This document shows positions 1 through 29,156 of a stretch of 29,156 nt of DNA, piece by piece (positions within the stretch are counted from its first letter, which is position 1; each line of letters opens with the position of its first letter). The position numbers and the translations under genes were made by a program. A model generated the notes under the pieces. That model saw only the letters and a list, made by a program, of their open reading frames with translations, was not told the origin of the DNA and searched no databases. This DNA is from a virus. The DNA lies in IMG/VR virus record IMGVR_UViG_3300005096_000067, positions 1 to 29,156 of that record; one strand, given 5' to 3'.

Positions 1-256
1 CCTCGCTGTGTTTTTCAATAGTTAAATCAGATGTTTAGACAGATATTGCGAGGGTTGCGAGGGTTTTTCTCGTGTAACATATGGGGGAAAGGGGTTTGGG
101 TGTGTCACCCATATGGGCAAAACAAAAACGTCTTATGTAATGCGGGTTTTACCCTCGCAACCCTCGCGCTCTCTCTTTAACTTATTGTTATTATTAATAA
201 AAAGAGTAGTGAGGGTTATGTAATAACCCTCGCAAAACCATCGCAATACCCTCGCT
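1..256. repeat. GCGAGGGT/ACCCTCGC repeat cluster with AT-rich core (possible phage origin or operator)
   Basis: This stretch has no credible gene and is dominated by copies of one short motif in both orientations. GCGAGGGTT occurs twice in tandem at 48-56 and 57-65. ACCCTCGC and AACCCTCGC sit at 151-158 and 159-167, and together these form a near-perfect inverted repeat of the first pair. A GAGGGTTA/TAACCCTC hairpin lies at 211-218/224-231, a further ACCCTCGC at 248-255, and a partial CCTCGC at 1-6. Between the copies, 172-210 is strongly AT-rich. CATATGGG occurs at 78-85 and 110-117, the second within a CCCATATGGG palindrome. Iterons flanking an AT-rich block are typical of a replication origin or a multi-site operator. 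That role is inferred; the replication genes would lie left of the window. Confidence 0.6.
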
Positions 257-276
257 GGTTCAACAAGAGACCTGAT

Positions 277-864
277 ATGAAGGAAAACCGGGATATTGAG
301 TGGCTGGTAAACTGGGCCTTTCAGACCCAGCGAGTTGAGGACGCGGTGCGCAATCTGATGCCGGTCGGCCCGGACATCTCTCAGTCGGCCATGCTGCAAA
401 TGCTGGAGCTGGGCGTTCGGGTGGATACTTCCAGCCAGGGGCAAAAATGGGACAGCGCCCAATGCCACGACGATGCGGTCGTGGTTTATGACTGTGTGCG
501 TCGATTGCCGCATGCGGCCGCCGGGCTGGTGGTTGTGCATGGACGCGCCGGCACCAGGCCCGACTGGTGCCCTGAGGGTGTTGGCCATGAGGTTCCGGTG
601 TTGACCAAAAAGGGCAAACCGAAGCGCATCTATCGCGACCCGATTAAATGCAAGGGTGATTTGGGGCCGATGATGCAATGGCGCGGCCACCGGCCGGAGG
701 TGGTGCAATTCCACCGGGCGCAATATGCGGTGTGGCACGCGGCACTTTGTGCACTGATTTCCCCGCTCAATGGTGAGATGGTTTCTTACGTTGTCGGCGG
801 ACCATTGGCGGCGGCGCTGCCGTGGAAAAGGGATGTGCACAGCCGGGTCGTGCGGGCCGGTTGA
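277..864 (+). CDS. Conserved prophage protein of unknown function
   Basis: This is a 195-residue protein with no domain I can name. It starts with MKENRDIEWLVNWAF and has a Cys/His/Asp-rich centre (CHDD near residue 64), a GRAGTRPDWCPEG segment and a C-terminal region rich in His and Trp (WRGH, FHRAQYAVWHAAL). The pattern resembles hypothetical proteins found just upstream of the packaging genes in alphaproteobacterial prophages. It lies between the repeat cluster and a terminator-like hairpin, so it may be the last gene of the early/replication transcript. The ribosome-binding site is weak (only an AGAGA-like stretch before the ATG). The long minus-strand frame across the same bases is a shadow. 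A late-gene regulator or nuclease role is conceivable from position only. Confidence 0.7.
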   Translation: MKENRDIEWLVNWAFQTQRVEDAVRNLMPVGPDISQSAMLQMLELGVRVDTSSQGQKWDSAQCHDDAVVVYDCVRRLPHAAAGLVVVHGRAGTRPDWCPEGVGHEVPVLTKKGKPKRIYRDPIKCKGDLGPMMQWRGHRPEVVQFHRAQYAVWHAALCALISPLNGEMVSYVVGGPLAAALPWKRDVHSRVVRAG

Positions 865-933
865 TTCGCTCGGACGCTTGACGAGGGGGAAAATATTTGA
901 CACCGTGACAGCAACGCAATTGTGAGTCGGACG

Positions 934-961
934 CGCTGCCCCTGACCGGGCGGCGTTTTTG
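934..961 (+). terminator. Rho-independent terminator-like hairpin
   Basis: An 8-bp GC stem, CGCTGCCC at 934-941 pairing with GGGCGGCG at 948-955 (one G-U pair), encloses a CTGACC loop and is followed by five T. It sits in the 114-nt gap between two genes and probably separates the upstream gene from the late transcript. Confidence 0.6.
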
Positions 962-978
962 CGTTAGGGGCTGGTTTT

Positions 979-1740
979 ATGGAGGTATTGGCGAGTGGCG
1001 GGTCAAACTCCGGCCTGAAAATCAATTTTACCGCCAATGTCGAGCAAGCTCTGCAAATGCTGCGCGATATTGACCGCTGGTCTATCCCTTATATTACCGC
1101 AGCGGCCCTGACCGACACCGCAATGAGTGCCCGCAAGGCTGAAAAAAAATCCATGATTGGATATTTTGACCGGCCGACGCCTTACGTCACCCGTGGCGTG
1201 TTATGGGAAAAGGCGACCAGGGATTATCTGGTGAGCCGGGTTTATCTCAATGACGAGGCGTACAAGGGAAACCGCGTAACGGATATTCTGTCTGCCGAAA
1301 TATCTGGTGGGCCACGTCATATCAAGAAATACGAAAAGTCGCTGCGCGGTGCCGGGATACTTAATTCAAATGAATTCACGGTGCCTGGGGACAGTGTGCC
1401 GCTGAATGCACAGGGTAATATTGGCCGGGCTAACATCAATCAGATGCTGGCGCAGGTCAAAGCTACGAGCCGTGTTGCATCCGGGGGGCGCAAGACGTCC
1501 CGCTACTTCATCGCTCGGGGCGACAACAAATTGGCGCGGGGCATTTGGGAGCGGCGTGGGAAGAAAATCCGTCCGTTTCTGATTTTTGTTGAGGGTGCGC
1601 CGACTTACCGGAAGCGCTATCCGTTCGGTGAGGCAGCCATTCAGCATGCCGAGCGTAATTTTGCCCGCCACTGGAAACGCCGCTTCAATTCATTCGTGGT
1701 CAAGGGCAAAATCCTCAAGGGGAGCGGCTCTGTTGGCTAG
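979..1740 (+). CDS. Phage minor tail/neck-like protein (gpZ/gp10-type)
   Basis: This is a 253-residue basic protein. It carries the pattern I associate with a family of conserved phage minor tail or neck proteins: FDRPTPYVTRGV near residue 67, a GNIGRANINQML segment in the middle, a YFIARG then GIWERRGKKIRPFLIF block, and a C-terminal YPFGEAAIQHAERNFARHWKRRF. This resembles lambda gpZ/HK97 gp10-like proteins, which complete the head-tail interface. Exact family membership is an inference. An AGGGG ribosome-binding sequence lies about 9 nt before the ATG. Its place upstream of the terminase, rather than among the neck genes at 9.0-10.3 kb, is unusual for a lambda-like order. Confidence 0.6.
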   Translation: MEVLASGGSNSGLKINFTANVEQALQMLRDIDRWSIPYITAAALTDTAMSARKAEKKSMIGYFDRPTPYVTRGVLWEKATRDYLVSRVYLNDEAYKGNRVTDILSAEISGGPRHIKKYEKSLRGAGILNSNEFTVPGDSVPLNAQGNIGRANINQMLAQVKATSRVASGGRKTSRYFIARGDNKLARGIWERRGKKIRPFLIFVEGAPTYRKRYPFGEAAIQHAERNFARHWKRRFNSFVVKGKILKGSGSVG

Positions 1741-1838
1741 TGCGAGCTATTTGCAACACCTTGGGTCCTCCTGGCGACCTGCCGTCCAGCGGGTAATTCG
1801 GGCCCCATTTAATCACCAGTAACACGCTACAAAAAAGA

Positions 1839-1877
1839 GGGTAACACCGGGTAACAAACCGGGTTTGTCGGGTAACA
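1839..1877. promoter_or_regulatory. Triple GGGTAACA repeat abutting the small terminase start (possible cosB/operator)
   Basis: GGGTAACA occurs at 1839-1846, 1849-1856 and 1870-1877. The last copy ends directly before the ATG of the small terminase. Between copies two and three is a 15-nt palindrome, ACAAACC-G-GGTTTGT, at 1854-1868. In lambda the Nu1 subunit binds repeated R sites in cosB just upstream of its own gene, so this may be the packaging recognition site. The repeats occupy the usual ribosome-binding position and no clear Shine-Dalgarno is present, so autoregulation is also possible. Both roles are inferred. Confidence 0.5.
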
Positions 1878-2447
1878 ATGGCTGAAACCATAGAGCTGGT
1901 GACACGGGCTGAATTTGCGCGGCTGCAAGGGGTGAGCCGGAAAACGGTAACCAAATATGTGCAGACGGGCCGCGTCTCTTTGGTGGTGCGCAATGGCAAG
2001 GAATTCATTGATCCGGTTGCGGCCCGGATTGCGCTCAAGAGCACGGTGCAGCTGGCGACGGAAACCCAGAAAATACTTGAAGGTGGGACTCCGGTTGAGC
2101 CTGTGATTGGCACACCGTCGCTGACACAGTTCAAGACCGAGACGGAACGCGAGCGCTCAACTCTTTTGCGGCTGCAACGCGAGGAACGCCAGGGCAAGCT
2201 GATCGATCGTGATCAGGTGGAGGCTGAACAGGAGACGGCGGCGCGGCTGGTGAGGAAGGCGCTGGACGCCATTCCCAGCCATGCCGAGGATATATTTGCC
2301 GCCGGGCAGACCAGCGGGGTGGCCGGGGTGAGAAAGGCCCTCAAGGCGATGATGCGGGAAGCTGAAGAGAATTTGGCGCGCTCGATCATCAAGGCCGCCG
2401 AAGAAGTAGAGGCGCAACGGCGCGCCGAGGCCGATGTTGCTGCTTGA
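1878..2447 (+). CDS. Terminase small subunit (Nu1-like)
   Basis: This 189-residue protein is close in size to lambda gpNu1 (181). Residues 8-33 form a helix-turn-helix (TRAEFARLQGVSRKTVTKYV), as in Nu1/MerR-like winged-helix DNA-binding domains. The middle (FKTETERERSTLLRLQREERQGKLIDRDQVEAE) matches the charged helical stretch of the phage Nu1 family, and the Glu/Ala-rich C-terminus would be the large-subunit contact. The protein should recognise the concatemer packaging site and recruit the large subunit. It overlaps the large terminase gene by 14 nt, indicating translational coupling. GGGTAACA repeats directly upstream are candidate binding sites. Confidence 0.88.
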   Translation: MAETIELVTRAEFARLQGVSRKTVTKYVQTGRVSLVVRNGKEFIDPVAARIALKSTVQLATETQKILEGGTPVEPVIGTPSLTQFKTETERERSTLLRLQREERQGKLIDRDQVEAEQETAARLVRKALDAIPSHAEDIFAAGQTSGVAGVRKALKAMMREAEENLARSIIKAAEEVEAQRRAEADVAA

Positions 2448-4374
2448 TCAGCATGAGGCAATAGTTTTGCGGGCCTGGGCGCGCGGGCTGATGCCAGACC
2501 CGATAGTCGCCAGCAAGGACTGGATCGCCGGCAATCTGGTCGTTGCCGACGGACCAAGGGCCGGGCAGTTATATGATTTTTCGCTGACGCCCTACATGGA
2601 AGGAATTCTTGACGCGCTGGACGACGAGCTGGTCAACACGGTTGCGGTGATAAAATCGGCGCAGATTGCCTATACATTGACAGCTATTGGTTGGGTGTTG
2701 GCCAATATCGCGAATGCACCGGCGCATGATATGCTGGTGCAACCGACAATTCTGGGCGCTCAGGATTTCAATCGCAAAAAGCTGCAACCAACTATTCAGG
2801 CGTCACCAATTCTGCGCAAGAAAGTGCGGCGTCAGGTTTCGCGCTCCAGTGAGGGGTCAACGGCGCTGATCAAAGTCTTTCCCGGTGGATCGCTGACCCT
2901 GACCGGGGCCAATTCGTCGGCCGACCTGAGGTCAAAGACAACCAGGCGGCAGGTCAGGGACGAAATAGACGAATATCCGATTGATCTGGATGGTCAGGGC
3001 GACCCGGAAGAGATGATGGATGCGCGCCTGATTGCTTTTCATGCGACCGGTGAGTGGAAAGTGCTTAAGGGTTCGACCCCAACCATCAAGGGGGCGAGCA
3101 AGATAGAGGCGGCCTTTGAGGCGGGTGATCAACGGCGCTGGCATGTCAAATGTCCGCACTGCTTTGATGAGCAAATATTGGAGTTTGGCGACAAGACGTC
3201 CCGGTTTGGCTTGAAGTTCAACCGGCAATTTCCGTTTGAGGCGCATTATATCTGTCGGGCCAACGGGTGCGTGATCGAGCACCATGAAAAAGCGGCAATG
3301 GTCCGGGCCGGGCGCTGGGTTGCTCTAGCCCCGGCTCCGGGCAAATACCCGAGTTTCCATATCGATGCGCTGATTTCGTTGCTCACGACATGGGACGCGA
3401 TGGCCGAGGCCTTCATCCGGTCAAAGGATGATCCGCTTAAACTCAAGGCGTTTGTCAATCTGTGGCTGGGCCAGAGCTGGGAAGAACGCGGGGAAGCGCC
3501 GGACTGGCAAAAGCTGATCCTCAGGCGTGAGGAATATCCGCGCGGTAATATTCCTCCCGGCGGACTGATCATTACCGGGGGTGCGGACATCCAGCTCGAC
3601 GGCATCTATTACGAGGTGGTTGCCTGGGGGGTGGACAAGCAAAGCTGGTCGATCGACGCGGGGTTTATCCAGGGGGACACCGGGGACATTAGAAACCCAG
3701 CCTGGCGGTCGCTGCTCGAGGTGGTTGAGCGGCGCTATCGGGATGCCTGGGGCCGGGAGTGGCAGCCCGACCGGTTTGGCGTCGATAGCGGGTACAACAC
3801 CAATGTGGTTTATGAGTTTTGCCGCCGCCATCCGCGCCTGATGGCGACCAAGGGCGATGATGGCTGGCACAAACCGGCGATAGCCACTTCGCCGCGCGAG
3901 CAGCAGGTGACGATCAGCGGTAAGCGGCGTGGGGTCAAGTTGTGGCATATAGGAACCTGGCCGCTAAAAGCTGAACTGTACCAGAATTTACGCAAGGACG
4001 GATTAAAGGACGGGGAGGAAGCATCACCTCCCGGCTTTTGTCATTTTACCACCGAATTGCACGACGAAGTGTTTTTCCGCCAGCTGACCGCCGAGCATCT
4101 AAAACAGGAGCAGCGGGCGGGCCGTATGGTACACCGCTGGGTGGAGAGCGGGGCCAACCACTGGCTGGACTGCCGGATTATTGCCCGCGCCTGCGCCGAT
4201 CTGATGGGGCTGAGCAGGTTTTCGGTGGAGGAATGGCAGGAAGTGATTGCCAGCCGGGGTCCGGTTGATCCGGCGCAGCGCGATATGTTTGCCCCGGCGC
4301 TGGCCGGAGCACAAAAGCAGACCAAAGCCACAGCACCGCAAGGGCGGCGCATCAGGAAAATGGTGAAACGATAA
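2434..4374 (+). CDS. Terminase large subunit, lambda gpA family
   Basis: This 646-residue protein is the expected size for the gpA family (lambda 641). It is the ATP-driven DNA packaging motor and the nuclease that cuts concatemers. A deviant Walker A, IKSAQIAYT at residues 73-81, corresponds to lambda KSARVGYS. A Walker B-like VRDEIDE with acidic residues lies near 174-180. A CPHC plus CxxxxC pattern around residues 240-280 fits the cysteine cluster of the family. The GADIQLDGIYYEV segment near 383-395 is the nuclease-core start. The first ATG at 2434 lies inside the small subunit gene. The gene ends in a TAATG overlap with the next gene. The family generally packages unit-length DNA at cos sites. 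Confidence 0.95.
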   Translation: MLLLDQHEAIVLRAWARGLMPDPIVASKDWIAGNLVVADGPRAGQLYDFSLTPYMEGILDALDDELVNTVAVIKSAQIAYTLTAIGWVLANIANAPAHDMLVQPTILGAQDFNRKKLQPTIQASPILRKKVRRQVSRSSEGSTALIKVFPGGSLTLTGANSSADLRSKTTRRQVRDEIDEYPIDLDGQGDPEEMMDARLIAFHATGEWKVLKGSTPTIKGASKIEAAFEAGDQRRWHVKCPHCFDEQILEFGDKTSRFGLKFNRQFPFEAHYICRANGCVIEHHEKAAMVRAGRWVALAPAPGKYPSFHIDALISLLTTWDAMAEAFIRSKDDPLKLKAFVNLWLGQSWEERGEAPDWQKLILRREEYPRGNIPPGGLIITGGADIQLDGIYYEVVAWGVDKQSWSIDAGFIQGDTGDIRNPAWRSLLEVVERRYRDAWGREWQPDRFGVDSGYNTNVVYEFCRRHPRLMATKGDDGWHKPAIATSPREQQVTISGKRRGVKLWHIGTWPLKAELYQNLRKDGLKDGEEASPPGFCHFTTELHDEVFFRQLTAEHLKQEQRAGRMVHRWVESGANHWLDCRIIARACADLMGLSRFSVEEWQEVIASRGPVDPAQRDMFAPALAGAQKQTKATAPQGRRIRKMVKR

Positions 4375-4607
4375 TGGCAGGAATAACGCTGGCAATCGCG
4401 GAAGCCCGGCTAACCGCATATCTGGACGCCGAAGCGGCGGTTTTGAAAAACCAGAGCTATGATATTGACGTGGACGGATCCAGCCGCTCCCTGACCCGTG
4501 CCGACCTGGCAGAGGTGAGGCGAGGCATTGAATATTGGAGCGGATTGACCAACCGTCTGAGCAATGCGGCTTCTGGGGGCGCTCGCTCCCGCTATCTGGT
4601 GCGCTGA
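4374..4607 (+). CDS. gpW/DUF6148-like head-tail connector protein
   Basis: This is a small 77-residue protein, MAGITLAIAEARLTAYLDAE followed by a SYDIDVDGSSRSLTRADLAEVRRGIEYW segment. The length, the early AEARL-AYLDAE helix and the 'SLTRADLAEVRRGIEYW' helix match the gpW-like family (DUF6148) encoded between the large terminase and portal genes in lambda-like phages. gpW completes the filled head and forms part of the connector below the portal. The start overlaps the terminase stop (TAATG). The position is syntenic with lambda A-W-B. Confidence 0.82.
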   Translation: MAGITLAIAEARLTAYLDAEAAVLKNQSYDIDVDGSSRSLTRADLAEVRRGIEYWSGLTNRLSNAASGGARSRYLVR

Positions 4608-4609
4608 AA

Positions 4610-6181
4610 ATGGCAGTCAAGAAGACATCGTTGCGCGGACGAATGGCACGGGGTATCAGCGCCATGGCGCAAAGCCTGAATTCCACCGCCCGCATGGTTG
4701 CTGGAGTTGGCGGCTACGCTGCCGGACGGCGCGATAACCGCAAAATCAGGTCCTGGCGACCAACTGGTGGCAGCGTTGATGCTGATATTTTGCCGGATTT
4801 GCCGGAACTGAGGTCGCGGTCGCGCGATCTGGTGCGCAATGCCCCACTGGTAGCCGGGGCTCTTCGGACAAAGACCAACGGGGTTATTGGCACCGGGCTC
4901 AGGTTCAAGGCAGAACTGGACGCCCAGCGTCTCAAGTTAACCGATGAACAGGCAATTCGGCTGGAAGACCAGATCGAGGAGGAATTTGCTCTTTGGGCCG
5001 GCGGCGCCGATTTTTCCGGCAAGGGGCGGCATTTTTATATGCTGCAACGCCTGATTTATCGCTCGATGCGCGAAAATGGTGATGTTGGCATTGTCCGGCG
5101 GCACAGGAAAGACGTTGGCAACCCCTATAGCACCAAGCTGGTACTGATCGAGAGCGACCGGATCAGTAACCCGAAGCGCCGGGCTGACAGCGCGCGGATC
5201 AGGGGCGGTATCCAACATCGGTCTGGGCAAGTCGAAGGGTACTGGATCAGCGATCGGCATCCGGGAGATTTGATGGCGACTGCCTTGAAGTGGTCGTTTG
5301 TCCCGCGTCTTGGCAAGAGCGGCCTGCCGCTATTCTTGTTGCCGTTTGACGAATTACGGGTCGGGCAGGTGCGAGGGGTGCCCGAGGTGGCGCCCCTGAT
5401 AACCTCGCTCAAGCAAATAAGCGACTATAGCGAAGCGGAAATATCCAGTGCGGTAAACAGCGCCATGCTGTTTGCCTTTGAGACCCTGGGTGAAGCGGAT
5501 CAGTCCGCCGGTGTGGAGCACTTGGTCGATGCTCCGGCGGGTGAAGGGGCGGCAGCCGGTGACAAAGAGGTGCAGCTTGAAGATTTGACCATCATTACGT
5601 TGTCTCCGGGCAGTGACGTTAAAATCAATGCACCAAGTCGTCCCAACCCCCAGTTTGAGCCATTTATTGCGGCGGTGTTGAAATCGCTGGGGGCAGCATT
5701 GCAACTTCCCCATGAAGTTCTCTTGATGCACTTTTCCTCGAGCTATTCGGCCAGCCGGGCGGCGCTGGAGTTGGCATGGAAGGCGTTTCAGGCGGAGCGA
5801 GCGGAACTTGTTCATGTCGCGTTCGACCCGATCCTTGAGTGGTTCTATGTCGAAATGATCAGCCTCGGGCGGCTGGAGGCCCCCGGGTTTTTTGATGATC
5901 CGGCCATCCGGGCGGCTTGGATGGGCCATCAATGGGTGGCGCCAACCCGCATCCAGATTGATCCCGTAAAGGAAGCCCATGCCGACGAAATCGACGTGGC
6001 AGGGGGGTTCAAAACCATCGAACAGGTGCTGGTTGAGCGCACCGGCGGGGACTTCCCGCGCAAGCATCGCCAGCGGGCCGCCGAACATAAAAAACGGATA
6101 GAAGCAGGAATGGAGCAGGATATTAGTGCCATTACCGGCAAGATGCTTCCTGTTTCCACTGCCAAGCAACGCGGAAGCTGA
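4610..6181 (+). CDS. Portal protein, lambda gpB family
   Basis: This 523-residue protein forms the dodecameric portal through which DNA enters and leaves the head. The ATG at 4610 was chosen because it lies 2 nt after the stop of the gpW-like gene. The frame is open upstream, but a start at 4535 would overlap that gene by 73 nt. Length is close to lambda gpB (533). Recognisable features are the early RSRSRDLVRNAPLVAGALRT helix, the GTGLRFKAELD segment, the ENGDVGIVRR block, LVLIESDRISNP near the middle, and a C-terminal LGAALQLPHEVLLMHFSSSYSASRAALELAW stretch characteristic of the family. Confidence 0.93.
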   Translation: MAVKKTSLRGRMARGISAMAQSLNSTARMVAGVGGYAAGRRDNRKIRSWRPTGGSVDADILPDLPELRSRSRDLVRNAPLVAGALRTKTNGVIGTGLRFKAELDAQRLKLTDEQAIRLEDQIEEEFALWAGGADFSGKGRHFYMLQRLIYRSMRENGDVGIVRRHRKDVGNPYSTKLVLIESDRISNPKRRADSARIRGGIQHRSGQVEGYWISDRHPGDLMATALKWSFVPRLGKSGLPLFLLPFDELRVGQVRGVPEVAPLITSLKQISDYSEAEISSAVNSAMLFAFETLGEADQSAGVEHLVDAPAGEGAAAGDKEVQLEDLTIITLSPGSDVKINAPSRPNPQFEPFIAAVLKSLGAALQLPHEVLLMHFSSSYSASRAALELAWKAFQAERAELVHVAFDPILEWFYVEMISLGRLEAPGFFDDPAIRAAWMGHQWVAPTRIQIDPVKEAHADEIDVAGGFKTIEQVLVERTGGDFPRKHRQRAAEHKKRIEAGMEQDISAITGKMLPVSTAKQRGS

Positions 6182-6186
6182 ACAAT

Positions 6187-7566
6187 ATGACATTTCTGGT
6201 GAATATTGCGGACCGGGTCCTTAACCGGCCGCTGTTAATCATGCCTGAAAAAGCGGCGATAATTGTAGAGGTTCTTGCTGGGCGTATAGGCGTGAACACG
6301 CCTGAGGCGAGCCGGTTTGAGGGGCAATATGCAACGCCTGAGAATGGTGTGCGTCCATTCAAAACTACGGCCAATGGTGTTGGTGTTCTCTCCATCGTCG
6401 GAACCCTGATAAACAGGGGAGCCTATATTGGAGCGTCATCGGGACTGGTTAGTTATGAGGGCATCCAGCATCAGCTCAAGGCGCTGATGGCAGCTCCGGA
6501 TATTCACAGTGTCATTCTGGATATTCAGTCTCCCGGCGGGGAAGCAATCGGCACCTTTGAAACCGCTGTCATGGTCAGGCAACTGGCCGAAACCAAGCAT
6601 GTGGTGGCGCTGGTCAACGGCATGGCGGCATCGGCGGCTTACTCCATTGCCTCTGGGGCCAGCGAAATCGTCACCATTGAAACTGGCATCAGCGGCTCCA
6701 TCGGGGTGGTGCTGTTGCACGCTGATTATTCGCGCCAATTGGCCAATGAGGGGATTGAGCCGACATTTATATTTGCCGGTTCCCACAAGGTTGATGCCAA
6801 CCCGTTTGAGCCCTTGAGCGATAATGCCCGCACCGATCTTCAGATGCAGGTTAATGCGTTTTATGAAAAGTTCCTTGAAACGGTGGCTCTTGGCCGCGGT
6901 GATCGGACATCCATTGATATGGCGCGGGCAACCGAAGCGAGAAGCTTTATGGGCCAGGCAGCGATCGACGCCGGGCTGGCCGACCGGATTGGAACATTTG
7001 AATCGGTCCTTGAGGACCTGAGCAGCGCCCCCTTAGCCGGGCGCACCAACTCGCAAAAAAGGAGAGAACCTATGAGCGAGAAAACCAGCGCGCCCGCTGC
7101 TGAAACCAAAGCGGACATTCCCCTGGCTGACCATGAACAGGCGGTGACAGCCGCCCGAGCTGAAGGTCTGGCGGAGGGGCAAAAACTGGCGGCGGCGGAG
7201 AAGGAAAAGACTGTTGCCGCTGAACGCGAACGGATTGCCGCCATCACCGCCCTGGCCCGCCCGGGAGCCGAGGCAATCATTTCCGCCTCTATTGCCGATG
7301 GCAGCACCAAACAAGAGACGGCGTTTGCAATCATGGAAGCCGGGATCGACAAGAATGCGGCCCGGCTCACCGCCATGCAGGACGACGAAAGCGCCGCGGC
7401 AGGAGCAATGCCCGCCGCTGAGGGCAATGGCACAACCAGTGTGCCCCATACCACCGAGGGCTGGAAGGCCGAATGGGCAGGCAGCGACAAATTGCAGGCC
7501 GAATTTGTGAAGGCTGAGCATTACGCGGCCTTCAAAAAGCATGAAGCTGGGAAAGGACGGGTATAA
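6187..7566 (+). CDS. S49-family head maturation protease with scaffold tail (lambda gpC-like)
   Basis: This 459-residue protein combines a SppA/S49-type serine protease with a C-terminal scaffold region, as in lambda gpC. The N-terminal ADRVLNRPLLIMPEKAAII motif is typical. The protease domain spans about residues 60-280. Ser149 (NGMAASAAYS) is the expected nucleophile and Lys201 (GSHKVDANPF) the general base; their spacing of 52 equals that of the Ser-Lys dyad in Bacillus SppA. The GISGSIGVV segment precedes the lysine. Residues 296-459 form an Ala/Glu-rich helical region that can also be made separately from an internal start. The protein should process capsid components during procapsid maturation. 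Confidence 0.92.
   Translation: MTFLVNIADRVLNRPLLIMPEKAAIIVEVLAGRIGVNTPEASRFEGQYATPENGVRPFKTTANGVGVLSIVGTLINRGAYIGASSGLVSYEGIQHQLKALMAAPDIHSVILDIQSPGGEAIGTFETAVMVRQLAETKHVVALVNGMAASAAYSIASGASEIVTIETGISGSIGVVLLHADYSRQLANEGIEPTFIFAGSHKVDANPFEPLSDNARTDLQMQVNAFYEKFLETVALGRGDRTSIDMARATEARSFMGQAAIDAGLADRIGTFESVLEDLSSAPLAGRTNSQKRREPMSEKTSAPAAETKADIPLADHEQAVTAARAEGLAEGQKLAAAEKEKTVAAERERIAAITALARPGAEAIISASIADGSTKQETAFAIMEAGIDKNAARLTAMQDDESAAAGAMPAAEGNGTTSVPHTTEGWKAEWAGSDKLQAEFVKAEHYAAFKKHEAGKGRV
7072..7566 (+). CDS. Nested in-frame scaffolding protein (lambda Nu3-like)
   Basis: An internal ATG at 7072 is in frame with the protease gene (codon 296) and is preceded by a strong AAGGAGAG ribosome-binding sequence about 6 nt upstream, much better than that of the full-length gene. 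It would give a 164-residue protein starting MSEKTSAPAAETK, with a charged Ala/Glu coiled-coil stretch (EGLAEGQKLAAAEKEKTVAAERERI) and a C-terminal HYAAFKKHEAGKGRV. In lambda the scaffold Nu3 is produced from an internal start in gene C in exactly this way. Independent expression is inferred from the RBS and the precedent. Confidence 0.8.
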   Translation: MSEKTSAPAAETKADIPLADHEQAVTAARAEGLAEGQKLAAAEKEKTVAAERERIAAITALARPGAEAIISASIADGSTKQETAFAIMEAGIDKNAARLTAMQDDESAAAGAMPAAEGNGTTSVPHTTEGWKAEWAGSDKLQAEFVKAEHYAAFKKHEAGKGRV

Positions 7567-7994
7567 TGGCAACTTTAGCACAAAACCAACAGCGTGAATG
7601 GCAGGCAGGTGATACCGAAGCTTATCCTGTCATTGCCGCCGACATCATCTATCAGGGTGCGGCGGTCGGCGAAAATGCTTCCGGATATTCCCGTCCCTTG
7701 GTGGCTGGAGATGTCTTTCAGGGCTTTGCCATTGGCAAGGTGGACAATTCCACCGGTTCCGCCGGCGACAAAAGCGTCGACGTCCGGACCCGTGGGCGGG
7801 TGACCCTGAATGTTGCCGGGGCAACGGCCATCACCGCCAATGACCGTCAGGCGGTCTATGCCAGCGATGATGATACGTTCACGCTGACAACCACCTCAAA
7901 CTCTCTCATCGGCTACGTTTCGCGCTGGATTTCTTCCGGCGTTTGCGTTGTCGAATTTGATGCAATCGCGGTCAAAGCCGCCCTGCAGGCATAA
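7566..7994 (+). CDS. Capsid cement/decoration protein (DUF2190/gpD-like)
   Basis: This 142-residue protein starts in a TAATG overlap with the protease/scaffold gene. It has no Cys clusters and is rich in Ala, Thr, Val and Gly: an early TEAYPVIAADIIYQGAAVGENASGY, a FQGFAIGKVDNSTG segment, RTRGRVTLNVAGATAITANDRQAVYASDDDTFTLT, and a GYVSRWISSGVCVVEFDA end. This is the beta-rich pattern of capsid cement proteins (DUF2190, analogous to lambda gpD), which trimerise on the expanded head and stabilise it. The position between protease/scaffold and major capsid fits. Note that the gene's second half reads like the repeated 'G-xV-x-A-xx-I-xxG-D-V' pattern of the family. Confidence 0.78.
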   Translation: MATLAQNQQREWQAGDTEAYPVIAADIIYQGAAVGENASGYSRPLVAGDVFQGFAIGKVDNSTGSAGDKSVDVRTRGRVTLNVAGATAITANDRQAVYASDDDTFTLTTTSNSLIGYVSRWISSGVCVVEFDAIAVKAALQA

Positions 7995-8006
7995 GGAAGG
8001 TCCAAT

Positions 8007-8942
8007 ATGTCTCGTCCAAATCAATTTGAATATGTCACCGACAGTTCGGTGACTGCGATGGTACTTGCCGGTATGGACACCGGCAATGTCGGCTGGGTCG
8101 ACCAGATTGCCATGCGGATTGGCAGTGATGACGCCAGTGAATCCTATGGCTGGCTGGGCAGTGTGCCCGGGCTGAGTGAGTTCATAGGCGGGCGCACCGT
8201 GAAGGAGCTGAAGGAATATCAGTTCTCCATCGACAACAAGGACTATGAAAGTACGCTGGTGTTCCAGAAAAAGGACATGCGGCGTGACAAGTCGGGTATG
8301 ATTGAATTGCGGGTTGGGCAGTTTTCCCAGCGCGTTATGGATCACCCGGCCAAGCTGCTTTCGACGCTGATTATCAATGGGGAATCCTCGGTTTGTTACG
8401 ACGGTCAGTATTATTTTGATACCGACCACAAGGATCGTGACGAAGCTGCCCAGTCCAACGACATCACATCCTCGGCCACCGCCCCAACCGCCCCGACATC
8501 GGCCGAGATGACGACCGGAATTATGGCGGCAATCCAGGCGATGTACGGGTTTACCGACGATCAGGGAGAACCGGTCAACCAGTCGGCCATGGACTTTCTC
8601 GTGATGGTGCCGGTGCCGTTTATGCGGGCGGCTCTTGAGGCGGTTACGGCGTTGCTGGCCTCGGGCGGACAAACCAATCTTCTGCCGGCGCTTAAGGGCC
8701 AGATCAACATCGCTGTGCGGGTCAATCCGCGTTTGAGCTGGACCACCAAATTTGCCGTTGTCCGGACCGATGGCGGGGTCAAACCGTTTATCCTGCAGGA
8801 AGAATATGGGCCGGAGCCATGGGCTCTGGGGCCTGACAGCGAGCACTGCACCAAGTCCGGTGAATGTTGGTACGGCGTCGATTGGGGCGGCAATGTCGGC
8901 TATGCCGACTGGCGGGGGGCGGCTCTGGTTACCCTGGTCTAA
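8007..8942 (+). CDS. Major capsid protein, Mu gpT-like
   Basis: This 311-residue protein (Mu gpT about 305) has a good AAGGAAGG ribosome-binding site. Family features are GWLGSVPGLSEFIGGRTVKEL, then YQFSIDNKDYESTLVFQKKDMRRDKSGM, then a block ending NGESSVCYDGQYYFDTDHKD, which is the hallmark CYDG-FFDTDH of Mu-type major head subunits. The C-terminus (VDWGGNVGYADWRGAALVTLV) corresponds to the conserved 'GYGLWQLA'-like end. It should assemble into the icosahedral shell with the HK97 fold. A terminator-like hairpin follows 31 nt after the stop, consistent with a boosted level of transcript for this abundant protein. Confidence 0.93.
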   Translation: MSRPNQFEYVTDSSVTAMVLAGMDTGNVGWVDQIAMRIGSDDASESYGWLGSVPGLSEFIGGRTVKELKEYQFSIDNKDYESTLVFQKKDMRRDKSGMIELRVGQFSQRVMDHPAKLLSTLIINGESSVCYDGQYYFDTDHKDRDEAAQSNDITSSATAPTAPTSAEMTTGIMAAIQAMYGFTDDQGEPVNQSAMDFLVMVPVPFMRAALEAVTALLASGGQTNLLPALKGQINIAVRVNPRLSWTTKFAVVRTDGGVKPFILQEEYGPEPWALGPDSEHCTKSGECWYGVDWGGNVGYADWRGAALVTLV

Positions 8943-8973
8943 TTGACCTGAAACAAACCTGATATCAGCGATT

Positions 8974-9010
8974 GCAGCGGCCCGTCACTTTGGCGGGCCT
9001 GCTGCTTTTT
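8974..9010 (+). terminator. Terminator-like hairpin after the major capsid gene
   Basis: GCAGCGGCCCG at 8974-8984 pairs with CGGGCC-T-GCTGC at 8994-9005 (one bulged T), followed by a run of five T. The loop and upper stem are almost identical to the hairpin at 12529-12569. It probably causes partial termination, giving extra capsid mRNA relative to downstream neck genes. Confidence 0.7.
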
Positions 9011-9025
9011 GAAGGACAAAATGAG

Positions 9026-9400
9026 ATGAAAAAATATATTGTTGACCAGTTTGGCTCGTTGCCGATCGGTCTCAAGGTCAGGCTAACCCGCGAACAGGCC
9101 GAAGCCCGCCTGCACCTGCTGCCCGATGATGCGGTAAAAAAGCTGGCTGAAACCAAAGCCAAATCCGTCACCCTTGTGACTGCCCAGCGCCTGAGTTTCA
9201 AACGTGGTGAAGAGGTCGGCATCGAGGGCGATCTGGATCGCGGGCTGGAAATCATGTTTGGCCTCGAGCCGGACAGGAAAACCACACCAAATGGTGCGGT
9301 TTCCAGGGGCGATGAAGGGGGTGACGACCCGGACCAGACGCCGCCGCAATTAGATCCAGCAGATCCCGAAACTCCCGATGACGGGGAGGGCGAACAATGA
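9026..9400 (+). CDS. Small head-completion protein of unknown family (FI position)
   Basis: This is a 124-residue protein. I chose the ATG at 9026 (MKKYIVDQFGSLPIG) because it has a GAAGGAC ribosome-binding site about 9 nt upstream; an earlier in-frame ATG at 8972 falls inside the terminator hairpin. The N-terminal two thirds is mixed charge, and the last 35 residues are strongly acidic and Pro/Gly/Asp-rich (GDEGGDDPDQTPP ... DDGEGEQ), probably disordered. It sits where lambda gene FI lies, after the major capsid and before FII, so a packaging/head-completion role is possible. That is positional inference only. It overlaps the next gene by ATGA. Confidence 0.72.
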   Translation: MKKYIVDQFGSLPIGLKVRLTREQAEARLHLLPDDAVKKLAETKAKSVTLVTAQRLSFKRGEEVGIEGDLDRGLEIMFGLEPDRKTTPNGAVSRGDEGGDDPDQTPPQLDPADPETPDDGEGEQ

Positions 9401-9567
9401 AAGCGGATGTTATCCCTCTCAAGGAGCTGACGCTGAACGGGGTCAAAGTGCCGGCCAACCGGAAAATCCGGGTCGATGCCAACATTGCCGAGGCGTGGAT
9501 AAAGGCCGGGCTGGCCAAACTCTTTAAAGAGCCCAAGCCTGCGCCAACACCGGCCGCGAAAAAATGA
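9397..9567 (+). CDS. Small head-module protein with HxG-like fold pattern
   Basis: This 56-residue frame lies between two ATGA overlaps (start overlaps the upstream stop; stop overlaps the downstream start), which strongly supports it as a real gene despite its size. The core, LKELTLNGVKVPANRKIRV then AEAWIKAGLAKLF, follows the pattern of small phage proteins with a 'T-x-x-G-x-x-x-x-G-x-x-I-x-v ... A-x-x-L-I-x-x-G-x-A' layout found beside capsid genes. A Pro/Ala/Lys tail (EPKPAPTPAAKK) ends it. The molecular role is unknown. Confidence 0.72.
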   Translation: MKADVIPLKELTLNGVKVPANRKIRVDANIAEAWIKAGLAKLFKEPKPAPTPAAKK

Positions 9568-9878
9568 GCGTGGAAAGCGCGGCTGACCGGGCGTTGTTTT
9601 TTGACACCGGTGAGTTTGCGGTAACCGCCGTCTGGACCAGGGGCGGCACTCCGGTTTCGCTGTCGGTGATTTTGAACGACGGTGCAACCGAAACCAGCGA
9701 GTTCGAAGGCCCGCCAACCATTGTCCACACCGGCGAAATCCTGCTCCGGGCCGAGGACCTGCCGGCCGGGGCGGTTAAGGGCGACGCCATTACTATTGCC
9801 GGGCAAAACTACACGGCCAAGTCAATCCTGCCCGATGGAACCGGCATTGTCTTTGTGCGCCTTGAAAGGGTGGTCTGA
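9564..9878 (+). CDS. Head-tail joining protein (gpFII-like)
   Basis: This 104-residue, beta-rich protein has the pattern of the lambda gpFII/phage-attach family: an N-terminal FFDTGEFAVTAVWTRGG, a VSLSVILNDG segment, a 'T-x-x-V-x-x-AEDLPAGAVKGDAITIAG' middle and a final FVRLERVV strand. gpFII (117 residues in lambda) binds the filled head after gpW and forms the site for the tail. The order gpFII then tail terminator matches lambda FII then U (the Z gene is missing between them). It overlaps both neighbours by one or four bases. Confidence 0.82.
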   Translation: MSVESAADRALFFDTGEFAVTAVWTRGGTPVSLSVILNDGATETSEFEGPPTIVHTGEILLRAEDLPAGAVKGDAITIAGQNYTAKSILPDGTGIVFVRLERVV

Positions 9879-10333
9879 TGGTTCATTTTCGCAAAAGCAT
9901 AAGGGACAAGGCGGCCAGCCTGTTGACCGGGCTGACGACCACCGGGGCCAACGTATTTTCGGGGCGTGTGGCGCCACTGGCCGAGACAGAGCTACCCGGC
10001 CTGGTTGTGGTGCCGGGGGCCGAGAGTGCTGATTTTGGCCCTGAAATCGGCGGGGCAAGTGTTGAAAGAAATCTGCAACTGATTGTGATTGCCGAGGCAA
10101 TCGGCAATGACGGGCTGTTCGACACCCTCGACACCATCGCCGGGGAGGTGGAAACGGCGCTGTTTGCCCCGCTTACCGACAGTCTGGACGGGCTGGCAAT
10201 GGTGGTCGGGCCGCCGGAAACGCAAATGACGGTCAGTGACCGGGAAGGCTCTTCCGAGCGCATCGGCACCATGCGGATGGTGTTCCCGGTCCGCTACCGC
10301 ACCTCGATGATTGACCCGACGGTGCAGGCTTAG
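9878..10333 (+). CDS. Tail terminator protein (gpU-like minor tail protein)
   Basis: This 151-residue protein starts MVHFRKSIRDKAASLLTGLTTTGANVFSGRVAPLAETELPGLVV, the pattern of phage gpU-type tail terminators: an N-terminal helix, then a TGLxTTGxxVFxxRVxPLxxxxLPxLxV stretch. Lambda gpU (131 residues) caps the finished tail tube and mediates head attachment. A central LDTIAGEVETALFA helix and a final MRMVFPVRYRTSM strand fit the fold. It is the last gene before a strong terminator and the moron island, so the tail operon is interrupted right after the terminator gene. Confidence 0.82.
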   Translation: MVHFRKSIRDKAASLLTGLTTTGANVFSGRVAPLAETELPGLVVVPGAESADFGPEIGGASVERNLQLIVIAEAIGNDGLFDTLDTIAGEVETALFAPLTDSLDGLAMVVGPPETQMTVSDREGSSERIGTMRMVFPVRYRTSMIDPTVQA

Positions 10334-10349
10334 GGGGGGGCAGAAACAC

Positions 10350-10374
10350 AAAACCCCGCGCAAGGCGGGGTTTT
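10350..10374. terminator. Strong bidirectional terminator
   Basis: AAAACCCCGC (10350-10359) and GCGGGGTTTT (10365-10374) form a perfect 10-bp stem around a 5-nt loop, with T runs available on both strands. It ends the head/neck transcript and also the convergent toxin-antitoxin transcript. Confidence 0.85.
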
Positions 10375-10484
10375 GGGACATTGACAATATCTAGGCTGCT
10401 CCAAGCTTGTCATCGCTCCTTGAACAGCCTGCCTAGTAGTCTAGGTCTTAAAGCCCGATGACCGGGATACGAGGTGAATATAGT

Positions 10485-10892
10485 TTATTTTGACAGCTTT
10501 ATCAAGTTCGCCATTCCCAAACCGTAGAGGACGCCTTGTCGCACCGCCTGCAAATCGTCGCCGGTAGCCTGTGGATTTGCCCACTTTCTACGGCCAATTT
10601 TGAAACCATCAAGCCTCCATCGGCCAATATTCATAACCATGTCGCACTTGGCCCAACAAGCGTAATCATCGGGTTCGCCCGGGTGGTAGTTTTTGGAAAG
10701 CCTTACGACGAACGGCAAATCATGGATGGGAGCGGTTGTACTGATTGGAACAACCGTGACGATCTCGCCGCGATGCGGGAGCCGGGGGGAAAACACAATT
10801 ACCGGTCTTGGCTTGACCATTTCCGGCGGGACAAAGCCGGAAAAATTACACACCAATATTTGTCCGGCGCGGGGATAAAAACTGATCGACAT
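10485..10892 (-). CDS. PemK/MazF-family toxin (endoribonuclease)
   Basis: This 135-residue protein has the PemK/MazF layout: an N-terminal RAGQILVCNF strand, then KPRPVIVFSPR, then EIVTVVPISTTAP, DYACWAKCDMVMNIGRWRLD and a C-terminal helix ending GLGMANLIKLSK. These proteins are RNases of the CcdB/MazF fold that cleave mRNA. A typical member has the catalytic Arg in the first beta-hairpin (here within KPRPVI) and a Thr/Ser in the second region (PISTT). The start codon lies one base after the stop of the antitoxin, so the two are co-translated. Length fits the family (about 110-140). Confidence 0.9.
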   Translation of the reverse strand: MSISFYPRAGQILVCNFSGFVPPEMVKPRPVIVFSPRLPHRGEIVTVVPISTTAPIHDLPFVVRLSKNYHPGEPDDYACWAKCDMVMNIGRWRLDGFKIGRRKWANPQATGDDLQAVRQGVLYGLGMANLIKLSK

Positions 10893-10893
10893 T

Positions 10894-11091
10894 CTAGCGG
10901 GAGCTCTTTTCCGCGAGCGCCCTGGCGATCAGGCGGCGGATGGCTTCGGGGCGGCTGGGCAGGTCGTCCTGCTGGCGCCGCCAATTGTCGAGGTCCGCAA
11001 GTTGTTTCGGTTCAATACGCAAATGAACGGAAACAGCCCCGGTTGGAGGACGCCCTCTTTTATTTCTCGTACCAGTTATTGACTTTGCCAT
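10894..11091 (-). CDS. Antitoxin, ribbon-helix-helix type
   Basis: This 65-residue protein is encoded directly before the PemK-like toxin on the same strand. It has a basic N-terminus (TGTRNKRGRPPTG), a single strand VSVHLRIEPKQ, and helices LADLDNWRRQ and SRPEAIRRLIARALAE, which is the ribbon-helix-helix layout of many antitoxins and autorepressors. I chose the ATG at 11091 because the longer open frame to 11439 runs antisense through the next gene. The C-terminal helix would bind the toxin. Autoregulation at the promoter just upstream is expected. Confidence 0.85.
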   Translation of the reverse strand: MAKSITGTRNKRGRPPTGAVSVHLRIEPKQLADLDNWRRQQDDLPSRPEAIRRLIARALAEKSSR

Positions 11092-11107
11092 GAATAACGT
11101 GTACCTG

Positions 11108-11135
11108 AAAATAGCGAGCCGGACAAGCGCTTCAA
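11108..11135 (-). promoter_or_regulatory. Candidate promoter of the toxin-antitoxin pair
   Basis: On the minus strand TTGAAG (11130-11135) and TATTTT (11108-11113) are separated by 16 nt, 17 nt upstream of the antitoxin ATG. It is a plausible sigma-70-like promoter in the 86-nt divergent gap. No clear operator palindrome was seen. Confidence 0.35.
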
Positions 11136-11177
11136 ACACTTGACCGGCCCTAACCGAAACCGAACGATAGGAGTTCG

Positions 11178-11576
11178 ATGATGGCTGCAAATTCCATATC
11201 ACGCCGGAAGTTAATCTGTCACGCGCCTTTGGCGGCTGTTGCTGTGTCTCTGCCCACTGTTGTGGCAGTTTCAGATTCACCTCTGGTGCTGCAATCTGTT
11301 GCGCGTCACCGCCAGGCATACCGGGATTTTGAGAACAATTGCTGGCGCGATGACAGGCTGGCACCGCAATACAATTCGGACACGCCGGAAAACAACGAGC
11401 GGATATTCTGGTCAAAGAGCAACGCTGAGGAAGCGGCATTCGATGACCTGCTCAATGCGCCGGTGAACACAATCGCGGATTTGCGGGCAAAGAGTGGCTA
11501 CCTGCTGGACTATGTTCGAAGGCAGGGGACTTTTGAGGATAATCACATTGAGGAGTTGCTCTCCTCGATGGTCTGA
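11178..11576 (+). CDS. Small protein with Tat-signal-like N-terminus, unknown function
   Basis: This is a 132-residue protein. Its N-terminus SRRKLICHAPLAAVAVSLPTVVA has a twin-Arg followed by a hydrophobic stretch, resembling a Tat signal. Many Hyphomicrobiales prophages carry small proteins with such a 'SRR-xL-xx-AP' start. The mature part (DSPLVLQSVARHRQAYRDFENNCW ... IADLRAKSGYLLDYV) is helical and charged with no named domain. A GGAG motif stands before the tandem ATG at 11178/11181. It is transcribed away from the toxin-antitoxin pair and towards the antirepressor. Function cannot be inferred. Confidence 0.62.
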   Translation: MMAANSISRRKLICHAPLAAVAVSLPTVVAVSDSPLVLQSVARHRQAYRDFENNCWRDDRLAPQYNSDTPENNERIFWSKSNAEEAAFDDLLNAPVNTIADLRAKSGYLLDYVRRQGTFEDNHIEELLSSMV

Positions 11577-11616
11577 CCATTGAAATTAACGCCATTATAT
11601 TTGAAGGAGGCAGCGA

Positions 11617-12495
11617 ATGAACATGCAGGTATTGCAATTCGAGGGCCAGGATGTGCGCACCCTGATGCGCGATGACATGCCGTGGTGGGTGCATAATGAC
11701 GCCTGCCGGGTTCTGGAGATTGGAAATCCGCGAAATGCCTCAGCGCGGCTGGATGATGATGAAAAGGGTGTCCATACTGTGGACACCCTTGGTGGAATTC
11801 AGGAACTGACCATCATCAATGAGTCGGGTCTGTATTCCTTAATTCTGACCTCGCGCAAGCCGGCGGCCAAAAGGTTCAAGAAATGGCTGACCAGCGAAGT
11901 GTTGCCCGCCCTGCGTCGCGAGGGGTTTTATGCCGTGGGGAACTCGGCGGAGCACATTCCGGCCAATTCCGATGATATTGTATTCGGGGTCCGGGTGGCG
12001 GCCCTTAACGCGGCGGCGCGCACGGCAGCGGTAATCGAGAGGATTTACGGCCCGGAAGCGGCCCGGGCCCTGTGGGAACTCGATAAGCGGCTGCCGCAGG
12101 TTGCGGACAAGACGGTAACTTTTCATGCCAACAGCGAAGACGACGACCCGGAAAAGTGCTTGCACCATTTATTGAACGCCGACAGCGGCGACGGGAGGAC
12201 CATCGTTGAGTTGCTGGTTTTGGGCCTGCTCAACAAGGCCGAGGCCAAGAAATTGCGCGATTATGGCATCATCATCGACCCGCCCGAGGCTGAGGGCCAT
12301 GTGGCCATCATGAACCAGCACCAGTTTCTGGCTGCCATTTATGCCGACACTCACTGGTGTCTGGAGTGGCAGGCGTCCCTGGTGCAGCTCGAGGGGGCCT
12401 ACCCGACTTCGCAAAAGGGATATTCGAGGAAAAAGCCGCGCGCGGTGCTGATTCCCAAAACCACGATCGACAAAATGATGTCCGCGCCCGTTTAG
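11617..12495 (+). CDS. Bro-N domain phage antirepressor
   Basis: This 292-residue protein has a Bro-N domain at about residues 3-105 (VLQFEGQDVRTLMRDDMPWWVHNDACRVLEIGNPRNASARLDDDEKGV then LTIINESGLYSLILTSRKPAAKRFKKWLTSEVLPALRREGFY), the classic phage antirepressor signature. The C-terminal part (about 110-292) contains ALNAAARTAAVIERIYGPEAARALW and a basic HWCLEWQASLVQLEGAYPTSQKGYSRKKPR stretch of unknown family. A GGAGG ribosome-binding site lies 6 nt before the ATG. Bro-N antirepressors relieve repressors during induction. No repressor is in the window, so its target is unknown. The gene lies within the structural genes, as a moron. Confidence 0.88.
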   Translation: MNMQVLQFEGQDVRTLMRDDMPWWVHNDACRVLEIGNPRNASARLDDDEKGVHTVDTLGGIQELTIINESGLYSLILTSRKPAAKRFKKWLTSEVLPALRREGFYAVGNSAEHIPANSDDIVFGVRVAALNAAARTAAVIERIYGPEAARALWELDKRLPQVADKTVTFHANSEDDDPEKCLHHLLNADSGDGRTIVELLVLGLLNKAEAKKLRDYGIIIDPPEAEGHVAIMNQHQFLAAIYADTHWCLEWQASLVQLEGAYPTSQKGYSRKKPRAVLIPKTTIDKMMSAPV

Positions 12496-12528
12496 GCGGA
12501 CGGTCACACACCAAAACCACCCCGGCTT

Positions 12529-12569
12529 GAAAAGCAACGGCCCGTCATTTTGGCGGGCCGTTGCTTTTC
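12529..12569. terminator. Long perfect hairpin before the tail tube gene
   Basis: AAAAGCAACGGCCCG (12530-12544) is perfectly complementary to CGGGCCGTTGCTTTT (12554-12568); a flanking G-C pair extends the stem to 16 bp around a 9-nt loop. T and A runs flank it, so it could terminate on both strands. Its upper stem and loop match the hairpin at 8974-9005. It lies 41 nt upstream of the tail tube start. Confidence 0.75.
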
Positions 12570-12609
12570 GAAAGCCAAAACCGGTTCAAACCAACAGGAG
12601 ACAAACAAG

Positions 12610-13002
12610 ATGACGACATATCATGGCAAAAATGGCGTGATTAAAATCGGCACCGACGTGATCGCGGAGGTCAGAAGCTTCTCGGTCACCGAAACGGCGG
12701 AAATCGCTGACGATACGGTGCAAGGTGACAATTCACCGACGCATTTAGTGGGGGTTCTCCCATGGTCCGGCTCGATCGACGCGTTTTACTTTCCTGCCGA
12801 CACCACCGGCCAGGCAGTGCTGCTGGCCGGGGCCAGTGTGGCGCTGGAACTCGATCCGATTGGCAGCACCTCGGGGCTGGAGAAACTGACCGGCACTGCA
12901 ACCATCACCAGCCGGGCGGCAACTTCTGACAAGGGCGACGTTGTTTCAGTCAGCTTCCAGTTCACCGGCAACGGCGCCCTCACGCACGGGACGATTGTAT
13001 AA
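12610..13002 (+). CDS. Tail tube (major tail) protein
   Basis: This 130-residue protein begins MTTYHGKNGVIKIGTDVIAEVRSFSVTETAEIADDTVQGDNS, the pattern of phage major tail tube proteins of siphophages (an N-terminal strand, then a SFSVTETAE segment and a loop), followed by hydrophobic strands LPWSGSIDAFYF, ALELDPIG and VVSVSFQFTGNG. I chose the ATG at 12610 because an AGGAG ribosome-binding site lies 11 nt upstream and the longer frame would run through the hairpin. The tube forms the DNA conduit of the tail. It overlaps the chaperone gene by TAATG. Confidence 0.83.
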   Translation: MTTYHGKNGVIKIGTDVIAEVRSFSVTETAEIADDTVQGDNSPTHLVGVLPWSGSIDAFYFPADTTGQAVLLAGASVALELDPIGSTSGLEKLTGTATITSRAATSDKGDVVSVSFQFTGNGALTHGTIV

Positions 13003-13340
13003 TGAGTGAGCTTCTCAAGCACATCAGCGACCATTTTGACGGCAAAACCCGGCATCAGATTGAGGTGCCGGAATGGGGCAGCAAAGACAAGCCACTGGTT
13101 GTCTATTTCACTAAAACCAACCTGAAACAGGCGGCAGAAGGGTTGCGGCTGGCTGACAACGACCCGATTATGTTTCAGGCCCGGATTATCACCATCAAGG
13201 CGACGGACAAGGACGGCAACCGCCTGTTCAAAATGGCCGAAGCCAGTGAACTGGCCGAAAACGCCGACCCGGCGGTCATCGCCCGGCTGGCAACGGCAAT
13301 GGCTCCCATTACCAGCCCGGACGAAGCGGAAAAAAAATAG
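13002..13340 (+). CDS. Tail assembly chaperone (gpG-like)
   Basis: This 112-residue protein is the short product of a tail chaperone gene located between tail tube and tape measure, the universal position of G/GT genes in siphophages. The core (PLVVYFTKTNLKQAAEGLRLADNDPIMFQARIITIKATDKDGNRLFKMAEASELAENADPAVIARLATAM) resembles the chaperone family with DUF-like GTA gp10 features. The last codons are GAA AAA AAA TAG, a frameshift site. The protein keeps the tape measure soluble and recruits tube subunits. Confidence 0.85.
   Translation: MSELLKHISDHFDGKTRHQIEVPEWGSKDKPLVVYFTKTNLKQAAEGLRLADNDPIMFQARIITIKATDKDGNRLFKMAEASELAENADPAVIARLATAMAPITSPDEAEKK
13331..13337 (+). other. Programmed -1 ribosomal frameshift site (A AAA AAA)
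   Basis: The heptamer A AAA AAA is in the correct X XXY YYZ phase (zero-frame codons GAA AAA AAA) and is immediately followed by the zero-frame TAG. The eight-A run extends from 13330. Slippage back by one base leads into an open frame to 13477. Its location at the end of the chaperone gene matches the lambda G/GT frameshift. Confidence 0.9.
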
Positions 13341-13477
13341 CAGCCGATCCGCTGGAGATGGCTGTTTTTTCTCTGGCCGATCGGCTTGGGCGTTTGCCGG
13401 ACGAAATCCGGCAGATGAGCCTTGAAGACTTCGACAAGTTTTTGGCGTTTTGCCGCATCTCGGCGCGGGAAAGCTAG
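13337..13477 (+). CDS. T-like extension of the tail chaperone, read after -1 frameshift
   Basis: Reading from base 13337 in the -1 frame gives a 46-residue extension, beginning IAADPLEMAVFSLADRLG and ending AFCRISARES. It is fused to the 112-residue chaperone to make a protein of 158 residues. It has no ribosome-binding site of its own. The nearest internal ATG at 13358 is preceded only by a weak CTGGAG. The fusion is analogous to lambda gpGT: the T part contacts the tube protein while G coats the tape measure. The short helical segment with LxDRLGRLPDEIxxMS resembles phage tail assembly chaperone T families. The downstream tape measure starts 9 nt after its stop. Confidence 0.85.
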   Translation: MAADPLEMAVFSLADRLGRLPDEIRQMSLEDFDKFLAFCRISARES

Positions 13478-13486
13478 GAGAGCGAT

Positions 13487-16258
13487 ATGGGAACGGCAAC
13501 GGCCCGGGTAAATGTCGACATTATCGGCCAGGACAATACCGGTGCGGCACTGGCTGCGGCCTCGCGCAATATTCAAATGCTGCGCAAGGGCATTGCCTCG
13601 ACTTCGGCGCAATTGCGTGAGTTTGGCGCCACCAGCAAAACGGCGATGCGCGGTGACATGATTTCCGCCTATACGCGCAAGCTTGAGATTGCCCGCGCAA
13701 AATACAACCCGCTGTTTGCCGCCCTGCAAAAATATAAAATCTATGTGCAGGAGGTGCGCGCTGCCCATGCCACCGGGGCCATCAGCATCAAAGAAATGAC
13801 GGCGGCCATAGCGCGCGAGCGCACGGCAACCCTGGCCACCACCAGGGCACTGCGCGAGGCCGGGCGGGCCACGACAGCGCTTGGAGTAAAGGCGGAAGTG
13901 ACTTCTGCCCAGATAATGAAGATGAACAGTTCAGCCGCCAAGTCCGGTGCGCATGGTGGGCACGGTCGCGGCATGATGGTTGGCATGTTTGTGGGTATGG
14001 CAGCAATAATGGCCGGTGGGGCGGCCATCAGCGCCTTGACCGGGTTTGAAGATGCGATGGCGGCGGTCAAGGGGGTTACCGGAGCCACTGCTGTTGAAAT
14101 GAAAAGCCTGACTGCTGTTGCCAAAGAACTCGGGGCAACCACGGAGTTTACTGCTTCCCAAGTTGCTGAAGGCATGAAGTTTTTGGCAATGGCCGGGTTT
14201 TCTGCCGCCAAGACGGTAGCGGTAATTCCGCAAATTGTCGATTTGGCCACCGCTGGACAAATGGACCTGGCGCAAGCGGCCGATTTGACGACCAACATAA
14301 TGACCGCGTTCAGGATGGGCGCGGACCAGGCTGGGCTGGCGGTTGATATTCTTTCAACAATTGCGACTTCGGCAAATACCAATATTGTCCAGCTGGCGGA
14401 AGCCGTAAAATATGTCGGCACGGTCAGTTCAAGTCTTGGAATTGGTCTTGGCGAAACAGCGGCGGCAATCGGGGTGCTTTCAAACGCCGGCATGCAGGCG
14501 ACACTTGCAGGCACGAGCCTGCGCCGGTCATTGGCAAAGTTGCTCGACATAACTCCCAAGTCAGCCAACGCGATAAAAGACCTTGGGTTGAACATTGATG
14601 ACCTTAATCCCAAGGCCAACACACTGGTCGAAATCATCAATAAACTTGCCGACGCGGGCATGGATATAGAGGACGCTGCAAAGATTTTTGGCATTCGCGG
14701 CGGTCCGGCCATGCAAAGTCTGGTCGACCAGGTTGACAAGTTGAATGAATTAACCGCGGCAACTGAGGATGTCGCCGAAGCGACAAAGACGCTGGCAGAC
14801 ATCATGCGCGACACTCTGTTGGGGGAATTCAGGCAGGTTGCTTCGGCGGCCGAAGCGGCAACTTTGGCCCTTGGGGATGAGGGGCTGGTTGCGTCCCTGA
14901 GATACACCGCTGGGTTTTTCAAGGACATGTTCAGATTTATTGTCAAGAACGGACCTGCGGTGTGGGCAATCATTAGCGGACTGACCGGGGCACTCGTTAC
15001 CTATGCAATTGCGGCAAAGGGGGCGGCGCTGGCAACTGGTCTGTTTACTGGGGCACTGGCATTGCTGACCAGCCCGATAGGTATGCCGGCGGCAATAGTT
15101 GGAGCTTTGGTTGGTGGGTTTGTTCTGTTGAGGTCGACCATCAATCGCACGAGGGACGCCACTGTAGATTATATCGAGGCGGCATCAAAAATTGAGGGGC
15201 TGAATAACAGAATAGCAAACTCAAGCGCAGGATTAACCGATGCATTAAGATTAGAAGCTTTTGCCAGCCTTGCTGCGGCAGGTGCCGCACTCCAGAATGC
15301 CAAGGCTGACTTGATTGCTGAACAGGCATACCTGTCGCGCCAGAGCGCAAACGCCCGGATGGCGGCGGCGGTAAATGAAAACTTCGGCAACAACAATCTG
15401 AGTGACCCGCTGCTTATCGGATTCAACAATGCGATGGCAGAATCGCTGAAAAATATTCAGACAATCCAGACGGCGATTGACCGTTTGACCATGGAAAAGG
15501 CTGTACTTGTTTATGGCGTGCGGGCCCAGACAAGTGTTCAGGCGGCAACCGAAGCCGTAAATAATCTGGGCGGGACGCTGAGCGCCACCAATAACAATGC
15601 CCTTGACCTGATGAGCGGCATCAGGGGCGCCGGGGTGGAAATATCAGACTGGGCCAAATCCCTGACCTCGGCCTTTTCCGGTGTCGGCTCGGAAATGATG
15701 AAGGTATTGCGCGGCACCGGCACCTTCGCCGAAAAAATGACCGGGATTTTTGATGTTCTGATTAGCCGGGTGCAGAAATTTGCCGACACCTTGTTGGACC
15801 AGGCTCTCAATGCTGGTCTCAGCACGCTGTTTAACGCCATTTTTCCCAGCGGGGGGGCAGGTATTGGCGGACTTGGGAGCTTTTTTAGTCCAGCAAGCCT
15901 CGGCTCTTTTGGCAACAGCAATATCATCGGTGGCGGGCTGTCGCTGGCCTCTGGGGGCTACACCGGCGGCGGGCCGCTCAACCAGGCGGCTGGTATCGTC
16001 CACGGTCAGGAATATGTGTTCAGCGCCGCCGCCACGCGCCAGATTGGCGTGCCGAGCCTGAACGCGATGAACCAGCGCGGTGCACTTCCGGCCAACGCCA
16101 ACAATCAGCGAGCGGCGAACGGCAATGGCGACAAGACAATCATCATCAACAATTCAATTACAATCAACACGCCTGACATCGGCAGTTTTCGGCAATCGGA
16201 ACAGCAGATTGCCGCCCGGCTGGCGCAAATGACCCGGCGCGGAGCGCGCAACCTATGA
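13487..16258 (+). CDS. Tape measure protein (TP901-like)
   Basis: This 923-residue protein sets tail length. It starts MGTATARVNVDIIGQDNTGAALAAASRNIQ, a typical tape measure N-terminus, and has a good AGGAGAG site. A hydrophobic segment at about residues 162-187 (GMMVGMFVGMAAIMAGGAAI) is followed by the TP901-type core FEDAMAAVKGVTGATAVEMKSLTAVAKELGATTEFTASQVAEGMKFLAMAGFSA, and then LATNIM-type repeats, LSNAGMQATLAGTSLRRSLAKLL and an AMQSL region. A second hydrophobic stretch lies around 490-548. The C-terminus has GGYTGGGPLNQAAGIVHGQEYVFSAAATRQIG, characteristic of the tail-tip end. At roughly 0.15 nm per residue the tail would be about 140 nm long, which is an estimate. Confidence 0.93.
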   Translation: MGTATARVNVDIIGQDNTGAALAAASRNIQMLRKGIASTSAQLREFGATSKTAMRGDMISAYTRKLEIARAKYNPLFAALQKYKIYVQEVRAAHATGAISIKEMTAAIARERTATLATTRALREAGRATTALGVKAEVTSAQIMKMNSSAAKSGAHGGHGRGMMVGMFVGMAAIMAGGAAISALTGFEDAMAAVKGVTGATAVEMKSLTAVAKELGATTEFTASQVAEGMKFLAMAGFSAAKTVAVIPQIVDLATAGQMDLAQAADLTTNIMTAFRMGADQAGLAVDILSTIATSANTNIVQLAEAVKYVGTVSSSLGIGLGETAAAIGVLSNAGMQATLAGTSLRRSLAKLLDITPKSANAIKDLGLNIDDLNPKANTLVEIINKLADAGMDIEDAAKIFGIRGGPAMQSLVDQVDKLNELTAATEDVAEATKTLADIMRDTLLGEFRQVASAAEAATLALGDEGLVASLRYTAGFFKDMFRFIVKNGPAVWAIISGLTGALVTYAIAAKGAALATGLFTGALALLTSPIGMPAAIVGALVGGFVLLRSTINRTRDATVDYIEAASKIEGLNNRIANSSAGLTDALRLEAFASLAAAGAALQNAKADLIAEQAYLSRQSANARMAAAVNENFGNNNLSDPLLIGFNNAMAESLKNIQTIQTAIDRLTMEKAVLVYGVRAQTSVQAATEAVNNLGGTLSATNNNALDLMSGIRGAGVEISDWAKSLTSAFSGVGSEMMKVLRGTGTFAEKMTGIFDVLISRVQKFADTLLDQALNAGLSTLFNAIFPSGGAGIGGLGSFFSPASLGSFGNSNIIGGGLSLASGGYTGGGPLNQAAGIVHGQEYVFSAAATRQIGVPSLNAMNQRGALPANANNQRAANGNGDKTIIINNSITINTPDIGSFRQSEQQIAARLAQMTRRGARNL

Positions 16259-16878
16259 CGTTTTATGAAACCCGGTTTCCGACAAATATCAGTTATGATG
16301 TCAAGGGTGGGCCCACGCGGGTGACCGACATCGTCACCCTGCGCTCCGGGTTTGAGGAGACCAACAGCATCTGGGCCAATTCGCGCCGTAAATGGGACGC
16401 GGCCTATGGCCTGAAAACCCACAATGACCTGCACACCGTCCTGTCGTTCTGGGAAGCGATGGGCGGGCGTCTGCACCAATTCCGCTGGAAGGACTGGGCC
16501 GATTACAAGTCGGTTGGTCCGTTAACGGCCATTACAAAGGACGACCAGAGCATCGGGACCGGTGACGGCGCCGTTGTTGCCTTCCAACTGGTCAAGTCAT
16601 ATGCAACCGGGTCGGCAAACTATTCCCGCCCAATCAAAAAGCCGGTTTCAGGGACGGTACTGATTGCCCTTGACGGGGTAAACCAGGCGTCCGGATGGAC
16701 GGTCGACACTACAACCGGGATTGTCACTTTCTCATCGGCTCCCGGGGCTGGCGTGGCGGTGACGTCCGGGTTTGAGTTCGATGTACCGGTGCGCTTTAAC
16801 AATGACGAATTGTCGACCAGCCTTGAATTTTATCAGGCAGGAACGTCCTCAATAGACATTATCGAGGTGAGGGTGTGA
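16255..16878 (+). CDS. GTA gp12-like distal tail protein (DUF2460)
   Basis: This 207-residue protein matches the DUF2460/TIGR02217 family: FYETRFPTNISYDVKGGPTRVTDIVTLRSGFEETN, then WDAAYGLKTHNDLHTVLSFWEAMGGRLHQFRWKDWADYKS, then a conserved GTGDGAVVAFQLVKSYATG insertion and a C-terminal FDVPVRFNNDELSTSLEFYQAGTSSIDIIEVRV. In Rhodobacter GTA the homologue (gp12) is the distal tail protein linking tube and baseplate. It overlaps the tape measure by four bases and the next gene by GTGA. Confidence 0.95.
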   Translation: MTFYETRFPTNISYDVKGGPTRVTDIVTLRSGFEETNSIWANSRRKWDAAYGLKTHNDLHTVLSFWEAMGGRLHQFRWKDWADYKSVGPLTAITKDDQSIGTGDGAVVAFQLVKSYATGSANYSRPIKKPVSGTVLIALDGVNQASGWTVDTTTGIVTFSSAPGAGVAVTSGFEFDVPVRFNNDELSTSLEFYQAGTSSIDIIEVRV

Positions 16879-17756
16879 GCAAGACCCTCGTTGCCGGTCT
16901 GCAAGCGCATTTGGACACGAAATCAACCACGATGGCTTTGTGCTGGAAGATAGTGCGCCGTGACGGGCTGGTGCAGGGCTTTACCGAGCACGATGAAGAT
17001 ATGGTCTTTGACGGTGTGACCTACCTTGCCAGTTCCGGATTTACCTCCAGCCGGATGGAACAAAACCTTGGGCTCGCCCCAAGCAATCTGAACGTTGACG
17101 GGGCGCTTAGTTCCTCCACCATCAACGAAGACGATTTGGCAAAAGGTCGTTATGACAACGCCGATGTTTCACTTTATTGGGTGAACTGGAACAATGTTGC
17201 TCAACGGGTGACGCTGGAAGTTGGCAACATTGGTGAGATTGTCCGCCGGGAAACGTTTTTCAGCGCTGAATTCCGCTCACTGGCGCACCGATTGAACCAG
17301 AAAACGGGTCGTATCTATCAACGTTCGTGCGATGCGGTTCTGGGGGACGCCCGCTGTGGGGTTGACCTGACCAGCCCGAGCTACAAGGGCACCGGCGCCA
17401 TCACCAGTGCATCCGGCAGAAACCTTGTCGTTTCCGGTATCGGTGCTTTTGCCGACAAGTTTTTCACCTACGGCGTTTTGACCTTCAGCAGCGGGCTCAA
17501 CAACGGCCTGGCGTTCGAGGTAAAAAGCCATATCGGTACGGCAATTGTGCTTTGGGACATTCCGCCGGAAACGGTTGCTGGTGCTGACGGTTTTACCATT
17601 ACCGCCGGTTGCCCGAAAGACGCCGAAACCTGCCGGACAAAATTTAACAATCTGGCCAACTTTCGCGGATTTCCGTTCATCCCCGGCAACGACATCTTGC
17701 CGTCATACCCAAGAGAAGAAGATGAAACCCTGGACGGTGGGAGTTATTTCCGATGA
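16875..17756 (+). CDS. GTA gp13-like tail hub protein (DUF2163/BR0599 family)
   Basis: This 293-residue protein has the DUF2163/phage BR0599 pattern, TMALCWKIVRRDGLVQGFTEHDEDMVFDGVTYLASSGFTSSR followed by RRETFFSAEFRSLAHRLNQKTGRIYQRSCDAVLGDARCGVDLTSPSYKGTG. Four cysteines, C152, C161, C246 and C253 (RSC, RCG, GCP and TCR), are in the places where the family, like lambda gpL, is expected to hold a metal or iron-sulphur cluster; that function is inferred from the family. It starts at a GTG overlapping the previous stop (GTGA). Its homologue is the hub of the GTA baseplate. Confidence 0.94.
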   Translation: MSKTLVAGLQAHLDTKSTTMALCWKIVRRDGLVQGFTEHDEDMVFDGVTYLASSGFTSSRMEQNLGLAPSNLNVDGALSSSTINEDDLAKGRYDNADVSLYWVNWNNVAQRVTLEVGNIGEIVRRETFFSAEFRSLAHRLNQKTGRIYQRSCDAVLGDARCGVDLTSPSYKGTGAITSASGRNLVVSGIGAFADKFFTYGVLTFSSGLNNGLAFEVKSHIGTAIVLWDIPPETVAGADGFTITAGCPKDAETCRTKFNNLANFRGFPFIPGNDILPSYPREEDETLDGGSYFR

Positions 17757-18187
17757 CTGTCGCTGGTCTTGCAATTGGGCAGGAGGCGCGAAAGTGGATT
17801 GGCACTCCTTATCACCATCAGGAAAGCCTTTTGGGCGTGGGTTGCGACTGTCTTGGGCTTCTGCGCGGTGTTTATCGCGACGTGGTGGGGCCGGAGCCCA
17901 AAGCCATTCCGAATTATTCGCATGGCTGGGATGAGGTGGCGCGCCGTGAAGACATGCTCAACACGTGCCGCTCTTACCTGTGTGAGGTTGATAGGGGGTG
18001 CCGGGCCTCTGGGACGGTGCTGGTTTTTCGCATGCGGCCGACGGCGGTAGCCAAGCATTGCGGAATTATGGTCACGGACGAGCGGTTTGTTCATTCCCAC
18101 AGTGGACGGGGAACGGTTGAAATCGAGCTTTCCGGCTGGTGGGCGGAAAAAATCGTTGCCGCGTTTGAATTCCCTGGAGTGAGTTGA
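17753..18187 (+). CDS. GTA gp14-like NlpC/P60 peptidase of the tail tip
   Basis: This 144-residue protein is an NlpC/P60 cell-wall peptidase of the TIGR02219 type. It starts WIGTPYHHQESLLGVGCDCLGLLRGVYRDVVG, with catalytic Cys33 (CDCLG), and AKHCGIMVTDERFVHSHSGRG supplies the catalytic histidine (His102), with further histidines at 114 and 116. In the GTA the peptidase sits in the baseplate and cuts peptidoglycan cross-bridges during DNA entry. It starts in an ATGA overlap with the gp13-like gene. Its stop (TGA) is directly followed by the gp15-like gene. Confidence 0.94.
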   Translation: MTVAGLAIGQEARKWIGTPYHHQESLLGVGCDCLGLLRGVYRDVVGPEPKAIPNYSHGWDEVARREDMLNTCRSYLCEVDRGCRASGTVLVFRMRPTAVAKHCGIMVTDERFVHSHSGRGTVEIELSGWWAEKIVAAFEFPGVS

Positions 18188-21100
18188 ATGGCGACACTTG
18201 TGCTTAGCGCGGCGGGTGGCGCTTTAGGCGGAGCACTGGGCGGGCCTTTAGGCGCTGCTATTGGTCAGTCCGTGGGTGCGCTTATAGGTTCAGCAGTCGA
18301 TAGCTCTGTTTTGGCTGCACTGTCACCTGACGAATATATCAAAAACGAGGGGCAGAAACTCAAGCAGAGCCAAGTCACATTTGCAAGTGAAGGAATTGTT
18401 GTCACACGCCACTGGGGCCGCAACCGGCTGGGTGGTAACATCATTTGGGCAACACGGTTCAAGGAAACCAAGAACTCGACGACCCAGGACAATGGCGGCA
18501 AGGGAACCAGCAACCGGGTAACGACGGAAAACGTCAATTATACCTATTCGGTTTCGTTCGCCGTGGCCTTTTGTGAAGGCAATACAAGGGTACAACTCGG
18601 GCGGGTATGGGCCGACGGCAAGCTGGTTGACCTGTCTAAATATACCTACCGGTTTTATGCGGGAACGGAAACACAGACCGCCGACACCTTCATCGAGACC
18701 ATTGAGGGCACCGGCATGGCACCCGCCTATCGCGGCATCGCCTATCTAGTGTTCGAGGAAATGGAGTTGGAAGCCTTCGGCAACCGGGTGCCGCAAATAA
18801 CCGCCGAAATCATCAAGGGACCAAAGACCCTTGCCGCCGACGATTTGGAAAGCCTGCTTTCGGGTGTGGCGCTGATACCGGGTGCCGGGGAATTTGTTTA
18901 TGGCACGCGGCAGTACGTTTCGACCGATGCTCAGGGTAACTCGACATCGCAAAACGCCCATAACGGCAAGGGTGTGGCCAACCTGGTGGCTTCGCTGGAT
19001 AATCTTGAGGCCAGTGTCGCCAGTGTGAGCACGGTCAACCTGGTGGTGTCGTGGTTTGGTGACGACCTTCGATGTGCGACGTGTGATATCCAGCCCCGGG
19101 TTGAATACACCGGAACCAAAACCGTGTCGCCGGCCGAATGGTCAGCCGGAGGTCTGGTCAGGTCAACGGCAAATTCCGTTTCGCTTGATAGCGACAACAA
19201 CCCGTATTATGGCGGCACTCCGGCCGACATAACAGTGCGCGAAGCAATAATCGAACTGAAGGCGCGCGGCATGCGCGTGGTGTTTTATCCGTTCATTCTG
19301 ATGGATGTGCCTCCCGGCAACACGCTTCCCGACCCGTACAGTGACAACGCGGCGACGGTTGGGCAGCCGGATTTCCCCTGGCGTGGACGGATAACGGTTT
19401 CGCCGGCGGCCGGGTATGTCGGAAGCGTTGACAAGACGGCAACCGCCGGAACCCAGATAGCAACCTTTACCGGCACGGCGGCAGCGGCGGATTTTGGAGC
19501 ATGGAACGGGTCAACAATTCCCTATAGCGGCCCGGTCGAGTGGTCATACCGGCGGATGGTTTTGCACTACGCCAAGCTGGTGTCGGACCTGTTTACCGCA
19601 GGGGACATCTTTATTATCGGCTCGGAAATGGTCGGGTTGACCCAGGCGCGCGAGAGCGCCACGGCTTACCCGTTAGTTGCCGACCTGGTTACCTTGGCAA
19701 GCGACGTCAGCGGGGTTTTGGGAGCGGGGCGACTGGTATCCTATGCCGCCGACTGGTCGGAATATCATTCGCACCGGCCCTCTGACGGCACCGGGGACGT
19801 GTTCTTCAACCTCGACCCGCTTTGGTCGAGCGCCGACATAGATTTTGTCGGCATCGACAATTACCTGCCGATGAGCGACTGGCGCGACGGTTCAACGCAT
19901 CTGGACTATGTGGCCGGCAACACCTCGATTTATTCTGGAGCTTATCTGCAATCAAACATCGAGGGTGGTGAGTATTTCGACTGGTACTACGCGAACACTG
20001 CGGCCCGGACTGCCCAAACACGGACAACAATTACGGACGGCACCTATTCAAAACCGTGGGTTTTTCGCCAGAAGGACATTCGCAATTGGTGGCTGAATTC
20101 TCATATCGACCGTCCGGCCGGGGTTGAGTCTGGGGCCACAAGCTGGGTGGCGCAGGGCAAGCCGATTTATTTTACCGAGTTTGGTTGTCCGTCAGTTGAT
20201 AAAGGTACCAACCAGCCCAACGTTTTTGTCGACGCCAAGTCCAGCGAGAGTGCCTATCCATATTTTTCCAGCCAGTTGCCGGATGAACTTATACAGCGCC
20301 GTTATCTTGAGGAAATGCTGAAATACTGGCGCGACAACGCGCCGACATCATCGGTTTATGCCGACAAGATGGTCAAACCGGCTAACATGCTGGCCTGGAC
20401 CTGGGACGCGCGGCCGTTCCCGGAGTTTCCATACCGCTCCGACATCTGGTCGGACGCCGCAAATTATGTACTCGGGCATTGGCTGAACGGTCGGCTGCCG
20501 ATGATAACCCTGCCGTCGCTGGTTACCGAAATTGCCGAATTTGTTGATTTGACCGGCACAAAAATTGACGTTGATGACTTGTTCGGTGCTCAGGCTATTG
20601 TGCGCGGCTTTACCATCGACAATCTGGCCTCGCCGCGCGAGATGGTTGAACTGTTGATGGGGGCCCATCATTTTGATGCTTTCACCTCTGAAGGCGTGGT
20701 CAAGTTCACCTTGCGCGCCTATCCGACGACTCTCACGGTTGCAGTTGATGACTTTGTTATCAGCAGTGACAATCCGGGCGGTTATAGCCTGACCAGAGCG
20801 CAGGAAACCGAATTGCCGGCCCTGGCCAAGGTCAGTTACATCGACGAAACCAACGATTATCAAATAGCCTCGGTCGATGCCGTGAAACAGACCGGGCAAA
20901 GCAAAAACACCATATCGGCCAGCTATCCGCTGGTTATCCCGGAAGCGCAGGCGCGGGCCATCCCGCAAGTTCAAATCATGCAAGCGTGGACGGCGCGCGA
21001 GCGCGGGCAAATTGGGCTGGCACCCTCCAAACTGGCGATTGACCCCGGTGACGTGTTGAGTGTGACCGTCAAGGGGCGCACCATGAGCCTCAGGGTTGAT

Positions 21101-22153
21101 GGTTTGAGTGTCGGCGAATTCCGCGAGGCGTCGGTTTTTGGTTTTGACGTGGAAAATTATACCGCGCTTGAATTTCAAACACGCCAAAGCACAAGTTCAA
21201 TCGTTGAATTCTATGGCCCGTCGATTGTCGAGTTCGCCCAACTCCCGATGCTTGACAGCGCCCAGGTCAGACCGTGGGCTCCACGAGTTTTGGGCTATCA
21301 ATCGCCGTGGCCCGGTGCAATCGCGGTTTATCAGGACGATGACGCCGGTGGCTGGAACCTGAACACCTCGATAAATGGCCGGGCGGTTATCGGGGAACTG
21401 GCCTTTGATTTTTATTCCGGCGCGCCTGATGTCTGGGATAATGGCAACGACCTTTATGTCGATATTTATTCCAGCGACCAGGTTTTGGGCTCGACTGATT
21501 TGGCCGTTCTGAACGGGGCAAATCTGGTGGCGGTGGAAAATTCATCCGGTGGCTGGGAAGTGCTGCAATTTGTCAATGCTGCCCTGCAAAGCACAAAGCG
21601 TTACAAGCTTTCCCGGCTTTTGCGCGGCCAGGGCGGCACCGAGGGGGAAATGCGCGACCCGGTTTCCGCCGGCGCCCGGGTCATCATGCTGTCGATGTCG
21701 GATATATTTGCCCTTGATGTTTCCCAGTCGACGATTTTTCAGGATATCATTTTTCGGTACGGCCCGAATATCGCCGGGGTTGCCGATTTCCGCTTCCAGC
21801 AAAAAACCGTGTCGATTGACGCTGTTGGGCTGCGCCCCTTTGCCCCGGTGCATCTGACGGCGGCATTGAGCGGCAACGACTGGACGTTGGGATGGACGCG
21901 CCGGACCAGATTTGATGGCGACTCGTGGGTTCCGGCCTCGGTTCCACTCAATGAGGACGCCGAGGAATACGAAATTGAAATTATGAACGGTGCGGTTGTT
22001 GTCAGAACCGTTGTCGGTCTGGGTGCCCCGGCATGGGTTTATACCAGTGCCGACCAGGTGACCGATTTTGGCTCCAATCAATCATCGCTGAAATACCAGC
22101 TTTACCAGATAAGCGCCTCTTATGGCCGGGGTGCAATGGCGGTATATCCCTGA
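18188..22153 (+). CDS. GTA gp15-like 'megatron' host-contact protein
   Basis: This is the largest gene of the window, 1321 residues, and matches the GTA gp15/Rcc01698-type baseplate protein. The N-terminus has a Gly/Ala-rich hydrophobic segment (residues 1-36, GGALGGALGGPLGAAIGQSVGALIG). A glycoside hydrolase-like TIM-barrel domain (GTA_TIM) lies at about residues 430-740, with YRRMVLHYAKLVSDLFTAGDIFIIGSEMVG near 452, DFVGIDNYLPMSDWRDG near 554 and MLAWTWDARPFPEFPYRSD near 732. A phage-tail_3-like domain follows, and the C-terminal third carries beta-sandwich fibre-binding modules. In the GTA it spans baseplate and outer membrane contact and is used for DNA passage. Hydrolase activity in this protein is unproven. 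Confidence 0.92.
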   Translation: MATLVLSAAGGALGGALGGPLGAAIGQSVGALIGSAVDSSVLAALSPDEYIKNEGQKLKQSQVTFASEGIVVTRHWGRNRLGGNIIWATRFKETKNSTTQDNGGKGTSNRVTTENVNYTYSVSFAVAFCEGNTRVQLGRVWADGKLVDLSKYTYRFYAGTETQTADTFIETIEGTGMAPAYRGIAYLVFEEMELEAFGNRVPQITAEIIKGPKTLAADDLESLLSGVALIPGAGEFVYGTRQYVSTDAQGNSTSQNAHNGKGVANLVASLDNLEASVASVSTVNLVVSWFGDDLRCATCDIQPRVEYTGTKTVSPAEWSAGGLVRSTANSVSLDSDNNPYYGGTPADITVREAIIELKARGMRVVFYPFILMDVPPGNTLPDPYSDNAATVGQPDFPWRGRITVSPAAGYVGSVDKTATAGTQIATFTGTAAAADFGAWNGSTIPYSGPVEWSYRRMVLHYAKLVSDLFTAGDIFIIGSEMVGLTQARESATAYPLVADLVTLASDVSGVLGAGRLVSYAADWSEYHSHRPSDGTGDVFFNLDPLWSSADIDFVGIDNYLPMSDWRDGSTHLDYVAGNTSIYSGAYLQSNIEGGEYFDWYYANTAARTAQTRTTITDGTYSKPWVFRQKDIRNWWLNSHIDRPAGVESGATSWVAQGKPIYFTEFGCPSVDKGTNQPNVFVDAKSSESAYPYFSSQLPDELIQRRYLEEMLKYWRDNAPTSSVYADKMVKPANMLAWTWDARPFPEFPYRSDIWSDAANYVLGHWLNGRLPMITLPSLVTEIAEFVDLTGTKIDVDDLFGAQAIVRGFTIDNLASPREMVELLMGAHHFDAFTSEGVVKFTLRAYPTTLTVAVDDFVISSDNPGGYSLTRAQETELPALAKVSYIDETNDYQIASVDAVKQTGQSKNTISASYPLVIPEAQARAIPQVQIMQAWTARERGQIGLAPSKLAIDPGDVLSVTVKGRTMSLRVDGLSVGEFREASVFGFDVENYTALEFQTRQSTSSIVEFYGPSIVEFAQLPMLDSAQVRPWAPRVLGYQSPWPGAIAVYQDDDAGGWNLNTSINGRAVIGELAFDFYSGAPDVWDNGNDLYVDIYSSDQVLGSTDLAVLNGANLVAVENSSGGWEVLQFVNAALQSTKRYKLSRLLRGQGGTEGEMRDPVSAGARVIMLSMSDIFALDVSQSTIFQDIIFRYGPNIAGVADFRFQQKTVSIDAVGLRPFAPVHLTAALSGNDWTLGWTRRTRFDGDSWVPASVPLNEDAEEYEIEIMNGAVVVRTVVGLGAPAWVYTSADQVTDFGSNQSSLKYQLYQISASYGRGAMAVYP

Positions 22154-23118
22154 TGGCAATCACGACCTTGACAACGAGCTGGCTGGGAATTGATGCCGAC
22201 ACCGGCATTCTCTATTTCTGGAATGGCACGCAATACCGTCCCCTTTCAGAGGCCGCCGGTTATGTTAAAAGTTCGACCTACACCGCCGCTGATGTTCTGA
22301 GCAAACTGCTGACGGTTGACGGCTCGGGTTCTGGTCTGAATGCCGACCAGCTTGACGGACAGGACAGTGGCTATTTTACGGATATCCCATCGCGTTTAGG
22401 CTACATGCCATTAAATCAGGCCGGTGGCACGATTAGCGGCAATTTGACGGTTGACGGCACCCTCACGCACAGCGGCGGCGGGCGGCTTGTTTCCCAAACC
22501 GCGTTTATCGCCAACGGCACATGGACCAAGGCTTCGGGAACCAGATACGTTTATGTCTACTGCATTGGTGCTGGTGGCGGCGGTGGTGGAGCCGCTGGTG
22601 GGCTATTAGCTGGTGCGTGTGGCGCTGGCGCTGGCGCTGGCGGCTATTCGGTCAAATGGATTGATGTTTCTGCAATAGCGAGCGTTACCGTAACGATAGG
22701 CGCCGGGGGCACGGCTGGCGCGAACACCGGTGGTAATGGTGGAACCGGAGGGATGTCCTCGTTTGGCTCCCACATGTCGGCCGATGGCGGCACCGGCGGC
22801 ACTGGCCAGACGTCGGGCAATTATGGCCAGATTGTCGCCGGTGGTTATGGCGGCAATGCAGCGACTGGTGATTTCAATTTTACCGGTGGCGCTGGAGCGC
22901 CAGGTATCCGGCTGGATTATCAAAACGGCATAGCTGGGCGCGGCTCGGCGGTAGCGATGTTTGGTGGCGGCGGCAACGGCTATGCCGGCAACACCAACGG
23001 GCAGGCTGGTATTGCCCGTGGCGACGGCGGCGGTGGCGGAGTGGTTGCTGACAATGCAACCGGCAGATTGGGTGGCATTGGCTCCACTGGTCTTATCTGG
23101 GTTTGGGAGTATCAATGA
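22153..23118 (+). CDS. Glycine-rich tail fibre/adhesin
   Basis: This 321-residue protein follows the gp15-like gene with a TGATG overlap. I chose the ATG at 22153 since the earlier frame runs through gp15. Early residues (TSWLGIDADTGILYFWNGTQYRPLSEAAG) resemble a short fibre start. The stretch LNADQLDGQDSGYFTDIPSRLGYMPLNQAGGTISGNLTVDGTLTHSGG is the familiar phage fibre repeat motif (LDGQ-x-GYF and GGTISGNLTVDG). From residue about 115 to the end it carries long Gly-rich runs with GGxGG blocks, the pattern of polyglycine II sandwich adhesins such as the gp38 tips of T-even-like phages. It should bind a host surface receptor. Receptor identity is unknown. Confidence 0.86.
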   Translation: MAITTLTTSWLGIDADTGILYFWNGTQYRPLSEAAGYVKSSTYTAADVLSKLLTVDGSGSGLNADQLDGQDSGYFTDIPSRLGYMPLNQAGGTISGNLTVDGTLTHSGGGRLVSQTAFIANGTWTKASGTRYVYVYCIGAGGGGGGAAGGLLAGACGAGAGAGGYSVKWIDVSAIASVTVTIGAGGTAGANTGGNGGTGGMSSFGSHMSADGGTGGTGQTSGNYGQIVAGGYGGNAATGDFNFTGGAGAPGIRLDYQNGIAGRGSAVAMFGGGGNGYAGNTNGQAGIARGDGGGGGVVADNATGRLGGIGSTGLIWVWEYQ

Positions 23119-24122
23119 TGGCAAATACGACAAATTTAACTTTACCACTAATCGCTGGAAATCAGGACCAAAAGCACGTCACGCATAACGACGCACTGAA
23201 CAGGCTCGATGCCGTGGTGCAGATGTCGGTTAAAGACCGCGATTTGACCGCACCTCCCGGCTCGCCGTCCGATGGAGACCGATATATTCCGGCGGCTGGC
23301 GCAACCGGGGCCTGGTCTGGCTGGGATTTAAGCATTGCCGCCTATCAGAACGGCGCTTGGGTTAGATATATCCCCAAAGAGGGCTGGGTCTGTTGGATTG
23401 ACGATGAAAGTTTATTGTTGATATGGAACGGCACGGCATGGATTAATAATAAAACAAATATTATCGGAACTCAGTACATACCCACTGCTGTAGACGAACT
23501 CTGGTGGGGAAGCCCAAGTCGCTTAGCAACTCCCAGGACTTATATAATTAGTGCTGTTTCCGGGGCAACAATTACCTTGACTACAGCCAATGTTCAAGAT
23601 TTCTTTAATACTCAAATGCAAAACAATGCAATGGTGAGATTGTGGAACATAACAAAAGTACCCGCTGAAAGCTGTTGGGTAGATTGGAATAATAGTACAA
23701 CCCAATTCAGAGTACAAAATGCCGCTGATATTAGTGGTTGGTTAGCGACGGAAACTCTACAGCTTGGTGACCCAAATCCCACAGGGACAAATACTTTACA
23801 GATGGTGGCGATTGATATCAGCAATTTTTTGCTAAATAAAATAGGTGGAGTGTTTAGGCAAAAGGCTGTGCATTGTTATATAGCCCCATCAGCAGTAGGA
23901 GGGTGGGGTAGTTGTGGGCTTTCTCCAACTGGAGCGAGCGGCTCGGCATTTGATATGTATAGCTTATCAAATGGGCAGTTAGCAGGATCGGCGATAAACG
24001 CCCCGTGTTCTGAGCTTTCCCCCATTTCCAATAGTAACTTAGTTTTCTTACGTGAAAATCTAGGAGGAGGGGCAACGGGTTTGACCACGACCTTTATTCG
24101 TATTTTGGGGGTGTTTGTTTAA
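23115..24122 (+). CDS. DUF2793-containing tail fibre protein with AT-rich distal half
   Basis: This 335-residue protein starts in an ATGA overlap at 23115 (MMANTTNLTLPLIAG; the ATG at 23118 is a close alternative) with a GGGAG site upstream. Residues 1-110 carry the DUF2793 fold of alphaproteobacterial prophage and GTA-linked fibres: LPLIAGNQDQKHVTHNDALNRLDAVVQMSVKDRDLTAPPGSPSDGDRYIPAAGATGAWSGWDLSIAAYQNGAWVRYIPKEG. The distal half (from about 23430 on) is AT-rich with TTA, ATA and AGA codons, unlike its neighbours, and has no domain I recognise. It is probably a receptor-binding tip acquired by exchange. Confidence 0.87.
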   Translation: MMANTTNLTLPLIAGNQDQKHVTHNDALNRLDAVVQMSVKDRDLTAPPGSPSDGDRYIPAAGATGAWSGWDLSIAAYQNGAWVRYIPKEGWVCWIDDESLLLIWNGTAWINNKTNIIGTQYIPTAVDELWWGSPSRLATPRTYIISAVSGATITLTTANVQDFFNTQMQNNAMVRLWNITKVPAESCWVDWNNSTTQFRVQNAADISGWLATETLQLGDPNPTGTNTLQMVAIDISNFLLNKIGGVFRQKAVHCYIAPSAVGGWGSCGLSPTGASGSAFDMYSLSNGQLAGSAINAPCSELSPISNSNLVFLRENLGGGATGLTTTFIRILGVFV

Positions 24123-24225
24123 TTAAATGTCGAAAATATATTGAAGCCGACATCACCAGGGAACTGCCGAAAATGGCGCCAGACGTCAGATAGTTTTTAC
24201 ATCCGCATTGCTGACTGATTTTTTT

Positions 24226-24252
24226 ACCCGCCTGTTTTGAGCGGGTTTTTTT
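24226..24252 (+). terminator. Terminator after the tail fibre gene
   Basis: ACCCGC (24226-24231) pairs with GCGGGT (24241-24246) around a 9-nt loop and is followed by seven T, in the 150-nt gap between fibre and lysis genes. No other element was seen in this gap. Confidence 0.8.
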
Positions 24253-24272
24253 ATGCCTTAAAAGGAGATGAA

Positions 24273-25100
24273 ATGGCCAAGGGTAACCTGCCGCACGTCC
24301 TCAATTTCACCCTTAAGCAAGAGGGTGGTTACCAAGAAGATAAACGCGATCCCGGTAATGCCAAAGGCGGGGCAACCAATATGGGCATTACCAGCAAAAC
24401 GCTCGCACGCTGGCGCAAGATTGTCCCTTGGTCGAAACTGCCCAAGAGCGCGGTCAAGAACCTGACGCTGGGCGAGGCCACCGAGATTTATCAGGCAAAA
24501 TACTGGAGACCAGTCCGCGGCGACGAGCTGCCATTCGGGCTGGATCTTTCGACCTTTGACGCCGGGGTGAATTCCAGCACCCCGCGCGCCATCAAATGGC
24601 TGCAAGTAGCCGTTGGCGAAACCATAGATGGCCGCTTCGGCCCCAAAACCATGACAGCGGTTGACCGGATTGTTGACATGCCGGCCGCCATCAACCGGCT
24701 CAATGACAGGCGATTTGGTTTTATGCGCTCGCTGAAAATCTGGAACACTTTCGGGCGCGGATGGAGCCGCCGTGTGGCCGGTGTGCGCGCCAAATCCATT
24801 GTCATGTGGATGCGCGGCGCTGGCGTCTCAAAACAGTCTCAGCGTGATGTGCTGGCAACTGAAGCCAACAAGGCGACTCAGACCGCCAAACGGCAGGGCC
24901 AGGGCGCCGGCGGGGCCGCTGCGGGCGGCGGTGGCCTGTCCACCTGGGGGATTGGGCTGGGCCTTGGCGATTGGCTGACCTGGGGCCTACTGGCGCTCAC
25001 GGCGGCCATTGTGGCGGTGCTGGTTATCCGGGTCATGGTCAACCGCGACCGGGCAAAAGCATTTCAGACTGAACTCAACAAACTCAAAGAGGTGAAGTGA
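24273..25100 (+). CDS. GH108-family endolysin with C-terminal membrane anchor
   Basis: This 275-residue protein is a muramidase of glycoside hydrolase family 108. The catalytic Glu17 stands in KQEGGYQEDKRDPGNAKGGATNMGIT, the family signature E-GGY...DPG...T--GIT. The body ends about residue 180. A Gly/Ala-rich linker (about 208-222) leads to a hydrophobic segment (residues 234-256, LTWGLLALTAAIVAVLVIRVMV) and a basic tail. No N-terminal signal or SAR domain is present, so transport would need a holin or the C-terminal anchor would hold it inward. I chose the ATG at 24273 because AAGGAGATG lies before it. Confidence 0.9.
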   Translation: MAKGNLPHVLNFTLKQEGGYQEDKRDPGNAKGGATNMGITSKTLARWRKIVPWSKLPKSAVKNLTLGEATEIYQAKYWRPVRGDELPFGLDLSTFDAGVNSSTPRAIKWLQVAVGETIDGRFGPKTMTAVDRIVDMPAAINRLNDRRFGFMRSLKIWNTFGRGWSRRVAGVRAKSIVMWMRGAGVSKQSQRDVLATEANKATQTAKRQGQGAGGAAAGGGGLSTWGIGLGLGDWLTWGLLALTAAIVAVLVIRVMVNRDRAKAFQTELNKLKEVK

Positions 25101-25297
25101 TGGGTTACTGGATTTTGTTCGGCGCTCTTTGGGCGTTGGGAATGTTTTTTGTTTTGTTTGTGATTGGCGCAACACCAACCAGCGTCCAAATCACAGCCAA
25201 GGACATGGTGAAACCAGCGATTTTCACGGGAGTGATTGCTGCGGTGATCACGGTTTTTGTGTTCGGATTTTTCACTCTGTTTGTGAGGTTAGTGTGA
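25100..25297 (+). CDS. Small two-helix membrane protein (lysis cassette)
   Basis: This 65-residue hydrophobic protein (starting MGYWILFGALWALGMFFVLFVIGATPTS, ending IAAVITVFVFGFFTLFVRLV) has two predicted membrane helices with a short polar loop. It starts at 25100 in a TGATG overlap with the endolysin and ends in a TGATG overlap with the next gene. It could be a holin, pinholin or spanin partner. No sequence family is recognisable. Confidence 0.78.
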   Translation: MGYWILFGALWALGMFFVLFVIGATPTSVQITAKDMVKPAIFTGVIAAVITVFVFGFFTLFVRLV

Positions 25298-25602
25298 TGC
25301 AACGTTTTAATGATTTCATGAGGGGCTTTATGAAGGGCCTCAGCCTGCCGGTAACTTTTGTCGCCTGGCTTTGGGGAGTTTTCAACGGATGGAAAACCCG
25401 TCTGGTAATGCTGTCCGGCGCCATTCTCCAGCTCATCACCATGCTTGACGCTAACATGGTTTCAACCGCCTTCAAGCTTAACCAGCAACAGGCGGCCGCC
25501 GTGGCGCTGTTTCTGTTTGTCCTTGGCTGGCTGGCCCGCGAAGTAGCACAAAAACCCGGCGCTATCGCCTCCGTCCTGCAAAAACGGCGGGAGCGTGACT
25601 GA
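25297..25602 (+). CDS. Small membrane protein (lysis cassette), unknown family
   Basis: This is a 101-residue protein. I chose the ATG at 25297 because the longer open frame overlaps the preceding membrane gene. It has one or two hydrophobic segments (LPVTFVAWLWGVFNGWKTRLVMLSGAILQLITML and QQQAAAVALFLFVLGWLAREVAQ) and a basic C-terminus (LQKRRERD). A lysis or membrane role is inferred from its place between the endolysin and other membrane proteins. The gene is joined to both neighbours by one- to four-base overlaps. Confidence 0.78.
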   Translation: MQRFNDFMRGFMKGLSLPVTFVAWLWGVFNGWKTRLVMLSGAILQLITMLDANMVSTAFKLNQQQAAAVALFLFVLGWLAREVAQKPGAIASVLQKRRERD

Positions 25603-25940
25603 TGTTTCAGGATGCGATGCAAAACGCCGTTGATGGCGTCTGGGCCAATACCATCGGCCGGGTAATTGGCTGGCTGCCCGATTGGCTGGTCTGGCTGTTT
25701 TCTCAACCCATGGCGGTCTGGGTCGCCCTGTGGATTGGCGTAGCGGCTGGCTATGTGCTGGGCCGCTGGGGCTGGCTGGCGCTTGCCGCTTTGGGAGGCT
25801 TGCTGATTGCCGTATTTACGCTGGGGCGGCGGTCAAAATCGGTGCCGCCAATAGAGCCGGAGCACCCACCGGTACCAAGGCCACGGCCAGGACAATCAAA
25901 AACATTATTAGAACGAATTCTGGGCAAGAGGGGCGGGTAA
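25602..25940 (+). CDS. Membrane protein with Pro-rich basic tail (lysis cassette)
   Basis: This 112-residue protein has two closely spaced hydrophobic segments (WLVWLFSQPMAVWVALWIGVAAGYVLGRWGWLALAALGGLLIAVFTLG) followed by a hydrophilic Pro/Arg-rich tail (PPIEPEHPPVPRPRPGQSK...). Membrane helices plus a Pro-rich tail are reminiscent of spanin-like proteins, but no lipobox or partner signature is seen. It starts in a TGATG overlap and ends in a TAATG overlap with the next gene. Confidence 0.75.
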   Translation: MFQDAMQNAVDGVWANTIGRVIGWLPDWLVWLFSQPMAVWVALWIGVAAGYVLGRWGWLALAALGGLLIAVFTLGRRSKSVPPIEPEHPPVPRPRPGQSKTLLERILGKRGG

Positions 25941-26245
25941 TGCAGGATTTCTGGGCCTGGTTGTCTGGGGCGAAATTTGCCTCGGTTTTCACCTCAATGG
26001 CAGGTGCAACAATCGCTGTCCTGCTTGAATTCAAACGCCACACATGGGCCACCGCTGCCCTAGCGCTGGTAAGTGGTGTTTTTGTCGCTTTTGTCGCAAC
26101 AGAGCCTATCGTTGAGTTTTTTAGCCTATCTAGTAACGCTGGAAATGCCATCGCTGGTGTGCTGGGCATTTCGGGGCGCGGCCTGATTGTCTGGCTGCTC
26201 CAGATAAGCAAGGACCCGCTGGCGGCGTGGAAAAACCGGAAATAA
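25940..26245 (+). CDS. Putative class I holin, three membrane helices
   Basis: This 101-residue protein has three hydrophobic segments (FASVFTSMAGATIAVLLEF, TAALALVSGVFVAFVATEPIVEF and NAIAGVLGISGRGLIVWLLQI) with a basic C-terminus (WKNRK). Three helices and about 100 residues fit a class I holin, which permeabilises the inner membrane to release the endolysin. I chose the ATG at 25940 (AGAGGGGCGGG upstream). The other membrane genes of the cassette are alternatives. The family cannot be named. Confidence 0.68.
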   Translation: MQDFWAWLSGAKFASVFTSMAGATIAVLLEFKRHTWATAALALVSGVFVAFVATEPIVEFFSLSSNAGNAIAGVLGISGRGLIVWLLQISKDPLAAWKNRK

Positions 26246-26478
26246 AGCCGTGTGTTCATTTTCTGCGCCACGAACGAGAGCAGGAAAATCAATCCACCAA
26301 GCCAAAATCAATCCACTTCTGGTGTGAAAAATGCCAGCAACAGGCCCAGTGGGAGGCGCACCGGATCCCCGGGCGGGAATATGTACAAATCACCGTAATG
26401 TGCCACGGCGAGCGGATGCTGGTGGACTTGGAGGTGGAGATTGGTGGAATGTTTGGCTCCACAAAAGTAACGGAGTGA
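26227..26478 (+). CDS. Small Cys/His-rich (zinc-ribbon-like) protein
   Basis: This is an 83-residue protein starting at a GTG inside the preceding holin-like gene (19 nt overlap). Cysteines and a histidine occur as PCVHFLRHE, HFWCEKC and MCHGE, which could bind one zinc. The rest is charged and ends VEIGGMFGSTKVTE. The start lacks a clear ribosome-binding site. It lies between lysis genes and the methylase. Function is unknown. It may regulate either, but this is not shown. Confidence 0.6.
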   Translation: MEKPEIKPCVHFLRHEREQENQSTKPKSIHFWCEKCQQQAQWEAHRIPGREYVQITVMCHGERMLVDLEVEIGGMFGSTKVTE

Positions 26479-26563
26479 ACGGCGCGCCAACGCCGCTCAA
26501 CCGGGGTTTGAGTTTGCCACTCACCCGGCCCGATGTCAGTTACCTTACCACCGGCTCCGCCGT

Positions 26564-26577
26564 GCCTGTCGACAGGC
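26564..26577. repeat. Perfect 14-bp palindrome upstream of the methylase gene
   Basis: GCCTGTCGACAGGC is a perfect palindrome with a SalI-like GTCGAC core, 27 nt before the methylase ATG. It could be a dimer-binding operator. The rest of the gap 26479-26604 holds no gene that I can support. Confidence 0.5.
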
Positions 26578-26604
26578 GGTTGCTGTTGTAAGGCCAAATC
26601 AACA

Positions 26605-27441
26605 ATGAATTCTGAACTTGAGCCGGTGGACCCGGTTTCGCCTCCCGCCCCTTGGCAGGGCGGCAAGCGCGCTCTTGCGTCCAAAATCATCTCCCGAATA
26701 TCAGAAGTGCCCCACACGCTTTATGCCGAACCCTTTGTCGGCATGGGCGGAGTATTTTTCCGCCGCCCGGCACGACCTGATGTTGAAGCCATCAACGACT
26801 ATAATGGCGAGGTTGTGAATCTGTTTCGGATATTGCAGCGCCATTATGCCGCGTTCATGGATCACCTAAAATACCAGCTCACCTCGCGGCGTGAATTCGA
26901 ACGGTTGAGCAAGACCGCACCCGGCACGCTAACCGATATGGAGCGCGCAGCGCGGTTTCTATATTTGCAGCGCACGGCTTACGGTGGAAAGGTGAGTGGG
27001 CAGAATTTTGGTGTTTCCAGTTCTCATCCCGCTAGGTTTAACCTGACGCGCCTGGCGCCGATGCTTGAGGATGTTTTTGAGCGGTTGACCAGCGTAACCA
27101 TTGAAAACCTGGACTGGGCGGAATTCATCCGGCGTTATGATGGGTCGGGCACCCTGTTTTATCTTGACCCTCCCTATTGGGGCTGTGAGAATGATTATGG
27201 CAAAGTACTGTTCAGCCGGAAACGGTTTGCCGAAATGGCGCTATTGCTGCGCCAGATTGAGGGCAGGGCCATCGTCTCGCTCAATGATGTGCCCGGGGTT
27301 CGCGAGACCTTTAAGGGGTTTCGCATGGAAACCACCAACCTGACCTATATGATTGGGCAGGCATCCGCTGGGCCCAAACAGGTCGCGGAAGTGTTGATTT
27401 ACACCTTCGACCAGCCAGGATTACCTTTGTTTGGTGAGTAG
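26605..27441 (+). CDS. DNA adenine methylase, Dam (D12 class) family
   Basis: This 278-residue protein is an N6-adenine methyltransferase of the Dam/D12 class. Motif X-like PPAPWQGGKRALA opens it, motif I is AEPFVGMGG (residues 41-49) for AdoMet binding, and motif IV DPPYW (188-192) is the catalytic loop. The middle RTAYGGKVSGQNFGVS segment fits family members. Residues FLYLQRTAYGG mark the target recognition start. I chose the ATG at 26605; the longer frame from 26533 lacks a ribosome-binding site. A phage-borne methylase would modify its own DNA (GATC or another target) against host restriction. Specificity is not deducible. Confidence 0.92.
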   Translation: MNSELEPVDPVSPPAPWQGGKRALASKIISRISEVPHTLYAEPFVGMGGVFFRRPARPDVEAINDYNGEVVNLFRILQRHYAAFMDHLKYQLTSRREFERLSKTAPGTLTDMERAARFLYLQRTAYGGKVSGQNFGVSSSHPARFNLTRLAPMLEDVFERLTSVTIENLDWAEFIRRYDGSGTLFYLDPPYWGCENDYGKVLFSRKRFAEMALLLRQIEGRAIVSLNDVPGVRETFKGFRMETTNLTYMIGQASAGPKQVAEVLIYTFDQPGLPLFGE

Positions 27442-27451
27442 CCATTTTGGC

Positions 27452-28114
27452 CTAAATTGCCACAGTGCAGTCATCGCCGCTGTAGCGTGACGAGTTCACG
27501 CGCCTGTCAACTCGATAAGCGGAGAGGTCGGTTCCGTGATTTTGCTTCAGCAGGCCTCGTGCTTCTTCAATGCTGGTTTCTGCAGACAGCCAAGCATCCC
27601 AGACGCTGGTTTTCAATATTGCTGGCATGCGGTTGTGGATCGGCTGGATTTCGCCGACCGAGGGCAGGGTCAGCACCGTGCAACTGGTGAGCGCCAATCT
27701 CTCGTTGAACTCCCAAAGGCCGGCAAATGAGAATGGCTTTTTGTCAAGGTGAATGTACCACGGGTCCTTTTTTCCATCATCACCCTTAGTCCATTCGTAA
27801 TAGCCGTTTGCCGGTATCAGACATCGGCGTGAACTAAACGCACTCCTGAACGTGGGCTTTTCATGTGCCGCCTCAGCGCGGGCATTGAAGGTGGGATATT
27901 TGGTACTGAACTCTTTGGCCCATGCCGGCACCAGCCACCATTGCCCGGTTTTTATGATGCGCTCACCGTTCGACGCGGTGCAGAAATGCAAATTCTGGGT
28001 GGGAGAGATATTTTGTCGAGGTCCCAAATTATGCCCCTCACCGGCACTGGCGTGGATATTGTAGAGTTCGTGGATTTCCTGCCATGTCATATTGTTGGAT
28101 ATTCGACCACACAT
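27452..28114 (-). CDS. SOS response-associated peptidase (SRAP, YedK/HMCES family)
   Basis: This 220-residue protein is in the SRAP family, which covalently shields abasic sites in single-stranded DNA. The initiator methionine is removed so that Cys2 (MCGR) forms the crosslink. Asn77 (FNARAE), Glu107 (GYYEW) and His160 (IHNRMP) are the other active residues, all present. The C-terminal VNSSRYSGDDC fits. I chose the ATG at 28114 since Cys must be residue 2. It is convergent with the methylase (10 nt apart) and divergent from a small zinc-ribbon gene across a perfect alphaproteobacterial LexA box. It is either host or at the prophage edge. Confidence 0.95.
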   Translation of the reverse strand: MCGRISNNMTWQEIHELYNIHASAGEGHNLGPRQNISPTQNLHFCTASNGERIIKTGQWWLVPAWAKEFSTKYPTFNARAEAAHEKPTFRSAFSSRRCLIPANGYYEWTKGDDGKKDPWYIHLDKKPFSFAGLWEFNERLALTSCTVLTLPSVGEIQPIHNRMPAILKTSVWDAWLSAETSIEEARGLLKQNHGTDLSAYRVDRRVNSSRYSGDDCTVAI

Positions 28115-28158
28115 CAGGCGAGAGTGCAGCAACCCGCATTGTTGCGCAAGGGTCGCTT

Positions 28159-28173
28159 GTTCTTTTTATGTTC
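28159..28173. promoter_or_regulatory. LexA (SOS) box GTTC-N7-GTTC
   Basis: GTTC at 28159-28162 and GTTC at 28170-28173 are separated by TTTTTAT, a perfect match to the alphaproteobacterial LexA operator GTTC-N7-GTTC. It lies in the 77-nt gap between two divergent genes. For the plus-strand gene it overlaps the -35/spacer region of a promoter with a CATAAT -10 at 28178-28183. The box is 45 nt from the SRAP start. Confidence 0.88.
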
Positions 28174-28191
28174 TCGCCATAATCTGCGGCA

Positions 28192-28599
28192 ATGCCACCG
28201 CTCAAAATTATCACTTCCACTCTTCACTATATGCGTGACAACGATCATTTGTTCCACGCGTGGTGCTCAAACGCAGTGCGCTGCGGCCATCATAGCGGGC
28301 TTGAACTGGAAACGCTGGCCGACCGACTGGGCTGGGATTTTGATACGTTCGGGAAGCGGGTGGAGTTGCGTTATCGGCTGATTTGCTCACGCTGCGGCGC
28401 CAGAAATCCCGAGTTGATAATATCGCCGTATAGCGGCAACACCCTGGGTGCCTCCCACAACCATCATGTCCAATATTCCGATCTGGAACTTGCTACCCGT
28501 GATGAGGCGCTTAAAGAAATGGTGGCAAAGCGCAACGCGATCGAGGGCGAGGCGGAACGGTATAAAGGCAAAAGGCGGCGGCGCAGACGGAGAGGTTAG
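28192..28599 (+). CDS. Small alphaproteobacterial zinc-ribbon protein, SOS-linked
   Basis: This 135-residue protein has Cys25 (HAWC), Cys31 (VRCGHH), Cys65 and Cys68 (LICSRCGAR), a likely zinc site. The layout HAWC...C ... RLICSRCGARN is common in small Hyphomicrobiales proteins of unknown function. A C-terminal KRRRRRRRG run is strongly basic, suggesting nucleic acid binding. Its start is only 9 nt after a -10-like CATAAT, with no ribosome-binding site, so its mRNA may be nearly leaderless. It shares the LexA box with the divergent SRAP gene, so SOS induction is expected. Confidence 0.78.
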   Translation: MPPLKIITSTLHYMRDNDHLFHAWCSNAVRCGHHSGLELETLADRLGWDFDTFGKRVELRYRLICSRCGARNPELIISPYSGNTLGASHNHHVQYSDLELATRDEALKEMVAKRNAIEGEAERYKGKRRRRRRRG

Positions 28600-28707
28600 C
28601 AGAACAGTAGATGAACCTGGTGGCAGATCGCGTGGGACTTTGTGTTCCGTTCAGTGCCACACCATGCCGTTTTTTCCGTTTTGTTCCAAACAGTGCCTTT
28701 CTTGGGG

Positions 28708-28736
28708 TTGACGCCAAAGCCCCATAAAACTAGACA
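28708..28736 (+). promoter_or_regulatory. Promoter of the tRNA-Pro gene
   Basis: TTGACG (28708-28713) and TAGACA (28731-28736) are separated by 17 nt, and the tRNA begins 12 nt after the -10. In the gap before it the near-repeat TGTTCC-N3-CAGTGCC occurs at 28643-28658 and 28682-28697. Confidence 0.5.
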
Positions 28737-28747
28737 TTTCAACCAGT

Positions 28748-28821
28748 CGGGGCGTAGCGCAGCCTGGTAGCGCATCTGTCTGGGGGACAGAGGGTCGTAG
28801 GTTCAAATCCTGCCGCGACCA
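28748..28821 (+). tRNA. tRNA-Pro(GGG) with damaged acceptor stem
   Basis: The sequence folds as a tRNA: D arm GCGC-AGCCTGGTA-GCGC, anticodon stem TCTGT/ACAGA with loop CTGGGGG (anticodon GGG, proline), and T arm GTAGG-TTCAAAT-CCTGC. The gene ends CCA. The 5' acceptor strand CGGGGCG would need a 3' strand of CGCCCCG, but after the T arm only CGCG-ACCA is present: it looks as if three C were deleted. It may be a non-functional copy or a product of integration. A 269-bp inverted-repeat element begins 4 nt after the CCA end. Confidence 0.78.
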
Positions 28822-28824
28822 TTA

Positions 28825-29093
28825 GAGCACTTCCGGGTTAAATTGAATCGATTCTGTTTCTTGATTGGCGAGATGAACCGGAGTTGAAACGGGCGTAGCG
28901 CGATGTTTGCCATCGGGCAAGAGCGTTTTGGCTATGGGCATCCGCCAATCTGAAACCCTTGAGGGACGGGCTATTTTGCGCCAATACCGGCGCGAAGTCT
29001 TTTGCTCGTATACAAATATGACCTGCAATCCCTCACTTGATCTTGTCACAAAATAGCTCCGTCAGAATGGTTCAATTTAACCCGGAAGCGCTC
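28825..29093. mobile_element. MITE-like element, TA-flanked, 31-bp terminal inverted repeats
   Basis: GAGCACTTCCGGGTTAAATT at 28825 onwards is matched, in inverted orientation, by the right end at 29093 running back through GAGCGCTTCCGGGTTAAATT. The inverted repeats run about 31 bp (through ATTCTG) with two mismatches and one indel. TA dinucleotides flank the element at 28823-28824 and 29094-29095, the target duplication of Tc1/mariner/IS630 elements. The 269-bp size and absence of a transposase make it a miniature inverted-repeat transposable element. A 75-codon minus-strand frame inside is not similar to any transposase I recognise. Confidence 0.78.
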
Positions 29094-29111
29094 TAAGTTT
29101 ACCGCTTGATC

Positions 29112-29156
29112 GTTGCCGCCCCCGTTGCCGCCCCCGTTGCCGCCCCCGTTGCCGCC
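29112..29156. repeat. 12-bp tandem repeat at the window edge
   Basis: The unit GTTGCCGCCCCC occurs 3.75 times and is cut by the window end. In the plus frame it reads Val-Ala-Ala-Pro; in the minus frame Gly-Gly-Asn-Gly repeats. It may be the end of a low-complexity gene outside the window. No gene can be assigned here. Confidence 0.8.

What the first reader, a model, noticed from the sequence alone, without database searches (positions are those of the whole stretch)
28115..28191. Single LexA box controls SRAP and a divergent zinc-ribbon gene
A perfect GTTC-N7-GTTC operator lies between SRAP (abasic-site shield) and a small Cys-rich protein with an arginine-rich tail. The box overlaps the zinc-ribbon gene's promoter elements. 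Sharing of a SOS operator suggests that the small protein works with SRAP in DNA-damage handling, which I have not seen described. Its mRNA seems nearly leaderless.
Basis: partly seen in the sequence, partly recalled or inferred. Interest (0 to 1): 0.6.

Follow-up and report, generated by a model that had tools for sequence, protein, structure and literature searches.

The report
SOS-controlled zinc-ribbon family of Alphaproteobacteria
A DNA-damage (LexA) switch lies between a known abasic-site shield gene and a small zinc-binding protein gene; [quoted passage not shown]

Summary
GTTCTTTTTATGTTC lies at 28159-28173, 44 nt from an intact SRAP gene (minus strand) and 18 nt from a 135-aa Cys-rich gene (plus strand) with an Arg-rich tail. 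It matches a box at two LexA-controlled Caulobacter promoters (PMC12700426) at 14 of 15 bases. The interpretation needs turning round. The small protein is a divergent member of an alphaproteobacterial zinc-ribbon family that no Pfam or NCBIfam model covers (62 of 385 sampled genomes). Of 63 members, 27 have an exact GTTC-N7-GTTC within 250 nt upstream, against 0.4 expected in shuffles and 17 of 725 control ORFs. The box recurs in at least three unrelated gene neighbourhoods that lack SRAP. SRAP genes rarely have it (3 of 30 sampled). SRAP lies near a family member only in the window, L049 (same strand), L100 (about 1 kb) and plasmid L002. The box is best read as the inherited LexA operator of the zinc-ribbon gene, which SRAP shares here. 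A dedicated SRAP partnership is possible but weakly supported. Zn-ribbon domains near SRAP/Ku genes were mentioned in 2013 (PMC3765255); I found no report of this LexA-boxed family. Molecular function and induction by damage remain untested.

The parts
28159..28173 (+). LexA box GTTCTTTTTATGTTC (GTTC-N7-GTTC)
   Evidence: 14/15 identical to the box at Caulobacter ccna_01391 and ccna_02355 promoters (PMC12700426); same motif upstream of 27/63 family members
28192..28599 (+). zinc-ribbon gene, 135 aa, C-x5-C-x-H ... C-x2-C, divergent member of the LexA-boxed alphaproteobacterial family
   Evidence: profile of the other members without window, L002, L003: E 9e-11, 34.7 bits, best of 20,000 shuffles 14.2 bits; hhalign probability 95.6, E 1.2e-8
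28480..28596 (+). C-terminal extension specific to this member: predicted helix (residues 97-133) ending in KGKRRRRRRRG
   Evidence: absent from the other 27 aligned members; helix at pLDDT about 61-83 in a single-sequence model that is otherwise poor
27452..28114 (-). SRAP / YedK-HMCES family protein with Cys2 and the NARxE, GYYEW and HNRMP motifs
   Evidence: PF02586 E 8e-59; phrog_1599; aligned with HMCES and YedK structures
28157..28162 (+). possible -35 (TTGTTC), overlapping the box, for the zinc-ribbon gene
   Evidence: read from sequence; spacing of 15 nt to the -10 fails the 16-18 nt rule: tentative
28178..28183 (+). possible -10 (CATAAT) for the zinc-ribbon gene, implying a very short leader
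   Evidence: read from sequence: tentative
28162..28189 (-). possible SRAP promoter: -35-like TTGCCG and -10-like CATAAA, the latter inside the box
   Evidence: read by eye on the minus strand; not found by the scan: tentative

Best explanation
The 28159-28173 element is a LexA operator that represses the zinc-ribbon gene until DNA damage, and by its position also the divergent SRAP gene. The zinc-ribbon protein belongs to a conserved alphaproteobacterial family whose LexA control goes with the gene, not with SRAP. On damage, RecA-promoted LexA cleavage frees the box, and a short (possibly leaderless) mRNA gives a small zinc-ribbon protein. I think it most likely acts as a nucleic-acid- or repair-protein-binding accessory factor in SOS. 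In this prophage-associated copy a helical, Arg-rich tail would add DNA/RNA affinity, and it is made together with the SRAP shield. Shown here: box, genes, family, conservation of the box, presence of LexA in the box-bearing genomes. Inferred: LexA binding, induction, zinc binding, nucleic-acid or partner binding.
For: Box present. Family found by profile in 62/385 alphaproteobacterial genomes. Box within 250 nt upstream in 27/63 members, against shuffle mean 0.4 (max 3 of 200) and 17/725 control ORFs, Fisher p 1.6e-21. Two further members miss the box by one base (L049, L072). Most boxes lie 11-90 nt before the start codon. Boxes recur in unrelated gene neighbourhoods. The spacer is AT-rich like that of a Caulobacter LexA box. 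Box-bearing genomes have LexA (read by eye). The window protein matches a profile built without it.
Against: No expression or binding data. The window protein is a divergent member (at most about 40% identity to any relative found), outside the core clade where most boxes are, so its box may be ancestral or independently gained. 36 of 63 members have no exact box by this count. Function beyond a zinc-ribbon-like pattern is unsupported: no Pfam/NCBIfam model over threshold, no useful fold.
Confidence: 0.72

Rival explanations
1. The zinc-ribbon protein and SRAP form a dedicated two-gene damage-handling module: the small protein loads, recruits to or removes SRAP at abasic sites, and the shared box keeps them in step.
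For: Head-to-head sharing of one box in the window; a same-strand ZnR-SRAP pair about 140 bp apart with a near-box (GTTTCCATTTTGTTC, 12 nt before the ATG) in L049; SRAP about 1 kb from a distant member in L100 and close by on plasmid L002 with an ATP-dependent ligase. Zn-ribbon-like domains in SRAP-Ku neighbourhoods were noted in 2013 (PMC3765255).
Against: Nearly all other members, including nearly all with boxes, have no SRAP within about 4 kb. Sampled SRAP genes rarely have a box (3/30). The 59/62 genome co-occurrence is confounded: both genes tend to be missing from small genomes.
Confidence: 0.2
2. The box serves the zinc-ribbon gene only; SRAP lies beside it by chance or as phage cargo and is not LexA-controlled.
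For: The box is 18 nt from the zinc-ribbon start and 44 nt from SRAP; SRAP genes in related genomes rarely carry boxes; phages carry SRAP in unrelated contexts.
Against: 44 nt is within the range of box-to-start distances seen in this family, and a plausible SRAP -10 lies inside the box; the gap leaves little room for a SRAP promoter clear of it.
Confidence: 0.25
3. The box is a chance match, or the operator of a phage repressor instead of LexA.
For: Three exact matches in 29 kb against 0.95 expected, and the DNA is prophage-like.
Against: Placement in a 77-bp divergent promoter gap, 14/15 identity to a box at LexA-regulated Caulobacter promoters, and conservation upstream of relatives.
Confidence: 0.06

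Closest known systems
Alphaproteobacterial SOS regulon (LexA, GTTC-N7-GTTC), as in Caulobacter (PMC12700426)
   Same: Same operator core, AT-rich spacer and promoter-proximal position.
   Different: The zinc-ribbon family did not turn up in the SOS papers I searched; their gene tables (supplements) could not be read. DNA-damage induction is unshown.
SRAP / YedK-HMCES (PF02586)
   Same: Neighbour gene; catalytic motifs intact.
   Different: The zinc-ribbon protein is unrelated to SRAP and usually not linked to it.
Zn-ribbon-like domains in SRAP-Ku neighbourhoods (Aravind et al. 2013, PMC3765255)
   Same: Predicted small Zn-chelating domains encoded near SRAP; plasmid L002 with an ATP-dependent ligase resembles that setting.
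   Different: Whether they are the same family cannot be told: the sequences are in a supplement not readable here. LexA boxes upstream of them are not mentioned in the passages read.
HypA / generic Zn-ribbon models (PF01155, PF01096, PF13248)
   Same: Weak hits to some members, probably from the paired CxxC pattern (best E 3e-4).
   Different: The window protein has no hit; no generic model is a plausible family assignment.

Membership tests
LexA-regulated (SOS) gene of Alphaproteobacteria | GTTC-N7-GTTC operator near the promoter | tested here: met
   conserved upstream of 27/63 relatives
LexA-regulated (SOS) gene of Alphaproteobacteria | LexA present in genomes with boxed members | tested here: met
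   read by eye; the window's own host is unknown
LexA-regulated (SOS) gene of Alphaproteobacteria | LexA binding and induction by DNA damage | not testable with these tools
   needs EMSA/ChIP and RNA-seq
LexA-boxed zinc-ribbon family | Match to a profile built without the window sequence | tested here: met
   E 9e-11, 34.7 bits, best of 20,000 shuffles 14.2 bits; hhalign 95.6%
LexA-boxed zinc-ribbon family | Cys/His pattern C..C.H ... C..C | tested here: met
   C25, C31, H33, C68 aligned in all 28 rows and C65 in at least 90%; the first knuckle is CX5C here against CX2C in most
LexA-boxed zinc-ribbon family | Zinc binding | not testable with these tools
   needs purified protein
SRAP (YedK/HMCES) | PF02586 over cut-off; Cys2; NARxE, GYYEW, HxRMP | tested here: met
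SRAP (YedK/HMCES) | Covalent cross-link to abasic sites | not testable with these tools
   needs a biochemical assay
SRAP-Ku-associated Zn-ribbon domains (Aravind 2013) | Sequence relation to the described domains | not testable with these tools
SRAP-zinc-ribbon module | Conserved gene linkage | tested here: not met
   SRAP near only L049 and L100 among the 60 fetched genome loci, besides window and L002
Pfam / NCBIfam / PHROG named family | Any model over its cut-off | tested here: not met

The most novel reading that the evidence does not exclude
A widespread alphaproteobacterial family of small zinc-ribbon proteins is a core, undescribed part of the SOS response with its own role (for example a damage-induced nucleic-acid- or replisome/RNA-polymerase-binding factor), and a phage has captured it next to SRAP under one LexA switch.
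Probability: 0.45. Interest if true: 0.65.

Novelty: new member of a known kind. Interest (0 to 1): 0.5.

Why it matters
Many SOS-induced genes have no known function. This adds a family with a conserved LexA operator, recognisable in about one in six sampled alphaproteobacterial genomes. It gives a testable gene for damage handling in a class where SOS is studied mainly in Caulobacter. It also shows that an operator shared with SRAP need not mean a shared pathway.

Tried and rejected
(1) Single-protein scans of viral contigs for the zinc-ribbon and SRAP, and an alignment scan with core members, found no viral relatives. (2) The genome-contig scan gave two loci (L004, L005) that do not encode recognisable relatives at the match and lack SRAP; used only as a handle. 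(3) Tblastn of the window protein against phages found nothing, and against plasmids two weak hits; a core member found none in either. (4) Single-sequence AlphaFold of the window protein was poor (pLDDT 51), so no fold search was run. I did not submit the family alignment because its loci came from a tool outside the stated rule. (6) No attachment-site repeat of 13 nt or more was found between the right end and the rest, so whether SRAP and the zinc-ribbon gene are phage cargo or host flank is undecided.

Full report
OBSERVATION. The sequence has an exact GTTCTTTTTATGTTC at 28159-28173. On the minus strand SRAP starts at 28112-28114 (MCGR...), 44 nt from the box. On the plus strand a 135-aa ORF starts at 28192, 18 nt from the box, with an in-frame TAA at 28180-28182, so the start is well fixed. 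Pattern counts alone are weak (3 in the window against 0.95 expected), but a match in that particular 77-bp gap is unlikely by chance (about 0.002). A recent Caulobacter study reports GTTCttgttatGTTC at two LexA-controlled promoters (ccna_01391, ccna_02355; PMC12700426); the window box differs at one base.

SETTING. The window is an IMG/VR virus record with terminase, head protease, major head protein, tape measure, tail fibre, endolysin and a D12 methyltransferase. SRAP and the zinc-ribbon gene lie between the methyltransferase and a tRNA-Pro. No integrase or repressor was seen at the left end and no attachment repeat of 13 nt or more was found, so cargo or host flank cannot be decided.

THE FAMILY. 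The small protein has no Pfam or PHROG match, and its NCBIfam hits are far below their cut-offs. tblastn found weak relatives on alphaproteobacterial plasmids. A first class search gave five weak hits, two of which (L007, L009; the same genes as L043 and L044) had a GTTC-N7-GTTC 11 and 32 nt upstream of the start. A seven-row profile (A2) then hit 62 of 385 alphaproteobacterial genomes. With a profile that leaves out window, L002 and L003, the window protein scores 34.7 bits, E 9e-11, against 14.2 bits for the best of 20,000 shuffles; hhalign against ten core members gives 95.6%. It is thus a member, but a divergent one: it falls outside the core clade in a poorly resolved tree and has a CX5C first knuckle and a helical Arg-rich extension that the others lack. 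A phylum-wide sample with the core profile gave one strong hit, already known from the class search, and twelve weaker ones.

THE BOX BELONGS TO THE FAMILY. Of 63 distinct members, 27 have an exact box within 250 nt upstream of the domain start. Dinucleotide shuffles of the same regions average 0.4 (maximum 3 of 200); 17 of 725 other ORFs in the same loci have one (Fisher p 1.6e-21). L051 has a box missed by this count because of its long ORF, and L049 and L072 miss by one base. Most boxes lie 11-90 nt before the start codon, and the spacer is AT-rich. Neighbours differ: one recurrent set in ten loci (by sequence appearance yfgM and bamB, with guaA in some), a second in L065-067 (murA, hisD), a third in L068/070/072 (argG, hsp20) (gene names by eye, not by profile). 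The operator therefore goes with this gene, not with a neighbourhood. Genomes with boxed members have LexA (read by eye).

SRAP. SRAP is found in 215 of 385 genomes. Of 30 SRAP loci sampled, 3 have a box within 250 nt, a little above control. SRAP lies near a family member in the window, L049 (same strand, about 140 bp downstream), L100 (about 1 kb) and plasmid L002. My rough expectation for SRAP within 4 kb across about 62 loci is 0.15, so linkage is probably real but rare. Genome co-occurrence is high (59/62 against 156/323), but both genes tend to be absent from small genomes, so I give it no weight. The window SRAP itself has the expected catalytic motifs.

PRIOR WORK. Aravind et al. 2013 noted two Zn-chelating, Zn-ribbon-like domains in SRAP-Ku neighbourhoods (PMC3765255). 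I could not compare sequences, so part of this family may already have been seen. I found no report of LexA boxes upstream of such a family, within an open-access library and without supplements.

MECHANISM. Best reading: LexA represses the zinc-ribbon gene, and by position SRAP, until damage; the protein then acts as a small nucleic-acid- or repair-protein-binding factor. Control is well supported by conservation; molecular function is inference from a zinc-ribbon pattern and a basic tail. The promoter elements named in the parts list are by eye and did not pass the scan.

VERDICT. Observation confirmed; SOS control of the small gene strongly supported; specific SRAP partnership weak. Worth following as a conserved, uncharacterised SOS gene family.

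Noticed in passing
window 28602-28616 (-) and 5810-5824 (+): Two more exact GTTC-N7-GTTC matches; the first lies 2 nt after the zinc-ribbon stop codon. Probably chance (0.95 expected per window).
   Followed up: no
window 26227-26478 (+): Small Cys-rich ORF (MEKPEIKPC...WCEKCQ...) with a weak match (E 0.003) to the zinc-ribbon family profile, before the D12 methyltransferase.
   Followed up: no
window 28822-29096: Inverted repeat with 26-nt arms (96% complementary) 223 nt apart, directly after tRNA-Pro: looks like a MITE-type element.
   Followed up: partly
window 29111-29156: 12-bp tandem repeat (CGTTGCCGCCCC) runs off the contig end, probably where the assembly stopped.
   Followed up: no
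L049:3327-4300: Zinc-ribbon and SRAP on the same strand; the SRAP reading frame seems to begin ICSRYS with an ATC where an ATG is expected.
   Followed up: partly
L041, L042, L045: A subfamily without boxes; genome G031 has three paralogues.
   Followed up: no
L059: A family member lies about 400 bp from a GcrA-like gene (by sequence appearance) and about 6 kb from a SRAP gene in the same genome (G107).
   Followed up: no
L085, L074, L089, L092: Distant members, outside the core clade or weakly placed, also carry exact boxes close to their starts.
   Followed up: partly
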